DNA of 64,000 nucleotides from Ignavibacteria bacterium (GTDB lineage: Bacteria > Bacteroidota > Ignavibacteria > Kapaibacteriales > UBA4661): NCBI GenBank assembly GCA_014654705.1, contig JACVZY010000093.1:1-64000 (forward strand). The letters run 5' to 3'. Under the pieces are notes generated by a model, which was not told the DNA's origin, did not search any database, and worked only from the letters and a program-made list of their open reading frames with translations. Numbering within the stretch: the stretch's first letter is position 1; every line of letters starts with the position of its first letter. Positions 1 to 64,000 of the stretch are shown piece after piece. A program made the translations under genes and the position numbers.

Positions 1-40
1 TTCTCATTATTTTTATCCGTAGAATTCTCTAACCTCAAAA

Positions 41-1171
41 ATGCTAAACAACTTCATTGAATACCTTCCTACAATGCTGATGAAAACTGATTCGCCGCAG
101 CCACAGCTTTTCTCTGATGCTATTACTTTGCTCAAGAAGCTCATTTCTACGCCATCTCTGAGCCGCGAAGAAGACAAAACGGCAGACATTATTCAAGAAT
201 TCCTGCATGAGCGCTCAATTCCTACGGGACGAACAATGAATAATGTGTGGTCGTGCAATCGCCATTTCGATACCGCGAAACCGACTCTCCTACTCAATTC
301 CCATCACGATACCGTGAAGCCCAACCAAGATTGGACGCGCAATCCTTTCGGGCCAAGCGTAGAAGATGGCATACTCTATGGCTTGGGTAGCAACGACGCA
401 GGCGGCGCACTCGCGAGCCTCATCGCGGCGTTTTTGCATTTTTACGAGCGCGATGATATGCCCTTCAATATCATCATGGCGGCAACGGCTGAGGAAGAAA
501 TTATTGGCAAAAATGGCGTGGAATCTATCTTGCCGGAACTAGGAACTATTCATGCCGCCATCGTAGGCGAACCGACAGAATGTGCAATGGCTGTTGCCGA
601 AAAAGGCTTGATGGTGCTGGACTGCACCGCGCACGGTGCATCGGGACACGCTGCACGCAATACTGGCGTCAACGCCATTGATAAAGCGCTACCCGATATT
701 CAATGGTTCCATTCCTTCGCATTTCCGAACGTTTCGCCACTTCTAGGGCAAATCAAAATGAGCGTAACACTCATCAACGCCGGAACACAGCACAACGTCA
801 TTCCTGACCGATGCACATTCGTCGTAGATGTCCGCACAACCGATGCTTACACACACGAGGAAATTCTGACCATCATCCGTTCTCATGTCGGCTGCACCGT
901 AGAACCACGCTCAGTTCGCTTACGCCCTTCAGCAATTAGTCTTGAGCACCCAATAGTACGAGCCGCAGCAGCTATTCCTATTCCAACGTTTGCATCGGCA
1001 ACGCTTTCCGATCAATCGGTAATGCCTTTCCCTTCGGTTAAAATAGGTCCCGGGGTTTCGGAGCGCTCGCACACTGCGAATGAATTTATTCGCCTTGCAG
1101 AGATTGAGCAAGGCATCACCACGTACATTCAGCTTTGCGAAGTTCTCATTTTCACAGGAATTATGCCATGA
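41..1171 (+). CDS. argE: M20-family deacetylase (ArgE / acetylcitrulline deacetylase type)
   Basis: Probable zinc-dependent amidohydrolase that removes the acetyl group from N-acetylornithine or, as in Bacteroidota, N-acetylcitrulline in arginine synthesis. The protein has 376 residues. Metal-site motifs of the M20 family are visible: HHD at 88-90, the GSNDAGG segment with D119, and EEE at 151-153. The segment from about residue 180 to 290 fits the dimerisation domain. The first ATG is used here, but Met12 or Met14 would also leave a normal N-terminus, so the start is uncertain. Its stop overlaps the ATG of the next gene (ATGA), so the two are probably co-translated. No other arginine gene lies in the window, so the exact substrate is inferred from family resemblance; DapE-like or LysK-like activity is possible. 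Confidence 0.75.
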   Translation: MLNNFIEYLPTMLMKTDSPQPQLFSDAITLLKKLISTPSLSREEDKTADIIQEFLHERSIPTGRTMNNVWSCNRHFDTAKPTLLLNSHHDTVKPNQDWTRNPFGPSVEDGILYGLGSNDAGGALASLIAAFLHFYERDDMPFNIIMAATAEEEIIGKNGVESILPELGTIHAAIVGEPTECAMAVAEKGLMVLDCTAHGASGHAARNTGVNAIDKALPDIQWFHSFAFPNVSPLLGQIKMSVTLINAGTQHNVIPDRCTFVVDVRTTDAYTHEEILTIIRSHVGCTVEPRSVRLRPSAISLEHPIVRAAAAIPIPTFASATLSDQSVMPFPSVKIGPGVSERSHTANEFIRLAEIEQGITTYIQLCEVLIFTGIMP

Positions 1172-1545
1172 TTACACAAGAAGAACTCAGCGCTTATTGT
1201 CTCTCCAAGCCTTACACCACAGAAGAACTTCCCTTCGACGAAGTAACATTGGTGTATAAAGTGGCGGGGAAAATTTTTGCCATCGCACCGTCGGACGCAT
1301 GGGGGGTTGTCAACATCAAATGTGACCCAGACATAGCACTGGAGCGCCGCGCAGAGTACGAAAGTGTCCAGCCTGGCTATCACATGAACAAAAAACACTG
1401 GATAACAGTGCCACTTGATGGCTCCGTACCGCGTGCATTGGTATTGGAATGGATTGAGGACTCCTATACTCTCATCATCGGAAGTCTTCCTAAAGCAAAA
1501 CGTCTTGAAATCCAAGCACTGATGGAGGAAAAACCGCACTGCTAA
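1168..1545 (+). CDS. MmcQ/YjbR family protein
   Basis: A 125-residue protein of the MmcQ/YjbR family, a small double-wing DNA-binding-like fold whose cellular role is not established. Recognisable features are the early 'KPYTTEELPFDE' stretch, the 'YKVAGKIFAI' strand, the 'VNIKCDP' strand and the 'HMNKKHW' segment, in the family order. The ATG at 1168 overlaps the upstream deacetylase stop as ATGA. An in-frame ATG at 1135 would add 11 residues lying inside the upstream gene and is rejected. Translational coupling suggests one transcript, but no metabolic link between the two proteins is evident. Confidence 0.8.
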   Translation: MITQEELSAYCLSKPYTTEELPFDEVTLVYKVAGKIFAIAPSDAWGVVNIKCDPDIALERRAEYESVQPGYHMNKKHWITVPLDGSVPRALVLEWIEDSYTLIIGSLPKAKRLEIQALMEEKPHC

Positions 1546-1587
1546 ACCATTGCCTTACAGCAACATAGTCATCATTGCAAGATAAAT

Positions 1588-1618
1588 TTGACAACGCTTG
1601 TAAAAATATGTATCTTTG
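1588..1618 (+). promoter_or_regulatory. Bacteroidota-type promoter for the Rrf2 regulator
   Basis: TTG at 1588-1590, a 20-bp spacer, then TATCTTTG at 1611-1618. This matches the -33 TTTG / -7 TAnnTTTG signal of the Bacteroidota primary sigma factor. Transcription would begin near 1625, about 90 nt before the preferred start codon at 1716. Confidence 0.5.
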
Positions 1619-1715
1619 TATTAAGAGCATGGTGTCTGAAAACAAACAGGCAACCGTATTCAAGATAATAGATGATAAGAAATTTTCGCCTTACAAAATT
1701 GCTGGAAAAACGGTT

Positions 1716-2219
1716 ATGCTGCTTTCAAAAAGTTGTGTTTATGGTGTACAAGCTGCCATTTATATGGCTTCTTTGCCGCGAAACGAGTATGTATCCATAC
1801 AAGAGATTGCCCATAACCTGAAGATTTCTTTTCACTTTTTGACTAAGGTACTGCAAAACCTCACTTATGCCGGAATAATGGTCTCGTATCGGGGACCAAA
1901 CGGCGGTATTGCACTGGCTCGACCGTCATCGTCTATCAGTTTGGCAGATATTATTGATGCCATAGACGGCTCGGATATTTTCCATGAATGTCTTTTCGGA
2001 CTGCCGGGTTGTGGCGTAGCGGATCCCTGTCCGGCGCACGAGAACTGGGCGACAATGCGCTCCCGTCTTCACAATCTTTGCAATACTCTTACGCTTGAGG
2101 AGCTTGGTAAACGAGCAAATCAACTCAATGTGCGATTGGCAAACGCTGCTGCGCCAATCAAACCCGCAACCTTGATTGCAGCCCTGAACGATACTACTCA
2201 AGCCCCATCGGCAAAGTAA
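1716..2219 (+). CDS. Rrf2-family transcriptional regulator with Fe-S-type cysteines
   Basis: Rrf2-family winged-helix regulator of 167 residues. The chosen start gives the typical N-terminus 'MLLSKSCVYGVQAAIYMA'; upstream in-frame ATGs at 1575 and 1629 would add atypical extensions. The recognition region is around residues 27-65, with the wing 'RGPNGGIALARP'. Three cysteines, C92, C99 and C105 (spacing CX6CX5C), occupy the place where IscR, NsrR and RirA bind an iron-sulphur cluster, so it probably senses redox state, nitric oxide or iron. It precedes a universal stress protein and a cytochrome c, which fits respiratory or stress control, but targets cannot be named. The C-terminal 45 residues look like a disordered tail. 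Confidence 0.85.
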   Translation: MLLSKSCVYGVQAAIYMASLPRNEYVSIQEIAHNLKISFHFLTKVLQNLTYAGIMVSYRGPNGGIALARPSSSISLADIIDAIDGSDIFHECLFGLPGCGVADPCPAHENWATMRSRLHNLCNTLTLEELGKRANQLNVRLANAAAPIKPATLIAALNDTTQAPSAK

Positions 2220-2493
2220 ACTACAACGATAATTCCTTCAGGTACTATTTACCCATCACAATACTTAGGCTAAATTGCAGATAACATACTCTGAAAAACG
2301 CAATAAACTACAACAGAAGAAAGAGAATTCAGAGGCTCGAAAATTGGCAGCTACAAGCCCCATTTATCAAAATATCTATGACGCGGAAGATTGGTAAAGG
2401 GGAATAAGTGGGGCTTTGTGGCAGCCAGACAGTAAAAGAGACGACACAACAAGAAAAGTATTTTCACTCACTCACTCGTAGGAGGTTTAGACA

Positions 2494-2982
2494 ATGTTAC
2501 CCATTTCTAACATTCTCGTTCCAATGGATTTTTCGAGGCATTCCGAGCAAGCATTGGAATATGCAAAAGAAATTGCTCGCCCCCTTAAAGCGACCCTGCA
2601 CTTGCTCCACGTTATGGAGCCCCTTACCACATACGGTTCGTGGGAAGGTCTTCCTATGACCGATCTTATAGGACGTGCTTTCGAGCAAGCAGAAGAAAAA
2701 CTTCAGAATTATGCCGGAAAGCTTATGGATGAAGGCTTTGAAGTTCGCATTAAAGTTATGGAAGGGCATCCTGACCTTGCCATTAATGGCTATGCCGAGC
2801 AATATTCGGTGGATATTATCTGTATGGGCACACACGGACGCAGAGGCTTAGAATATCTTCTTTTCGGCAGCACCACTGAGAAGACATTGCGCACCGCCCC
2901 TTGCTCTGTGCTGGCTGTACGCTTGCCCAAAGAACCAGCGGAACATTCGGCAAAAGCTGCCGTAGCATTTGCACAAAACTAA
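2494..2982 (+). CDS. Universal stress protein, UspA family
   Basis: A 162-residue single-domain universal stress protein, cytoplasmic. It has the N-terminal 'ILVPMDFS' strand with D12 and the C-terminal nucleotide-binding signature G-x2-G-x9-G-S in 'GTHGRRGLEYLLFGSTTEK', followed by 'CSVLAVR', so it should belong to the ATP-binding class. A strong ribosome site (TAGGAGG) lies about 8 nt before the ATG, which fixes the start. The upstream 274-bp gap holds no other gene, and the gene is probably expressed separately from rrf2. A hairpin lies downstream at 3045-3075. Confidence 0.92.
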   Translation: MLPISNILVPMDFSRHSEQALEYAKEIARPLKATLHLLHVMEPLTTYGSWEGLPMTDLIGRAFEQAEEKLQNYAGKLMDEGFEVRIKVMEGHPDLAINGYAEQYSVDIICMGTHGRRGLEYLLFGSTTEKTLRTAPCSVLAVRLPKEPAEHSAKAAVAFAQN

Positions 2983-3044
2983 ACTGTGCGCAGTCGGGCT
3001 TTCCAAAATGGCACCCCTATCGAACAAGAACAATGATACTACAA

Positions 3045-3075
3045 GGGCAGGGCGAATAAATAATTCGCCCTGCCC
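3045..3075 (+). terminator. Perfect 13-bp hairpin after the universal stress gene
   Basis: A GC-rich inverted repeat with arms 3045-3057 and 3063-3075 and a 5-nt loop, lying 60 bp after the usp stop. Only a short TTTT follows some distance away, so it is either a weak terminator or an mRNA 3'-end stabiliser. Confidence 0.5.
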
Positions 3076-3181
3076 AGTAGGTTTTCCACTAAACCTTTGC
3101 GATATTGCACGCATCTTATCAGGCAGAACAGTTCGCATAATTTGTTCTACCTTCTCTTCATCCTTCTTTAATTTCTCTACC

Positions 3182-3601
3182 ATGAAAACTTTCGTACATT
3201 CATTACTCGTTTTGGCTATTGCCGCAGTTGTTGGCAATACAACGAGTGCATCTGCACAAGACAAAGCTACTCTTATTGCTAAAGGCGAAAAAGTCTATAA
3301 GGCGTACTGCCAGACCTGCCATCAAGCCACCGGTCAAGGACTTTCGACCGTCTATCCGCCACTTGCAGGCTCGGATTACATTAAAAGCAAGCCCAAAAAA
3401 GAAATTATCGGCAGTGTCGTCAATGGTTTGAAAGGCGAAATCACGGTCAATGGCAAAAAATTCAATGGCGTGATGGTTCCGCTTCCTAAAAACTACACCG
3501 ACGAAGATGCTGCCGCAGTTATTACCTACGTGTACAACTCTTGGGGCAATCCGGGCGGCGTGGTTTCAGTTGCTGAAGTCAAAGCTGCTCGCAAGAAATA
3601 A
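3182..3601 (+). CDS. Exported class I c-type cytochrome
   Basis: A monohaem cytochrome c of 139 residues. It begins with a signal peptide (hydrophobic residues about 4-20, Ala-rich cleavage region near 23-26). The haem site is C43-Q-T-C46-H47, and M98 in 'NGVMVPLP' is the likely sixth ligand. The fold 'YPPLAGSDY' through 'AAVITYVYNSWGN' is that of small cytochromes used as electron shuttles or oxidase partners in the periplasm. The ATG at 3182 is preferred because it starts the signal peptide; a longer in-frame reading from 2969 would read through the intergenic hairpin. Its partner enzyme is not in the window. Confidence 0.92.
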   Translation: MKTFVHSLLVLAIAAVVGNTTSASAQDKATLIAKGEKVYKAYCQTCHQATGQGLSTVYPPLAGSDYIKSKPKKEIIGSVVNGLKGEITVNGKKFNGVMVPLPKNYTDEDAAAVITYVYNSWGNPGGVVSVAEVKAARKK

Positions 3602-3654
3602 CGAGAGCAAAATATGTTTCTTCCATACACTCCCACGCGTAGTGTATGCTGAAT

Positions 3655-3716
3655 GGATGCTTGTCAATAGTCTGTCCCTTTATACGACAGAATACCTCTG
3701 ACAAGCATCCTTTTTT
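3655..3716 (+). terminator. Rho-independent terminator after cytochrome c
   Basis: Outer arms GGATGCTTGTCA (3655-3666) and TGACAAGCATCC (3699-3710) pair perfectly, with a second inner stem TCTGTC/GACAGA, and are followed directly by six T. Strong intrinsic terminator for the cytochrome gene. Confidence 0.85.
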
Positions 3717-3844
3717 ATTGCCCGTTTCCGGTATTGCTTTTTGTAGTCGTGGCGGCACGATGTATTTTGCACTAAGCACGTCTTTGTTCGCATTCGTCGC
3801 AATCAAACAACTTTTCTCTTTCTCACTTCATCACTTCTGCCGCC

Positions 3845-4780
3845 ATGCCAATAAATGTCGTTTTTATGGGAACGCCCGATTTTGCCGTTGCTTCACTCAG
3901 GAAAATTCACAGCACTTTTCCCGTTACTGCTGTCGTAACAGTACCAGATAAACCGAAAGGACGCGGTTTGGCGGTGCAACCTTCCGCAGTAAAAGAGGCA
4001 GCCCTAGCGCTCGGCATCACAACAATTCTTCAGCCGACTTCGCTCAAAGACCCTGCATTTCTGGATGCACTCCAAGCGCTTCAGCCTGATATTATTGCCG
4101 TTGTGGCGTTTCGTATTTTGCCGCGCGAGGTCTATACGTTAGCACGGCTGGGGGCATTTAATGTGCATGGAAGCCTTCTGCCGAAATATCGCGGTGCAGC
4201 GCCAATTAACTGGGCGATTGTGAACGGTGAGACGGAATCAGGCGTAACATCGTTTTTGCTTGCCGACAGTGTGGATACCGGCGCAATGCTGGGAAGGCGT
4301 ACCGTTACTATCTCCGACGGCACCACAGCCGGCGAACTCCACGATATGCTTATGCCAATTGGTGGCGAACTTGCTCTTGAGACCTGTCAAATGCTTGCTT
4401 CCGGCACGGTCAAGCCAATTCCCCAAAATGATACCGAAGCCACGAAAGCACCGAAAATTTTTCGAGATACGTGCCACATCAACTGGAATCAGCCCGCGCA
4501 GATAGTACGAAATTTTATTCATGGAATGTCGCCTCATCCGGGCGCGTGGACGCTGTGGGCGGATGGCAAAACGCTCAAAATCATGCGCTGCAGTATCGTG
4601 GAAAACCCCTCATTGCAGGCAGGTGAGTATTCAATTAACTTGTCGTCATCTGCTTGGGCTGTCGGCTGCGCAGACGGCGCTCTCGAACTCACAGAAATTC
4701 AACCCGAGGGCAAACGCATGATGAACGCTCGTGATTTTGTCCGCGGCTATCGTGGTGGCGCAAGTGGCTTTTTTGCATGA
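3845..4780 (+). CDS. fmt: Methionyl-tRNA formyltransferase
   Basis: Formylates the methionine on initiator tRNA using 10-formyltetrahydrofolate. The 311-residue length matches the family. The catalytic residues fall at the same numbers as in E. coli Fmt: N106, H108 and D144, with the folate-site motif 'SLLPKYRGAAPINWAI' at 110-125. The C-terminal OB-like tRNA-binding domain follows from about residue 210. It has its own 5' region after the cytochrome terminator. The next gene, pdxB, starts 44 bp downstream on the same strand and may be co-transcribed. In many bacteria fmt sits beside def; here no deformylase is present. Confidence 0.97.
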   Translation: MPINVVFMGTPDFAVASLRKIHSTFPVTAVVTVPDKPKGRGLAVQPSAVKEAALALGITTILQPTSLKDPAFLDALQALQPDIIAVVAFRILPREVYTLARLGAFNVHGSLLPKYRGAAPINWAIVNGETESGVTSFLLADSVDTGAMLGRRTVTISDGTTAGELHDMLMPIGGELALETCQMLASGTVKPIPQNDTEATKAPKIFRDTCHINWNQPAQIVRNFIHGMSPHPGAWTLWADGKTLKIMRCSIVENPSLQAGEYSINLSSSAWAVGCADGALELTEIQPEGKRMMNARDFVRGYRGGASGFFA

Positions 4781-4824
4781 ACAATCAATTTGCACGAATA
4801 ACCGACAACCCTCATACCTAGCAG

Positions 4825-5961
4825 ATGGACATCCTTATCGACGAAAATATTCCCTTTCTCGCCGAAGCGCTGAGAAACAGTGAAGAGCATGGCTTTGCTT
4901 TGAAACGCTTTTCGGGGCGCTCACTCACAAGTGAAGCGCTCCAGAACTGCCTTGCGTTATGCGTCCGTTCCACGACCCGCGTTGATGCAGACTTGGTGCA
5001 GCATACATCGGTGCGCTTTGTCGGCACTGCTACAAGCGGCTCGGAGCATATTGATCTTGATTTTTTGCGCGGACAGGGTATTTTTTTTCGTGATGCGCGG
5101 GGCTGCAATGCAAATTCCGTTGCGGAATATGTCGTTTTTGCGATGCTTCTTTGGGCAGAGAAACGTGGTTTTATGGGATATAGCGAAGCATTGCGCGGAA
5201 AGACACTTGGAATTATTGGCTTGGGACACATCGGTAAACGTGTAGCAGCGCTCGGCGAACGACTGGGTATGCACGTCATTGGCTACGATCCGCCACTTTT
5301 AGAAATCGGCACCACCGCCCAAAGAAGCATGATAACAATGAAAAACACGACAACATCAAGCCTCCATGAACTTATTAGCGAAGCTGATTGCATTACCAAT
5401 CACGTCCCTTTGACGGGCACCGGCAAATACGCTACTGCCGGAATGTTTGATGAAGAAACACTCGCGCACTTGCGCTCCGAAGCGCTTTTTATCCATGCCT
5501 CGCGGGGCGGTGTTGTGATGGAACGTGCACTGGAGAACGCTTTGAAGAAAAAAAACATACTTGCCGCCCTGGACGTATGGGAAGGTGAACCTTCGGTAAA
5601 TGCTACTCTGGCAAAGCGCTGTATGCTCGCCACGCCCCACATTGCAGGCTATTCTTACGAAGGCAAAGTTAATGGCTCGGTTATCATGGCACGAGAACTG
5701 GAGCGCTTTATCACGAAGGTTGTGGGCAAACCATTCACCGTAGATTGGAGTATTTTTGAGCGGGCGCTTGAGCAGAAAACAGTCCCCCGCCTCAATTATA
5801 GCAATCAGGCACAAATGCTCCATGAACTCCGCATTTCACGGGCATTAGAACAAGACACTACATCGTTTCTGGCGGCACTTGATTCCGATAAACCTCGTGA
5901 AGCGTTTGATAATTTACGCAAAAACTATCCATCATCGGAACGACGGGAAATTTTGGTCTAA
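4825..5961 (+). CDS. pdxB: Erythronate-4-phosphate dehydrogenase
   Basis: NAD-dependent D-2-hydroxyacid dehydrogenase family enzyme of the DXP-dependent pyridoxal phosphate pathway. The 378 residues match PdxB length. PdxB-specific features are 'GTATSGSEHID' near 67-77 and 'ARGCNANSVAEY' at 91-102. The Rossmann motif is 'GLGHIGKRV' at 132-140. The catalytic arginine lies in 'HASRGG' and the catalytic histidine in 'TPHIAGYSYEGK'. A C-terminal extension of about 90 residues fits the PdxB dimerisation domain. It ends 10 bp from the convergent OmpA-FecR gene, with no terminator between them. Confidence 0.9.
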   Translation: MDILIDENIPFLAEALRNSEEHGFALKRFSGRSLTSEALQNCLALCVRSTTRVDADLVQHTSVRFVGTATSGSEHIDLDFLRGQGIFFRDARGCNANSVAEYVVFAMLLWAEKRGFMGYSEALRGKTLGIIGLGHIGKRVAALGERLGMHVIGYDPPLLEIGTTAQRSMITMKNTTTSSLHELISEADCITNHVPLTGTGKYATAGMFDEETLAHLRSEALFIHASRGGVVMERALENALKKKNILAALDVWEGEPSVNATLAKRCMLATPHIAGYSYEGKVNGSVIMARELERFITKVVGKPFTVDWSIFERALEQKTVPRLNYSNQAQMLHELRISRALEQDTTSFLAALDSDKPREAFDNLRKNYPSSERREILV

Positions 5962-5971
5962 ATCCCACATT

Positions 5972-7402
5972 TCACCAATGCAACAAGAAAAACGACGCAC
6001 AACCAAACGCAATCAGCACTACAGACCATAGTGCAATGTGCTTCTGCTTGGTAATACCGCCCCACCAGCCCGCACCCACAGCTCCCATAAAACAGAGCAG
6101 CGTCAAGATGTAGAACCTTGGCGGCACAGGAGGTGGCACAACGCGAAAGAGATAGATACTGCTTCGGCTTTCCAAACCAATAGAATCAATCGCAGCAAGC
6201 TTTACATACCATTCGCCTTCGCTAAAGCGCACGTGGGCGGAATCATTCGCACCCGAGAGCGAATAAAGCGGCTTGGCAAAGGTAATAGCACTTGCCACCT
6301 CGAACCGCACACGTGGTGAGGCTTTGCGCCAAGCAAACACGACTTCTCCGGCATAAAGTGAATCCGTAAGACGCGGCTCAAGAAGTTCCGGTACGGGCGG
6401 CAATGGGCGAGGTGCTTCGGGCGGAGCATTGGAAGCAACACGTGTTCCGTAATTCTGCGGAATAGTCATGGCGCTGTCCTTTGCACCATTTTGTGTACTA
6501 CGCAAACTGACGTTACCCTCATGCACCGAGACGAGCGAACGCTTCACGGAATCGACCTCAATTTTGGCGCTACTTTGACCAAGGGAAAACTCGCCTGATG
6601 TGGTACTAATACGAAGTGCTTCCGATTGCTTAAGAGATTTCAATTTCACCCATAGCCCACCCTGTACGAGACGTATTTGCTCGTTCGGTTTGCCTTCAAG
6701 CGGTGAAGCAGCTTTGCCATAAAGAACGACCAGCGACTGCTCGGCAATCTGTATGCGGTGCTTGTTGGAGAAGGTTACCTCGGCACGTGCTTTGGGACCT
6801 GTTTCGAGACGGTGATACTCATAGATTGGTTCGTTCAGTATTGAGGGATGCCATTCTACGTCCCAGGGCGTAAGTGAGCGCACAGGGGGCAGCATAGCAG
6901 TAATTCGACCTTCGGGGGTGAGGGGAATGTTGTTGCTCGTCGTGAGCGGTCGCTCGGTGAAGGGACTTGTAGCAACAATTTCAACCCGACGATTCTTTCC
7001 CCGTCCCTCGTCAGTTTCGTTACTGGCGATAGGTTTTTCGATACCGCGCCCAAAGGTCTTGATATGACTAGCTTCCAAGCCATTACGAACCAAATATGCC
7101 TTCACAGAATTTGCTCGTGCTTCCGAGAGGCGCTTATTTCCTGCTGAATCGCCCTGATTATCGGTATAACCCGTGATTTCGAGATGTAAGTCGGGGCGCT
7201 TCACGAGATATTTTGCTAACTGCACGAGCCATACAGCCTCTTTTTCTGATAAAGTTGCACTTCCCGCGTCAAACATATTGCCCTTGACAATAAGTTTTTT
7301 GCCCGGACGCAAATCGAAATTGTTCGGAGTTTGGAATCCCGTTACGAACAATAACACCGTTAGCGAAGTACAAAATAGCAACGTAGTTGTGCGTTTCTTC
7401 AT
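5972..7402 (-). CDS. OmpA-FecR domain protein with C-terminal membrane anchors
   Basis: A 476-residue envelope protein with an unusual domain order. An N-terminal hydrophobic signal or anchor (residues about 8-23) is followed by an OmpA-type peptidoglycan-binding domain at about 33-148 (signature 'TGYTDNQG' and 'RLSEARANSVKAYL'). A FecR-like beta-rich domain follows at about 205-320 ('QGGLWVKLKSL', 'TTSGEFSLG', 'VHEGNVSLR'), then a Pro-rich segment, an Ig-like stretch, and two hydrophobic helices near 425-445 and 455-474. FecR-like domains usually transmit signals or form surface structures. It is the last gene of a minus-strand run after a sensor and a receiver-kinase, which suggests a shared signalling role. 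No family name is known to me for the whole protein. Confidence 0.75.
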   Translation of the reverse strand: MKKRTTTLLFCTSLTVLLFVTGFQTPNNFDLRPGKKLIVKGNMFDAGSATLSEKEAVWLVQLAKYLVKRPDLHLEITGYTDNQGDSAGNKRLSEARANSVKAYLVRNGLEASHIKTFGRGIEKPIASNETDEGRGKNRRVEIVATSPFTERPLTTSNNIPLTPEGRITAMLPPVRSLTPWDVEWHPSILNEPIYEYHRLETGPKARAEVTFSNKHRIQIAEQSLVVLYGKAASPLEGKPNEQIRLVQGGLWVKLKSLKQSEALRISTTSGEFSLGQSSAKIEVDSVKRSLVSVHEGNVSLRSTQNGAKDSAMTIPQNYGTRVASNAPPEAPRPLPPVPELLEPRLTDSLYAGEVVFAWRKASPRVRFEVASAITFAKPLYSLSGANDSAHVRFSEGEWYVKLAAIDSIGLESRSSIYLFRVVPPPVPPRFYILTLLCFMGAVGAGWWGGITKQKHIALWSVVLIAFGCASFFLLHW

Positions 7403-7476
7403 AGCCGTTTGCAGACAAAAAAGATAATCAAGGACAATTCAAAAATTTCACATCGGGCTTTATTACACCCACATCA

Positions 7477-9081
7477 TCAGCCTTTTGCTCCGCAATCCAC
7501 AAGCGAAACAACCATCGCAACGAACTGGCGGTCAAGAATAATTCTATTCAGGGTTACTTGAAATATGCGGGGTGTTGTTTCATCCCAAGGCGTAAGAATA
7601 AGCTCTTCAGTGCGACTCGTTTCTTGGGAAGTAGTGTTAGCGGCAAAGGCTTGGTCGATGCAGACCAGTAACGGTGCGTACGCCCTAAGCACCTCATCTA
7701 CCATTCTCCCCTCAAGTTCAATGGGATCTTGCCGAAGATAGCCCGCGATCGTATCATTGGCAAGCATAACGGTTCGCTCCGGAGTAAACACAAGCACTCC
7801 ATGTGCTGCTTGCCGCATGATTACTTCCAGCTTATTACGCTCAGTCAGCAAGGTGCTCACATCCAAACGCTGGTATTGCTCTAATTGGCTTGCTGCCTCG
7901 TTGTAAACACCGAACAAGAAAGCAAATTCATCGTTTTCTTTCCGGTGCAAGCGAAGATGAAAATTTTGCTGCTTCAGGGCAGATGCAGCTTCCGTAAGTT
8001 GACGCAAAGGGTGCAAAAGACGTGCCGACAAGTAATAGCCCAAGCCTAAAGCGCCGGCACACACTAGGAGACACGCAAAAAGAAGTTGTATTTGCATACC
8101 ACGAAGCGACGCAAATACAACGGCTTCCGGCTGCTCAATAATCAGACTCAGATTTGTAAAAGGGACGGTCGTTTTCGTTGCCACTACTTTTTCTCCCCGT
8201 GCATTTGCGTACTCTTGCGAAACACCAATACTTTGGAAATAGGTTGTATTTTGCAGAGCTATGGTTGTATTTTTCGCAGCATCGGTATTGCCATCATCAA
8301 CAGTACCGGAGCGACTTGGAGTGAAAAATTGCTTGCGCAATACGTCCTCAATAGCTGTACCAAGAGCTTGGGCAGCACCTTGAGCAGCACCTTCGGTGGA
8401 AGCAACAAGGCGGCAATCACTATCAACGCAATGTATTACACCGCGCTCTACGCCAAATGCTCGTAAAGCGGATGCGCTCAGGAAAGCTGCGCAGTCTTGG
8501 CGGGAAAGCATTACTGCCAAGCGCCCCGAAAAGCGATGCCCACGCACGGTAACGACGATAGGAATAAAGGGCAGAACTCCTCTTGTCGTATCCGAAGTGA
8601 TAAGTGATGGTGTTTGCGTTGTTGTAGGCAGTGCTAACCACCAGACGGTGCTTGTCGGCTGTGTTGCCGTCTCAAGGGATTGGAGTTTTGACAATATTGC
8701 CTGCGGTAGCTGAGAAGGGAGTTCGGAAGGTACTGCGGGATTTTTGGTCATTGTTTCAATTAGCGAGCCACGCGCATCGTACATTCCCACAGCACGAACC
8801 ATTGTATTTTCTTTAAGATAGGCATCCAAGAGCGTAAGCACGTCATTTTCGCCAAGCGGCGGCGTATTAAGGACAGCACCAGTGGCGGTCAAATCGCGGC
8901 GTATATGCTGAATGGTATATCGAAATTCATCTGCCAATGATTGTGCAAGCGCAAGATGTGATTCTCTGATGTGTGCCGTCAGCATTTCTCGCTGTGTACG
9001 CACGTGGATAATGCTTATCACCCCCACAGGCAATACGGCAACAGCCGAGAGCATCAACGCCAATTTGTGAGAAAATTTCAT
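7477..9081 (-). CDS. Membrane sensor protein: Cache-like, HAMP and PAS, no kinase domain
   Basis: A 534-residue inner-membrane sensor. TM1 is at about 8-27, followed by a periplasmic region of roughly 290 residues resembling a double Cache ligand-binding domain ('VRAVGMYDARGSLIE'). TM2 is at about 328-350 ('LLFACLLVCAGALGLGYYLS'), with HAMP to about 402 ('ARLLHPLRQLTEAASALKQQ') and then a PAS domain about 415-520 ('AAHGVLVFTPERTVMLAND'). No histidine-box, ATPase, GGDEF or receiver domain follows. It lies 56 bp downstream of a receiver-kinase that has no sensor region, so the two may form a split sensor/transmitter pair. Start ATG at 9081 gives a clean TM1. Confidence 0.8.
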   Translation of the reverse strand: MKFSHKLALMLSAVAVLPVGVISIIHVRTQREMLTAHIRESHLALAQSLADEFRYTIQHIRRDLTATGAVLNTPPLGENDVLTLLDAYLKENTMVRAVGMYDARGSLIETMTKNPAVPSELPSQLPQAILSKLQSLETATQPTSTVWWLALPTTTQTPSLITSDTTRGVLPFIPIVVTVRGHRFSGRLAVMLSRQDCAAFLSASALRAFGVERGVIHCVDSDCRLVASTEGAAQGAAQALGTAIEDVLRKQFFTPSRSGTVDDGNTDAAKNTTIALQNTTYFQSIGVSQEYANARGEKVVATKTTVPFTNLSLIIEQPEAVVFASLRGMQIQLLFACLLVCAGALGLGYYLSARLLHPLRQLTEAASALKQQNFHLRLHRKENDEFAFLFGVYNEAASQLEQYQRLDVSTLLTERNKLEVIMRQAAHGVLVFTPERTVMLANDTIAGYLRQDPIELEGRMVDEVLRAYAPLLVCIDQAFAANTTSQETSRTEELILTPWDETTPRIFQVTLNRIILDRQFVAMVVSLVDCGAKG

Positions 9082-9137
9082 TCCTTCTCGCTTTCAATCA
9101 GGCTTTACCCAACGCTGAACTCTGATATTGGTTTGAT

Positions 9138-10352
9138 TTAGACAGGCTCAGGAATTTGCAAAGCAGGGAATTCAAGAATAAAGATAGAGCCTTTTCCTGT
9201 TTCTGACAAGCATTGAATTGTACCATTCATAGCCTCCGTCAATTTTTTGGCAATATACAGTCCTAAGCCTGTGGAAGCCTCGTCTCCGGTTGGGCGAGTA
9301 GAAAGCTGGGCAAACTTCCCGAAGAGTTTATTTCTGTCACTTTCCGAAATCCCCATGCCTTCATCCTGCACTTCACAGCGCACACACGAATCTGTCTTGA
9401 AAAGACGGATTGTTACCGTTGTTCCTTCCCCCGAATACTTGATGGCATTAGACAGCAGATTATCCAAGACCTGTGTGAGAGTATCATGATTACCATGAAT
9501 CTTAGCCTCGTTTCCCGAAGGAATATCAAGAACAAACTCGATTCGCTTCAAGTCAGCTTGATGCCGATATTGCTCCACAAGGTCACGTACGGCGGTTTCC
9601 ATTTCCACCGGCATAATATCAAAGCGAAAGCTCCCTTCCTCAATAGCACTGACATCCATCAAATTATGAATGATAGAGAACATTCGTTCGGAAGATTTGA
9701 CGATATTTTCTAACATCGCCTTCATACTTTCGAGCGAAGGATCGAAATCAAGCCGCAGAAAATTTGCCATTCCTCTAATTGACGTTAAGGGATTCTTTAG
9801 CTCATGGGCGGCAATACCGATGAAATCATTTTTTTCATTGTTCAACTTTGTCAGACCGGCAGTCATAATTTCGAGGTATTTATTTTTCTCAGCAAGAAGG
9901 TCGCGCGAGCGCTTCAACTCAAGATGCGTTTGTACACGCGCAAGCAATTCCATCGTATTGAACGGTTTGGTGATGTAATCCACAGCCCCATGCTTAAACC
10001 CGTCAACAATATCGTAGCTGTCAGCCTTTGCCGTCAGAAAAATAACGGGAATTTCCCTGAAGTCAGGATTTGCTTTCAAATGGCGACACGCCTCAAAACC
10101 ATTCATTTCCGGCATTTGAATATCAAGCAAAATGAGGTCGGGCAAGCGCCGTGCAACTTCTTCCAATACCTGCTTCCCATTTTTTGCAGTCTCTACTTGA
10201 TAGCCTTTATAACCTAAAACTGCTTGGACAATATTTAGATTATCTTGCAGGTCATCAGCAATAAGAATGACAATATCCGCCGGATTGATAATTGCCGGCA
10301 AGGCAAGAGCTTCACTACTCAGCGACGAAGTGGACCGAGAAACAGATTCCAT
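9138..10352 (-). CDS. Soluble receiver-histidine kinase hybrid
   Basis: A 404-residue cytoplasmic two-component protein. The receiver domain covers about 26-142 with phosphoacceptor D77 in 'PDLILLDIQMPEMNG', T107 and K129. A short coiled linker is followed by HisKA with H183 in 'GIAAHELKNPLTSIRG'. The HATPase domain has N-box 'LDNLLSNAIKYS', G1 'DEGMGIS' and G2 'STGLGLYIAKKL'. It has no membrane segment or DNA-binding domain. It is first in a minus-strand run with the kinase-less sensor and the OmpA-FecR protein. A second protein of this architecture lies at 37225-38373. Confidence 0.92.
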   Translation of the reverse strand: MESVSRSTSSLSSEALALPAIINPADIVILIADDLQDNLNIVQAVLGYKGYQVETAKNGKQVLEEVARRLPDLILLDIQMPEMNGFEACRHLKANPDFREIPVIFLTAKADSYDIVDGFKHGAVDYITKPFNTMELLARVQTHLELKRSRDLLAEKNKYLEIMTAGLTKLNNEKNDFIGIAAHELKNPLTSIRGMANFLRLDFDPSLESMKAMLENIVKSSERMFSIIHNLMDVSAIEEGSFRFDIMPVEMETAVRDLVEQYRHQADLKRIEFVLDIPSGNEAKIHGNHDTLTQVLDNLLSNAIKYSGEGTTVTIRLFKTDSCVRCEVQDEGMGISESDRNKLFGKFAQLSTRPTGDEASTGLGLYIAKKLTEAMNGTIQCLSETGKGSIFILEFPALQIPEPV

Positions 10353-10422
10353 AGTGATTGAACAGAAATGGTGGTGCGGTTGGTGAGAGTCAAACCGAGA
10401 GAAATCTAAAAAGTTATGAACG

Positions 10423-12288
10423 TCATCGAAGAATCATCAGAGGCTGAATGTGGCGGCGCGTAATCGAACGATTTATCAGTTCAAAATAACAATAATACAT
10501 TCCGCTCGCAATATTTTCTTCACAAAAAGTGACACCACAAACACCAGCCTGCTGATTTCCTTCGAATAGTGAAGCTACAATCCCCCCACGCGCATCCACA
10601 AGGCGAATACGCACAAATGCAGGTGCGTCAAGCGTGTACGAAATATGCGCCGTACCAATAACGGGATTGGGTACAATGCTGAATGACCCCTGCCCCATCT
10701 GTACTTGTTCTGCAACTCCTGAGCGCGTCAAACTAAAATCATTCTGCTGTGTTTGAGCGCTTGTATCGGAATTCTGTGCGACAAATCGGTAGGTGTATGA
10801 AGCATCGGGATTAAGAGTGGAAAGCAGTGCACTGACAGATTGTGCAGAGTCTTGGTCGGTAAATTGGCGAACCAAGCGGCGATTGCGGAGCGTGGGCGCA
10901 GCAGAAGCAGCATTATCCCACTCCACAAACACGTCAGTTGCAGAGCCATTAGGGCGTACAAATACTGACACCTCTGCCGATTGCTGATTAACAATACTGA
11001 CCGTAGGACGATCTACGATAGGCGGGTTCAAGAGTGCAAATACACGATTACGGAGCGTTGGTAATTGGGGATAAAGGACGTTGCCTGGGCAATCCGTACT
11101 ACAACCATCGCGGTGTCCCGAGATATTATTCAAATTACGACTTGAACCCTGATGAAAACTCACGCCACGGGGGTTAATGCCGTTTGTAAAAGCTCGATAC
11201 GCGAGTAGGCGAACAAGACTTCGGAGCGCGGCATCGGTAGGAGTAATGCTGTTAAAATCACCGAGCATACACACGCCCATCGTTCTGCCATTGTAGCCGC
11301 AAAAATGCGCTCCTTGTGTGTTGTCATTGGTGTCCACCCATGCCCGTCCTTGGTAAATTACACCTTTCGGGTCTATCAGCCAGTTATAGCCGATATCCGA
11401 CCAACCATTGGAATTTACGTGGTAATTCCAGATTCCTCGCACCGCAGCTACCCAATCGGTTATATCATTACCCGGACTAAAGGAATGATGCACGATCAGA
11501 TGCGTCGGCACGGTTGGGGACAGTGTGTTCGGACCACTCGTCTGCCCCCACGGACAGCCCCATTCGGTGCGGGTTACGAAGACAGGACGCGCAAATCCCG
11601 ACCCCTGAAGAGCAGTTCCGCCTTTACTTGTTAATGTGCCGACTTCTGCAGTTCCTTCTTCTGCAGTTCCTAGCGAAGCAGATTGCAAAGAGGATTGTAC
11701 CGCCGCCGCAGTATGTCCCGGGCTGTGGAGGAAGCACTGGTACTCTTGCACAGCAGGACTGCGACGGAGAGCGATTCGACTCAATTCTATCTTAACTTCG
11801 ACGCGTCGGGTTTTGGCAGGAAGAAAGGCCGGATGGGTATGCAGTACAATATTTCCCGTTACGTCGCTGGCTCTATCAGCATCATCACCGTGGTCATCGA
11901 AAGGAAGCGCCGTCCATGCTGCTTCGGAAGCACCTTTCTCCGTACTCACGGGGCGAACGAATACGCGAACATTATCCGCTGCGGCGTTTGCAAGACGCAA
12001 CGTAATACCGCACAGAATAAAGGGAGTATTGTCGGAAACAGACACCTGCTCTTCAAGTACACACTCGCCTTGCGCCGCACTCAACTCGCTCAGAGTCAAA
12101 CCACTTTCGTTGACAGCGCAGCCCGACAGTCGGATACTTTTAGGCAAAGAATTTTGCACCTTTAATTTACTGACGGCAAACGACAGCTGAATACGTTGCG
12201 AAGATTGTGTTTGCGCCTTTGCAAGAGTGACCACACCAAACAAGGCGAGCAAGGTGCTCAATACAACTGAGAAAGAGAGGGTGCGCAT
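10423..12288 (-). CDS. Secreted N-acetylmuramoyl-L-alanine amidase (PGRP fold) with T9SS sorting domain
   Basis: A 621-residue secreted cell-wall hydrolase. The signal peptide covers residues 1-25. An uncharacterised N-terminal region to about 230 is followed by an Amidase_2/PGRP domain at about 235-425. Zinc ligands are visible: H267 or H268 in 'LIVHHSFSP', H392 and C400 in 'GHRDGCSTDCPG'. A fibronectin-like stretch (about 435-535) precedes the C-terminal T9SS type A sorting domain ('FSIVPNPVIGTAHISY' to 'ITRRHIQPLMILR'), so the product should be exported across the outer membrane by type IX secretion. The substrate would be peptidoglycan outside the cell, possibly of other bacteria; that role is inference. 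Confidence 0.88.
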   Translation of the reverse strand: MRTLSFSVVLSTLLALFGVVTLAKAQTQSSQRIQLSFAVSKLKVQNSLPKSIRLSGCAVNESGLTLSELSAAQGECVLEEQVSVSDNTPFILCGITLRLANAAADNVRVFVRPVSTEKGASEAAWTALPFDDHGDDADRASDVTGNIVLHTHPAFLPAKTRRVEVKIELSRIALRRSPAVQEYQCFLHSPGHTAAAVQSSLQSASLGTAEEGTAEVGTLTSKGGTALQGSGFARPVFVTRTEWGCPWGQTSGPNTLSPTVPTHLIVHHSFSPGNDITDWVAAVRGIWNYHVNSNGWSDIGYNWLIDPKGVIYQGRAWVDTNDNTQGAHFCGYNGRTMGVCMLGDFNSITPTDAALRSLVRLLAYRAFTNGINPRGVSFHQGSSRNLNNISGHRDGCSTDCPGNVLYPQLPTLRNRVFALLNPPIVDRPTVSIVNQQSAEVSVFVRPNGSATDVFVEWDNAASAAPTLRNRRLVRQFTDQDSAQSVSALLSTLNPDASYTYRFVAQNSDTSAQTQQNDFSLTRSGVAEQVQMGQGSFSIVPNPVIGTAHISYTLDAPAFVRIRLVDARGGIVASLFEGNQQAGVCGVTFCEENIASGMYYCYFELINRSITRRHIQPLMILR

Positions 12289-12361
12289 AAAAATTTAGAG
12301 AGCGTGAGAGAGGTAATAAATAAGCGACTTGGCACACAGACAGCATGAGATTATATAAAAA

Positions 12362-12991
12362 TCACATTGCTTTTTTGAGTTCCATCAGAAAACTCTCTTT
12401 ATTCGTCGAGCCGTCAATGCGCTGGACAATTTTGCCATTTTTACCAAAGATAAACGTTGTGGGAATGCTTTGCACTTCGCCGTAAAGGGTAGAAACAGCA
12501 GATTGCACATCGCCGACTGCCACAAGATTCACGTAATTGATACCGCTCTTTGTTGCAAATGCCGAAACTAATTTCTCGCCTGCCGCTGACGAAGACTCAT
12601 TCTCTAGAGCAATACCGATAAAGACAACTTTGTCACCGTATTCTTTTGCAAGTTCGACAATATCAGGGATTTCACGGCGGCAAGGCGGGCACCATGTAGC
12701 CCAGTAATTCAGGAATACTGTCTTACCTTTGGTATATTCGGAAAACTTTACGTCTTTGCCGTTCATAGTCCATGAAAAATCAGGCAGCATCATGCCTTTA
12801 GCGGCTTGTACCTTCCCGAGGGCAAATACTTGTGAGCCTTGAGCAGCACTAGCACTTGCAGCACCAGATGCCTTCGCAGACGTTTTTTTTGCTTGCTGTG
12901 CTTCCGCGTCTTGATTTGCACAGCCAAGAGCAAGCAGACCAGTCAAACTAACAAGCAATGCCGCACGGCGGCAGACAATGAAGAAATTCAT
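12362..12991 (-). CDS. TlpA-like thioredoxin-fold lipoprotein
   Basis: A 209-residue envelope thiol-disulphide protein. The N-terminus is a lipoprotein signal with lipobox LALG-C24. After a low-complexity Ala/Ser/Lys linker, the thioredoxin domain begins near residue 65 ('LPDFSWTMNGKDVKFSEY'). The active site is W100-C101-P-P-C104, and the cis-proline region 'VQSIPTTFIFGKNGKIV' is present. This is the AhpC/TSA-TlpA-ResA pattern, so it probably reduces cytochrome c apoproteins or other periplasmic thiols. Neighbours, an amidase and a carotenoid desaturase, are on the same strand but not obviously related. Confidence 0.9.
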   Translation of the reverse strand: MNFFIVCRRAALLVSLTGLLALGCANQDAEAQQAKKTSAKASGAASASAAQGSQVFALGKVQAAKGMMLPDFSWTMNGKDVKFSEYTKGKTVFLNYWATWCPPCRREIPDIVELAKEYGDKVVFIGIALENESSSAAGEKLVSAFATKSGINYVNLVAVGDVQSAVSTLYGEVQSIPTTFIFGKNGKIVQRIDGSTNKESFLMELKKAM

Positions 12992-13139
12992 AACGAAACT
13001 TAGGTAGAGTGAAAAGAAAAAGCGGGTTGAGAAAAAGCATTGCGAACACCAATAATGCTTTTTTTGAGTACAGACAATTTACCACAATTTTATGGAAAAT
13101 GCTTGGAATTACAGTCTCTATAAATACTTCCGACAATGG

Positions 13140-14651
13140 TCATTTGCCTCCGGCATCCTCCGCAATCAATTCTGCTGCCATCTTTCCAGACAGTACCACA
13201 AGCGGTACTCCGCCGCCCGGATGAGACGACCCACCACAAAAATACAAGCCCTTTAGTTCACGGCTTCGGTTTGCAGGACGCATAAATGCTGCCGTTTGTG
13301 TGTTCGACGATATGCCGTAAATACTTCCCTTATTGCTTCGGTATAGGTCATAAAGGTCTTGCGGAGTCATCACGAACTCTGCTTCAATGGCAGATTCTGC
13401 GTCTATTCCGGCAGATGCAAGACGCTTTAGAACAGCATCTTTCATGCGATATTGCTCGTGCTGCCAGTTCTGACCGTTCAGATAGGGCATATTCAGCAAG
13501 ACGAACCAGTTCTCACACCCGTCGGGAGCGTGCGCGGAGTCAGTTTTGGAACTGATGGATATGTACACCGTCGGGTCGTCGGGAGCTACTTTTTCCGTAA
13601 AAATCTGCCGGAATTCACGACGATAATCGCCGGAGAAGACAATGTTATGGTGCGCGAGGTCGGGAAATTGCTTGTTCATTCCCCAGAAAAACACCATACC
13701 GGAAAGCGACGGCTCCAAGCTATTCAGCCGTTTTTTTCGCTGAGAAAAGCCATCAATTAAGGTTGTATGTGCCTCTACGACGTCGGCATTGCAGAGCACG
13801 TAGTCTGCATTATATTTCTCACCCGCCACCTGTACACCGCTCACACGCTTACCGTCGTGAAGAATTTTTTCGACGACGGCATTGGTCAGAATCTTCACGC
13901 CAAGTGCTTCGGCGAGGTGGGTCATTTCTTCGGCAATACGATACATACCGCCTCGCACGTAATAGCCGCCGATGCCATACTCCACCCAAGGAATAATGTT
14001 CAGTGTAGCAGGTGCTTCAAAAGGACTGGAGCCGTTATAGGTAGGATAACGGTCAAAAAGCTGAACAAGGCGCGGGTCGTGGAAATAACTCGTAACGGCT
14101 TTGTGGACAGTACGCAGTGCATCAATCTGCGGTAAGCGCAAAAGCGTTGGAAGATGCCGCGCATGAAGCAATTTTCTCCACTCCTGAAACGGAGTATAGA
14201 GAAAAATTTCTGCTGTCAGGTCGTATATTTTTTCGGTATAACGAAGAAATTTCTGATAGTTCTGCGCCTCATCGGGCGAAATGATGTGATGTAACTCATG
14301 AGCCATACGTTGCTTGTCGGAATACGTGTTTAAGCGCGTCCCATCAGTGAAAAAATAGCGGCAAATCGGCTCAATCGGCACAAAATCAAGAACAGCAGAC
14401 CTCTCCACACCTGCAAATTCAAAAAGTTCATCAAAAACAAACGGCATTGTCAGGAGCGAGGGACCAGTACCGAAGCGGTATTCACGCGAGGACGATCCTG
14501 CGACCTGCATCAAATGCGTGTTCATCTTTCCGCCCAAGCGCTCGTTTTTCTCAAAAAGCTGCACCTGAAATCCCATTCGCGCAAGGCGTATAGCCCCACT
14601 CAATCCGGCTAATCCGCCGCCGACAACAGCAATCTGCTTCTTTTGTGACAT
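13140..14651 (-). CDS. Phytoene desaturase family (CrtI/CrtD-like) oxidoreductase
   Basis: A 503-residue FAD-dependent carotenoid desaturase. The N-terminal dinucleotide-binding motif 'VVGGGLAGLSGAIRLARMG' ends in the acidic 'LFEKNERLGGKM'. The C-terminal family signature is 'GLYFCGGSSHPGGGVPLV'. The length and both ends match CrtI, CrtD and CrtN. Which desaturation it performs cannot be read from sequence alone; 1-hydroxycarotenoid 3,4-desaturase (CrtD) is a good alternative in this phylum. No phytoene synthase or cyclase is nearby, so other pathway genes must be elsewhere. Confidence 0.88.
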   Translation of the reverse strand: MSQKKQIAVVGGGLAGLSGAIRLARMGFQVQLFEKNERLGGKMNTHLMQVAGSSSREYRFGTGPSLLTMPFVFDELFEFAGVERSAVLDFVPIEPICRYFFTDGTRLNTYSDKQRMAHELHHIISPDEAQNYQKFLRYTEKIYDLTAEIFLYTPFQEWRKLLHARHLPTLLRLPQIDALRTVHKAVTSYFHDPRLVQLFDRYPTYNGSSPFEAPATLNIIPWVEYGIGGYYVRGGMYRIAEEMTHLAEALGVKILTNAVVEKILHDGKRVSGVQVAGEKYNADYVLCNADVVEAHTTLIDGFSQRKKRLNSLEPSLSGMVFFWGMNKQFPDLAHHNIVFSGDYRREFRQIFTEKVAPDDPTVYISISSKTDSAHAPDGCENWFVLLNMPYLNGQNWQHEQYRMKDAVLKRLASAGIDAESAIEAEFVMTPQDLYDLYRSNKGSIYGISSNTQTAAFMRPANRSRELKGLYFCGGSSHPGGGVPLVVLSGKMAAELIAEDAGGK

Positions 14652-14793
14652 ATTCGTTGTAATTGCGTGAGATAATTTTCGATTTGTGAAAAGATAGCTT
14701 CAATTGACCGTGAGCGCACCACTTGTACAAACAAAACTAATAAAAATAGCTGAATTTGGTATTGCATACGCACTGATAATACCAAGATGTTGC

Positions 14794-14801
14794 TATATTT
14801 G
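14794..14801 (+). promoter_or_regulatory. -7 box candidate for the propeller kinase
   Basis: TATATTTG fits TAnnTTTG and lies about 80 bp before the kinase start, but no TTG occurs at the right distance upstream. It is in the 230-bp gap between the divergent desaturase and kinase genes. Confidence 0.25.
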
Positions 14802-14881
14802 TGGTGATTTCCTCCAAAATGTGGATGCGGAGGAGGTAATGAACACAATTCACAAGGCACACTGATAAACTCACGGGAACC

Positions 14882-17800
14882 ATGCCGTTATACGACTTCC
14901 TATCGTCCGCAATCCCCCAATCGTCCATTCTGCTGAGGGAACAAAAGCACTGGTCTAAGCAGTTATATTCCATTTTTTTGGTGGCATTGATTATATATTG
15001 TTTTGGTGGCGAACCTCCTGCAATACATGCGCAGCCCGTGTTAAAGTTTTCCCATTATTCATTGGAAGAGGGCTTATCGCAAAGCACCGCATTTTGCATT
15101 CTCCAAGATAAACGTGGCTTTGTCTGGGTCGGGACACAAGATGGCTTGAACCGATTCGATGGCTATACCTTCACGGTCTTTCGGAGTTCTCCTCAAGCCG
15201 GGAGCATATCGGATAGCCATATTCAAGCGCTCTATGAAGACAAAAACGGAATGCTCTGGATTGGCACGAAAAATGGTGGCTTGAGTATGTTCGATTATAC
15301 CACCGAAAAATTCACCAATTTTGGTGTTGGTGAATCGCCCACCAGCACACGCTCCGAAACAACACCAAATACGCCGGGCACAGATATTCGCTCTATTGCC
15401 GAAGATGCATCGGGAGCACTCTGGCTTGCTACCAACGATGGCTTAGGAAAATTTGATCGCACTGCACATACTTTCAGCGTGTACAAAAATTTCGGTACCG
15501 CCGACCAAGCAAAATCGGTCAATGTTTCCCCTCTTGTCAACGACGTATATGCACTTGCTACCGATGCAAACGGTACGCTTTGGTTAGGCACGTTTGAAGG
15601 CTTGGTCAAGTTTTCGACACAGTCGGGTGAGTCTCGGATTTTTCGCAAAGAACTCAGTAATCACAAAGTACGGTCGCTTCTTCTCAGCAAAACCAGTAAT
15701 CTGCTGTGGATAGGAACTGAAGGGGGCTTGAATCTGCTGGATAAATCACGCCAAACTTTTCGCTCTTTTCGCCAAGAAACAGCACAATTACAAGTCTTCA
15801 GTGCCGATAATATTCGGGCACTCAGCGAAGACCGACTAGGCAAACTCTGGCTGGGCACCTATGGGAGCGGTCTCTGCCAATACGACCTTGCGACCAATAC
15901 ATTCACAACGCACAAATCGGACGAAACACGCAGCACGTCTCTCAATAATAATTTCGTTTTTTCCATCTGCGAAGGTCGTTCTGGCGTACTTTGGGTTGGC
16001 ACATTTGGTGGCGGCGTTAATAAATACGACCCCGCGCTGGCAAAATTCACAACGTTCCGGCACGTACCCAACAGTACGTCTCCGCTCTCAAATAACTTCG
16101 TGTATTCTTTTCTTGAAGACCGCTCCGGCGCTCTCTGGGTGGGAACAAGCAATGCATTGAATAAACTCGTCAATCGCGAAACAGGAGCCTTTGCGTCCTA
16201 TTTTCCTTCGCAAGGTCCCCGCACCAGCAATCCTATCAATGTGATTCGCGCAATCCACGAAGACCGCAAGGGAATGTTATGGCTGGCAACAGGTAATGGT
16301 TTCCTCCACTTCAATCCCAAGCAAGGCAAATTCACACGCTATGAGCCGCCAAAAGAAAACCGCGCTCTTCCCGACACTAATAACTTTGCTCATGCTATTA
16401 TTGCCGACAGCGAAGGTATGCTCTGGCTGGGAACAATGGGTGCGGGCATCTATCGCTTTAACCCCGAAACAGGCAAATTTATCGCCCACTACACCCACGA
16501 GCCGAACAACCCACATTCACTCGCAGATAACATCGTCTATACGCTCTTCAAAGACAACAGCGGAAATATCTGGATAGGTACAAACGGCGGCGCAAGCCTG
16601 CTCAAGCCTGCCACCCAAGAATTTATCACGTATAAACACGACCCCATTGCTTCAAGCAGTCTTAGTAACAATGTTGTTCGTTCAATTTACCAAGACCACA
16701 CCGGTACAATATGGATTGGTACGGCAAATGGGCTAAACCGACTGGATGCCGATAAACAAGTGTTTACGGTTATTCGCCAAAAGGATGGATTGCCGAACAG
16801 CTTCATCTACGGTATTCTGGAAGATAACGGCGGCAACCTGTGGTTAAGCACGAACAAGGGGCTTTCCCGCTATACACCGAACGCAAAAAAGAACTCGGCA
16901 GCATTTCATAATTTCGATGCTTCCGATGGCTTACAAAGCAATGAATTTAACACCGGAGCATACTACAAGGGCGCAAGCGGGCGAATGTACTTCGGTGGCA
17001 TTCGCGGTTTTAATGAGTTTTTCCCGGACAGCGTACGCCGCAACGACTACATAATGCCAGTCATTATCACCGGTCTGCGCAAACTGGACGTTCCAGTAAG
17101 CCTATCGCAGTCAATTTCAATCATGAAAGAGATTGAAATTCCGGCGGAGGACAATGTGATTTCCTTCGAGTTCACGGCGCTCAACTTCACGCTCCCAGAA
17201 AAGAATGTTTATGCCTACAAGCTGGAAGGCTTCAACGATAACTGGCAATACTGCGGGACGCGGCGTGAAGCCACCTATACCAATCTCAGCGGCGGCACGT
17301 ACACTTTTCGGGTAAAAGCAGCAAATAACGATGGCGTGTGGAACGAAGACGGTGCTGCCCTGCGCGTCATTATTCTCCCGCAGTGGTATTTTCGCTGGTG
17401 GGCTATTCTGCTGTGGGTGGGCATAGCAGGTGCAGGTGCATTCGGAATCTACAAGTCGCGCGTTCAAGCAATAGAAGAACGCAACCGCATCCTTCAAAAA
17501 ACAGTTGATGAACGTACACAAGAGGTGCAGCGCCAAATCACCATTCTGAACGAACTTGCTCAAGAAATTGAACTGGCGAATACTGAACTTCAAGACCGCA
17601 ACAGCCAAGTGGAAAATAGGAACGTTCAGTTTGCCGAGATGAACCAGCAATTGAACGAAAAAAATCAACTGCTCGATCAAACACTCGAAGAGCTGCACTC
17701 GCTCAATCAAGAGCTGGAATCCCGCATCCAAGAGCGCACCACCGAACTAAAGCAAGCAAAGGAGGCACTGGAAAAATCGCTGGCGCAAGAGCAAGAAATC

Positions 17801-18508
17801 AACACGCTCCGCGCACGACTTATCGCTTCGATTTCGCACGAGTTTCGTACTCCTATCACCGTTATTCAGTCCTCATGTGGTATTTTGCAGCGCTACATTG
17901 ACAAAATGAGTAATGAACAGCGCCACAAGCAATTTAGCCACATTGAGGAATGTTCCAAGCGTCTTGTGAACATTCTTGATGCCGTTATCACCATGAGTAC
18001 CATTGAGAACCGCCAACTGCGCCTTATGCCGGCAGACGTAGTGAAGCGCACGGAAGAACTGGTACGCGATTTCAACTTCACACAGACCCAAGAATTTGGC
18101 GACGACGCGCACCTTATCACCTTCACATCGGACGTGGATATGTCCGTAATGAACATTGACGAAGAATCGCTTCGGCAGGTGCTTTCCAATCTCTTATCCA
18201 ATGCTGTCAAATTCTCCACGCCACGCACCAATATCGAAGTTATTTTCCTGCAAAAAGCAGAGACCGTTATGTGGAGCATAAAAGACCAAGGTATGGGCAT
18301 CGACGACGAGGATATGCCGCACATCTTCGATCTTTTTTATCGCTCCGAAAAAACGGAATCCAGTACTATTCAGGGCGTGGGGCTTGGCTTATCTATTGTG
18401 AGCAAACTCGTCGAAATCATGCGCGGCGAGGTGTGGTTCGAGACAGAAGTCGGCAAAGGCACGACTTTCTTTGTGGAAATCCCCATTTTGCAGCGCGGCA
18501 CACGATAA
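14882..18508 (+). CDS. Two-component propeller histidine kinase
   Basis: A 1208-residue membrane kinase. After an N-terminal hydrophobic segment (about 29-45), 13 propeller repeats of the type 'LWIGT..GGL..FD' span about 60-690, enough for two seven-bladed propellers. A Y_Y_Y domain (about 745-815) and one TM helix (about 830-852) follow. A coiled coil of about 100 residues rich in Glu/Gln/Asn leads to HisKA with H986 in 'ASISHEFRTPITVI' and a HATPase domain ('LSNLLSNAVKFS', 'DQGMGI', 'GVGLGLSIVSKL'). Unlike Bacteroides polysaccharide-sensing hybrid regulators, it has no receiver or AraC domain, so it must pass phosphate to a separate regulator. The ligand is unknown. The start is uncertain by a few codons. 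Confidence 0.92.
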   Translation: MPLYDFLSSAIPQSSILLREQKHWSKQLYSIFLVALIIYCFGGEPPAIHAQPVLKFSHYSLEEGLSQSTAFCILQDKRGFVWVGTQDGLNRFDGYTFTVFRSSPQAGSISDSHIQALYEDKNGMLWIGTKNGGLSMFDYTTEKFTNFGVGESPTSTRSETTPNTPGTDIRSIAEDASGALWLATNDGLGKFDRTAHTFSVYKNFGTADQAKSVNVSPLVNDVYALATDANGTLWLGTFEGLVKFSTQSGESRIFRKELSNHKVRSLLLSKTSNLLWIGTEGGLNLLDKSRQTFRSFRQETAQLQVFSADNIRALSEDRLGKLWLGTYGSGLCQYDLATNTFTTHKSDETRSTSLNNNFVFSICEGRSGVLWVGTFGGGVNKYDPALAKFTTFRHVPNSTSPLSNNFVYSFLEDRSGALWVGTSNALNKLVNRETGAFASYFPSQGPRTSNPINVIRAIHEDRKGMLWLATGNGFLHFNPKQGKFTRYEPPKENRALPDTNNFAHAIIADSEGMLWLGTMGAGIYRFNPETGKFIAHYTHEPNNPHSLADNIVYTLFKDNSGNIWIGTNGGASLLKPATQEFITYKHDPIASSSLSNNVVRSIYQDHTGTIWIGTANGLNRLDADKQVFTVIRQKDGLPNSFIYGILEDNGGNLWLSTNKGLSRYTPNAKKNSAAFHNFDASDGLQSNEFNTGAYYKGASGRMYFGGIRGFNEFFPDSVRRNDYIMPVIITGLRKLDVPVSLSQSISIMKEIEIPAEDNVISFEFTALNFTLPEKNVYAYKLEGFNDNWQYCGTRREATYTNLSGGTYTFRVKAANNDGVWNEDGAALRVIILPQWYFRWWAILLWVGIAGAGAFGIYKSRVQAIEERNRILQKTVDERTQEVQRQITILNELAQEIELANTELQDRNSQVENRNVQFAEMNQQLNEKNQLLDQTLEELHSLNQELESRIQERTTELKQAKEALEKSLAQEQEINTLRARLIASISHEFRTPITVIQSSCGILQRYIDKMSNEQRHKQFSHIEECSKRLVNILDAVITMSTIENRQLRLMPADVVKRTEELVRDFNFTQTQEFGDDAHLITFTSDVDMSVMNIDEESLRQVLSNLLSNAVKFSTPRTNIEVIFLQKAETVMWSIKDQGMGIDDEDMPHIFDLFYRSEKTESSTIQGVGLGLSIVSKLVEIMRGEVWFETEVGKGTTFFVEIPILQRGTR

Positions 18509-18534
18509 GGTGGACGCCAGTGTGAGAGATACAG

Positions 18535-18575
18535 CTTAAAAAACATCCCGCCCTGACTCTTCCGAATCAGGGCGG
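18535..18575 (-). terminator. Terminator of hbd (minus strand)
   Basis: Arms CCGCCCTGA (18548-18556) and TCAGGGCGG (18567-18575) form a 9-bp GC-rich stem. Read on the minus strand it is followed within a few bases by a run of six T, giving an intrinsic terminator for the gene at 18604-19464. Confidence 0.7.
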
Positions 18576-18603
18576 CACAGCAACTTCAAGTTTCTCTTTT
18601 GTT

Positions 18604-19464
18604 TTAGTACGTGTAAAATCCACGTCCTGCTTTTTTACCCAAGTACCCCGCAGCAACCATTTTTCTGAGAAGCGGACAGGGTCGGTATTTGGTATCGCCG
18701 AAGCCGTTGTGCAACACTTCCATAATTGCCAGACACGTGTCCAAGCCGATAAAATCAGCAAGTGTCAGCGGTCCCATCGGATGATTCATGCCGAGCTTCA
18801 TTACCGTATCAATATCTTCCACGCTAGCAATGTTTTCCATCACGCAATAAACCGCTTCGTTGATCATCGGCATCAAAATCCGGTTTGAGATAAAGCCCGG
18901 ATAATCCTGTACACTTACGGTCGTTTTGCCAACTTTTTGCGCGAGTTTTTCCGTAAGAGCAAAGACTTCCTCCGTCGTAGCCAGACCACGTATGATTTCG
19001 CAGAGTTTCATCAATGGAACAGGATTGAAAAAGTGCATCCCGATAACATTGCCCGGACGCTTGGTGTAAGCGGCTATTTCGGTAATCGAAATGGAAGATG
19101 TGTTCGTTGCCATAATCACGTGCGGGGCGCAATTTTCATCCATGGTGCGAAAAATCGCACTTTTGAGTTGCTGGTTTTCTGTTGCCGCCTCCACGACGAA
19201 ATCAGCTGTTTTACAGGCTTCACCTAGATTGGTCGCGGTTTTTAGGTTTGCTAATGTTGCGGTTTTTTCCTCCGCACTGAAGGTACCTTTTTTTACTTGA
19301 CGATCAAGGTTACCGCTAATGGTTTGCAGAGCTCGGTCGAGAAACTCCTGCTTCACGTCCACCATCGTTGTAGAATAGCCATTTTGCGCAAAGGTATGCG
19401 CAATACCGTTGCCCATCGTGCCTGCGCCGACGACAACTACATTTTTAATATCTTCGAGAGTCAT
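18604..19464 (-). CDS. hbd: 3-hydroxybutyryl-CoA dehydrogenase family
   Basis: A 286-residue NAD(P)-dependent 3-hydroxyacyl-CoA dehydrogenase of the short bacterial Hbd type. The Rossmann motif is 'VVGAGTMGNGIA' at 11-22. The catalytic region 'GMHFFNPVPLMKL' and the substrate-binding 'NTSSISIT' are present. The C-terminal domain carries 'PGFISNRILMPMINEA' and 'GMNHPMGPLTLADFIGLDT'. The ATG at 19464 places the Rossmann motif normally; a start at 19518 would add a hydrophobic tail typical of read-through. It likely acts in short-chain acyl-CoA oxidation or butyrate-type metabolism. An enoyl-CoA hydratase occurs at 27662, but not in the same operon. Confidence 0.92.
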   Translation of the reverse strand: MTLEDIKNVVVVGAGTMGNGIAHTFAQNGYSTTMVDVKQEFLDRALQTISGNLDRQVKKGTFSAEEKTATLANLKTATNLGEACKTADFVVEAATENQQLKSAIFRTMDENCAPHVIMATNTSSISITEIAAYTKRPGNVIGMHFFNPVPLMKLCEIIRGLATTEEVFALTEKLAQKVGKTTVSVQDYPGFISNRILMPMINEAVYCVMENIASVEDIDTVMKLGMNHPMGPLTLADFIGLDTCLAIMEVLHNGFGDTKYRPCPLLRKMVAAGYLGKKAGRGFYTY

Positions 19465-19527
19465 ACTGAACACTATGAAAATGATGAAAATAACAATGAA
19501 TAATGATTGCTCGTTCAAAAAAAATAA

Positions 19528-20514
19528 CTACTCGCGTACCGCCTCTAAAAGCCGCTCCGGCGCGATTGCCACAATTCCCGGCTCTTCGCAGACAGCACCT
19601 GCGGCATAGTTTGCCAGCGCAGAAGCCTCTACAATACTTGCTCCGGCAGCCACCATCGCGGCGAGTGTCGCAATGGTCGTATCCCCAGCACCGGACACGT
19701 CCGCCACATGGCGGGCTTTGGTGTTGACGCTTGAAACCGCACCGCTTTTCTCAAAAAGCATCATACCTCGCGCACCGAGCGTAATGAGAACATTCTCGCA
19801 CTGCAAGCGTTCCAGCAATGTTTGTCCTGCCTTGAGAACATCGGCGTCGCTCAGCAGAGCAATACCAAGCGCATCTTGAGTTTCTTTTTTATTAGGCTTG
19901 AAGAGCGTTACGAAGCGGTACTCAAAGAAATTAGCGAGTTTGGGGTCAACGAAGATAGGAATAGAGCGCTCACGAGCAAACGCAATGACATTTTGCAGCA
20001 AGAACGGCGTAATGACACCTTTGTTGTAATCCTCCAAGATAATGCCGGATAAATTCTCGCCGGAAGCCTCCAAAGCACCCAAAAGCCGCTCTGCCACTGC
20101 GTTTTCGATAGGGGTTTTCAATTCGCGGTCAAGGCGTGTGATGTGCTGATTATTGCCCAGAACGCGCGTTTTGACGGTCGTGGGGCGGGCTGTATCGGCA
20201 ATAATACCGCCAGTATTCATGCCGGAGGCGCGAAGCAAGTCCAGCACAGTATTTCCCGAAGAGTCTTCACCGATAAGCCCCAGCATAAACGGCTCTGCAC
20301 CAAGTGATTGCAGATTAGCCGCCACATTCGATGCCCCCCCCAGATGTGCCGATTCCCGCTCAATATCTACCACCGGTACGGGTGCTTCCGGCGAAATACG
20401 CTGCACCGTCCCCCAAAAATAGCGGTCAAGCATGATGTCGCCAATAACGGCAATGCGCTTTCCGGTGGCTTGGCGAAGGAGTGTGGCGGTACGTTGTTCG
20501 GATATCGTGTGCAT
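19528..20514 (-). CDS. rfaE1: D-glycero-beta-D-manno-heptose-7-phosphate kinase (HldE N-terminal type)
   Basis: PfkB-family sugar kinase that makes heptose 1,7-bisphosphate for lipopolysaccharide core heptose. It corresponds only to the kinase half of E. coli HldE; the adenylyltransferase half is absent, as usual in this phylum. Family marks are 'GDIMLDRYFWGTVQRISPEAP' split across residues about 23-43, 'HLGGASNVAANL' and the anion-hole/base motif 'DVSGAGDTTIA'. The ATG at 20514 (328 residues) is preferred. An in-frame start at 20553 adds 13 residues without family support. It lies 63 bp upstream of hbd on the minus strand, and the two may be co-transcribed. Confidence 0.9.
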   Translation of the reverse strand: MHTISEQRTATLLRQATGKRIAVIGDIMLDRYFWGTVQRISPEAPVPVVDIERESAHLGGASNVAANLQSLGAEPFMLGLIGEDSSGNTVLDLLRASGMNTGGIIADTARPTTVKTRVLGNNQHITRLDRELKTPIENAVAERLLGALEASGENLSGIILEDYNKGVITPFLLQNVIAFARERSIPIFVDPKLANFFEYRFVTLFKPNKKETQDALGIALLSDADVLKAGQTLLERLQCENVLITLGARGMMLFEKSGAVSSVNTKARHVADVSGAGDTTIATLAAMVAAGASIVEASALANYAAGAVCEEPGIVAIAPERLLEAVRE

Positions 20515-20819
20515 AAAGGGTTCTTGCGTCAGAAAACGGTAAAGAAAGCCCACAAATTACATCGGAAAAATGGTTTGGGAAAGATATTGGCAAAAAAATT
20601 TCTCTTTGAAGCGAGGTAAAAATGTACTGAGCAGCAGCGAAAATTTCTTGCGTTACCCCGTTAAGATGCTTTGAACTAAGCATTTTCTTATGTATTTTCT
20701 CTTCCTCAGAGAGATGATGTTCTTCGGCAAATACCAAGCCCCACAAACCCATTCTTTTTCATTCACTTTGTGCAGCTTTTCTCCGCGGATATGGTTGCAC
20801 ATTTGTAAGGAGTTGTAGT
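20515..20819. other. 305-bp divergent intergenic region
   Basis: Gap between rfaE1 (minus) and the TonB-dependent receptor (plus). I see no ORF of substance, no RNA gene and no convincing -33/-7 pair. A TAAGGAG ribosome site precedes the receptor ATG. A weak 6-bp hairpin (ATGCTT/AAGCAT) occurs near 20670-20690. Confidence 0.5.
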
Positions 20820-23690
20820 ATGAATTTTTTGTTTCCCCATCGCATCGGCAGGCACCTACAAATTGCCGCCCCTGCACTCTTCATCCTTCTTTTTTCCGTT
20901 TCTGCGTTTGCGCAAAAAGCAACCGTGAACGGAAAAATTACCGATAAAAAAAGTAAAGATGCCCTTGCTGCTCGCATCAGCGTACCGTCAGCAAAAACAG
21001 GTGCTGTCGCGAAAGCCGACGGAAGCTATTCGTTATCGCTCCCTGCCGGAACGCACCAAATTATCGTTACCTTCCCGCTCTACAAAACCGTAAAAAAGAC
21101 CGTTACCGTGCAAGCAGGCGACAGCCAAACGCTGGACGTTGCGATGGATGAAGATTTGGTCGGCTTGAATGAAATTGTTGTTTTGGGAACGCGGCGTTCA
21201 GAACGCACCGTCACAGAATCTCCCGTACCAATTGACGTAATCCAAGCCTCGGAGATGCGCCAAACCGGTGTAACCGAAACAAATCAACTACTTCAATTGA
21301 GCGTACCGTCGTTCAATTTTCCGCGTCCTTCTATTGCTGACGGCTCCGACCACATTCGCCCTGCTACCATGCGTGGCTTAGGTCCCGACCAAGTATTGGT
21401 ATTGGTCAATGGCAAACGTCGCCACGTCTCTTCACTTGTCAATGTGAATGGCACGATTGGTCGTGGCTCGGCGGGCGTCGATTTGAACGCACTTCCAGCG
21501 AATGCTATTGAACGCATCGAGGTCTTGCGTGACGGTGCGGCTGCACAATACGGCTCAGATGCTATTGCTGGAGTAATCAACATTATTTTGCGCAATGATA
21601 ATCGGCTCACGGGTGCTGTAACAGTGGGACAGAACATGACAGGCTTCAACGGCGGCACTGTGGACGGACGTGTGATAGACCTAGCACTTGACTACGGTCT
21701 TGCACTGCCGAACGCAGGATTTGTCCATCTTTCGGGAATGTTCCGCGATAGAGGCTTCTCCAATCGCTCCGGCGGCGACCAGCGTGCGCAATACACCGCG
21801 GCACAGCTTGCTGCTGACCCAACACGCCGCAATCCCGACACAGCAAACCCGGCAACCTTCCCCCGCAAGTTCCGTTTAGGTGATGCTGCCGCACAAGATG
21901 GTGGTATTTTTCTGAACGCTAGTCTTCCTATTAACGAGAATGTCAATTTATATGCTTTCGGTGGTTACACCTATCGCAATGGCGAGTCTGCTGCAAACTT
22001 CCGTCAGCCTAACAATGCAAATAATCTTCCTGAAGTTTATCCCGAAGGTTTTCTGCCGTTGATTGGTAGCACGATTAACGATATTTCTTTTGCAATCGGC
22101 TCCAAAGGCGACCTTGGCGGCTGGACATATGACCTCAGCAACACCTACGGACAAAACGGTTTTAATTTCTCGGTTCGTAACACGCTGAATGCATCTCTAG
22201 GCAACTCCACCCCCAAAAACTTTGATGCCGGCACGCTCTTTTACCGCCAAAATTCTGTGAATCTTGATTTTGCTAGAGGCTTTGATATTGGCTTATCTGC
22301 ACCATTAAGCGTTGCTTTTGGTGGTGAATTTCGCCTTGAATCCTATCGTATCACTGCGGGGCAGCCCGAATCATGGTGGAGTCAGCCGAATAACAGTGGC
22401 GCACAGGGCGTTTTTCCTAATCGCCAGCCAAATAGTACGGGCGGAACAGGTATCCCCGCAGGTGGAGCACAAGGTTTCCCAGGTTTCCAACCCAAAGACC
22501 AGGCAAATACCCAAAATGCCGACCGTAACAACATTGCTGTTTATCTCGACGTAGAAACAAAGCCCGCCGAAGCATTAACAGTAAGCGGCGCGGTGCGTTT
22601 TGAGAATTACAGCGATTTTGGTTCCGCTCTCACGGGCAAAGTAGCATTACTTTTGCAGCCCATTAAAGAGCTTGGGCTTCGTGCGTCGGGCAGTACAGGT
22701 TTCCGCGCTCCTTCCTTGCAACAAAATTATTTCTCTGCAACGGCAACCAATCTTATTGGTGGTCAATTAGTAGAAATTGCCACTTTTCCCGTATCGAATC
22801 CTGCTGCGGTTGCTTTGGGCGCGCAACCCCTCAAACCAGAGAATTCCGTGCATTTTTCGGGTGGTATTACTTTAGAGCCTCTTGAAAACTTGGTTTTGAC
22901 GGCAGATTACTACAACATCCAAATCCGCGACCGTATTTTGCTCACAGGCAATTTCACTGACCCCGCAGTAGGGGCGCTTCTTGTGAGTAAAGGTATCAAT
23001 GGCGTTTCAGGCGGACGCTATTTCACCAACGCGGCGGATACGCGCACAACGGGCTTAGACATTACGGCGCGGTATGCCATCAATCTTGAGTCCGCCGGCA
23101 GAATTCGCCTTACCTTTGGTATGAACTTTACCCGTAATGAAATCCTCAACGACCCCGCAACAAAAACACCGGAAGCATTAAAAAACTTCAGCGCTACGCT
23201 CTTTGACCGTGTTGAGCGTACTCGTCTTGAGTTTGGTCAGCCAAGTGGCAATGCGAATTTGTCAATTAACTACGACTTAAAGTCATTGAACAATTTCGCA
23301 GTCATGCTCCGCTTTGCTCGCTTTGGTGAAATGCGCACCGCAGACATCAACCTTGCCAATGACACCGGAGCCGTAGCAACACGTCGCCCTCCAGTACCAG
23401 TATTCGACCAAACGTTTTCCGCAAAGATTCTGACCGATCTTGATATTTCTGTGGATATTGTTCCCGGAGTACGGATTGCTGTTGGTGCCAACAACTTGTT
23501 TGATGTCTATCCCGACCCACTCATTGTCCAATGGCAGGTTCGCAACCCCCTTGTTCCTATTCTTCCGAATGGTACAATCAATTACGTTGCACGAGCTTCC
23601 ACCGCAGGCTCTGTTCTTCCGTACTCAGGACAAACACCCTTCGGCTTCAACGGACGCTACGTCTATGCACGAGTAGCCGTCAACTTCTAG
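20820..23690 (+). CDS. TonB-dependent outer-membrane receptor
   Basis: A 956-residue outer-membrane active transporter. The signal peptide is residues 1-24. A carboxypeptidase-like regulatory domain follows at about 26-105 ('VNGKITDKKSKDALAARI'). A TonB-box-like 'EIVVLGTR' lies near residue 120 and the plug domain at about 130-250 ('LRDGAAAQYGSDAIAGVINI'). The rest is a beta-barrel with frequent aromatic girdles, ending in the expected aromatic residue ('YARVAVNF'). The plug resembles siderophore or vitamin receptors more than SusC, and no SusD partner follows, so it probably imports an iron chelate or other small nutrient. The substrate cannot be inferred. A terminator follows at 23717. Confidence 0.95.
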   Translation: MNFLFPHRIGRHLQIAAPALFILLFSVSAFAQKATVNGKITDKKSKDALAARISVPSAKTGAVAKADGSYSLSLPAGTHQIIVTFPLYKTVKKTVTVQAGDSQTLDVAMDEDLVGLNEIVVLGTRRSERTVTESPVPIDVIQASEMRQTGVTETNQLLQLSVPSFNFPRPSIADGSDHIRPATMRGLGPDQVLVLVNGKRRHVSSLVNVNGTIGRGSAGVDLNALPANAIERIEVLRDGAAAQYGSDAIAGVINIILRNDNRLTGAVTVGQNMTGFNGGTVDGRVIDLALDYGLALPNAGFVHLSGMFRDRGFSNRSGGDQRAQYTAAQLAADPTRRNPDTANPATFPRKFRLGDAAAQDGGIFLNASLPINENVNLYAFGGYTYRNGESAANFRQPNNANNLPEVYPEGFLPLIGSTINDISFAIGSKGDLGGWTYDLSNTYGQNGFNFSVRNTLNASLGNSTPKNFDAGTLFYRQNSVNLDFARGFDIGLSAPLSVAFGGEFRLESYRITAGQPESWWSQPNNSGAQGVFPNRQPNSTGGTGIPAGGAQGFPGFQPKDQANTQNADRNNIAVYLDVETKPAEALTVSGAVRFENYSDFGSALTGKVALLLQPIKELGLRASGSTGFRAPSLQQNYFSATATNLIGGQLVEIATFPVSNPAAVALGAQPLKPENSVHFSGGITLEPLENLVLTADYYNIQIRDRILLTGNFTDPAVGALLVSKGINGVSGGRYFTNAADTRTTGLDITARYAINLESAGRIRLTFGMNFTRNEILNDPATKTPEALKNFSATLFDRVERTRLEFGQPSGNANLSINYDLKSLNNFAVMLRFARFGEMRTADINLANDTGAVATRRPPVPVFDQTFSAKILTDLDISVDIVPGVRIAVGANNLFDVYPDPLIVQWQVRNPLVPILPNGTINYVARASTAGSVLPYSGQTPFGFNGRYVYARVAVNF

Positions 23691-23716
23691 GTTTAATGCT
23701 TACATAGTTCAGGAAG

Positions 23717-23764
23717 CAGGCTTCATATCAGCACAATGTGGTATGAAGCCTGTTTTGCTTTTCT
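23717..23764 (+). terminator. Terminator of the TonB receptor gene
   Basis: Arms CAGGCTTCATA (23717-23727) and TATGAAGCCTG (23742-23752) pair perfectly and are followed by TTTTGCTTTT. Confidence 0.85.
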
Positions 23765-23789
23765 CGTAAGAATACACAATAAAAAAAAA

Positions 23790-23819
23790 TTGGCAGTGTC
23801 AAAAAGAAATAGTATTTTG
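23790..23819 (+). promoter_or_regulatory. Candidate promoter of the small ribosomal operon
   Basis: TTG at 23790-23792, 20-bp spacer, then TATTTTG at 23813-23819, one base shorter than TAnnTTTG. It sits 52 bp before the first gene of the operon and after the receptor terminator. Confidence 0.35.
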
Positions 23820-23871
23820 GCGTTCTGCACTCAAAAAACTATCGTATCACTTAACGTATTGAAAAACCGTC

Positions 23872-24042
23872 ATGGCTAAAACACAAACCTTTGGCGACAA
23901 GTCCAAAAAAGCCAAAGACACGACAATTCACGTGAAAGTCGTGAAGGGCTTCCGCTCCGAAAAAGGAACAACCAAATATGTTACGCGCTTTGTAAAAGTT
24001 GCGGATGTTGCGCAAGTAGATAAAATCGACATTTCCAAGTAA
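23872..24042 (+). CDS. 56-residue basic protein encoded ahead of L31 and S18
   Basis: A small lysine-rich protein: 12 Lys and 2 Arg in 56 residues, starting 'MAKTQTFGDKSKKAKD' and ending 'DKIDISK'. The middle ('HVKVVKGFRSEKGTTKYV') looks like a beta-hairpin with basic charge. I do not recognise the family; it does not resemble DUF4295, the small protein found with rpmG in Bacteroidota. Coding status is supported by its position 24 bp before rpmE and by a clean frame between a promoter-like signal and the ribosomal genes. The position and charge suggest a ribosome-associated protein, which is inference. Confidence 0.75.
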   Translation: MAKTQTFGDKSKKAKDTTIHVKVVKGFRSEKGTTKYVTRFVKVADVAQVDKIDISK

Positions 24043-24066
24043 CTCCAAATCGCAGAGAAAACAACC

Positions 24067-24312
24067 ATGAAAAAAGGCATTCATCCTAACTATCGTATCG
24101 TTGAAGTTGTCATGACCGACGGCACAACCTACCAAACACGTTCCTGCTTCAAAAATGACCGTATGGTATTGGAGATTGACTCCAAATCCCACCCGTTCTA
24201 TACCGGCAAGCAAGTTCTTTTGGATACCGCAGGACGTGTTGACCGCTTCAAGAAACGCTTTGAGAAGACACAAAAACTCAAAGAAACAGCGCAGCAAGAA
24301 GCAACTGCATAA
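24067..24312 (+). CDS. rpmE: 50S ribosomal protein L31, zinc-free form
   Basis: An 81-residue L31. The N-terminus '[19 protein letters not shown]' and the core '[20 protein letters not shown]' identify it. The four zinc cysteines of the C+ form (two near residues 16-18 and two near 37-40) are absent; only C27 is present. It is therefore a cysteine-minus L31 that does not hold zinc. A charged tail of about 15 residues extends beyond the core. It is the middle gene of a three-gene operon with the 56-aa protein and rpsR. Confidence 0.95.
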
Positions 24313-24345
24313 GAATTATTTTTCTCAATACTTATACCATTCCCC

Positions 24346-24636
24346 ATGCGCAGCAATCAGCAGCAAAACAACAACTCCAGCGCGGTATATGTCGGGGCGC
24401 GAACCAAGCGCCAAGAACCGCAACAAAAACGCAAGCGCCGCAACCCGCTCAAAGACTCGCGCTACGTTGATTATCTTGACGTGAAATTCCTTGACCGTTT
24501 CATCAACGACCAAGGTAAGATTCTTCCCCGTCGTATCACCGGTGCCAATGCTCATCAGCAGCGCCTTTTGGCTAACGCTATTAAGCATGCACGCCACCTT
24601 GCACTGATTACCTTCGTCGAACAAGACGTTGCATAA
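24346..24636 (+). CDS. rpsR: 30S ribosomal protein S18
   Basis: A 96-residue S18 of the small subunit platform. The core '[20 protein letters not shown]' (about 40-59) and '[15 protein letters not shown]' (61-75) with '[13 protein letters not shown]' is typical. The N-terminus is longer than usual, about 35 basic residues rich in Gln, Asn, Lys and Arg. S18 usually sits beside rpsF and rplI; here it is instead with L31, which is a rearranged context. A terminator follows. Confidence 0.95.
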
Positions 24637-24658
24637 TCACGAAGCACTACGATTCATC

Positions 24659-24697
24659 AAAAAGCCGCACCCAGACTATTCTGACTGCGGCTTTTTT
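24659..24697 (+). terminator. Terminator after rpsR
   Basis: AAAAAGCCGCA (24659-24669) pairs with TGCGGCTTTTTT (24686-24697). The A and T tracts at the ends allow it to act in both directions. Confidence 0.85.
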
Positions 24698-24841
24698 GTG
24701 TGGTTGTGCATCTACCTGTGCCATCCTGAAAATCCTGCCCATTCTGAAATCTGCGCTCCGCCATTCAACCAAGACATACTAGGCAGCTTCAATATATCAC
24801 ACTCTTTTGCCTAATCCTCGTTCCCAGCCCAGCAAACGAGG

Positions 24842-26521
24842 TTACGAGCGCGATTGCTGTATGCGCTCGCGGAATTCTTCCCACCCAAGCGAATTCAATA
24901 TAGCATCCGAACGTATCCCCGCTCGCCGTGCCACAAGAACGCCGTATCGCATCAGTTCCAGATCATCGCAATTATGAGCGTCGGTGTTGATAGACAGTGT
25001 AATGCCCATTCTGTGTGCTTTCGCAGCATTTTCTGCCGAAAAATCCAGTCGGTGCGGGTTAGCATTAATTTCGATGATTTTTTTGTGCTTGAGCGCCGTT
25101 TCCAAAATCGCGTTGATATCAAAGGTATAGCCTTTGCGCTTCAGTAATAAGCGCCCTGTCGGATGCCCGAGAATAGTCGTGGCAGGATGCTGTAATGCTC
25201 GCATCAAACGTGCCGTCATAGCTTCAGGGGTCATAGTGAAGGCAGTATGGACAGAAGCCACGACCATATCAAAAGTCTCCAACACAGCATCCGAATAATC
25301 CAGCGCACCATCGGACAAAATATCCGATTCGATGCCCTTCAGAATGTGAATACCTACGTTTTCAGCGTTCAACGCGTCAATCTCTTCGTGCTGCCGCTTC
25401 ACCCGCTCTTCCGTCAGACCATTGGCATAGACCGCCGTTTTGCTGTGATCGCAAATTGCGATATACTCGTAGCCAAGTGCTCGTGCGCGTTCTGCCATTT
25501 GCCGTACGGAATGTTTGCCATCGCTCCACGTGGTGTGAACGTGGAGCGTACCGCGCAGATGGCTTATATCGACCAAATTAGTAACGGCGGCGTGAATATC
25601 GGAGCGCAGAAGTACATCAGGATTGCTGCGAAGTTCCGGCGGAATATATGGCAAACCGACTTGCCTGTACAGGTCTTCTTCGCTCTCTGCACTAAGCGTG
25701 GCGACATTCTTGGAAAGGCAATATTGAAGCAACGCCGCATGAAAATGTTCATCGCTGGAAAGCGCATGAAAGCGGAGCGAGAACGCGGAGCGAGGAGAAA
25801 ATTCTATCGTCGTGGGAATGCCGCTTGGGGTAGAAAACTGCATGGACACAGCGTTGTGCGTGGTGATGTGGGATATTTCGGGCAAATTCGCAATCTCTGT
25901 TTGTAATCGTGGTACGTCCTCAGGCAAACAACACAGCCATAACTCAATATGTGAAACCGTTTCTTCGCCACAGCGAAGACCGCCGCAAATTTCTACTCCT
26001 TGAACGCCCGCCAATGGTCGTATTTGCTTGCAGAGACGCTCTGCTTCCCGTGTGGCTCTGTGCAGATGAAAGCGGCTTTCGGCAGTACGGTATTGAGCGA
26101 TTGCTTCCAAAATATTCGTTTGTGTTTTTGCACCGAAGCCCTTCTGTGCGGCGACTCTACCCGACTCGCAAGCAGCGTGGAGGTCGGCAATGGACAAAAT
26201 GCCAAGCTCCTGCCACAGTACTCGCACCTTCTTCGCTCCCAAGCCGCGCAGTCGCGTTACTTCCAGTACCGACTCGGGAATACGCTGCAAGAGTTCGTGA
26301 TATTGCCGAATAGAACCTGTCTCGTGAAATTCCGCAATGAGTTCGCCCGTGCCCTTGCCCACACCCGGCAGCGCGAGTATTTCTTCCAGCCCAAGTGCAG
26401 TCAGGTCTGCGTCCTCCAATGCGCGGGCAGCGCTCTGAATGGCACGAATTTTGAATGGGTTTTCATCAAGCATTTCCAGTAATGTTGCTATATCGAACAA
26501 AACCGACACGAGCGCTTCCAT
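24842..26521 (-). CDS. polX: PolX-type protein: PHP exonuclease with degenerate polymerase site
   Basis: A 559-residue family X polymerase/PHP protein. Domain order is normal: helix-hairpin-helix 8-kDa region (residues 1-140, 'LPGVGKGTGELI'), palm/thumb (about 150-300) and C-terminal PHP (about 325-555). All nine PHP metal ligands are visible: H327, H329, D334, H359, E398, H425, H453, D514 and H516. In contrast, the palm motif that normally reads GSxRR...DxD is 'GGLRCGEETVSHIELWL', with His191 and Glu193 at the two catalytic aspartates, and the third aspartate is Glu240. It is therefore expected to keep 3'-5' exonuclease or phosphodiesterase activity in repair but to have reduced or no polymerase activity. 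The ATG at 26521 is chosen over a GTG at 26581. Confidence 0.9.
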   Translation of the reverse strand: MEALVSVLFDIATLLEMLDENPFKIRAIQSAARALEDADLTALGLEEILALPGVGKGTGELIAEFHETGSIRQYHELLQRIPESVLEVTRLRGLGAKKVRVLWQELGILSIADLHAACESGRVAAQKGFGAKTQTNILEAIAQYRTAESRFHLHRATREAERLCKQIRPLAGVQGVEICGGLRCGEETVSHIELWLCCLPEDVPRLQTEIANLPEISHITTHNAVSMQFSTPSGIPTTIEFSPRSAFSLRFHALSSDEHFHAALLQYCLSKNVATLSAESEEDLYRQVGLPYIPPELRSNPDVLLRSDIHAAVTNLVDISHLRGTLHVHTTWSDGKHSVRQMAERARALGYEYIAICDHSKTAVYANGLTEERVKRQHEEIDALNAENVGIHILKGIESDILSDGALDYSDAVLETFDMVVASVHTAFTMTPEAMTARLMRALQHPATTILGHPTGRLLLKRKGYTFDINAILETALKHKKIIEINANPHRLDFSAENAAKAHRMGITLSINTDAHNCDDLELMRYGVLVARRAGIRSDAILNSLGWEEFRERIQQSRS

Positions 26522-26736
26522 ACAAACAAGAAAATTTTGTGAAAAAATTGTGAACACGATGTAATCACTCTGCTTGACCACAAAATACGATAAGTTCTTA
26601 TCGGGATGTGAATTTTTTTTGTAGATTCCCGCTTTTATCGTAGATTGAAGCCCTGTTTTTACCTTGTGAATTACATTTCATTTTGTGAAGGTTTTTGCTC
26701 TAACCTATTGATTTCACTTCATTGGTAGTCTGAAAT

Positions 26737-27585
26737 ATGCGTATTGTCCCAGCAAATGGCAAACTTAGCCTCAAAAACGATGGCACACTCGAAATATTTT
26801 TTCTTGGTGTAGGCTCTGCCTTTGCAAAGACTCTCTACCAGACCAATTTTGTCATCGTGCAAGGCGATACACACGTCGTTGTGGACTTTGGTATGACCGG
26901 TCCGATGGCACTGCACAACCTCGCGGGATTGGAAATGTCAGGCTTGGAAGTGATTCTGCCCACGCACAGCCACGCCGACCACGTAGGCGGCATCGAGTCG
27001 CTGGCGCTGGCAAATCGCTATATTGCTCGCCGCATCATGGGCAAACCCAAATTGAAGATGATTATCACCGAAGAGTACGAACGTATTCTGTGGGATATGA
27101 CGCTCCGAGGCGGTTTGGAATGGAACGAACAAGACGACGCAGGCAAAAAACTTTCTTTCTACGATTACTTCGACCCCATTCGCCCCGCATGGAAGGGCGG
27201 ACACGACCGTGAGACATTTGAAGTGCAAGTCGGCGATATTCATATCGAAATGTTCCGCACCAAACACGTTCCCGAACAAGCCGCAACATGGCAAGACTCT
27301 TTCATTTCCTACGGAGTCTATATCAATCAACGTGTTTTTGTTTCAGCAGATACCCGCATGGATATTGACCTCCTGAACCATTATGCGCCGCTCTCCGAAG
27401 TAATGTTCCACGATGTGCAGTTTTTTTCCGGTGCCGTTCATACTCCTCTCAGCGACCTCCAAGCGCTTCCCGCCGATGTGAAACAGAAAATGTTTCTTAT
27501 TCATTACTCCGACAACTGGCAACAACATAGCGTTGACGACTTTGGTGGTTATGCACAGCAGGGCTATCGCTATATTTTTGATTAA
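26737..27585 (+). CDS. Metallo-beta-lactamase-fold hydrolase
   Basis: A 282-residue MBL-fold protein of the RNase Z/PhnP-like branch. The metal motif H77-S-H79-A-D81-H82 follows 'VILPT', the N-terminal strand is 'IFFLGVGSAFA', and later ligands fit 'RTKHVPE' and 'SADTRMD' with a late His in 'IHYSDN'. There is no exosite segment of tRNase Z in its usual place, so tRNA processing is not claimed; a phosphodiesterase is possible. It is a stand-alone gene transcribed away from polX. The ATG at 26737 is the only sensible start. Confidence 0.85.
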   Translation: MRIVPANGKLSLKNDGTLEIFFLGVGSAFAKTLYQTNFVIVQGDTHVVVDFGMTGPMALHNLAGLEMSGLEVILPTHSHADHVGGIESLALANRYIARRIMGKPKLKMIITEEYERILWDMTLRGGLEWNEQDDAGKKLSFYDYFDPIRPAWKGGHDRETFEVQVGDIHIEMFRTKHVPEQAATWQDSFISYGVYINQRVFVSADTRMDIDLLNHYAPLSEVMFHDVQFFSGAVHTPLSDLQALPADVKQKMFLIHYSDNWQQHSVDDFGGYAQQGYRYIFD

Positions 27586-27661
27586 CCGTGCATATTGAAT
27601 TTCAAGCACGTCAATTTTACGCTCGATTTTTACGAATTTTTTGATTCAAATGCACAGAACT

Positions 27662-28435
27662 ATGAGCTACACGGGCATACTCCTCGACCTCCCCACCGAT
27701 TCTTCCATCGCCACCATCACCCTGAACCGACCCGATAAACGTAACGCACTCAATCCCACGCTCATCAGCGAAATCACACACGCCTTCCAAACGCTCGGCG
27801 CGAACGACGCAGTGAAAGCGATTGTGCTGGCGGCAAACGGGAAAGTGTTCTGCGCGGGTATGGACTTGGCGTATTTGCAGGAGATTTCGCAAAATTCTGT
27901 GATGCAGAACAAAGCCGATTCACGGCGTTTCCACGATATGCTCTCTGCGATTTATTCCTGCCCGAAGCCCGTTGTTGCTCGTGTGCAGGGCGCAGCCATT
28001 GCGGGCGGATGTGGTATTGCGTCGGTGTGTGATATTGTCGTCGCCTCGCGTGAAAAAGCGATATTTGGCTATTCAGAAGTCAAGATTGGCTTTATTCCGG
28101 CTATTGTCTCAGTTTACCTTGTACGGCGTATTGGCGGAACGCAGGCGCAGCGCCTCTTGCTGACCGCCGAAAATGTCAGCGCCGATGAAGCATATCGTCT
28201 GGGCTTGACCACACATGTCGCGGACGATGCAGACTTGGATGCGAAAGTCTTGGAAGTCGCACAAATGCTTGCAGCAAACAGCACTCCGGCAATAGCGCTG
28301 ACAAAAGAAATTCTCGGCAACCTGTCGGGAATGTCCCTTGATGCTGCGCTGGACTATGCCTGCTCTATGAATGCGATTGCTCGCACAACAGATGATTTCA
28401 AGCGGGGAGTAGCTGGGTTTCTTCAAAAGATGTAA
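27662..28435 (+). CDS. Enoyl-CoA hydratase/isomerase (methylglutaconyl-CoA hydratase-like)
   Basis: A crotonase-fold enzyme of 257 residues. The oxyanion-hole segments are 'NGKVFCAGMDLAYL' and 'RVQGAAIAGGCGIASVCD'. The later 'FGYSEVKIGFIPAIVSVYLVRRIG' is close to the LiuC/methylglutaconyl-CoA hydratase pattern of leucine breakdown, and its Glu is a likely catalytic residue. The ATG at 27662 ('MSYTGILLD') is preferred over 27641. No leucine-degradation operon is present, so substrate assignment is tentative. It ends 23 bp before the repeated array. Confidence 0.85.
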   Translation: MSYTGILLDLPTDSSIATITLNRPDKRNALNPTLISEITHAFQTLGANDAVKAIVLAANGKVFCAGMDLAYLQEISQNSVMQNKADSRRFHDMLSAIYSCPKPVVARVQGAAIAGGCGIASVCDIVVASREKAIFGYSEVKIGFIPAIVSVYLVRRIGGTQAQRLLLTAENVSADEAYRLGLTTHVADDADLDAKVLEVAQMLAANSTPAIALTKEILGNLSGMSLDAALDYACSMNAIARTTDDFKRGVAGFLQKM

Positions 28436-28458
28436 GTAGTTCGTGGTCTGAATCTATG

Positions 28459-28876
28459 CAGTGCCAGTAGTAAATTTTGTGGGTGGTAATGTGCTGTGGG
28501 TGGGCTGTGGCACGCTTTCGGCGCGGTGCAGTGGTCGCGCGGGGCATCCTACCTGACGTGGACGGCAAAACACGACTGGAATAAGCTAATAGGCGCACAG
28601 AAGATTATCCAACGCCCAACGCTCGTGGTGCGCTCGCAGCCAAACTTTCCGTGGATATGGATTGGCAATGAGCTACGAGATTATTTGGAAGATGAGGATG
28701 GCGATGGACTCTTTGGCGAGGAAGCGCAGAAATTCAACGGTACGGGTAACTTTCGACAATTTGAAATGAAAGGGACGAGCCACAATATGAGCAGCAATCA
28801 TCCGAAAGCAAAAGAGCAGTTTGAACGAGCATTTGAAATACAGTTTTCTCCATTTGAAATACTTAAACGTCGATGA
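28459..28876 (+). pseudogene. A1: 5'-truncated, frameshifted copy of array protein A
   Basis: First of three related segments. From 28459 the sequence matches the A2 gene at the DNA level. A 2-nt insertion near 28492-28495 breaks the frame and leaves a TAA at 28487. Translation could restart at GTG 28496, giving a 126-residue product that begins 'MGGLWHAFGAVQWSRG'. It keeps the acidic 'LEDEDGDGLFGEEAQKF' segment, which resembles a calcium-binding DxDxDG loop, and its own tail ending 'EILKRR'. Its TGA overlaps the B1 ATG as ATGA, so coupling to B1 is intact. Function unknown. Confidence 0.65.
28592..28707 (+). repeat. 116-bp exact direct repeat, copy in A1
   Basis: Identical to 30270-30385. 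It lies within a longer segment, about 28497-28735, that I estimate to be 95% identical to A2 from hand alignment. Confidence 0.9.
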
Positions 28877-30066
28877 AATCTTTAAAACAAACACTCACGT
28901 ATCGTTTCATCCTTTATTGGTTTACGTTCACAATGCTGTCAAGCTGTGATCTCACATCTTCGGGCAGCCAGTCAGGAAATTTGCTGTGGCGGTCGCCGAT
29001 TTCAAATGGCAGCCTAACAGACGGAGAAATAGCAAATGTTCTTCAACAAAATATTGTTGTAACACTTGGTAATTCATCGGGAAAAAGGACACTTTTTGCT
29101 TTTGACAAAGAATCTGGAAAGCAGTTGTGGACGTGGGCAGATTGGTTTATAACAGACCGATATTCCTTGGTTGACCATGTTTATATTCATAATAATATCA
29201 TGGTAGTAAGTAATCGTGGGACAAATTATGGTATCAATATCAACAATGGTACAACATTATGGAGTATGGATTCTCCAGATAGAAATACAGGAAGTTTAGG
29301 AGCAACTGGCATTGGAAACTGGTTTTTCTTTTCTTTAAAGGCAAATATAAATAGCTTGATTAAAGCACAAATACAAACTGGAAAAGAAACCAATTTAATT
29401 GTTTACCCCAAAAGCAATGGTGCTTTTTTTGCTACCCCTATCGTAGCTTCCAACCAAGATACAATGCTTACTGTTACATCGGTGTACGGCGAGGCAGCAA
29501 CAAATTTCTACAACAAAACCTATCTCACACTCTTTAACGTTACCCAAAACAAAGAAGTCTATACCCTCCTTCAGCGCGAAGGTCCGTCCACTGAGAATAA
29601 TCTTCCTATGGGTGTGCCTGTGGTGCAAGGCGATAGAGTTTTTACTGCTATTGGCTTTGGCGTTCAGTGTAATGAAATTGCCACCGGAAAACTTCTTTGG
29701 CGCACAACAACACCAAGACCCTTTACCGAAGGTGGGGTTATTCTTGGTGATAATATTCTCTTTGCCAATGACGATGATGGTTTTTTGCAAGCCTTTGAGC
29801 CAGAAACGGGCAAAGTTCTCTGGAAAACAAAAACAGCTGGCTCGGTAACAGGATTGTTTTTTATGAATGGTGTGGTGTATTTGATTGGTGGTGATGGTAA
29901 TCTTTATGCCATTGATGGAAAGCAAGGAACAATCATTTGGAAAATGCCCTCTCCCGATGACGATAAGCGCTCCGGCTCGTTCTTTACGGGAAAAGTTGTT
30001 GGTGCAAATGGGAAAATTTACGCTCGTTCATTTCTTAACCTCTACTGTTACAAAGCAGCACGATGA
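28873..30066 (+). CDS. B1: PQQ-propeller lipoprotein
   Basis: A 397-residue protein with a lipoprotein signal (lipobox LSS-C near residue 26) and a PQQ/BamB-like beta-propeller built from repeats such as 'GKQLWTWAD', 'GTTLWSMDS', 'GKLLWRTTT', 'GKVLWKTKT' and 'GTIIWKMPS'. It should be anchored in the envelope as a binding or scaffold protein; there is no sign of an enzyme active site. The coding DNA is visibly richer in A and T than its neighbours. The last 31 bp (30037-30067) are identical to the end of B2, although most of the two proteins are diverged (roughly half the residues shared by eye). Its start and stop both overlap A genes by ATGA. Confidence 0.85.
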   Translation: MKSLKQTLTYRFILYWFTFTMLSSCDLTSSGSQSGNLLWRSPISNGSLTDGEIANVLQQNIVVTLGNSSGKRTLFAFDKESGKQLWTWADWFITDRYSLVDHVYIHNNIMVVSNRGTNYGININNGTTLWSMDSPDRNTGSLGATGIGNWFFFSLKANINSLIKAQIQTGKETNLIVYPKSNGAFFATPIVASNQDTMLTVTSVYGEAATNFYNKTYLTLFNVTQNKEVYTLLQREGPSTENNLPMGVPVVQGDRVFTAIGFGVQCNEIATGKLLWRTTTPRPFTEGGVILGDNILFANDDDGFLQAFEPETGKVLWKTKTAGSVTGLFFMNGVVYLIGGDGNLYAIDGKQGTIIWKMPSPDDDKRSGSFFTGKVVGANGKIYARSFLNLYCYKAAR

Positions 30067-30067
30067 A
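30037..30067 (+). repeat. 31-bp exact repeat at the B1/A2 junction
   Basis: Identical to 31703-31733. It spans the last codons of B and the overlapping ATGA start of A, so it marks the recurring cassette junction. Confidence 0.9.
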
Positions 30068-30554
30068 TATCTTTCTTGCCGATATGACCAACTGGACACT
30101 CCTGCCCATCTACTGGGGCGCGACGGCGTGGTCAACGGCAGTGTCGCTAACGAATTTTGTGGGCGGTAACATTCTCGGTGGGCTGTGGCACGCTTTCGGC
30201 GCGGTGCAGTGGTCGCGCGGGGCGACGTACCTGTCGTGGACAGCGAAACACGACTGGAATAAGCTCATTGGCGCACAGAAGATTATCCAACGCCCAACGC
30301 TCGTGGTGCGCTCGCAGCCAAACTTTCCGTGGATATGGATTGGCAATGAGCTACGAGATTATTTGGAAGATGAGGATGGCGATGGGCTGTTTGGGGAGGA
30401 GGCGCAGAAATTCACAGGTACAGGAAGCTATCAAGTAATTGAAGCAACATCAGTAAGCCACAATATGAGTAGTAATCATCCCAAAGCAAAAACTGCTTTT
30501 GAAAGAATATTTGACCAGCCAAATTCCCCATTTATTATAGCCAAAAGGAGATAG
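30063..30554 (+). CDS. A2: intact array protein A, unrecognised
   Basis: The only full copy of A, 163 residues, start ATG overlapping the B1 stop. Residues 8-50 are hydrophobic and aromatic with Gly ('YWGATAWSTAVSLTNFVGG'). A segment rich in Trp and Pro follows ('SQPNFPWIWIGNELRDYL', 84-101). Residues 102-112 are acidic, 'EDEDGDGLFGE', like a DxDxDG calcium loop. The tail has 'SHNMSSNHPKAK' and ends 'AKRR'. There is no signal peptide. I cannot match it to a family. It could be a C-terminal fragment of a larger protein whose parent lies elsewhere. B2 starts 2 bp after its stop. Confidence 0.65.
   Translation: MNIFLADMTNWTLLPIYWGATAWSTAVSLTNFVGGNILGGLWHAFGAVQWSRGATYLSWTAKHDWNKLIGAQKIIQRPTLVVRSQPNFPWIWIGNELRDYLEDEDGDGLFGEEAQKFTGTGSYQVIEATSVSHNMSSNHPKAKTAFERIFDQPNSPFIIAKRR
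30270..30385 (+). repeat. 116-bp exact direct repeat, copy in A2
   Basis: Identical to 28592-28707. The first half is also about 97% identical to the A3 remnant around 31738-31830. Confidence 0.9.
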
Positions 30555-30556
30555 CC

Positions 30557-31732
30557 ATGAAAAAAAATATGTATGCTCTTATCTTTATACTTTCATTGAC
30601 GAGTTGTGATTTTTTGACCAGTGCTGGACAACAACCGCAATTATTATGGCAAGCACCTATTTCAAATGGTCGGCTTATCGAAGGAGCAATGAGCCTGACA
30701 ATAGTACAAGACCACGTGATTGCATTAGGAATTGATGGTAAGAAATCAACTCTCTTTGGCATTAACAGAAATGCAGGGAATAAGGTGTGGCAATGGTCAG
30801 ACTTTTTTCTTTCTGATAAATCTGTTTTGGTTGATTATCTCCATGACTATGACAATATTCTTGTTGTTAATAATAGACTGTATAATTATGGCATTAACAC
30901 CTTAAATGGTCAAACTCTTTGGAGTAACGAAACATCACGCAATACCGAATGGGGCAGTCAGGGTGCTACCGGAGTCGGTAAAACGTATTTTTTTTCTACA
31001 ATTAACGACTCTGCTAATGCAATACTTGGCAATATCCTCACAGGCAAAGAAAGAGCAATCTTAAAGTATCCTAAATCAATTTCGCCGTATTGGATAGTAC
31101 CAATAATTCGCTCGTCAGATACATTGTTGGTCATGACGTTAATTTATGGGGAAGCCTCTACCAGCTTTCGCAACAAAACATACCTTGCGCTTTTTAACTT
31201 AACATCTGGGCAAAAAATTTACGAACTACTTCAACGAGAAGCCGAAACACCAGCTATTAATGTACGACCTGACGGGCTGCCTATTATTGATGACAATCGT
31301 ATTTTTACTGCTATTGGGCAGAGTATTCAGTGCAATGATTTATTGACAGGCAAATTGATGTGGCGAACAAACACAGATTACAACTTTTGGTTATCAGGAA
31401 TTATTCAAGCAGATAAAAAAATTATTGGTTGTAGTAGTCTTGGTACTTTATATGCCCTGAAACAAGAAGACGGTCAAATCCTTTGGCAAACAAAAGTACC
31501 TGGTTCAAGTCGCACACCTTTTTTTATGAACGGTATAATCTATATCATTGGTGGTGATGATGGCTTACTTTATGCCATTGACGCAACGGATGGCAAAATA
31601 CTATGGAAAATTGCATCCCCCGACAATGCAAGTAATAAGCAAACATTTTTTACTGGTGTTGTGACTGGTAAGGATGGTAAAATTTATGCAAGCAGTTATC
31701 TCAACCTCTACTGTTACAAAGCAGCACGATGA
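30557..31732 (+). CDS. B2: PQQ-propeller lipoprotein, paralogue of B1
   Basis: A 391-residue lipoprotein with lipobox LTS-C near residue 16 and a PQQ/BamB-like propeller ('GNKVWQWSD', 'GQTLWSNET', 'GKLMWRTNT', 'GQILWQTKV', 'GKILWKIAS'). It aligns with B1 along its whole length but is clearly diverged except at the extreme 3' end. The gene is AT-rich compared with flanking genes. It follows A2 by 2 bp and overlaps the A3 remnant by ATGA. Predicted location is the periplasmic face of a membrane. Confidence 0.85.
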   Translation: MKKNMYALIFILSLTSCDFLTSAGQQPQLLWQAPISNGRLIEGAMSLTIVQDHVIALGIDGKKSTLFGINRNAGNKVWQWSDFFLSDKSVLVDYLHDYDNILVVNNRLYNYGINTLNGQTLWSNETSRNTEWGSQGATGVGKTYFFSTINDSANAILGNILTGKERAILKYPKSISPYWIVPIIRSSDTLLVMTLIYGEASTSFRNKTYLALFNLTSGQKIYELLQREAETPAINVRPDGLPIIDDNRIFTAIGQSIQCNDLLTGKLMWRTNTDYNFWLSGIIQADKKIIGCSSLGTLYALKQEDGQILWQTKVPGSSRTPFFMNGIIYIIGGDDGLLYAIDATDGKILWKIASPDNASNKQTFFTGVVTGKDGKIYASSYLNLYCYKAAR

Positions 31733-31733
31733 A
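31703..31733 (+). repeat. 31-bp exact repeat at the B2/A3 junction
   Basis: Second copy of 30037-30067, ending in the ATGAA that starts A3. Confidence 0.9.
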
Positions 31734-31965
31734 GGCAGCGAAACACGACTGGAATAAGCTCATTGGCGCACAGAAGATTATCCAACGCCCGACGCTGGTG
31801 GTGCGCTCGCAGCCGAACTTTCCGTGGATATTAGATTGGGCAATGAACTACGAAATTACGTGGAAGATGAAGATAGCGAAGGGCTGTTTGGTGAGGAGGC
31901 GCAACAGTTTCGGGATACACCTCAAGCTTTCATCGTTGTGAAAGTTGGTAAAGTTAGGAATAAAA
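31729..31965 (+). pseudogene. A3: internally deleted and frameshifted copy of protein A
   Basis: After the ATGAA start the sequence jumps to the 'AKHDWNKLIGAQKIIQ' part of A, so about 170 bp of the 5' region is deleted relative to A2. Near 31828-31842 a net +2 insertion shifts the frame; the A sequence continues in another frame as 'GNELRNYVEDEDSEGLFGEE'. The tail is unlike A1 or A2 and fades out near 31965. Clearly a broken copy. Confidence 0.8.
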
Positions 31966-32014
31966 ACAAATCGTCTTCGCTGCACCCCACATCCCGCAAT
32001 AATTGGTTTCGCTC

Positions 32015-32059
32015 AAAAAAAAGCGGCAAGGTTTTACGAAAAAACCTTGCCGCTTTTTT
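32015..32059. terminator. Bidirectional terminator between the array and fusA
   Basis: AAAAAAGCGGCAAGGTTTT (32017-32035) pairs over 19 bp with AAAACCTTGCCGCTTTTTT (32041-32059). A/T tracts on both sides allow it to end the array on the plus strand and fusA on the minus strand. Confidence 0.9.
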
Positions 32060-32082
32060 ATACTGTTTCGGAAGAACGACGC

Positions 32083-34197
32083 TTATGCGTTACCTTCAGC
32101 ACGACGCTTTTGGTATTCTTTGGTCATTTCTTCTTGGATAGATTTCGGTACTTGGGCGTATTTCACAAATTCCATCGAGAACTCGCCTTTGCCTTGTGTA
32201 GCAGAGCGGAGGTCAGTAGAATAGCCAAACATCTCGGAAAGCGGTACTTCGGCGTTCACAATGACGTAGTTGTTATCAGTGTCCGTGCCCATAATCACAC
32301 CACGACGCTGGTTCAACTGACCGATAACCTGACCTTGGAACTCGTCCGGTACAGAGATTTCCACGTTCATAATCGGCTCAAGAACAACCGGAGCGGCATC
32401 TTTGTAGTGTTCGCGCACTGCTGTCATGGCAGCAACTTTGAACGCCATCTCCGACGAGTCCACGGCGTGATAGGCACCGTCATTCAGTACCACACGAACA
32501 CCCATGACAGGCTGCCCGATGAGCTGACCGTTCTTGAACTGCTCGGCAAAGCCTTTGTCGCAGGCAGGAATATATTCACGGGGAATCACACCACCAACGA
32601 TTTCATCTACGAATTCGTAGAGTTTGTCGCCTTCGACTTCCATCGGTTCAAAGTAGCCGGCTACGCGACCGAACTGACCCGAACCACCGGTTTGCTTTTT
32701 ATGGGTGTAATTGAATTCAGCCCTTTTCGTGAGTGCCTCGCGGAATGCCACTTTCGGCTTACCGACGTTTACTTCGCAGTTATACTCACGTTTGATACGC
32801 TCAATGTAAATTTCTAGGTGCAACTCGCCCATACCTTTGATGATAGTCTCGCCGCTTTCTTCATCACGATACACACGCAAGGTCGGGTCTTCTTTGGTAA
32901 AGCGGTTAAGCGCTTTGGAGAAGTTTACCTGACCGGTCTTGTCTTTCGGTGCAACCGCAAGTTCAATAACCGGGTTCGGAACGAACATAGACGACATTGT
33001 TACGTTTTGCTTGCCGTCGGTGAAAGTATCGCCCGAAGCACAATCTACACCGAAGAGCGCGACAATATCGCCTGCTTTTGCGGAGTCAATCTCGTTCATC
33101 TCGGCGGAGTGCATCCGCACAAGGCGTGGGATTTTGATTTTCTTATCGTTGGACATATTGATAACCGTATCGCCTTTGTTCACCGTACCTTGATAGATAC
33201 GCATATAGGTCAGCTGACCATATTTGCCGTCTTCCAGTTTGAAGGCAAGCATAACAAGCGGCTTTGTCGGGTCCGATTTGAGTTCGATTTTTGCTTCGCC
33301 ATTGTCTTGGTCAAGCGCCTCAATTTTGGTTTCCGGTGGGCTGGGAAGGTAGCTCACGACTGCATCCAAAAGCGTTTGAACGCCTTTATTTTTGTACGCA
33401 GAACCAACAAAGACGGGCGTGAGTTTCAGGGACAATGTGCCTTTGCGAACAGCCGCTTTAATCTCGTCTTCGGTAATCGCGTCTTCTTGTTCACCCAAGA
33501 ATTTCTCCATAATTGCATCATCAAAGTCAGAAATCGCTTCGATGAGTTTATGGCGGCGATCTTTCGCATCGGCAAGAAGTTCTGCCGGAATGTCGGCGTA
33601 ACGAATGGTTTCGCCCGCCGGTCCCTCATAATACACGGCTTTCATTTTGATAAGGTCAACAACGCCTGCAAAATCAGCCTCACGACCAATTGGCATAGTA
33701 ATCATAACGGCATTATGATGCAGTTTTTCGCGGAGTTGCGAAATTACTTTATCAGCATTTGCGCCGGCACGGTCCATTTTGTTGATGAAGGCAAGGCGCG
33801 GTACATTGTACCGACGCATTTGACGGTCGACAGTGATAGACTGGCTTTGCACGCCCGAAACCGAGCACAGTACGAGAACTGCGCCGTCAAGAACGCGAAG
33901 CGCACGCTCTACTTCGACCGTGAAGTCCACGTGACCGGGGGTGTCGATGAGGTTGATATTGTAATCGCCCCACTCGCAGAACGTAGCGGCGGACTGAATC
34001 GTAATGCCTTTTTCGCGTTCCAAATCCATTGAGTCCATTTTCGCGCCAACGCCGTCTTTGCCGCGTACTTCGTGAATAGCATGAATACGACCTGTATAAA
34101 ACAGGATACGCTCGGAAAGGGTGGTTTTGCCGGAGTCAATGTGCGCGGAAATACCGATATTACGCACTTTTTCAAGGGGTGGAACTACAGTTGCCAT
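32083..34197 (-). CDS. fusA: Elongation factor G, mitochondrial EFG1/spdEFG1-like type
   Basis: A 704-residue translational GTPase with the full EF-G domain set (G domain, II, III, IV, V). The G1 motif is 'AHIDSGKTT' at 18-26, switch II 'DTPGHVD', and G4 'NKMD'. The effector region reads '[15 protein letters not shown]' then '[13 protein letters not shown]', instead of the 'DGAATMDWM...ERGITITSAAT' of ordinary bacterial EF-G. That pattern is what I know from mitochondrial EFG1 and the bacterial spdEFG1 group. The gene stands alone, away from any str operon (rpsL, rpsG, tuf). It is probably the main translocase or a specialised paralogue; the genome must be checked for a second EF-G. Confidence 0.95.
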
Positions 34198-34538
34198 GAT
34201 AACAGCTCGCTTGAAACGTAAAAGATGAAAATGAAAGAGTTATTTGCCATATCTTCACCAACTTTTGCGAGTTGGTAAAGACTACTAAATTACAATTTTT
34301 CCATAATAAAACCTAATTTTCCACAGCATACCGACAGAAAGTGGCGTTTGGTATATTTCTTGCTTGACCAATTATTATTGGGAGAGCGTAGTAAAAACAG
34401 CATTTTTCCTTTCCGTCCAAGAAAAGCGTTTGACGGTATCGGAAAAGGTTTGTAGTTTTATGCGCTCAAATAAGAAATATTTTCTTCTTTGAACTTGAGT
34501 AAGATCCCGACAGTGTCATATCCAGCATAACAATCATT
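34198..34538. other. 341-bp divergent promoter region of fusA and topA
   Basis: AT-rich, no ORF or RNA gene seen. A 7-bp inverted repeat ACCAACT/AGTTGGT (34257-34263 and 34270-34276) lies 60 bp before fusA and could form a hairpin in its leader. A promoter-like pair for topA is listed separately. I see no CAAAnnTA box for fusA. Confidence 0.5.
34430..34460 (+). promoter_or_regulatory. Candidate topA promoter
   Basis: TTG at 34430-34432 (within TTTG), 20-bp spacer, TAGTTTTA at 34453-34460, one mismatch from TAnnTTTG. It lies about 80 bp before the topA ATG. Confidence 0.4.
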
Positions 34539-37166
34539 ATGGTCAAAAACCTTGTCATCGTCGAATCACCCGCAAAAGCGAAAACGATTGAGAAATTTTT
34601 AGGACAAGACTTTATTGTCAAGTCTTGCTTTGGTCATATCCGCGACCTTGTGAAAACCGACGATGCTATTGATGTCAAAAACGGCTTCCGACCTCGGTAC
34701 GAAGTCTCGCCGGATAAACGCGAAGTCGTTAGCAATCTCACAAAACTCGCCGCCGAAGCAGAAACCGTCTGGCTTGCATCGGACGAGGACCGCGAAGGTG
34801 AGGCTATCTCGTGGCACCTTTTTGAAGCCTTAAAGCTCCGTAAGGAAAAGACTAAACGCATAGTTTTTCACGAAATCACGAAGCCTGCCATCTTAAAGGC
34901 AGTCCAGAACCCACGCGGCATTGACGAAGACCTCGTGAATGCCCAGCAGGCACGCCGTGTTCTTGACCGATTGGTAGGATTCGAGCTGTCCCCCGTCCTA
35001 TGGAAAAAAGTCCGTCCATCCTTGTCCGCAGGGCGTGTGCAGTCAGTAGCGGTGCGCCTGATTGTGGAGCGCGAGCGCGAGGTGCAAAATTTCAACGCCA
35101 CATCGCTCTACCGCGTCAATGCTGAGTTTGAACCAGCCGCAGGTGGACGTACCTTCAAAGCAGAACTGCCCAAGCGCTTCGATAAAGCTGATACCGCCGA
35201 AACATTCTTGAACGCTTGCAAAGGCGCTACTTTTAGTATTAAAAACCTTGAAGTAAAACCCGCAAAAAAATCACCCGCAGCACCATTTACCACCTCCACC
35301 TTGCAGCAGGAAGCAAGCCGTAAGCTCGGCTATTCCATAACGCAAACGATGCTTTTGGCGCAGCGCCTCTACGAAGGCGGGCATATTACCTATATGCGTA
35401 CGGACTCGGTGAATCTGTCAGAATTGGCAATTGATGCAGCGCAAGAAGCTATCACCAACGCCTTCGGCGCTCAGTATAGCAATCCACAGAAATACGTTAC
35501 CAAAAACGACTCAGCCCAAGAAGCGCACGAAGCCATTCGCCCTACGGACTTTACACGCCGCGCTATTTCGCCCAACGGCGATGTGGACGCAAATGCAGTG
35601 CGCCTTTATGAACTTATCTGGAAGCGTGCAGTTGCCTCGCAGATGGCAGATGCACAGCTAGAGCGCACCATTGCGACAGTTGCCATTTCGACTGTGCCGG
35701 AAACGCTGACCGCTACGGGCGAGGTCATCAAATTTGACGGATTTTTGAAATTATATCTTGAATCTACCGACGACGAAAGTGATGGCGACGATGAGGGAAT
35801 CCTACCGCCTTTGAAGCAAGGCGAAACGCTGAAATTACGCCAAATGACCGCCACCGAGCGCTTCGGAAAGCCATCGCCGCGATATACCGAGGCGAGTCTG
35901 GTAAAAAAACTGGAAGAACTTGGTATTGGTCGCCCCTCCACCTACGCACCGACAATTTCTACCGTTCAAAAGCGTGGCTATGTGGTCAAAGAAGAGCGTG
36001 AAGGTAAACAACGGTTGGTAACAATTTTCACACTTCAGAATAATGCTGTTACCAAACGCACAGAGACAGAAAACTACGGCGCAGAAAAGAACAAACTCTT
36101 CCCCAGCGATGTAGGAATGCTGGTGACAGACTTTTTGGTCAAACACTTCGACCAAATAATGGACTATAACTTTACCGCAACGGTAGAAAAAGAGTTCGAT
36201 GAAATTGCACGAGGCGAAAAAGTGTGGAACAAGATGATAGAAAATTTCTATATTCCGTTTCATCAAATCGTTGAAAAGACAGTCGAAAGCGCCGAGCGCC
36301 AAAGCGGAGAGCGGCTTCTGGGCAAAGACCCGGAAAGCGGGCGCAACGTCTATACTCGACTTGCTCGTTATGGTCCGGTGGTGCAAATCGGCGACCCCAC
36401 GGATGAAGATAAAAAATATGCGAACCTTCGCTCAGGACAATCGCTGGAAACGATTATGCTGGAAGAGGCATTACGGCTCTTCACCGAGCGCACCGACCGT
36501 TTGCTTGGTACAGACCCCGCCAGCGGCAAAAATGTCTATGTTCGCATGGCACGATACGGTCCGGTGGCACAAATCGGAGAACAAGAAGACGAAGAGAAAA
36601 AATTTGCCAGCCTTCGCGCCGGGCAATCGCTTCAGTCCATTACTCTGGAAGAAGCAATGACGCTTTTCCGCCTGCCACGCATAGTCGGGCAGTTCGAGGG
36701 TAAGGATATGAAAGTGGCGCTGGGACGCTTTGGTCCCTACATTTTGCATGATGACAGTTTTTATTCGCTCACCAAAAACGACGACCCGTACACAATTTCT
36801 ACCGACAGGGCTGTTGAAATTCTCCTTGCTAAACGCAAGGCAGACAGCGACAAAATCATCAAAGAATTTACGCTGGAGACGGGCGCAATTTTGCGGGTTT
36901 TGAAAGACCGTTGGGGGCATTGTTTGGCAATAGGCAAGCAAAAAGTTAAATTGCCGAAAGGTACCGCAGCAGAAGAGCTTACTTTGCAAGACTGTCTGGC
37001 GTTTGCCGGAGATATTAGTCTCGACCCCGAAAAGCCCAAAAAGAAAAAAGCTGCCACTAAGACAACGGCAGCAAAAAAGACATCGAAAGCCGACAGCAAG
37101 AAAACCGGCACCAAAAAGACTACTTCCAATGGTACAGCAAAAAAAACAGCGAAAACAAAATCGTGA
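34539..37166 (+). CDS. topA: DNA topoisomerase I
   Basis: An 875-residue type IA topoisomerase relaxing negative supercoils. TOPRIM motifs are 'IVESPAKAKTIEKFLG' near the start and 'ASDEDREGEAISWHL' near 85-99. The catalytic tyrosine is Y285 in 'HITYMRTDS'. Instead of zinc-finger repeats, the C-terminal part has two tandem topoisomerase C-terminal repeats ('GKDPESGRNVYTRLARYGP' and 'GTDPASGKNVYVRMARYGP') plus a third degenerate one. It ends in a long Lys/Thr/Ala tail (from about residue 830) that probably binds DNA non-specifically. The next gene starts 58 bp later on the same strand. Confidence 0.97.
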   Translation: MVKNLVIVESPAKAKTIEKFLGQDFIVKSCFGHIRDLVKTDDAIDVKNGFRPRYEVSPDKREVVSNLTKLAAEAETVWLASDEDREGEAISWHLFEALKLRKEKTKRIVFHEITKPAILKAVQNPRGIDEDLVNAQQARRVLDRLVGFELSPVLWKKVRPSLSAGRVQSVAVRLIVEREREVQNFNATSLYRVNAEFEPAAGGRTFKAELPKRFDKADTAETFLNACKGATFSIKNLEVKPAKKSPAAPFTTSTLQQEASRKLGYSITQTMLLAQRLYEGGHITYMRTDSVNLSELAIDAAQEAITNAFGAQYSNPQKYVTKNDSAQEAHEAIRPTDFTRRAISPNGDVDANAVRLYELIWKRAVASQMADAQLERTIATVAISTVPETLTATGEVIKFDGFLKLYLESTDDESDGDDEGILPPLKQGETLKLRQMTATERFGKPSPRYTEASLVKKLEELGIGRPSTYAPTISTVQKRGYVVKEEREGKQRLVTIFTLQNNAVTKRTETENYGAEKNKLFPSDVGMLVTDFLVKHFDQIMDYNFTATVEKEFDEIARGEKVWNKMIENFYIPFHQIVEKTVESAERQSGERLLGKDPESGRNVYTRLARYGPVVQIGDPTDEDKKYANLRSGQSLETIMLEEALRLFTERTDRLLGTDPASGKNVYVRMARYGPVAQIGEQEDEEKKFASLRAGQSLQSITLEEAMTLFRLPRIVGQFEGKDMKVALGRFGPYILHDDSFYSLTKNDDPYTISTDRAVEILLAKRKADSDKIIKEFTLETGAILRVLKDRWGHCLAIGKQKVKLPKGTAAEELTLQDCLAFAGDISLDPEKPKKKKAATKTTAAKKTSKADSKKTGTKKTTSNGTAKKTAKTKS

Positions 37167-37174
37167 TAGTTTTG
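37167..37174 (+). promoter_or_regulatory. -7 box candidate before the second receiver-kinase
   Basis: TAGTTTTG, an exact TAnnTTTG match, immediately after the topA stop and 50 bp before the next ATG. No -33 TTG is present at the right distance. Confidence 0.25.
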
Positions 37175-37224
37175 CATTACTCTTGCAACCTCTCTCTTTA
37201 TTCATGCTTGACTAAAGCAATGTT

Positions 37225-38373
37225 ATGAAAAAGATTCTCGTTATAGACGATACAGATTTTATCCGCGAGGACATTGCTACGACGCTTCAGTTCGAGGGTT
37301 ATGAGACCATGACCGCCGAAGACGGTCTGGCGGGCATTGAGATGGCAAAGTCCGAACGCCCCGACCTAATTTTGTGCGACGTATCAATGCCTCGCATGGA
37401 TGGATTCGGTGCATTGGAGCAAATACGCAAAACTGACGGCATACGCACTGTGCCATTTATTTTCCTCACTGCTAAGGCTGAAAAAGCCGATATGCGCCGA
37501 GGCATGGAGTTGGGTGCCAATGACTACCTGACAAAGCCTTTTACAACCGATGAACTTATCAATGCCGTTAATACTCAATTTGCGAAAGAAGAAGATATTA
37601 AAGAGAAAATTGGGCGAGAAGTCGGCATTATGGTTGATAAGCTGGGGGCAAACATTAGTTATGCTTTACCCCACGAATTTCGCACACCACTCACCGGCAT
37701 CATCTCTTCGACGGATATGATTGATATGCTTGCAAACGATGCCAAGAACGGTCGAGGAGTGGATTATACCGAACTGGAAAGTATCGCACATGACATTCGT
37801 ATTTCTGCCGAACGCCTCCGCCACTTGACCGAAAATTTTCTGGTTTTCACGCAACTTCAAAGTATTGCATCCAAGCCCAACGACATTGCGCTCTTGCGTA
37901 AACTTATGACCGAAGGCGGTATCCTCGGTATGGTAGAAGATATTTTCAATATGCAAGCGACTGACCTTGAGCGTACAAGCGACCTTGTTATTTCGGTTGA
38001 AGATTCCGAAATTTCGATGGACAGCAAGGATGTGTACAAAATTATTCAAGAAGTCGCCAGCAATGCCTTGAAATTCTCGAAGCCCGGCTCACCGATTACC
38101 GTTAGTGGTAGAGTAGATGGCTCGACATACCACCTTGTTGTCAACGATAAAGGCTGTGGCATTAAAGAAACCGACATCCCCAATCTTGGAGTACCATTTT
38201 TCCAATCTGACCGTTTGAGCAACGAGCAGCAAGGAGCGGGCTTAGGCATGGCAATCGTCAAAAAACTGCTTGAAATCTATAACGGTACCATCACCATTCA
38301 GAGCGTCCTGAATCAGGAAACAACCGTTATCGTCAGTATTCCAACCGCTACTCCACTATCCGAGCGCCTTTGA
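37225..38373 (+). CDS. Soluble receiver-histidine kinase hybrid
   Basis: A 382-residue cytoplasmic protein with an N-terminal receiver domain (about 1-120, phosphoacceptor Asp in 'PDLILCDVSMPRMDG', Lys in 'YLTKPF'), a short linker, and HisKA with the phosphorylated His in 'YALPHEFRTPLTGI' near residue 150. The HATPase domain has 'IIQEVASNALKFS', 'DKGCGI' and 'GAGLGMAIVKKL'. It matches the 9138-10352 protein in layout. It has no sensor, membrane or DNA-binding part, so its input is probably phosphate from another kinase. It follows topA by 58 bp, but a functional link is unlikely. Confidence 0.92.
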   Translation: MKKILVIDDTDFIREDIATTLQFEGYETMTAEDGLAGIEMAKSERPDLILCDVSMPRMDGFGALEQIRKTDGIRTVPFIFLTAKAEKADMRRGMELGANDYLTKPFTTDELINAVNTQFAKEEDIKEKIGREVGIMVDKLGANISYALPHEFRTPLTGIISSTDMIDMLANDAKNGRGVDYTELESIAHDIRISAERLRHLTENFLVFTQLQSIASKPNDIALLRKLMTEGGILGMVEDIFNMQATDLERTSDLVISVEDSEISMDSKDVYKIIQEVASNALKFSKPGSPITVSGRVDGSTYHLVVNDKGCGIKETDIPNLGVPFFQSDRLSNEQQGAGLGMAIVKKLLEIYNGTITIQSVLNQETTVIVSIPTATPLSERL

Positions 38374-38482
38374 AGATAATATTGAGTTTTTGAGTGCTTT
38401 GTTTTGAATAAACATCAAAAGATTTGAAACGGCTTCCCCCCAACTTACCATTCAAAAACCCAACACCCCACATTCTCCCTTT

Positions 38483-39853
38483 ATGTTTTCAAAACTACAA
38501 CGTATTCATTTCGTCGGTATCGGCGGTATAGGAATGAGCGGCATTGCGGAAATTCTGCTTGACCAAGGCTTTACCGTGAGCGGCTCTGATTTGCAAAAGT
38601 CCGAGGTGACAAATCACCTCGCTTCACTGGGCGCAACAATTTTTGAGGGACACCGCACAGAAAATATCGAAGGTGCGGAAGCTGTGGTGTACTCCAGTGC
38701 TGTACGAATCAATGAAAACCCTGAAACGGTTGAAGCTCAACGTCGCAAAATCCCCATCATTCGCCGCGCTGAAATGCTCGCCGAAGTTACCCGTCTCAAA
38801 TACTGCCTCGCTATTGCCGGGACGCACGGCAAAACCACAACGACGTCTATGTGCGGCTTGATTCTGATGAAAGGCGGCATTGACCCAACGGTGATTGTGG
38901 GTGGCAAACTGAGCGGCTTGGGCGGCACAAACGCCCGCTTGGGTCGCGGTGACTGGACGGTAGTGGAAGCAGACGAATACGACCGTTCTTTTTTGCAGCT
39001 TTTGCCCACGATAGCCGTGATTACAAATGTAGAAGCAGAGCACCTAGACATTTATGCCGATTTTGACGACATCAAGCGTACGTTTGCTCAATTTGCCAAC
39101 AAAACCCCATTTTACGGGCTGGTGGCAGTATGCCTAGACAATCCGGGCGTGATGGAAGTGCTGCCCACAATCAACAAAAAAGTCATCACCTACGGACTTT
39201 CGCCTCAGTGCGATGTTCGCGCTGTCAATGTCTCACACCATGAGCGTTCATCGGACTTTACACTTCAGCAACACGGTAAAGACTTAGGGCAAATTCGCGT
39301 CAATATTCCGGGCTTGCACAACGTCCGTAATGCCCTTGGCGCTATCACTGTCGCACTTGAACTTGGTGTGAGTGTGGATGATATTCGCAGCGCTCTCGAA
39401 GGCTTTGCGGGCGTGTACCGTCGGTTTGAAATCAAGGGCGAAAAGAATGGTGTAATGGTCATTGACGACTACGCGCACCATCCCTCCGAAGTAAGCGCCA
39501 CACTGGAAGCTGCCCGCAAGGGCTGGAAACGACGCATTATCTGCGTTTTCCAACCCCATACCTTCACTCGAACACGCGATTTCTGCGCGGACTTCGGCAA
39601 AGCCTTTGGCGATGCCGACCACCTCATTGTTACCGACGTATATCCCGCTCGCGAAGCACCTATTGAGGGCATTACGGGCGAAATCATCGCTAATGCAGCC
39701 ACGCAATTCGGGCACCGCCACGTTCAGTACATTCCGAATAAACAAGACGTTCCCGCCACGCTCCGAAGCATAATGCGCGAAGGCGATATTGTGATGACAC
39801 TCGGTGCAGGGGATATTTGGAAGTACGGGAATGAATTTTTAAGCGGGTTGTAA
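38483..39853 (+). CDS. murC: UDP-N-acetylmuramate--L-alanine ligase
   Basis: A 456-residue Mur ligase that adds the first amino acid of the peptidoglycan stem. The N-terminal 'HFVGIGGIGMSGIAEIL' binds the UDP sugar, the P-loop is 'AGTHGKTTTTSM', and 'VVEADEYDRSFL' and 'DDYAHHPSEV' are further Mur-ligase motifs. The length is normal. The gene is isolated from a division/cell-wall cluster; murF is 10 kb away. The ATG at 38483 precedes the sugar-binding motif by a typical distance. Confidence 0.97.
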   Translation: MFSKLQRIHFVGIGGIGMSGIAEILLDQGFTVSGSDLQKSEVTNHLASLGATIFEGHRTENIEGAEAVVYSSAVRINENPETVEAQRRKIPIIRRAEMLAEVTRLKYCLAIAGTHGKTTTTSMCGLILMKGGIDPTVIVGGKLSGLGGTNARLGRGDWTVVEADEYDRSFLQLLPTIAVITNVEAEHLDIYADFDDIKRTFAQFANKTPFYGLVAVCLDNPGVMEVLPTINKKVITYGLSPQCDVRAVNVSHHERSSDFTLQQHGKDLGQIRVNIPGLHNVRNALGAITVALELGVSVDDIRSALEGFAGVYRRFEIKGEKNGVMVIDDYAHHPSEVSATLEAARKGWKRRIICVFQPHTFTRTRDFCADFGKAFGDADHLIVTDVYPAREAPIEGITGEIIANAATQFGHRHVQYIPNKQDVPATLRSIMREGDIVMTLGAGDIWKYGNEFLSGL

Positions 39854-39911
39854 TCGGATTATTTTGAAGAACGTCTTGTAAATAAAACTTTAGCTACTCA
39901 ACATTTTTGCT

Positions 39912-40109
39912 ATGAACCGCTACGAAGAACTCCAAGCGCTCATTCGCACCTTTGAAAAGGACTTTACAAAGTTTTACGACAAAGGCAATAAAGAAGCCGG
40001 CATCCGTCTAAGAAAACAAATGCAGACGCTCCGCGCTTTTGCCAAAACCGTGCGCGATGAGGTGCAAGAAAAGAATAATCCCTCAACAAGCATAGATGCA
40101 GGAAAATAA
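39912..40109 (+). CDS. Histone H1-like (Hc1-type) basic protein
   Basis: A 65-residue protein matching the short Hc1-like family of Bacteroidota: '[37 protein letters not shown]' (broken here as '[17 protein letters not shown]' and '[20 protein letters not shown]'). These proteins are thought to be nucleoid-associated. It is all-helical in appearance. It sits 58 bp after murC and overlaps nothing real; asnS begins 64 bp later. Confidence 0.85.
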
Positions 40110-40173
40110 AAATCTGCTTTGTGCGGCACAATTACTCATGTTTACCACAGTTCGTTTTATTATTTCAATCATT

Positions 40174-41526
40174 ATGGCATCAGCATATCAATCCTACCAA
40201 ACTATTGAACGGCTTCAAGAAGCAATCGGTCAAGAAGTAACGCTCAACGGTTGGGTCTATGACACCACTGGCAAAGGAAAGCTCCAATTTATCAAGCTCC
40301 GCGACGGCTCTGGCATCGCACAATGCGTCGTCTTCAAGCCCAATGTGGCGGAAGAAGTCTTCGAGGCAGCAAAATCTCTCACGCAAGAAAGCTCTGTGCG
40401 CATCACCGGTACAGTTCGTGCCGAAGAACGCGCTCCGGGTGGCGTGGAAGTGGATGTGAAAGAAATTAAAATCTGGCAAATTGCGAAAGATTACCCCATC
40501 ACGCCTAAAGAACACGGCGACGCATTCCTCATGGAAAACCGCCACCTGTGGCTGCGCTCCACTCGCCAACACGCTATTATGCGGGTGCGGGCAACGATTG
40601 TGAAAGCAATACGCGATTTCTTCGACGGCAATGGCTTTACGCTCATGGACTCTCCCATCCTCACACCGGCGGCTTGCGAAGGCACTTCTACACTTTTTGA
40701 AACAGAGTATTTCGATTTGGGCAAAGCATATTTGTCGCAGTCCGGTCAGCTTTACGGCGAAGCCTCCGCAATGGCGCAGGGCAAAATCTATACCTTTGGT
40801 CCTACTTTCCGCGCTGAAAAATCCAAGACGCGCCGCCACTTGACGGAATTTTGGATGGTCGAGCCAGAAGCCGCATTCTTCGAGCTTGCCGATGATATGG
40901 ACTTGGCAGAAGATTTCGTTGAATATATCGTGCAGACTGTCTTGAAGCACCGTCAGCAAGAGCTTGCTACTTTGGGACGCGACATTACCAAATTGGAAAA
41001 AGTACGCCGCCCTTTCCATCGTATGTCCTATACCGAAGCCGTAGAATGGCTGAACAAAAACAACGTCAAGCTCAACAAAAAACAGCCAGACGGAACGGAA
41101 ATACAAGTAGATTTCCCGTGGGGCGAGGATTTTGGCGCTCCACAAGAAGAAGTACTTATGCAGCAGTTTGAGAAGCCGTGCATTGTACATCGCTATCCAA
41201 CGGAGGTAAAAGCGTTCTATATGAAACGCGACCCCGACAATCCGAAAGTAGCGCTTGCGATGGATATGCTTGCTCCTGAAGGTGCAGGTGAGATTATAGG
41301 CGGCTCGCAGCGTGAGGACGATTTCGATGCGCTCAAAGAGCGTATTTTGTCGCATGATTTACCTCTGGAGTCCTTCGAGTGGTACTTGGATTTACGTCGT
41401 TACGGCAGTGTGCCGCACAGCGGCTTCGGCTTGGGGCTGGAACGCACGGTGAAATGGATAACGGGCGCAGAACACATACGCGAAACCAACCCGTATCCGC
41501 GCATGATTTATCGGATTCAACCGTAA
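40174..41526 (+). CDS. asnS: Asparaginyl-tRNA synthetase
   Basis: A 450-residue class IIb synthetase. The N-terminal OB-fold anticodon domain ('[23 protein letters not shown]', spread over about 20-45) leads to the catalytic domain. Motif 2 is '[25 protein letters not shown]' (quoted in part: '[17 protein letters not shown]') and motif 3 '[15 protein letters not shown]'. The '[16 protein letters not shown]' segment and the overall length indicate AsnRS rather than AspRS. Direct charging of Asn-tRNA is therefore expected. The ATG at 40174 is preferred because the 26 extra residues of the longer frame look non-coding. A strong terminator follows. Confidence 0.96.
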
Positions 41527-41563
41527 ACCGAAGACGTTGTCCGACCTTGAACATCATTGTACG

Positions 41564-41604
41564 CAAAAGCGTCAATACCCGAATGGTATTGACGCTTTTG
41601 TTTT
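41564..41604 (+). terminator. Terminator of asnS
   Basis: CAAAAGCGTCAATACC (41564-41579) pairs over 16 bp with GGTATTGACGCTTTTG (41585-41600), loop of 5, followed by TTTT. The A-rich left arm also makes it usable from the minus strand. Confidence 0.9.
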
Positions 41605-41723
41605 ACATTCGAGTTCCAATTAGTGTCCGCGTTCGCAAAGGGTTGCTACTTAAATAAATGACTTATATGTTTGTTTTGCACAAGAAACTTAGAAAGGTAG
41701 CGCATTCTTCCAGTGTAGTGATA

Positions 41724-42083
41724 TTACCCCTCAACTCGAAACTCAGGATTTTCGATAATTCCCAGCACATTCCCAAACGGGTCGCGCACAGTTGCCACCC
41801 AAATTTCACCACCGACACCAGTTGGCTCCGAGTGTGCCGTCGCACCACAGGCAAGCAAATGTGCGTATGCAATATCAATATCCTCCACCCCCCAATACAC
41901 TAACGTTGAACCGTCCGCATATTCCGCGTCCGGTATCAGCCCTAATTCATACCCACCGATATTGAACCCCACATAAAACGGCTCATCGAAGTACGGTGTT
42001 TTTCCAAAAGCGGTGGTGTACCACGCCTTTGCTGCCGCAAGGTCTGGCGCAGCATAACCGACAGTACGAAGCCCCAAGAACAT
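41724..42083 (-). CDS. VOC-family (glyoxalase/bleomycin-resistance fold) protein
   Basis: A 119-residue vicinal oxygen chelate protein: 'LRTVGYAAPDLAAAKAWYTTAFG' (in parts) and 'VATVRDPFGNVLGIIENP' are the paired beta-alpha-beta halves. Conserved glyoxalase metal ligands are not obvious, so an enzymatic role is not assigned. The ATG at 42083 is chosen; a longer start would add a hydrophobic non-family segment. It is divergent from the DsbA-like gene. Confidence 0.85.
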   Translation of the reverse strand: MFLGLRTVGYAAPDLAAAKAWYTTAFGKTPYFDEPFYVGFNIGGYELGLIPDAEYADGSTLVYWGVEDIDIAYAHLLACGATAHSEPTGVGGEIWVATVRDPFGNVLGIIENPEFRVEG

Positions 42084-42149
42084 AAAAATTACCTTAATAG
42101 CTGAAGAAAATATAGCTCCACAAATGGAAGCGGAAAAAGAAAAATTATG

Positions 42150-42157
42150 TAGTTTTG
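42150..42157 (+). promoter_or_regulatory. -7 box candidate for the FrnE-like gene
   Basis: TAGTTTTG matches TAnnTTTG exactly, 58 bp before the ATG. No TTG lies 20 bp upstream. Confidence 0.3.
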
Positions 42158-42214
42158 TACGAATGACCAACAAGAAATCGCAATGACGAAAACTTCACCA
42201 ACCCATCACCACCC

Positions 42215-42922
42215 ATGCACGTAGAAATCTGGTCGGATGTACTATGTCCCTTCTGCTACATCGGCAAGCGCCGATTTGAAGCTGCTCTCGCACAATTTCC
42301 CCACAAAAACGCTATCACAGTAACATGGAAAAGTTTCCAGCTTGACCCCCACACAAAAGCAGGCGATTACCCCAATTACGCACAAATGCTTGCTTCCAAG
42401 AAAGGCTTGCACCCTGAGCAAGCGCGGCAAATGCTTAACGGCGTAACGGCAATGGCGCGTGAGGCGGGCTTGGAATATCACTTTGAAAAGGCAGTCGTAG
42501 CAAATTCCTACGACGCACACCGTTTTTCGCACTTGGCACACACACACGGCTTGCAGGATGCGGCAGAAGAAGCGCTTTTTGCGGCACATTTCGTGCACGG
42601 CAACGACATTTCTGATACGCAAACATTGGTTCAAATCGGCACGGATATTGGCTTGAATGCAGATGAAGTAACGGGAGTGCTGCAAGGCATAGAATACGCC
42701 GACATGGTGAAAGCAGATATTCAAGAAGCGGCGGAAATAGGCGTTCAAGGTGTACCATTTTTCGTATTCAACAGACGTTATGCCGTTTCAGGCGCACAAG
42801 AGAGCAGCATTTTTCTGGAAGTTCTCACGAAATCATTCGCCGAATGGCAACAAGAGCATGCGCCCGCCACGCTGCAAACGCTGAACGGGCAAGTCTGCAC
42901 ACCCGAAGGCGAGTGCGTGTAG
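42215..42922 (+). CDS. DsbA-family oxidoreductase, FrnE-like
   Basis: A 235-residue thioredoxin-fold protein of the FrnE subgroup. The active site is C11-P-F-C14 in 'SDVLCPFCYIGKRRFE', the helical insertion covers about 60-160, and the cis-proline motif is 'GVQGVPFFVFN'. There is no signal peptide, so it acts in the cytoplasm, probably as a stress-related disulphide isomerase or oxidoreductase. The C-terminus carries an extra Cys pair ('VCTPEGEC') typical of FrnE proteins. It is convergent with the methyltransferase gene. Confidence 0.92.
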   Translation: MHVEIWSDVLCPFCYIGKRRFEAALAQFPHKNAITVTWKSFQLDPHTKAGDYPNYAQMLASKKGLHPEQARQMLNGVTAMAREAGLEYHFEKAVVANSYDAHRFSHLAHTHGLQDAAEEALFAAHFVHGNDISDTQTLVQIGTDIGLNADEVTGVLQGIEYADMVKADIQEAAEIGVQGVPFFVFNRRYAVSGAQESSIFLEVLTKSFAEWQQEHAPATLQTLNGQVCTPEGECV

Positions 42923-42955
42923 CGCTCTTTCAAACGTTTTCTCAAAAGACCTTTC

Positions 42956-44206
42956 TCAATCGCCACTGCGCCGCGCTAGTATCGCCCAGTGGCGATTTCC
43001 TTTTCGTGTGCAGACCACAACTCCTGTCTTGCCACCGCTTGGCAGTTTGAGTTTCTTACGAACCTCTTCCGGCATTTCGGGAAAACCTCGTTTTTTTATT
43101 TCTGTGCCGTTGCCCCATCCGTAAGCGCTGAGGCGCTCTTTCAGCCGCCCATAGTGAAAGGGTAGCGCCTCAATGATTTCAAACCGCCCGTACCATGCGC
43201 TTTGTGGTGGCTTGCAGGGTGCAATACCATAGGCAATCTGCTCATCGAACAGCATCCAGTCTCGTTCCGCAAAAAAAGTCGCCAGATGCCCCGTGCGAAT
43301 AAGTGCCCCGTGCGGCTCAAGCAAAAACTTCCCGGCAAGCAAGGTTTCGTCGCCATTCCAGAGTTTGGCTGTTGCAGGTTTTTCCGGTGGTTTCCACTGT
43401 TCGGACATTCCATCGTCGTTGCATAGCGTTGCCGTTCCATCACGCAGTACTCCCTCTTCTAAGCCGCACCACAAGACCTGTTCACGGCATTCATCCTCGA
43501 AGCCGACCCACTCGCGCCGCCAATCGCCCGCCAGATGATGCGCCTCGCAGTTCACTCCGGGAGCAATTTTAATACCGCGCACACCGCGCACTGGAATACT
43601 TTGCAGCCATTGTAGCGAAGGTGCATACTCATCGGGGGATTGAATACGCCGCCCATGCGCGTCTCGCCGTGAAGGATCTGACCAAAAACCATCGAAAGTG
43701 CTCATATCCAAACGCTTGCAAACATCCTCCGCACAACCACACTCTACTTCCACATTTGTGATGCCTTGCTCCGCTAGATTGTGCCGCGCCATTTCCGCAA
43801 GGCGCTCATCGGCTTCAATCGTCGTAACTCGCCCAGCTGCGTGCGCCAGCGCTGCGGTATCAAACCCCGCACCGGAACAAATCTCCAGCACATGTCGGCA
43901 GTTCCCAAAGCGTTCTGCATGGTGCTTGGCGATAACGGGAGACGTTGCTTGCTCTAAGGACTGCCGTGTGAAAAAGCCGCCTCGAGTCCACTCACCAAAT
44001 ACCAATGCTTTTTGCCGCGAAAGAATGATTTCAAGCGCATCCGAAGCCACGTCGGGCAGGCATGAGGTCGCCTTGCGAAGAAGCATAGTTGCACGAAAAG
44101 TGTCATTGTTGGTCGTTTGTAAAAATTCTTGTGTTTGCCGCAAAACCACATCGCCTTCTTCTGAAAGCCAGTATGTGAGCGGATTGTACGCTTTTTTGTT
44201 CTTCAT
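42956..44206 (-). CDS. SAM-dependent methyltransferase with THUMP-like domain
   Basis: A 416-residue protein of the Bacteroidota PG1098/THUMP-like family. Motif I of the Rossmann methyltransferase fold is 'VLEICSGAGFDTAALA', followed by acidic 'TIEADERL'. The active-site-like 'FWSDPSRRDAHGRR' follows. The C-terminal part (about 300-415) fits a THUMP-like RNA-binding domain. An N-terminal helical region (1-100) is typical. The substrate is probably RNA, but the modified base is not known. The start has only modest support: the ATG at 44206 lies 18 bp after the glycosyltransferase stop on the same strand, suggesting an operon. Confidence 0.85.
   Translation of the reverse strand: MKNKKAYNPLTYWLSEEGDVVLRQTQEFLQTTNNDTFRATMLLRKATSCLPDVASDALEIILSRQKALVFGEWTRGGFFTRQSLEQATSPVIAKHHAERFGNCRHVLEICSGAGFDTAALAHAAGRVTTIEADERLAEMARHNLAEQGITNVEVECGCAEDVCKRLDMSTFDGFWSDPSRRDAHGRRIQSPDEYAPSLQWLQSIPVRGVRGIKIAPGVNCEAHHLAGDWRREWVGFEDECREQVLWCGLEEGVLRDGTATLCNDDGMSEQWKPPEKPATAKLWNGDETLLAGKFLLEPHGALIRTGHLATFFAERDWMLFDEQIAYGIAPCKPPQSAWYGRFEIIEALPFHYGRLKERLSAYGWGNGTEIKKRGFPEMPEEVRKKLKLPSGGKTGVVVCTRKGNRHWAILARRSGD
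42958..43006 (+). terminator. Hairpin after the FrnE-like gene, overlapping the convergent gene
   Basis: AATCGCCACTG (42958-42968) pairs with CAGTGGCGATT (42987-42997), followed by a T-rich TTCCTTTTC. It lies inside the last codons of the convergent methyltransferase gene. Confidence 0.4.
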
Positions 44207-44224
44207 CCATTATCCTTAAATTCA

Positions 44225-44854
44225 TTATCCTTGAAAGGTACTACACAGCGAATCCGGCGTTGTGCGGTCGTAGCGGTAGGTGGGAATGTCGGTGGCAGCA
44301 ATCGTCAAACCAAGTGCTTGAGCGCGTTCCATAAGCGCAGCCCCTTCGCCGTAGCGCTCGCTGCCGAAACCGCCTAAGCGCAAAGCGGCTTCGCGGCGCA
44401 AAATCATTGTGCCCTCCATCACACATTCGCTCAGGTGAATTTGCTTAGTGGGGTCGTGGCGGTCGTTCACGTAGGGGTTACCAACAACTTCCACGCCACC
44501 ATGCAGAATATCCAGCATTGGAGACGCTTCCATAAGCTTTCGTCGAGAAGCCAAGTGCGATGGCAAATACTCATCGTCGGAGTCCAGAAATGTGCAATAT
44601 TGCCCAAATGCCGCATGAATTCCAGCTGTGCGAGAATATCCAACACCGTGATTCCGATGCTTCATGTAGCGAAATTGCTCACGCTGCTCCACAAGTCGCA
44701 TGGCTATGGAGTAGGTATCGTCCGCGCTGCCGTCGTCCACAATAATAGCCTCCCAGTCCATTTCTGTCTGGGCAAGCAAGGAATCAAGCGCTCGCGGAAG
44801 CAGATGGGCGCGATTGAAGGTACAGATAATAACCGAGAAAAAAGGATACGTCAT
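44225..44854 (-). CDS. Family 2 glycosyltransferase
   Basis: A 209-residue GT-A glycosyltransferase. The N-terminal 'FFSVIICTFNRAHLLPRALDSL' (in parts) and 'IIVDDGSADDT' bind the nucleotide sugar, and the metal motif is 'FLDSDDEYL' near 90-98. It is short for GT2 (many have 250-320) and ends soon after the acceptor region, so it is a minimal enzyme. It should add sugar to an envelope or surface glycan. No sugar cluster surrounds it; the methyltransferase follows on the same strand. Confidence 0.9.
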   Translation of the reverse strand: MTYPFFSVIICTFNRAHLLPRALDSLLAQTEMDWEAIIVDDGSADDTYSIAMRLVEQREQFRYMKHRNHGVGYSRTAGIHAAFGQYCTFLDSDDEYLPSHLASRRKLMEASPMLDILHGGVEVVGNPYVNDRHDPTKQIHLSECVMEGTMILRREAALRLGGFGSERYGEGAALMERAQALGLTIAATDIPTYRYDRTTPDSLCSTFQG

Positions 44855-44972
44855 AATTTTTCTGTTACTGAGAGCATATTCAGTGATTCTACGCGGGCGA
44901 TAGAGCCTAACGCTTAGTTCTTGTTGCCAGTGTCAAAGAATGAAGCGAGATATTTCACTCGCAAGAAAGGTT

Positions 44973-45002
44973 TTTGATGTGAACAAAAATACAGCTAGTT
45001 TG
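44973..45002 (+). promoter_or_regulatory. Candidate promoter for the NifU-like gene
   Basis: TTTG at 44973-44976, 19-bp spacer, then TAGTTTG at 44996-45002, one base shorter than TAnnTTTG. It lies 54 bp before the start codon. Confidence 0.35.
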
Positions 45003-45055
45003 CGCATGTGATAGATAATGGTCGCATCAATGTTTCACTTTTTTTTCAAACCGCT

Positions 45056-45316
45056 ATGGCAACCGCAGCCCCTACTCTTACCGACGAGGCATTATTTGAG
45101 CGCGTTACTATGATCATGGACGAAAAAATCCGTCCTCTTATTGAGCGCGATGGCGGAAAAATTACATTCCACAGCATTGAGGGCGGCACGGTCTTCGTGC
45201 AATTAAGCGGTGCGTGCAGCACCTGTTCTACCGCAAATATCACGCTCAAAGCAGGCGTAGAGCGGATTCTGCGCAAAGAAATCCGTGATGTCAAATCAGT
45301 ACAGCTTCATCCATAA
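45056..45316 (+). CDS. NifU C-terminal-like (Nfu) iron-sulphur scaffold
   Basis: An 86-residue single-domain Nfu protein. The cluster-binding pair is C54-S-T-C57 in 'GACSTCSTANITLKAGVE', preceded by 'IRPLIERDGGKITF'. It carries iron-sulphur clusters to target proteins. The start at 45056 matches the family; the 16 residues before it do not. It lies 64 bp before the LexA-like gene on the same strand. Confidence 0.95.
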   Translation: MATAAPTLTDEALFERVTMIMDEKIRPLIERDGGKITFHSIEGGTVFVQLSGACSTCSTANITLKAGVERILRKEIRDVKSVQLHP

Positions 45317-45380
45317 GCACAGCCTATTGTAGGCACGAAGAAAAGCACGTTACACCATTATCCGCTATGAAGTATCTGCC

Positions 45381-46172
45381 ATGAAAGCAACCATTACTAC
45401 TGACCCGACCAAGCAAGCGCTGACGATAAAGCAAAACGATGTGCTGCGTTTTTTGCAGGATTATGTCGAAGAATATGGTTTTCCGCCCACGATGAAAGAA
45501 ATAGGTGATAAATTCTCCTTTGCTTCTACCAATGCTGTAACGCAGTATTTGGTGGCACTGGAGAGAAAGGGCTATATTCGGCGCTCCACCAAAGGCGCGT
45601 CGCGTGGCATTCAGATTATTGATTTTACGCCATCACCCAAGCATATTGCGCAATCTACTGCTACGACACCAGCACTTCAGTCCACAGCGCACCGCAGCCT
45701 TTCGCCGATGCTCAATCACCAGCAGCAAAGCGTCAAAAACGTTGTTATTGTCGGCGACGGAACTCCTCAAAACCCGCTTTCTGCATTTCTTTCACCACGC
45801 GGGCAGATAAAAATAGATACCGACTTTTTTCTGTCCGAAAACGGTCAACCGGGCACAGACACTACTTCGCAGAGTACTCCACACAGTGCACCACCACAGC
45901 TCTTCGCAGCTATTGTCAGCGACGACGGTATGAGCGCCGAGGCGCTGCGCGAAGGAGATATTGTTATTGCCAAGCAGCAATTTTCCGCTTCGGAAGGAGA
46001 TATTGTCGTGGCACTTTTCCATGATACCGTGCTAGTACGACGTTTTGTGCGCATGGGCGTAGTCTCCGAACTTGAAGCTGCCACAAAGACCTTTCCGCCT
46101 ATTTCCTTTCACGAAGGCTCCGGCACGGTAGCAATTATCGGCGTTGTAGTCGGGCAGATGCGTAAATTGTAA
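45381..46172 (+). CDS. lexA: LexA-like repressor with inactivated peptidase domain
   Basis: A 263-residue protein with a clear LexA winged-helix DNA-binding domain (about 15-78: 'QNDVLRFLQDYVEEYGFPPT', 'NAVTQYLVALERKGYIRR'). A Ser/Thr/Gln-rich linker (81-120) leads to an S24-type C-terminal domain. Key LexA residues are lost: the catalytic Ser is Gly183 ('VSDDGMSAEALREGD', normally GDSM), the catalytic Lys is Arg220 ('VLVRRF', normally VKR), and the Ala-Gly cleavage site reads D126-G127. The protein should dimerise and bind DNA but not self-cleave with RecA. It is longer than E. coli LexA (202). No SOS-like palindrome was seen in the 64-bp leader. It may be a non-SOS regulator or a diverged LexA. 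Confidence 0.85.
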   Translation: MKATITTDPTKQALTIKQNDVLRFLQDYVEEYGFPPTMKEIGDKFSFASTNAVTQYLVALERKGYIRRSTKGASRGIQIIDFTPSPKHIAQSTATTPALQSTAHRSLSPMLNHQQQSVKNVVIVGDGTPQNPLSAFLSPRGQIKIDTDFFLSENGQPGTDTTSQSTPHSAPPQLFAAIVSDDGMSAEALREGDIVIAKQQFSASEGDIVVALFHDTVLVRRFVRMGVVSELEAATKTFPPISFHEGSGTVAIIGVVVGQMRKL

Positions 46173-46242
46173 CAGTATCATGCACACTGAGCAAATTTTC
46201 TCTATGCGTGCTCCTCTCTCCACAGCAATAAAAACTCAAACA

Positions 46243-49200
46243 ATGCAAGCATTCATACGGTCTAAATACAGCCTTCAGACTAGGCTACCCAGCATTACGT
46301 TGCTAACATTACTGGCATTCTTTTGTGATACTTTCTCGCTTTCTGCCCAGACGACTGCAACCTTTATTGTTCCTCTCAGCCGCAGCACCATTACGCAATC
46401 GAATACTGTTCTCTTCCAAAATGCGTTGTATCGGTGGACAATCGCCGGGCGCGGTTCTGCGGGACAAGTAATTGCTTCACCGACACAGGTAGATGCACGT
46501 TTTTTTGTGAGCAATGTGAGTATTGTGCAAGGCGTAGCAAATCCACGTATGCCGCTTGAGGTCAACGGCGCTGCCGCAGCACAGTATTGTACTGCTTTTA
46601 CGACTACACCAGCGGCATCGCCCTGCAATGTGTACCTTGCCGCCAACATGACGCGCACCAGCCCTGCACAACCCGCACTGCAAAACGCTTCGTTCCGCCT
46701 CACCGATGCTGTGCAATTGAAGCAGTTTGCTTTTGTGCCGGACAACGACACCTACAACTCCAATAACATCTACACTGCTACCGTGCGAGGTGCGAACCTG
46801 CCCGCACAAATGGTCTTTGTGGATAGGCTCGGCTTCAACAGCAATGCGGCGTATAATGACAACCAAGACTCGCTTTCTGTACGGATTGAGCGCCAAAGCC
46901 CCGAACTCGTGCTTTCTGCACGTCCGAGTTTTGCGATTGCTTCCACGCAGCCCGCACGGATTCTGAATGATGACCGACCACAGAAGCCTTTTCGAGATAC
47001 CGTGCTGGATTTTGGTTCGTTTCTTGTGGGCAAACCTACACAAAGAAGGCGAATTGTGCTGTACAATCGTGGTTCAGAAGCGCTTGGTGTTCGCATAGAG
47101 GCACAAGACCCGAGCGGGATATTCAACGTTTTTTCACCAAGTGGTAACATTGGAACACAACAATTTATCAGCCGTGGAAATGATTCTCTTGAGCTGTTTT
47201 TAACATATGAACCGCGTCTTTTAGGTGCTCAAACCCTTGATGTAAGGATTATTACAAACGACCCAGCACTTGAGGTCAATGGACAAAGTATTTTTCGTTT
47301 GCGACTCATTGGTACAGCCGTAAATGGTGCGTTGCTCATAACACCTAATACACTACCTTTCATAAACAATACTCTGCTTTTTGGTACTAGAACAGGCAAT
47401 GATAAATCAAAGGAGTATATTGATTTGTCGGGAAGTTTTCGATTTGAGAGGGCACCAACAGTTCAAAACACTATTTACCTTGACTCTATTCAACGTAATA
47501 TCAATAGTGCATTTCAATTTGCGACATCTCCGTTCATAGACCCATTGCTTGTTTTACCTGATTCGCTTACTTCATCGGCACGCTTAATTTCCACTGTGAT
47601 ATTTCGTCCAACAAAAATTGGTGACTACCTTGATTCCATTATCATTCGTGGACGAAACTTAGAAGATTACACTATCTATTTTAGTGGAAGGGCTGAACTC
47701 GCCGATGCCGCCATTGAGCGTACGACAGCGCCAGTTGATATAGATACTCTTGACTTTGGCTCACTTGTAACAGGTGCCAGTGCTGTACGGAGTGTCGTGG
47801 TACGCAATGTTGGGAATTTACCGCTCACCATTCAAGCGTTTTTGGACACCGGTGGCGATGCAAAGGAATTTACCGTACTACAAAGCACAGGGAATCTGCC
47901 TGAAACAACGGGAAATATCTTTACTACAAACGTCCGTTATGATGCCCAGACGCAATTTCTTGCAGGAAATAAACAGGCATTCTTTCACATTGAAGTACGG
48001 AATCTGGCAACAGGAAATATTGTTGCGGAACGTCGATATACGCTTCGTGCTACCCGTTTACCGAACATTCTTGCTGCTGTGCGCTCCATTGTGAATTTCG
48101 ATTCCGTCTATGTTCAGCGAGAACGACTTGATACGACGCTTATTCGTAACATTTCAGGACAATACGCAGCAACGTTGGACAGTCAAGGAGTTACATCTCT
48201 CAGCCCAAATGCAGACCGCGAATTTACCGCCGACACGCTCGGCGTAGTGGCTTCTGCACGGCGTTTTGGCGTGGGAACTTCAGGCATACCCGGCTTGCGG
48301 TATCGTCCGCTCAATCGTGGCGCTGACAGCGCAGATTTTCGTCTCAGAAGCCGCGTAGATTCTACGAATGGCGCAGAAGAACTTACCGTGCGGCTGCGCG
48401 GTGTGGGCGTAGAACAGGATATATCCGTTGCGCGGCTTATTGCTCTAAGCGGAGTGCCGAACAGTGCGTTTGCGTCCGTTACCACTTCCTCCATAAATGG
48501 CTACCGCGTTTACACCGCCGATATTGGCTGTGTGCGGCTTGGCGAATCGCGCACGGTTGGTGTCGTAGTGCAGAACAGAGGCAACTTGGCGTTTAGAACT
48601 GCACGGCAATTCCGCACTGATTCGATGAACCTTTCACGTGCTTTCACAGTTGACCGACCATTCACCGTCAATCGCAGTCTTGCTCCGAATGCTAACGATA
48701 CGTCGCTTGCCATCCGCTTTACACCTCAAACGCTTGGTGTAGAATCCCTTACCTATGTTCTGGAAAGCGACATTAAGCGTCGTGTACCGAGCGCCCCTGA
48801 TAGCACGGAACAGATAATTATTGTTCTGCGGGGTAGAGGCATTGTGCCACAGGTGCAAGTCCAAGATGCTCTTCGTTTTGAAGATAATACATTAGGCTCA
48901 CAATGTTCTGTCCAAAAAGACTTACCGCTTCTCGTCAAAAATCCACTGTCAGATTCTTGTGGCGTGCCGCTTGTGGTAAAAAGCGTTGTCATTACTACGC
49001 TCGGAGCGCCTTTTTTCGCTACACCCTCCAAGAATCTTCCCCTTACCGTGCAGCCCACAATGTCGGATACGATTAAAATTTCTTTCGACCCAAAACTTGT
49101 TGGTGACAAAGTGGGAAGCTACACAGCAACACTCTTACTTCTGACGGACGCGCCATCGCCAAACGACAGTATCCGTGTAACAATTACAGGAAATATTGTC

Positions 49201-49971
49201 AATCTGCCCTCGGTAATTCTATCGGCACCACGTGATAGCCGTGCAAGTCCGGGCACCAGTATTTCCATACCCATCCTCGTAACGCCAGCCCCAATTGGTT
49301 CGGCAGCACAAAATGCAAAGGCATTGGAATCCGTTAGCATTGCAAAATTTGCCTTCACGTTTGACGAAAGCCTGCTTTCCTACAAAGGCTATAAAGAACT
49401 CGGCACAGCCAGCGAAGGCGCAGCCATCGTAGTTCAGCGAGGTGCGCTTTTGGGCTTCGACAGAACAATACAAGTAACTATTACATCACGAGACAAAGCC
49501 CTTCGTGCGTTATCAGAGCGCCTTATTCTGCTTGACTTCGATACGTATTTGGGACGCGGTGTTTCCACGCCACTAACGTTCTCAAACTATACCTTGGGCG
49601 ATGTCTCTTGTACAGAACGTGCCCGAATAACGACTACCACCAACGGTACATTTACCCTTGATTCAGTGTGTGGCTTAGAAGCAAAAACCAGTGCCATTAA
49701 CAAAGCCACCTCTTTTCTTCTGAGCGATATTTCGCCTAACCCCGTGAGCGACAACCTCCGTATTGGGTTTCAAGTAGCCTACAAAACACGGGTTACTGTC
49801 GAAATTCTGGATGCTTTGGGGCAGGTAAGAACCACAGTTGTGGATAATGAATTTCCTGAAGGTGCCTTTGAGGGCGATGTCAGCACCGTTAATCTCTCGC
49901 CGGGCTTGTATTTCTGTCGTATGCGGGCGGGGCGTTTCAGTGATATGCGCAAAATCGTCATCATACGGTAA
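46243..49971 (+). CDS. Large T9SS-secreted protein with ASPM/SPD-2/Hydin-like domains
   Basis: A protein of about 1242 residues with an N-terminal signal peptide ('LTLLAFFCDTFSLSAQ'). It has several Ig-like 'choice-of-anchor D' segments with the recurring strand 'LDFGSFLVG', 'LDFGSLVTG', 'VLYNRG' and 'VVRNVGNLPL'. The last ~85 residues form a T9SS type A sorting domain ('DISPNPVSDNLRIGF' to 'RFSDMRKIVIIR'). A cohesin-like stretch near 'FAFTFDESLLSYKGYKELG' occurs shortly before. It is expected to be exported by type IX secretion and attached to the cell surface. No catalytic domain is visible; adhesion or structure is a guess. An upstream in-frame ATG at 46180 is possible; 46243 gives the shorter leader. 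Confidence 0.85.
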   Translation: MQAFIRSKYSLQTRLPSITLLTLLAFFCDTFSLSAQTTATFIVPLSRSTITQSNTVLFQNALYRWTIAGRGSAGQVIASPTQVDARFFVSNVSIVQGVANPRMPLEVNGAAAAQYCTAFTTTPAASPCNVYLAANMTRTSPAQPALQNASFRLTDAVQLKQFAFVPDNDTYNSNNIYTATVRGANLPAQMVFVDRLGFNSNAAYNDNQDSLSVRIERQSPELVLSARPSFAIASTQPARILNDDRPQKPFRDTVLDFGSFLVGKPTQRRRIVLYNRGSEALGVRIEAQDPSGIFNVFSPSGNIGTQQFISRGNDSLELFLTYEPRLLGAQTLDVRIITNDPALEVNGQSIFRLRLIGTAVNGALLITPNTLPFINNTLLFGTRTGNDKSKEYIDLSGSFRFERAPTVQNTIYLDSIQRNINSAFQFATSPFIDPLLVLPDSLTSSARLISTVIFRPTKIGDYLDSIIIRGRNLEDYTIYFSGRAELADAAIERTTAPVDIDTLDFGSLVTGASAVRSVVVRNVGNLPLTIQAFLDTGGDAKEFTVLQSTGNLPETTGNIFTTNVRYDAQTQFLAGNKQAFFHIEVRNLATGNIVAERRYTLRATRLPNILAAVRSIVNFDSVYVQRERLDTTLIRNISGQYAATLDSQGVTSLSPNADREFTADTLGVVASARRFGVGTSGIPGLRYRPLNRGADSADFRLRSRVDSTNGAEELTVRLRGVGVEQDISVARLIALSGVPNSAFASVTTSSINGYRVYTADIGCVRLGESRTVGVVVQNRGNLAFRTARQFRTDSMNLSRAFTVDRPFTVNRSLAPNANDTSLAIRFTPQTLGVESLTYVLESDIKRRVPSAPDSTEQIIIVLRGRGIVPQVQVQDALRFEDNTLGSQCSVQKDLPLLVKNPLSDSCGVPLVVKSVVITTLGAPFFATPSKNLPLTVQPTMSDTIKISFDPKLVGDKVGSYTATLLLLTDAPSPNDSIRVTITGNIVNLPSVILSAPRDSRASPGTSISIPILVTPAPIGSAAQNAKALESVSIAKFAFTFDESLLSYKGYKELGTASEGAAIVVQRGALLGFDRTIQVTITSRDKALRALSERLILLDFDTYLGRGVSTPLTFSNYTLGDVSCTERARITTTTNGTFTLDSVCGLEAKTSAINKATSFLLSDISPNPVSDNLRIGFQVAYKTRVTVEILDALGQVRTTVVDNEFPEGAFEGDVSTVNLSPGLYFCRMRAGRFSDMRKIVIIR

Positions 49972-50099
49972 CAAGAAAATCTGCTGATGGGGTGAAATAT
50001 TGAAATTCGATGTGCTGTTGAAATTCCTTGCGTCTGTGAGCAAAAAAAGCGGTAAATTGCGAAACTGTATCTACTTTTTTTTGCTTACACTCTTGCCCA

Positions 50100-51593
50100 A
50101 TGAGTCACACGACTTCCTCCAATACCGCACCCTTTGCGTATGCCGACCTTGTGCAGGTCTTCGGAGAAAGCGCTTGTGCAAAACTTCCTACGACAATACA
50201 GATTCGCGGTATTTCAACCGACACGCGCACACTTGAAGCGGGGAATCTTTTTGTTGCGCTGCGCGGAGAACGCTTCGACGGACACAGCCTCGTGCAGGAG
50301 GCACTCACAAAAGGGGCAGCAGCGGCACTTGTGGAATTGGAATCAAGCGAAAGTCTCAACATTGAGACAAACGCACCGATTATCGCCATTCCCAACACCC
50401 TTCCTGCGTTCGGGCAACTGGCACATTTTCATCGTCGGCGCTTTTCTCTTCCCGTTCTGGCAGTAGCGGGTTCGGCAGGTAAAACGACGACCAAAGAAAT
50501 GACCGCACGATTACTCCGTGAACATTTCTCAGTATTGAAGACAGAGGGGAATTTCAACAATCAAGTTGGTGTACCGCATACGCTCTTGCGTCTCACCGAA
50601 GAGCATACGGCAGCAGTAATCGAAATCGGCACGAATGAACCAGGCGAAATTGAAATATTGTCCTCAATAGTCGCCCCCACGCACGGCATCATTACGAACA
50701 TTGGCAAAGAGCATTTAGAAAAATTGCGCGACGAAGATGGTGTAGAAGAGGAGGAAACGGCACTTTTACGCTATCTCGCAGTCGCACGGGGTGTGGCGTT
50801 TATCAACATGAACGACCGCCGATTGAGAAAATATCAGCGTTCCGGCTGGATTGGTTATGGTCTGGCGGATGACCATAATAATACAGAAAATGATAATGCA
50901 CCGGAAATAACAGCAACCTTTTCTCTCACATCCGGCACACACGTCAGCATCAGCATTACACGGCATCAGACACAAGAACGTGTTAATGCTGACTTACAAA
51001 GCGTTGGCACGACAGGTGCACGGAACGCGCTTGCAGCAGCAGCGGTAGGATTTGGACTGGGACTTACGCCGGAGGAGATTCAACGAGGCTTGGAGGGCTT
51101 TCGCCCAGCAGCATCGGAAGCGGGTTATGGTCGAATGGTTGCTGAGAAAATAACGCTTTCAGCCGACCGCACACTAACGCTCCTCAATGACTGCTACAAT
51201 GCCAATCCGACCTCCATGGATGCAGCCTTAGAAACGCTTGCCGCCACCAATGCCGTTCGCCGCGTTGCTTTGTTAGGCGATATGCGTGAACTTGGCGCAT
51301 TTTCTGATAGCGAACATGATACCCTGCTTGCCACACTGGAGATGTCCTCATGGCTACACTTGGCAATATTGACCGGAACAGAAATGCAGGCGGCGTACAA
51401 ACGCTACACTCAAAGCCATGGGACAACAAAGGTGCTTGTCTATTGCCCCACAAATGCCGAGTGTGCCGACACGTTGGAGAACCGCTTGCAGACTGGTGAT
51501 ATTTTGCTTGTCAAGGGTTCGCGTGGGGTACGGTTGGAGGAGGCGCTGGAGTTGCTTCTGCACAATAAAAACAATAACGGTCGTGGTGTGTAA
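50100..51593 (+). CDS. murF: UDP-N-acetylmuramoyl-tripeptide--D-alanyl-D-alanine ligase
   Basis: A 497-residue Mur ligase adding D-Ala-D-Ala to the peptidoglycan precursor. Typical motifs are 'GISTDTRTLEAGNLFVALRG' near the start, the P-loop 'AGSAGKTTTKEMTARL', 'TEGNFNNQVGVPHTLLRL' and 'LLNDCYNANPTSMDAAL'. It has a normal length with an insertion around 225-260 ('ADDHNNTENDNAPE'). lpxD starts 24 bp after its stop, so the two are probably one transcript linking peptidoglycan and lipid A synthesis. Confidence 0.96.
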   Translation: MSHTTSSNTAPFAYADLVQVFGESACAKLPTTIQIRGISTDTRTLEAGNLFVALRGERFDGHSLVQEALTKGAAAALVELESSESLNIETNAPIIAIPNTLPAFGQLAHFHRRRFSLPVLAVAGSAGKTTTKEMTARLLREHFSVLKTEGNFNNQVGVPHTLLRLTEEHTAAVIEIGTNEPGEIEILSSIVAPTHGIITNIGKEHLEKLRDEDGVEEEETALLRYLAVARGVAFINMNDRRLRKYQRSGWIGYGLADDHNNTENDNAPEITATFSLTSGTHVSISITRHQTQERVNADLQSVGTTGARNALAAAAVGFGLGLTPEEIQRGLEGFRPAASEAGYGRMVAEKITLSADRTLTLLNDCYNANPTSMDAALETLAATNAVRRVALLGDMRELGAFSDSEHDTLLATLEMSSWLHLAILTGTEMQAAYKRYTQSHGTTKVLVYCPTNAECADTLENRLQTGDILLVKGSRGVRLEEALELLLHNKNNNGRGV

Positions 51594-51617
51594 CCTTCTT
51601 TTCTCTTTCTGCCTTTT

Positions 51618-52676
51618 ATGATTGTTCAAAGTAGCAACAATGCTGCGCATCCACCCAAGCCTCCCGCAAAGGCATTGACAACACAAGAACTTTCTACGAT
51701 GCTTGGCGTGGCACTTGAAGGTAAAACTGAGGCGCTTATCAGCAGCGTCAATACACTTGAGGATGCTGAACGTGGCGACCTTACCTTTCTGGCTAATCCG
51801 AAATATGCGGGGTTTGTTGCTGCTACAAACGCTTCTGCTATCCTCGTGAAGACAGATTTTATCGTATCGGCAGAATACAAAGGCGCAATCCTCCGCACAG
51901 ATGACCCGTACAACGCATTCTTGCGGGCGGTAGAGTATTTCTGTCCTCTACCCGTTCTTGAAGTGGGTGTGCGGCATTCCTCATCGGTCATTGCGGGAAG
52001 CGCAGAAATACACGCCTCAGCACACATAGGGGCAAATGTTGTTATCGGTGAACGCTGCCGCATTGGCGCTGAGGCAGTGCTGCGAGCAGGCGTAATCCTC
52101 TACGACGACGTACAGATTGGTGAGCAAACAATACTACACGGGAATGTCGTATGCTACGACCGCACGGTGATCGGTTCGCGGTGCGTGATTCATGCAGGAA
52201 CGGTTATTGGTTCGGATGGCTTTGGCTTTGCGGAAAATAAAAATGACGGTTCGTTTACAAAAATTCCGCAAGTTGGTAATGTAGTAATAGGCGACGACGT
52301 GGAAATTGGCGCAAACTGCACGATTGACCGCGCAAGCCTCCGTTCGACTCGGCTCGAAAATGGTGTAAAGCTCGATAATCTGATACACATCGCACACAAC
52401 GTCGTTATTGGTGAAAACACGGCAATTGCAGCACAAACAGGCATTTCCGGCAGTACAAAACTGGGCAAGCGCAATCGCATTGCGGGACAGGTTGGTTTTG
52501 TGGGGCATATATCGACCGCAGACGACGTTATCGTCTATGCGCAGTCCGGTGTTGCGAAGGGCATTGCGCAGAAAGGTGTATATTTTGGTGCCCCTGCCAA
52601 ACCGCTTATGGACGAGCTTCGTTTGCAGGCAGTACTAAAACAATTACCCGACCTTATTCGTCATAGCTCTCAGTAA
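51618..52676 (+). CDS. lpxD: UDP-3-O-acylglucosamine N-acyltransferase
   Basis: A 352-residue hexapeptide-repeat acyltransferase that adds the N-linked acyl chain in lipid A synthesis. The N-terminal uridine-binding domain contains 'GDLTFLANPKYAGFVAAT' (in parts). The left-handed beta-helix runs from about 105 to 310. The catalytic His lies in 'NLIHIAHNVVIGENTAI', and 'IGSDGFGFAENKNDG' is the family-specific loop. The product needs an LpxA-made precursor; lpxA is not in the window. lpxC/fabZ lies 154 bp downstream. Confidence 0.96.
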   Translation: MIVQSSNNAAHPPKPPAKALTTQELSTMLGVALEGKTEALISSVNTLEDAERGDLTFLANPKYAGFVAATNASAILVKTDFIVSAEYKGAILRTDDPYNAFLRAVEYFCPLPVLEVGVRHSSSVIAGSAEIHASAHIGANVVIGERCRIGAEAVLRAGVILYDDVQIGEQTILHGNVVCYDRTVIGSRCVIHAGTVIGSDGFGFAENKNDGSFTKIPQVGNVVIGDDVEIGANCTIDRASLRSTRLENGVKLDNLIHIAHNVVIGENTAIAAQTGISGSTKLGKRNRIAGQVGFVGHISTADDVIVYAQSGVAKGIAQKGVYFGAPAKPLMDELRLQAVLKQLPDLIRHSSQ

Positions 52677-52739
52677 ACTTTGGGTAATGTGCCTGTGAAA
52701 GCTCGCACATGTACATCGCTTTACCATCTGCTTCAGTTT

Positions 52740-52747
52740 TATATTTG
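52740..52747 (+). promoter_or_regulatory. -7 box candidate for lpxC/fabZ
   Basis: TATATTTG, an exact TAnnTTTG match, in the 154-bp gap before lpxC/fabZ. No TTG at the expected -33 distance. Confidence 0.3.
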
Positions 52748-52830
52748 TCAATTCTCCCAAAACCTTGAATGTATGAAAATTGCCATACGACGTAAATTTT
52801 CTTGTGGCACTTTAGTCTGGAACCGCTTTC

Positions 52831-54261
52831 ATGCTCATCAACCAAAGAACGCTCAAAACCTCTGTATCGTTTGCAGGAGTTGGATTACACACTGGTAATC
52901 TCTCGACCATTACGTTTCATCCTGCCCCAGAGGGATATGGCTACAAATTTGTGCGAACTGACCTTGCCGATAGCCCCGAAATTCCTGCGCTTGTTGATAA
53001 TGTCATTGACATATCGCGCGGCACAACCCTCGCCGTGCCGACTTCAAGTGGCGAAGCCAAAGCACACACCGTCGAGCACGTCCTCTCGGCACTGGCGGGG
53101 CTGGAAATTGATAACTGCAAAATCGAACTCTCTGCGAATGAACCGCCCGTCGGGGACGGTAGCGCGATGCCTTTTGTAGAAGCTTTATCTAAAGCGGGGT
53201 TCGAGGAGCAACGCGCTCCGAAAGATTATTTGGTGCTGGACAAAACCATTACCCATCAGGAATCAGCCCGAAACGTCGAGATGGCGGCACTCCCGAATGA
53301 TGACTACCGCATAACGGTCATGGTGGACTACAACAATCCAGCGCTCGGCAGCCAACACGCGACACTCTTCGACGTGAGTAACAACTATGTCAGCGATATA
53401 GCACCCGCCAGAACGTTCTGCTTTCTCTCAGAAGTAGAGGCGCTGCACAAACACGGATTAATCAAAGGTGGGAATTTAGACAACGCTGTTGTGATTATTG
53501 ACCACGAGACGAATGATAGCGAACTACAAGGATTAATGCGGGGTTTGGGCTTAGATGAACACGTCGTTGTCGGCACAAGCGGCTTTCTGAATAATAAAAC
53601 CCTTCGCTTTGCCAATGAGCCGGCACGCCACAAACTTCTGGATGTACTGGGCGATTTAGCGCTGGTAGGCGTTCCAATGAAGGCACACATACTGGCAGCA
53701 CGACCCGGACACGCCGCGAACGTAGAACTTGCTCGCAAAATACGCCGACAATACGAGCGCAAAAAAATTCATCGAAAATATCAACTCAAAACAGGAGACG
53801 CAGCCGTGATGGACATTAACGCTATTTTAGAGGTGATGCCGCATCGGTATCCGTTTTTGCTTGTCGATAGAATTACCGAGGTAAACATTGAAGAACAGCG
53901 CATCATCGGCTACAAAAACGTTACCTTCAACGAGCAGTTTTTTCAAGGGCATTTTCCGGGTCGCCCGATTATGCCCGGCGTTCTCCTTATTGAGGCAATG
54001 GCACAAACAGGTGGTTTATTGCTGCTTTCTAATCCTGCGCACGGAAGCGCTGAGGTTGGGGGCATGAAAGATAAACTTGTCTTCTTTATGGGTATCAATA
54101 ACGCAAAATTCCGCAAACCGGTTACGCCCGGTGACCAAGTCTTTTTCGAGGTCAAAATGTTGCGTCAGCGCCGAAACACATTCCAAATGGAAGCCAAGGC
54201 ACTTGTAATGGGAGAAGTTGTCGCCGAGGCGGAACTTATGGCAGCTATTGTCGATAAATAA
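52831..54261 (+). CDS. lpxC/fabZ: LpxC-FabZ fusion: UDP-3-O-acyl-GlcNAc deacetylase / 3-hydroxyacyl-ACP dehydratase
   Basis: A 476-residue bifunctional enzyme of the kind found in Bacteroidota and Chlorobiota. The LpxC part (about 1-300) opens 'VGLHTGNLSTI' and has a zinc His in 'HTVEHVLSALAGL'; later metal and base residues fall in 'ARHKLLDVLGDLAL'. The FabZ part begins near 326 ('MDINAILEVMPHRYPFLLVDR') and has the catalytic 'GHFPGRPIMPGVLLIEAMAQTGG' (cited in part: 'HFPGRPIMPGVLLIEAMAQ'). The first catalyses the committed step of lipid A, the second works in fatty acid elongation. The usual third neighbour, lpxA, is missing. Confidence 0.97.
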   Translation: MLINQRTLKTSVSFAGVGLHTGNLSTITFHPAPEGYGYKFVRTDLADSPEIPALVDNVIDISRGTTLAVPTSSGEAKAHTVEHVLSALAGLEIDNCKIELSANEPPVGDGSAMPFVEALSKAGFEEQRAPKDYLVLDKTITHQESARNVEMAALPNDDYRITVMVDYNNPALGSQHATLFDVSNNYVSDIAPARTFCFLSEVEALHKHGLIKGGNLDNAVVIIDHETNDSELQGLMRGLGLDEHVVVGTSGFLNNKTLRFANEPARHKLLDVLGDLALVGVPMKAHILAARPGHAANVELARKIRRQYERKKIHRKYQLKTGDAAVMDINAILEVMPHRYPFLLVDRITEVNIEEQRIIGYKNVTFNEQFFQGHFPGRPIMPGVLLIEAMAQTGGLLLLSNPAHGSAEVGGMKDKLVFFMGINNAKFRKPVTPGDQVFFEVKMLRQRRNTFQMEAKALVMGEVVAEAELMAAIVDK

Positions 54262-54312
54262 GCAACAGCTCGCGCTCTGCTCTTTACTTCAACCAAACGA
54301 CAATTCTTTACT

Positions 54313-54615
54313 ATGACCATACAACGGCTCGCGCTGCGCATCGCTACGGTGCATTTTATCATCAGTCTTTTTTCGCTCTATATTCTCGTTGCTTTCGAGA
54401 TGCCCGGTCGCGCAATGCCGCTTGGAGGAACCATCTTTGCTGGAATTTGGGCGGTGTTGAACCCGCCTGTGTTCTTGGCACGAAAAGGAATGGAATGGTA
54501 TAGCGGTCTGCCACTTGCTTTTTATGCGGTTTTGGCTCTGCAAGTCTGTATGTCGGTCGGTATCTATTTAGGTGTTTTGTGGCTTTCGGATAAGCGGAGT
54601 AAATTGAAAGCATGA
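54313..54615 (+). CDS. Small membrane protein of unknown function
   Basis: A 100-residue protein with likely membrane helices at about 8-28, 37-55 (weak) and 68-92, ending in a basic tail 'KRSKLKA'. I recognise no family. It starts 51 bp after lpxC/fabZ on the same strand, at the place where lpxA would be expected, and may be co-transcribed. The coding frame is supported by the regular hydrophobic pattern. The convergent chemoreceptor ends 9 bp later. Confidence 0.65.
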   Translation: MTIQRLALRIATVHFIISLFSLYILVAFEMPGRAMPLGGTIFAGIWAVLNPPVFLARKGMEWYSGLPLAFYAVLALQVCMSVGIYLGVLWLSDKRSKLKA

Positions 54616-54624
54616 TTTCTGCTA

Positions 54625-56796
54625 CTAATTAACCGATGACGATTGGACAAGATAGGCATGAGAATGCCCATTTGTTGCAGGTGGAATCTGGTACGGAGCA
54701 TTTGCCCTAGGCGTTAGCGAGGTAGCCGTCTCTGCGTCCAGACGGAAGAAGTCTAATAGTGTTTGGAGATTGCCCATTTGCTGATGCAGCCTAGTGATGC
54801 TATTTTGAATCTGATTGAGATCCTGTGCAGACTCAACCGAGATATTTTGTACTGTACTGATAGTATTGACGATACCTACACTCAGCCCCACTTGCTGCTC
54901 GCTTGCCTCTGCAATATTCGAGATGACACTTGATACGTTCCGTGTGTGCTCAATGATGTGCTGCAGTCGCGTACCGGCTTGACGAGTGATGGTCTCGCCT
55001 CGTTCAACACGTGCTTTCCCAGAGTGCATAGTTGCTATTGCCGTATCGGTATCACGCTGGATATGCGTAATCATCATCGTAATTTCTTTCGTTGCTTTTT
55101 GTGTCCGCTCGGCGAGCTTGCGTACTTCATCGGCAACAACGGCAAACCCTCGTCCTTGCTCACCAGCACGGGCAGCTTCAATTGCTGCATTGAGTGCCAA
55201 AAGATTTGTTTGGTCAGCAATTTCTTCAATGACCTGCACAATTTCTCCGATTGCCTCGCTGCTAGTGCCGAGCTGCATAATTACATTGGCTGAGTTATGC
55301 ACCACAGCGCCAATCATACTCATTTCCTCAATCATTTCGCGGACAGTCGTTTCGCTGGCAGTGGCATCATCGCTGGCTTGCTCGGCATCACTGGCTGCAA
55401 GCATTGTTTTCTGGGTTGTTTGCAAAATTGTGGCATTCATCTCATTAACATTCAACGAAGCAGCCTCCATTTCACTGGCTTGTTGCTCTAGTCCACTAAC
55501 CATATTTGAGGTTTTTGCCAAAATCTCTTGCGTAGCCAGTGCCGTTTGTTCGGCGGCATCAGTTACTTTATCGACAATAAGGCGAATATTCGCCACCGCA
55601 GCATTGAAGCCATTGTACAAGCGCGTTACATCTTCATTTTCTGAGCCATCAGTGTGAATCTGTGCTGTTAAATCTCCCTCGGCAAAAGCGTGAACATTGC
55701 GCAAAATCGTTTCGATGGTCTCGCTGAGGCGCTGCTTTTCTTCCGATACCTGCTTCACTGCTACCTCGACTTTAGCTTGAACGCTTGCTTTCTCCGTTTG
55801 CAGTTCGAGGATAACGTGCCGTATATTGGCAGTCATTTGCTCAAAGGAAAGTGCCAAATCGTGAATCTCGTCTTGGGAGGTAATAGAGTCGGCAGTAGCA
55901 TTGTAATTGCCCTGAGCCACTTCCCACGCTGCTTTGCGCAAGACATTGACGGGTTTGGTAATAACGCGGCTCAAGAACAAGGCAAGAACAACGCTCAGAA
56001 TAACGGTGAGCAAAATTACCACCCCCGACGAAGCAAGGTATAACGTCGCGCGAGTAGATTTTTCGGCTGCCATTTGCTTCAAAATCGGACGCACCGCTTT
56101 GATATAATCTTTGAATCCACTCCTATTTTCTTCCATTGTTTTAGCTGCTTTTGCCAATTCATCGGCTTTTACAAGACTTTCATCCATGAGGCGCAGGAAG
56201 TCAGCTTGCCGAGAAGCATCTGCAAGTGCGGATTTTGTTTGCGCATAGCGAACGGATGCCGCAAAATCCTGCTGCGTTTTTTTCGTTTTTTTACCCATGA
56301 GAGCAGCATCAGTGAGGTCGCGTAACTTGCTACGGCAGAGAGCAAGAGCCATTGTAAAATCCTCCGATGTCGCATCGGCAGAACAGGCGGCAGCCTGATT
56401 CAAAACCTTTGTTGCTTCCCCCACAATACCAGTGCTGTCATTTAGCCCAATGACAACATACATTTTCACTGTCGAATCAAAGGCGCGACGATAATTGTAG
56501 AGAGCCGTATCTAAGTGGCGCGCAGTGGCTTCATGGGTGAATTCATTGACAAGTGAATCACACAATTTCATCGTCGAATCCATGCGCTGCGCATACTTCA
56601 TCTGGCGAAAGGTAACAAAATCAAGGTCGTGCTGGCGGGCTTGAAGAAATTGAATTTCAATCAGACGTACGCTTTCGCGTTCTGCCAAGGCACGATTAGA
56701 AAGCAGCGCAAAGCCGCTTACTATCAGCGTAAAAAGCAACATGACACCCGCCATTCCCAGCAACTTGCGTGATAGCGTCCAGCGAAAATTCAGCAT
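54625..56796 (-). CDS. Methyl-accepting chemotaxis protein
   Basis: A 723-residue chemoreceptor. TM1 is at about 12-32, the periplasmic helical ligand domain runs to about 255 (four-helix-bundle type, without an obvious Cache fold), TM2 is at about 260-280 ('[20 protein letters not shown]'), then HAMP (about 282-335). The cytoplasmic signalling domain has the hairpin tip '[35 protein letters not shown]' (in parts: '[19 protein letters not shown]'). There is no CheW-binding partner, cheA or cheB in the window, so it is an orphan receptor. A well-formed promoter lies upstream at 56946-56976. Confidence 0.94.
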
Positions 56797-56945
56797 AATA
56801 GCATTTGGTAAAGAAATTCCCTAAAACATGGTGATAACGTTGGGTGCCACTGTCGGGGACATTTGTTCCAATGCTCCCGACACTATGAATCCAATACGAA
56901 AGGTCTTGATGCGTTTGTAGGTGTAATAGAGAGGCTTACAGCCTA

Positions 56946-56976
56946 CAAATGTACAAGGTTTTTCTTTCATTGCCAA
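56946..56976 (-). promoter_or_regulatory. Bacteroidota-type promoter of the chemoreceptor gene (minus strand)
   Basis: Read on the minus strand: TTG (complement of 56974-56976), 20-bp spacer, TACATTTG (complement of 56946-56953). This is an exact -33/-7 pair. Transcription would start near 56940, giving a leader of about 140 nt. The element also overlaps the 5' end of the plus-strand gene at 56986. Confidence 0.5.
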
Positions 56977-56985
56977 GCCCTCATT

Positions 56986-57639
56986 ATGAAAACACTTAGA
57001 CCACTTCGTTTCACTTCCGTTATCGGAATTATTCTCCTGGTAGGCGTTCAGGTTTACGCCGCAAACACTGGCAGTTTATCAGATTCCATCAACGCCACTC
57101 GCAACTCTATTAACACCACCGCCATGCTCACGCTTGGTTCGTGGGCGGTTGGAAATATGGCTGTTAATGGAACACTTCTGGCACTGCAAAGCAATCGCAC
57201 GCCTACCGAGCGCAACTCAGCCTACTATTTTCAGCAGATGAATATCTTTTGGAATGTTATCAATCTTGGCTTGGCTGCTGGCGGTTTGTACGGTAGCCTT
57301 ACCGAAGCAGAGCACGGAATCTCACTTTTTGAGACCATCGAAAAACAAGCATCTATTGAGCGCATTTTGCTCTTGAACGCGGGGCTGGACGTGGCGTACA
57401 TAGCAGCAGGCGCATGGATGCTGGAACGCAGTAAGACCACACCAGACCAATCGTCGCTTTGGCAGGGCTACGGGCAATCGCTTATCGTGCAGGGTGCGTT
57501 TTTACTTGTCTTTGATGTAGCGGTTTACACAATCCAGCATAGCGCAAGCGAGCCGCTTTTACGTGAGATTTTGAATTCTATACGATTGGGTATATTGCCC
57601 ACAAGCGGCGTGAGTATTGGGCTGTGCCTACGGTTGTAA
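56986..57639 (+). CDS. Multi-helix membrane protein (DUF6992-like)
   Basis: A 217-residue membrane protein. After a signal-like N-terminus (about 10-25) come helices at about 52-70, 82-110, 128-150, 165-185 and a final amphipathic stretch. The motifs 'LGSWAVGNMAVNG' and 'YFQQMNIFWNVINLGLA' resemble a Bacteroidota family of unknown function (DUF6992), which I recall only loosely. The ATG at 56986 is preferred to one at 56863, since the extra 41 residues look non-coding. No partner is obvious. Confidence 0.7.
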   Translation: MKTLRPLRFTSVIGIILLVGVQVYAANTGSLSDSINATRNSINTTAMLTLGSWAVGNMAVNGTLLALQSNRTPTERNSAYYFQQMNIFWNVINLGLAAGGLYGSLTEAEHGISLFETIEKQASIERILLLNAGLDVAYIAAGAWMLERSKTTPDQSSLWQGYGQSLIVQGAFLLVFDVAVYTIQHSASEPLLREILNSIRLGILPTSGVSIGLCLRL

Positions 57640-57787
57640 AATTAGAGATTGGGGGTGTATTATCAAGAAAAATTTCTTGAAAAATTCTTTTAGAAGCGCT
57701 TTGATTTGCGTAGATTATTTAGTCGTGATTCCGTCCTTATTAAATTGCTTGTTTCTAACCCTCTACCGCCCAATTACGGAGTTTGCT

Positions 57788-58264
57788 ATGAGTTTTCAGC
57801 ACAAGTATCCGCTTGATGAACGTACATTTGTCGAAGTTTCGCGCGAACAAGAACATGGGAAATGGGCACCACACATTATGCTCAATCTCTACGTGAGCGA
57901 TGCGCCAGAGGCTGGGGAAGCAAGTTATACCGAAGTGGCACGCATGATGTTGCGTTCGCTAGAGCCGCTTGTGGAGCAGTTTGGCGCTGAAGATTTCGTC
58001 CAGCACGTCCTCAAATCCGTTCTGCCGGGTAAAGGCTATGCTCACAAACTCCACGAGTTTCTTCTTTCTCACCATGCAAGTTTTCCTTTTCCCGTTGCAA
58101 ATGTCTATTCCACCGACCCAAGCATTGACAATATCTACTTTGTGCAGCGCAATCAACCTCGCTTATATATCTCCGAAAGTGCCGTGAAATTCTGGAATAA
58201 GCGCGTCGAACAAGGAAAAGCCGAGTATCTGCAAAACGTTAAACGGTATCGCATCAAGTGGTAA
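57788..58264 (+). CDS. Uncharacterised 158-residue soluble protein
   Basis: No recognised family. The protein starts 'MSFQHKYPLDERTFVEVS' and has no signal peptide or membrane helix. It is predicted mixed alpha/beta, with a charged mid-section ('RMMLRSLEPLVEQFGAEDF') and a tyrosine-rich end ('RRYRIKW'-type: 'VKRYRIKW'). The ATG at 57788 follows a GGAG ribosome site. An in-frame reading from 57617 would extend through the preceding gene end and is rejected. It may be a housekeeping protein of a small clade. Confidence 0.75.
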   Translation: MSFQHKYPLDERTFVEVSREQEHGKWAPHIMLNLYVSDAPEAGEASYTEVARMMLRSLEPLVEQFGAEDFVQHVLKSVLPGKGYAHKLHEFLLSHHASFPFPVANVYSTDPSIDNIYFVQRNQPRLYISESAVKFWNKRVEQGKAEYLQNVKRYRIKW

Positions 58265-58331
58265 TGCTTCATGCCTTTGGTACACATTCGCCACGCGTGA
58301 TTATTTTCCCTGAAAATCTCCGTAAAAACCG

Positions 58332-58339
58332 TAATTTTG
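58332..58339 (+). promoter_or_regulatory. -7 box candidate for ugd
   Basis: TAATTTTG matches TAnnTTTG, 80 bp before the ugd ATG; no -33 TTG at the expected place. Confidence 0.3.
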
Positions 58340-58420
58340 CCAACCGAAAGCGTCATTGCTCAATGATGCCTTCAAAGCGCTTTTGTAGCAATTGATTTGT
58401 ACCACTCAACACACGCAGGA

Positions 58421-59776
58421 ATGGCATATACTATCGGCATTATCGGCACGGGCTATGTGGGTCTTGTTACCGGCACGTGCTTCGCAGAAACAGGCAATAC
58501 CGTCATTTGCGTTGATATTGACGCAGAAAAAGTCAAAAAACTGCGCTCCGGCGTGGTCACGATATACGAACCCGGCTTGGAATATCTCTTCGAGCGCAAC
58601 ATCCGCGAGAAGCGTTTGCACTTTACCACCGATCTCGAAGAAGCCGTCCGAGAGGCACAAATTCTCTTTCTCTGCCTTCCCACTCCGCCCGACGAAGACG
58701 GTTCTGCCGACCTCAAGCACGTGCTGGGAGCAGCAAAAAAAATAGGCAGCATCATTACCGAAAAACAGATTTCTGATTTCAAAATCATCGTCAACAAAAG
58801 CACTGTTCCCGTCGGCACGTCCGACAAAGTCCGTGCAGCTATTCTTGAGACCGCTCCACAGGCTCACTTCGACGTGGTGAGCAATCCCGAATTTTTGCGC
58901 GAAGGCTTTGCAGTGGAAGATTTTATGAAGCCTGACCGTATCGTGGTCGGTACGTCTAATTCGCACAGCAGCGAGCAAATGCGCGACCTCTACGAACCGT
59001 TCACGCGCAGCGGTAATCCGATATTCGTGCTGGACACCAAAAGTGCGGAAATTGCCAAATACGCCGCGAACGCTTTTCTGGCAATGCGTATTTCCTTTAT
59101 GAATGAGCTTTCGGGCTATTGCGAAACCGTTGGTGCAGATATAGAATCCGTACGCATGGCTATCGGTGCGGACAATCGTATCGGCAAGCGATTTCTCTTT
59201 GCAGGTATTGGCTATGGCGGCAGTTGCTTTCCGAAGGACGTGCGGGCGCTCAAGACATCCGCGCAACAAGTAGGAATCAACCTTGCTCTTGTCGCGGCAA
59301 CGGAAGCAGCAAATTTCCATCAGACAAATCGCTTCGTGGAGCGCATCATTGCTCGCTTTGAGGGCAATCTTACCGGCAAACATTTTGCCGTGTGGGGGAT
59401 CGCCTTCAAACCCAATACCGACGACACCCGCGAGACTCCTGCGTTCACAGTGATAGACCGTCTGCTGGAATTAGGTGCAAGCGTGAGCGCCTACGACCCC
59501 GAAGCAATCGAAGGTGCACAACGATATTACGGAAGCCGCTTCGCAGAACGCCTGAGCTACGCTGAAGGAATGTATGAATGCGTAGCCGGAGCAGATGCAC
59601 TGATTATCGTTACCGAATGGAGTGAGTTCCGCAAGCCCGACAACAAGCGCCTTCTGGCAGATATGAACGCACCCGTTATTTTCGACGGACGCAACCTTTT
59701 TGATGTACAGAAAATGGCTGATGCCGGGTTTGAATATCATAGCATTGGGCGCAGTAGTACACAACATGGCTCGTAA
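58421..59776 (+). CDS. ugd: UDP-glucose 6-dehydrogenase
   Basis: A 451-residue NAD-dependent dehydrogenase making UDP-glucuronate for surface polysaccharides. The Rossmann motif 'GIIGTGYVGLVTGTCFAETG' opens the protein. The catalytic cysteine is in 'GIGYGGSCFPKDVRALK', and the C-terminal UDP-binding part has 'GIAFKPNTDDTRETPA'. Length is normal. The ATG at 58421 fits the family better than 58397. No glycosyltransferase cluster is adjacent. Confidence 0.97.
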   Translation: MAYTIGIIGTGYVGLVTGTCFAETGNTVICVDIDAEKVKKLRSGVVTIYEPGLEYLFERNIREKRLHFTTDLEEAVREAQILFLCLPTPPDEDGSADLKHVLGAAKKIGSIITEKQISDFKIIVNKSTVPVGTSDKVRAAILETAPQAHFDVVSNPEFLREGFAVEDFMKPDRIVVGTSNSHSSEQMRDLYEPFTRSGNPIFVLDTKSAEIAKYAANAFLAMRISFMNELSGYCETVGADIESVRMAIGADNRIGKRFLFAGIGYGGSCFPKDVRALKTSAQQVGINLALVAATEAANFHQTNRFVERIIARFEGNLTGKHFAVWGIAFKPNTDDTRETPAFTVIDRLLELGASVSAYDPEAIEGAQRYYGSRFAERLSYAEGMYECVAGADALIIVTEWSEFRKPDNKRLLADMNAPVIFDGRNLFDVQKMADAGFEYHSIGRSSTQHGS

Positions 59777-59825
59777 AACCATACGCTAAAACGTTATCTT
59801 TCCAACCTCTCAATTCTCTACCATT

Positions 59826-60362
59826 ATGCCAAGCAAAGAACTTTTCTCTGCTCCACCTTCAAGCATTGACGATGCGCTTTGGGAGGCTGACCGTGTGCGT
59901 CATTTGATTCTCCAAGAAGCGCAAAATCCTGATTTTCCTGCCCCATCGGAAGGAAAATGGTCGCTTGATGAACTGCTCTATCATCTGCATTTGGTAGAAC
60001 GCGGCTCGGCTTCGGCAGTTCGTAAAATGATAGAAACCGAGAAAAGTGAGCGTTTTAGCGATGAAAACGTCACAAAAACATGGCAGCGCATGAAGGCATT
60101 TGTACCGAATCGCAACACGAAAATCCTTGCTCCCGACGGCGTTACACCAAAAGATACTCCCACACGCGCAGAGTGCATACGGCTTCTGGGGGAATCCCGC
60201 GAACGTTTGAAGTCCCATTGCTCAAAGACTACTACCGAAGATTTGCTTTGCATTTCCTTCCCGCACCCCGTCCTGGGTGCTATTCCGGGATTGCTATGGA
60301 TTACGTTTATTGCCATGCACGAGGCACGGCATCTGGATCAGATTCTTGAGTTAAAGGCATAA
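59826..60362 (+). CDS. DinB-superfamily protein
   Basis: A 178-residue four-helix-bundle protein of the DinB/DfsB superfamily. The metal-binding histidines fit 'LDELLYHLHLVERGS' (first His pair) and the late 'MHEARHLDQI' (H-x3-H). These proteins bind a divalent metal and often act as thiol-dependent transferases (for example with bacillithiol) or have unknown roles. It follows ugd by 49 bp and precedes the ArsA ATPase by 31 bp on the same strand. Confidence 0.85.
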   Translation: MPSKELFSAPPSSIDDALWEADRVRHLILQEAQNPDFPAPSEGKWSLDELLYHLHLVERGSASAVRKMIETEKSERFSDENVTKTWQRMKAFVPNRNTKILAPDGVTPKDTPTRAECIRLLGESRERLKSHCSKTTTEDLLCISFPHPVLGAIPGLLWITFIAMHEARHLDQILELKA

Positions 60363-60393
60363 GTTTTCTCTCACCACCTTTTCACTGCTCCCC

Positions 60394-61596
60394 ATGCCAC
60401 CTTCGACTGACCACATTGCAAGCGAAGCACCGCGCATTATCCTTTTCACCGGCAAAGGCGGCGTTGGCAAGACGACTGTCGCAGCCGCCACAGCACTTCG
60501 TTCTGCTGAGATGGGTAAAAAAACGCTGGTCATTTCTACAGACCCAGCGCATAGTCTGGGCGATGCCTTAGACAAGCCACTTCAAGCAGAACCGCAGGAA
60601 ATAGCACCCAATCTCTTTGCACAGGAATTGGATGTGTATTATTCCATGAAAAAATACTGGGGCAATGTCCGCACCTTACTTCTGACCGTTTTTCAGTGGC
60701 AGGGCGTTAGTAGTGTTGTTGCCGAAGAGCTTGCAGCACTGCCTGGTATGGAAGAAGCATCTGCTTTCCTCTGGCTTGATAATTACGTGGAAGCAAAAGA
60801 GTATGATACCATCATCATTGACAGCGCACCGACAGGCGAGACGCTCACGCTGCTGACGCTCCCACAAACCGTTCAATGGTGGATGACACGGGCATTCCCG
60901 TTCCAAAAAGCTGCGGTACAAACCGTTGGTGCTGCTGTGCGTACATTCACGGGTATTCCGCTTGACAAGGGCTTCATGGAATTGGATAATCTCTTTGAAA
61001 AACTTCAGCGCATGCAGCGCCTGATGACCAACCCCGACGTAGCCTCGATACGGCTTGTGATGAATCCTGAGCGCATGGTTATTCAGGAAGCACGCCGTGC
61101 CTACACGTATTTGCAAATGTATGGCTTCAACGTGGACAGCGTCGTGGTGAATCGCGTCATGCCGGAAACTGCTTCAAGTAATAGTTTTTTTGCGGACTAC
61201 ATTACTTCGCAAAAAAAATACTTGGGCGAAATCGAAGAATCCTTCTCGCCGCTGCCAATGCTGAAAGTGCCTCACGCCGGAAAAGAGGTCTTCGGTTTGG
61301 ACTTGCTGCGTACCATCGGTGAAAGCCTTTACTCTGAGCGGAATCCGCTTGATTTTTACTATAAAGAAAAGCCTTTTGAACTCCTGCAAGACGGCAAAAA
61401 TTACGTACTCAAGACGAAATTGCCTTTCACGAATGAAGGGGAATTTGACGTAAAACGCCTTACGGACGAAGTCGTGATTCAAGTAAAAAATCGCCGTAAG
61501 AATCTCTTTTTGCCGCGCTTTCTGGCATATTACACGCTCGAAAGCCACACCTTCGTGGACAACTGGCTTACGATGACCTTTACACCGAACACATAA
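60394..61596 (+). CDS. ArsA/Get3-family ATPase
   Basis: A 400-residue P-loop ATPase of the ArsA/Get3 group. The deviant Walker A is 'FTGKGGVGKTTVAAA' at about 18-32, with 'STDPAHSLGDAL' and 'IIDSAPTGETLTLL' as switch motifs. The C-terminal ~70 residues ('VLKTKLPFTNEGEFDVKRL', 'DEVVIQVKNRRKN') resemble an HSP20-like fold seen in Chlorobi and related ArsA proteins. No arsenic genes are nearby, so arsenite export is unlikely; a tail-anchored-protein or chaperone-like role is possible. It overlaps nothing; purD starts 7 bp after its stop. Confidence 0.92.
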   Translation: MPPSTDHIASEAPRIILFTGKGGVGKTTVAAATALRSAEMGKKTLVISTDPAHSLGDALDKPLQAEPQEIAPNLFAQELDVYYSMKKYWGNVRTLLLTVFQWQGVSSVVAEELAALPGMEEASAFLWLDNYVEAKEYDTIIIDSAPTGETLTLLTLPQTVQWWMTRAFPFQKAAVQTVGAAVRTFTGIPLDKGFMELDNLFEKLQRMQRLMTNPDVASIRLVMNPERMVIQEARRAYTYLQMYGFNVDSVVVNRVMPETASSNSFFADYITSQKKYLGEIEESFSPLPMLKVPHAGKEVFGLDLLRTIGESLYSERNPLDFYYKEKPFELLQDGKNYVLKTKLPFTNEGEFDVKRLTDEVVIQVKNRRKNLFLPRFLAYYTLESHTFVDNWLTMTFTPNT

Positions 61597-61603
61597 CGCT
61601 GCT

Positions 61604-62905
61604 ATGAACATCCTTCTCATCGGCTCCGGCGGACGCGAACACGCGCTTGCAAAGAAACTCAACGCATCGCCTCAAGTAACGCTTTTTGCTGCCCCGGGCA
61701 GTCCCGGCATTTTTCAATTTGCCACTCAAGCCAGTATAAATCCTACACATCACGCGGAAGTGATTGAGTTTTGCAAGACTGCGAGTATTGACATGGTGGT
61801 TATTGGTCCTGAAGCGCCGCTTGCTGCGGGACTTGCTGACGACTTGCGCGCGCGCGGAATAGCGGTGTTTGGTCCGTCGCGCGAGGCGGCGCGGCTGGAA
61901 TCCTCGAAGGCATTTGCTAAAGATTTCATGCTGCGGCACGGCATCCTAACGGCTCAGTATAGAGTGTTCAACGAGCATCAGCACCAAGAAGCCCGTGATT
62001 ACGTTGCTCAGCACACTCTTCCCGTTGTTATTAAAGCAGACGGTTTAGCGGCAGGCAAAGGCGTAACGGTTGCCGAAACACACCGCGTAGCACTGGAAGC
62101 ACTAGACGCAGCATTTGACGGAAAATATGGCACGGCGGGCAGGAGTATTGTCGTGGAAGAATTTATGCAAGGCGAAGAGGCATCCGTCTTTGCGATATGC
62201 GACGGCGAGCGTTTTCTCACGCTTGCCACCGCTCAAGACCATAAACGCATCGGCGACGGCGACACGGGCGACAACACGGGTGGTATGGGTGCTTACGCTC
62301 CGGCACCGATTGTTACGCAGGATATTCTTCGCAGAGTGGACGAACTCATTATTATGCCAACGCTGCAAGGTATGAAGGCAGAGGGAAAGCCGTTTGCAGG
62401 CTGTTTATATGTGGGCTTGATGATTGACCAAAGCGGCTCGGCGCGAGTGGTCGAATTTAACGCCCGCTTCGGCGACCCCGAAACACAAGTAATCTTGGCA
62501 ATTCTGGACGGAGATTTGGCGCGTTTGCTGCACAGCGCCGCCATTGGGAAATTAGATACCAGTACTGTCAACAACGTTGCAAACGGCGTGGCATGCTGCG
62601 TTGTGCTGGCTGCGGGCGGCTATCCGGGCGAAACCCGCAAGGGCGATGAAATCACAGGCATTGAAGATGCCGAAGGAGCAAGCGATGGTTCAGTTAGTGT
62701 CTTTCATGCAGGAACAGCACTTCATCACGAGTCGGACGGCGCAGCAAGCCTCCGCACCAATGGCGGGCGCGTTCTGGGCATAACCGCCAGCGCAGAAACA
62801 CTCAAAGAAGCCATCCAACGCTGCTATAAAGCGGTTAATCTCATACACTTTCGCGGGAAGACGTATCGCACGGATATTGGTGCAAAGGGGATAAGGACAG
62901 GATAA
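61604..62905 (+). CDS. purD: Phosphoribosylamine--glycine ligase
   Basis: A 433-residue ATP-grasp enzyme, second step of purine synthesis. Signature motifs: 'LLIGSGGREHALAKKL' at the N-terminus, the ATP-grasp 'PVVIKADGLAAGKGV', 'GDNTGGMGAYAPAP', and the metal-binding 'VVEFNARFGDPETQVIL'. The length is typical. The start is only 7 bp after the ArsA gene, so the two share a transcript, although their functions are unrelated. A purine nucleoside phosphorylase follows 60 bp downstream. Confidence 0.97.
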   Translation: MNILLIGSGGREHALAKKLNASPQVTLFAAPGSPGIFQFATQASINPTHHAEVIEFCKTASIDMVVIGPEAPLAAGLADDLRARGIAVFGPSREAARLESSKAFAKDFMLRHGILTAQYRVFNEHQHQEARDYVAQHTLPVVIKADGLAAGKGVTVAETHRVALEALDAAFDGKYGTAGRSIVVEEFMQGEEASVFAICDGERFLTLATAQDHKRIGDGDTGDNTGGMGAYAPAPIVTQDILRRVDELIIMPTLQGMKAEGKPFAGCLYVGLMIDQSGSARVVEFNARFGDPETQVILAILDGDLARLLHSAAIGKLDTSTVNNVANGVACCVVLAAGGYPGETRKGDEITGIEDAEGASDGSVSVFHAGTALHHESDGAASLRTNGGRVLGITASAETLKEAIQRCYKAVNLIHFRGKTYRTDIGAKGIRTG

Positions 62906-62965
62906 AAACGGAAGGATGAAAAACAAGAATTTCGTGAATCAGCACTCTATATTTTCAGAGGCAAC

Positions 62966-63862
62966 ATGGACAAGAATTATACACCCTCGGAGACGCTTAC
63001 AAACGTATTAGACCATCACTACGGCGACCTCTACCGCCGTGTCCGGCAGAAAACGTCTGCTGCGGTCGAAGGCATTGTTATTAGCGGAAGTGGCTTAAAT
63101 TCTGCGCTAGAGCACTACGCAGCAGAGGAAACTATTGATTTGCATGATATTGAAGGCTTTCCCATGCCGACAGTAAAGGGACACTCTTCTTTTCTGCGCA
63201 TTATCACGATTGAAGGCAAGCACGTGGCACATTTCACGGGGCGCTGCCACCTTTACGAAGGTTTTTCGCTGCAAGATTCACTGGCCCAAATTGCGCTTGG
63301 AAAGCTCTTGGGTGCTCGCTTCACCGTACTAACAAACTCCGCCGGAGGAATGCACCATTCCTACACCGCAGGCGATATCATGCTTTTGACCGATTCGCTC
63401 AATCTTATGCTGCGCCCCGTGCAGCGCAAATGGCTGGCAAGCCTGACACAAAGCGCCCGCCAAGAGCACCCTGAACTGGACTATTTCCGTCCTGCATCGG
63501 GCGAAAGTATTATTTCGACGGAGTGGCGCAAGCGCATTGTGCCCGTGCTCGCGGCAAGAGGCGTACCCTTTCACCAAGGCACCTATATCGGGCTGACGGG
63601 ACCGACCTTTGAAACGCCCGCTGAAGCCAGAATGTATCGTAAATTTGGCGAAGCCGTCGGGATGTCCACCGTCCATGAGGCTGAATTTGCTCGCGTCTGT
63701 GGTATGGATGTCGCTGCCTGCTCGCTCATTACCAATATGCTCCCCGAAAGTGCTGCCGTCAACGTGTCGCACGACGACGTGATTCATGCCGCCGCTATTG
63801 GTGCACCGCGCGTGGCGACGTTTATCGCCGCAGCCTGCAAAACTGCATCATCACCCTTTTGA
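62966..63862 (+). CDS. Purine nucleoside phosphorylase
   Basis: A 298-residue trimeric-type PNP that splits purine nucleosides with phosphate for salvage. Family motifs: 'GIVISGSGLNSALEHY' (phosphate site), 'GRCHLYEGFSLQD', 'LTNSAGGMHHSYTAGDIMLL' and 'GPTFETPAEARMYRKFG', then 'AVGMSTVHEAEFAR' and 'ACSLITNM', where the base-binding residues sit. The protein starts with a 17-residue extension rich in Thr and Asn. Together with purD upstream it forms a small purine block. Confidence 0.94.
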   Translation: MDKNYTPSETLTNVLDHHYGDLYRRVRQKTSAAVEGIVISGSGLNSALEHYAAEETIDLHDIEGFPMPTVKGHSSFLRIITIEGKHVAHFTGRCHLYEGFSLQDSLAQIALGKLLGARFTVLTNSAGGMHHSYTAGDIMLLTDSLNLMLRPVQRKWLASLTQSARQEHPELDYFRPASGESIISTEWRKRIVPVLAARGVPFHQGTYIGLTGPTFETPAEARMYRKFGEAVGMSTVHEAEFARVCGMDVAACSLITNMLPESAAVNVSHDDVIHAAAIGAPRVATFIAAACKTASSPF

Positions 63863-63871
63863 GCTTTTCTC

Positions 63872-64000
63872 ATGCAACCCGTTCTCAATCTTGCCCCCGC
63901 CGACCACCATCGTATTCTGGCTGCTGACCCGCTTTCACTGCCTTTCGACCTGAACGAAATTTTCTTTTCCGTGCAGGGCGAAGGTACGCGGGCGGGTATT
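63872..64000 (+). CDS. queE: 7-carboxy-7-deazaguanine synthase, N-terminal fragment (runs off the window)
   Basis: The first 43 codons are visible. 'LPFDLNEIFFSVQGEGTRAGI' (in parts: 'LNEIFFSVQGEGTRAGI') is the recognisable N-terminus of QueE, a radical SAM enzyme in queuosine and 7-deazaguanine biosynthesis. The CX3CX2C cluster motif is beyond the window. It begins 9 bp after the PNP stop. The start ATG at 63872 has no strong ribosome site. Confidence 0.8.
   Translation, partial: MQPVLNLAPADHHRILAADPLSLPFDLNEIFFSVQGEGTRAGI

Follow-up and report, generated by a model that had tools for sequence, protein, structure and literature searches.

A LexA-like protein without catalytic dyad or cleavage site, a candidate regulator of the dcw cluster in Bacteroidota

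RESULTS

A LexA homologue downstream of a NifU-like gene

The window, by which we mean the whole stretch of 64,000 nucleotides analysed here, contains an open reading frame that is a full-length LexA homologue and has no internal stops (Table 1). The protein scored 116.9 bits against the LexA equivalog model TIGR00498 (cut-off: 110.95 bits), and its matches to PF01726 and PF00717 (52 bits) both passed their cut-offs. Solved LexA proteins match it over both the DNA-binding and the S24 domain. Using an AlphaFold model of the protein (mean pLDDT 71, pTM 0.51, seven sequences; the linker is predicted poorly), Foldseek retrieved the LexA of T. maritima (E 3e-15). The DNA-binding domain of the model was matched to that of E. 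coli LexA (1lea) over 71 aligned residues with 42% identity, and its C-terminal domain to P. aeruginosa LexA over 121 residues (Z 16.1, 2.3 Å). The closest named records are metagenome-assembled genomes of Candidatus Kapaibacterium and Ignavibacteria.

Table 1. Features of the lexA-like locus (positions are those of the window)
Feature	Position	Strand	Basis
CTGAGAGCATATTCAG, differs from the candidate operator at one position, lies upstream of the NifU-lexA pair; weak candidate	44868..44883	+	
GTGAACAAAAATACAG, differs from the candidate operator at one position; weak candidate	44979..44994	+	
NifU-like domain gene, directly upstream of lexA	45008..45316	+	PF01106
Dyad-less LexA-like repressor, coding sequence (263 aa; stop included in the coordinates)	45381..46172	+	PF01726, PF00717, TIGR00498, AlphaFold model
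Winged-helix LexA DNA-binding domain, residues 12-76	45414..45608	+	PF01726, 73.8 bits
Pro129-Gln130 at the position of the Ala84-Gly85 bond; loop now GDGTPQNPLSAF	45765..45770	+	Sequence and structural alignment
Asp181-Asp182-Gly183, with Gly183 at the catalytic Ser position	45921..45929	+	Alignment
Arg220 at the catalytic Lys position; invariant among the dyad-less proteins read	46038..46040	+	Alignment
murF-like Mur ligase, two genes downstream	50100..51593	+	PF08245, PF02875, PF01225

The NifU-like gene is probably co-transcribed with the lexA-like gene; counting this one, six of the compared stretches have a relative of the NifU-like gene close to lexA. On the other side, between the lexA-like gene and the murF-like ligase gene, there is a gene for a HYDIN-like protein that carries a Por secretion tail. 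No Rfam family was matched in the window.

The catalytic dyad and the cleavage bond are absent

The first-pass annotation had read the catalytic serine as replaced by Gly183 and the catalytic lysine by Arg220, and alignment with E. coli LexA bears out both readings: Ser119 falls on Gly183 (in DDGM) and Lys156 on Arg220 (E. coli numbering as in an excerpt of PMC7567884). At the C-terminus the structural match gave an offset of 64, the same as in the sequence alignment (residue 263 of the model = E. coli 199). The annotation had also described a missing cleavage site with Asp126 in place of the alanine. The site is indeed missing, as there is no Ala-Gly pair, but the placement was wrong, since Asp126 occupies the position of Arg81 of E. 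coli LexA. The ungapped match IVGRVAAGNP / IVGDGTPQNP sets Ala84-Gly85 at Pro129-Gln130, and so does the structural offset of 45 near the loop (residue 120 of the model = E. coli 75). With Ser, Lys and Ala-Gly all absent, a self-cleavage switch is unlikely.

Four close relatives (L009-L012) have the same losses. In five close pairs, dN/dS of the C-terminal domain was 0.05, 0.07, 0.12, 0.01 and 0.10, values that are rough because dS exceeded 1 in four of the five. Judged by these ratios, the close relatives of the protein are under purifying selection. Because the losses are common to four close relatives and dN/dS in the C-terminal domain is low, chance or error can be ruled out as their origin.

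Dyad-less LexA proteins form one old group

We searched the genome (5.72 Mb, 118 contigs) with the PF01726 profile for a second, intact LexA, a check that had been proposed with the original annotation. The single match was the protein in the window. Among 61 genomes searched, 30 had a PF01726 match, including this one; the matches in two of the 30 (G011 and G050) were weak, and these proteins showed no match to that of the window. In two genomes of the order (G010 and G015), neither PF01726 nor MraZ was found.

When 26 distinct LexA proteins of the order were aligned, the lysine position was Arg in all of them, and the serine position was Gly in 16, Ala in seven, Thr in two and Ser in one (L035). 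A further 70 LexA-like open reading frames from the same class and phylum comprised nine more dyad-less and 61 intact proteins. In the intact set (n=63; the 61 and two others), the serine, the lysine and the Ala-Gly pair were each present in 63/63 rows; Ala-Gly at the bond columns occurred in none of the dyad-less loops printed from the alignment. The two sets also differ in the column two before the serine. There, Gly stood in 63/63 intact rows, while 34 of the 35 dyad-less rows had Asp and one had Glu, Asp181 being the residue in the window protein.

A profile of the dyad-less group was run against 395 genomes of the phylum and found further members, of which 31 loci outside the order were read and residues taken from 30. 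All 30 proteins had the Arg and none the Ser; the 31st locus (G416) has a stop in frame. Counting every dyad-less protein read (26 of the order and 30 others), Arg was found in 56/56 and Ser was absent from 55/56.

In a tree, one branch separated the 35 dyad-less from the 63 intact proteins (support 99/96; 98% of 200 bootstraps). After removal of the active-site columns (the loop, Ser and Lys regions), the same split was obtained with weaker support (88/62; 90% of bootstraps). The window protein has the Arg at the lysine position and an acidic residue two before the former serine, and it falls within this one tree group. The alignments and trees indicate that loss of the dyad is old and found across many families of the phylum.

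Both kinds of protein can occur in one genome. We found dyad-less and intact LexA together as L051 and L105 (G097), L046 and L106 (G299), L130 and L122 (G226), and L136 and L121 (G196), as well as in G073, G088 and G262.

That the protein is a LexA in decay, soon to be lost, could be argued from the several families of the order without a LexA match and from the relative with the in-frame stop in G416. We regard this as very improbable, given the low dN/dS between the C-terminal domains of close pairs (0.01-0.12), the Arg in 56/56 proteins, the single old group in the tree and the conserved candidate operators described below.

Dyad-less lexA genes mostly face mraZ and the head of the dcw cluster

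At all 31 dyad-less loci outside the order, a divergent MraZ motif was located 302-863 bp from the LexA domain. The corresponding count for intact LexA loci was 0/30 (flanks up to 1.5 kb); these controls were mostly from genomes of the same class and were not matched family by family. Within the order, mraZ was adjacent and divergent in nine genomes, belonging to families f4 (G012, G021, G028 and G035) and f6 (G014, G023, G030, G036 and G041).

Eight stretches from outside the order, as well as G012, G021 and G030, have one shared block that the dyad-less gene faces. Resolved in L146, the block encodes MraZ, RsmH, a transpeptidase (PBP) with PASTA domains and a Mur ligase, and by eye a small FtsL-like protein. 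By this gene content, the block facing the dyad-less gene is the head of the dcw cluster.

Adjacency of lexA and mraZ was not seen in 17 of the 26 genomes of the order, where the two mostly lie on different contigs; they are ~60 kb apart in G005, the MraZ search gave no match in G006, and G051 was outside that search. The genome of the window is of this kind, with lexA on contig C93 and mraZ on C37. Here the protein is linked to mraZ through a pair of candidate operators, as follows.

Candidate operators lie between lexA and mraZ in part of the group and mostly persist at mraZ

The palindrome TGAA-N6-TTCA was present as an exact match in 10 of 16 lexA-mraZ intergenic regions, where 0.25 were expected, and absent in that form from the other six. 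When the regions were shuffled 100 times, the best motif in any shuffle reached six. Of the 31 outside-order regions, a set that partly overlaps the 16, 14 had exact sites and 17 had none. Across 46 exact sites, the majority reading is [CG]TGAA[AC]ATATTTTCA[GC]. Paired palindromes are spaced 31-32 or 40-41 bp.

We searched 47 genomes (37 with dyad-less LexA and 10 without a LexA match) for the tandem pattern and found it at 19 places in 18 genomes, 13 of them at mraZ and/or lexA; the reversed-pattern control gave two. The other six places, elsewhere or unplaced, were in G005, G021 and G278 and in the LexA-less genomes G010, G024 and G027; at the five of these checked (all but G024), no MraZ motif was found. 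As single sites, exact CTGAA-N6-TTCAG in ten f4 and f6 genomes fell at lexA or mraZ in 12 of 22 cases (control: 3). Read by eye against simple lists of open reading frames, the remaining ten gave no coherent set, and most of them lay inside open reading frames. In ten genomes of families f1, f9 and f10, six of 58 such single sites were at mraZ and the rest elsewhere (reversed control: 15). Our first-guess pattern, RTGAAN6TTCAY, matched 41 places in the genome of the window, against 12 for its reversed control. In the window itself, an operator-type scan gave two matches (1.96 expected), neither at lexA.

Among 14 genomes in which lexA is located elsewhere (two further genomes, G013 and G022, were not located), sites were found upstream of mraZ in 10, including the genome of the window (shuffles: mean 0.56, at most 4 in any of 1000). 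They were absent from that position in G005, G009, G017 and G025, and no sites were found at mraZ in the LexA-less genomes G016 and G037. In the genome of the window (G000, contig C37), the exact site is located 378 bp and a second site, with one mismatch, 338 bp before the mraZ ATG. This is far for simple repression and, like the lack of exact sites in part of the group, counts against a simple scheme.

In the divergent genomes, the sites are closer to the start of the lexA-like gene than to mraZ, which is what would be expected if the protein were only an autoregulator, its operators serving the lexA-like promoter and the divergent mraZ being a bystander. We consider this reading unlikely. 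In the 10 of 14 genomes noted above, the sites stay at mraZ with lexA elsewhere, and the genes beyond them vary: G000 has one that by eye is sulfhydrylase-like, G002 one for a VWA protein and G032 one that is co-directional. In G032, mraZ is the gene left for the sites to serve, because the neighbour on the far side is co-directional.

TGGGA repeats, separate from the candidate operators, occur near the mraZ start. We take these to be similar to MraZ boxes, and two regulators may therefore meet at mraZ.

By eye, we also noticed a further conserved element between the palindromes and mraZ in the order (TGTGAACAAAAAATAAC..CAATA, e.g. at 7033 in L226). Its form in f4 and f6 is TGTAAACG....ATAACGGC, and the element is also found in members without exact palindromes. 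Upstream of mraZ in G025 (L191) there are, by eye, variant paired palindromes (CTGATAGAATTATCAT / ATGATAAAATTATCAG), and in G005 (L177) CTGAATAAAAAAGCAT-like ones; here the operators may have changed in step with the protein.

SOS genes and other S24 proteins

The first-pass annotation had suggested a search for a palindrome shared by recA, uvrA and the lexA-like gene. Upstream of recA in 20 genomes, the exact candidate operator was found in none and a single-mismatch site in four. Five members of the genus (G000, G001, G002, G004 and G007; loci L093, L094, L082, L083 and L081) keep a direct repeat, AACTTGT-N10-AACTTRT, upstream of recA. It was considered as an SOS-type LexA motif and set aside, since the search gave nothing to connect it with LexA and the repeats may be promoter elements.

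The genome has six other S24 open reading frames, which by eye resemble UmuD or mobile-element repressors. L004 (G000:C14:79858-80211, -) is UmuD-like and adjoins umuC (C14:79319-79783), the sole Y-family polymerase match of the genome. Its dyad is gone too (GDAM, LVRRL) and its Ala-Gly is kept; cleavage in trans is conceivable. Another UmuD-like protein, L002 (C81), is intact and located away from umuC. No candidate operator was found near L004, and near L002 there was a one-mismatch site alone. L003 (C106) and L007 (C99) each have a separate open reading frame just upstream that looks by eye like a helix-turn-helix regulator and overlaps the S24 frame, and serine-recombinase-like genes (by eye) adjoin L005 (C115) and L007. 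L003, L007 and L005 resemble repressors that have been split in two, probably those of mobile elements.

These data bear on the possibility that the protein is still the SOS repressor, released in another way (by RecA contact without cleavage or by another protease) and acting on SOS genes through an unrecognised motif. Its being the sole PF01726 match of the genome and the conserved direct repeat upstream of recA speak for such a role. The count of 0/20 exact operators at recA (4/20 with one mismatch), the lack of a site near L004 and the one-mismatch site near L002 speak against it, as do the other genomes that hold the dyad-less protein beside an intact LexA, and we judge it improbable.

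DISCUSSION

Our analysis suggests that the protein is probably a non-cleavable LexA paralogue specialised as a regulator of its own gene and of the dcw cluster. The first annotation had offered two explanations, a different SOS switch or recruitment to another regulon as in some cyanobacteria, and the latter is supported: the family is tied to mraZ and dcw by gene order and candidate operators, no second LexA was found in the genome, and exact sites at recA numbered 0/20. Because the related genes mostly lie beside the division and cell-wall cluster, the protein is probably a controller dedicated to this cluster rather than a switch that responds to DNA damage.

The most likely mode of action would be that of a repressor or fine-tuner, working as paired dimers on the dcw operon in cis or in trans. 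Two LexA-like dimers would sit next to each other on the paired operators. Where the lexA-like gene is encoded at the site, the bound dimers would repress it; in the genus of the window, the protein would act on the mraZ region in trans. The outcome may be a graded, damage-independent tuning of mraZ-rsmH-ftsL-ftsI-murE. Release would depend on something other than RecA-driven self-cleavage, such as modification, a ligand, turnover or competition with MraZ.

A more far-reaching account is that the group is an ancient second LexA of Bacteroidota, its protease centre rebuilt (Gly to Asp, Ser to Gly or Ala, Lys to Arg, possibly with an Asp181-Arg220 pair) into a non-cleaving and perhaps signal-sensing module that serves as a dedicated dcw controller and separates division control from SOS. 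We put this forward tentatively, as rather less than an even prospect.

Cleavable SOS LexA proteins (TIGR00498) share the domain order, the fold, the winged helix and the S24 domain with the window protein, which differs in lacking the Ser, the Lys and the Ala-Gly; its group is linked to dcw instead of SOS genes. The candidate operator, TGAA-N6-TTCA, also differs from the CTGT-N8-ACAG given for E. coli LexA (PMC8565304). The LexA of Synechocystis is described as having neither an Ala-Gly site nor a catalytic serine, working outside SOS and thought to be modulated by modification (PMC7567884). It shares the loss of Ala-Gly and Ser and is a precedent for lost cleavage (PMC7567884); the group described here adds an Arg for the Lys and an Asp two before the serine position, and it is linked to dcw, a connection not mentioned in the consulted passages on the Synechocystis protein.

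Within the same phylum, a non-canonical LexA of Bacteroidetes is likewise an S24 regulator; it is reported to have a CI-type helix-turn-helix, to keep the dyad and to use the motifs CTAA-N5-TTAG and GGA-N5-TCC (PMC8565304). The window protein, in contrast, has the PF01726 winged helix, and its dyad is absent. For Balneolaeota, LexA is described as binding the direct repeat TTACACATATTTTWTACATA (PMC7739468).

Control at the mraZ promoter is itself known. In E. coli, three SOS boxes are stated to let LexA repress the dcw cluster at its 5' end (PMC3265435), and MraZ represses Pmra (PMC7761207); the control proposed here would likewise act at the mraZ promoter. What differs here is that the candidate regulator is a distinct, non-cleavable paralogue, that its gene often adjoins mraZ and that its candidate operators are separate from the TGGGA repeats. 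In a literature search covering titles and the beginnings of abstracts, with partial coverage, a dyad-less LexA beside mraZ or dcw was not reported.

Some cyanobacteria are known to have a non-cleavable LexA. The present case would extend such proteins to an old, conserved group of another phylum, which coexists with intact LexA in several genomes. A specific target can be proposed for this group, the operon for the division septum and wall, making it a candidate dcw regulator in Bacteroidota. It may represent a natural case of a repressor with a protease switch that has been turned into a plain regulator.
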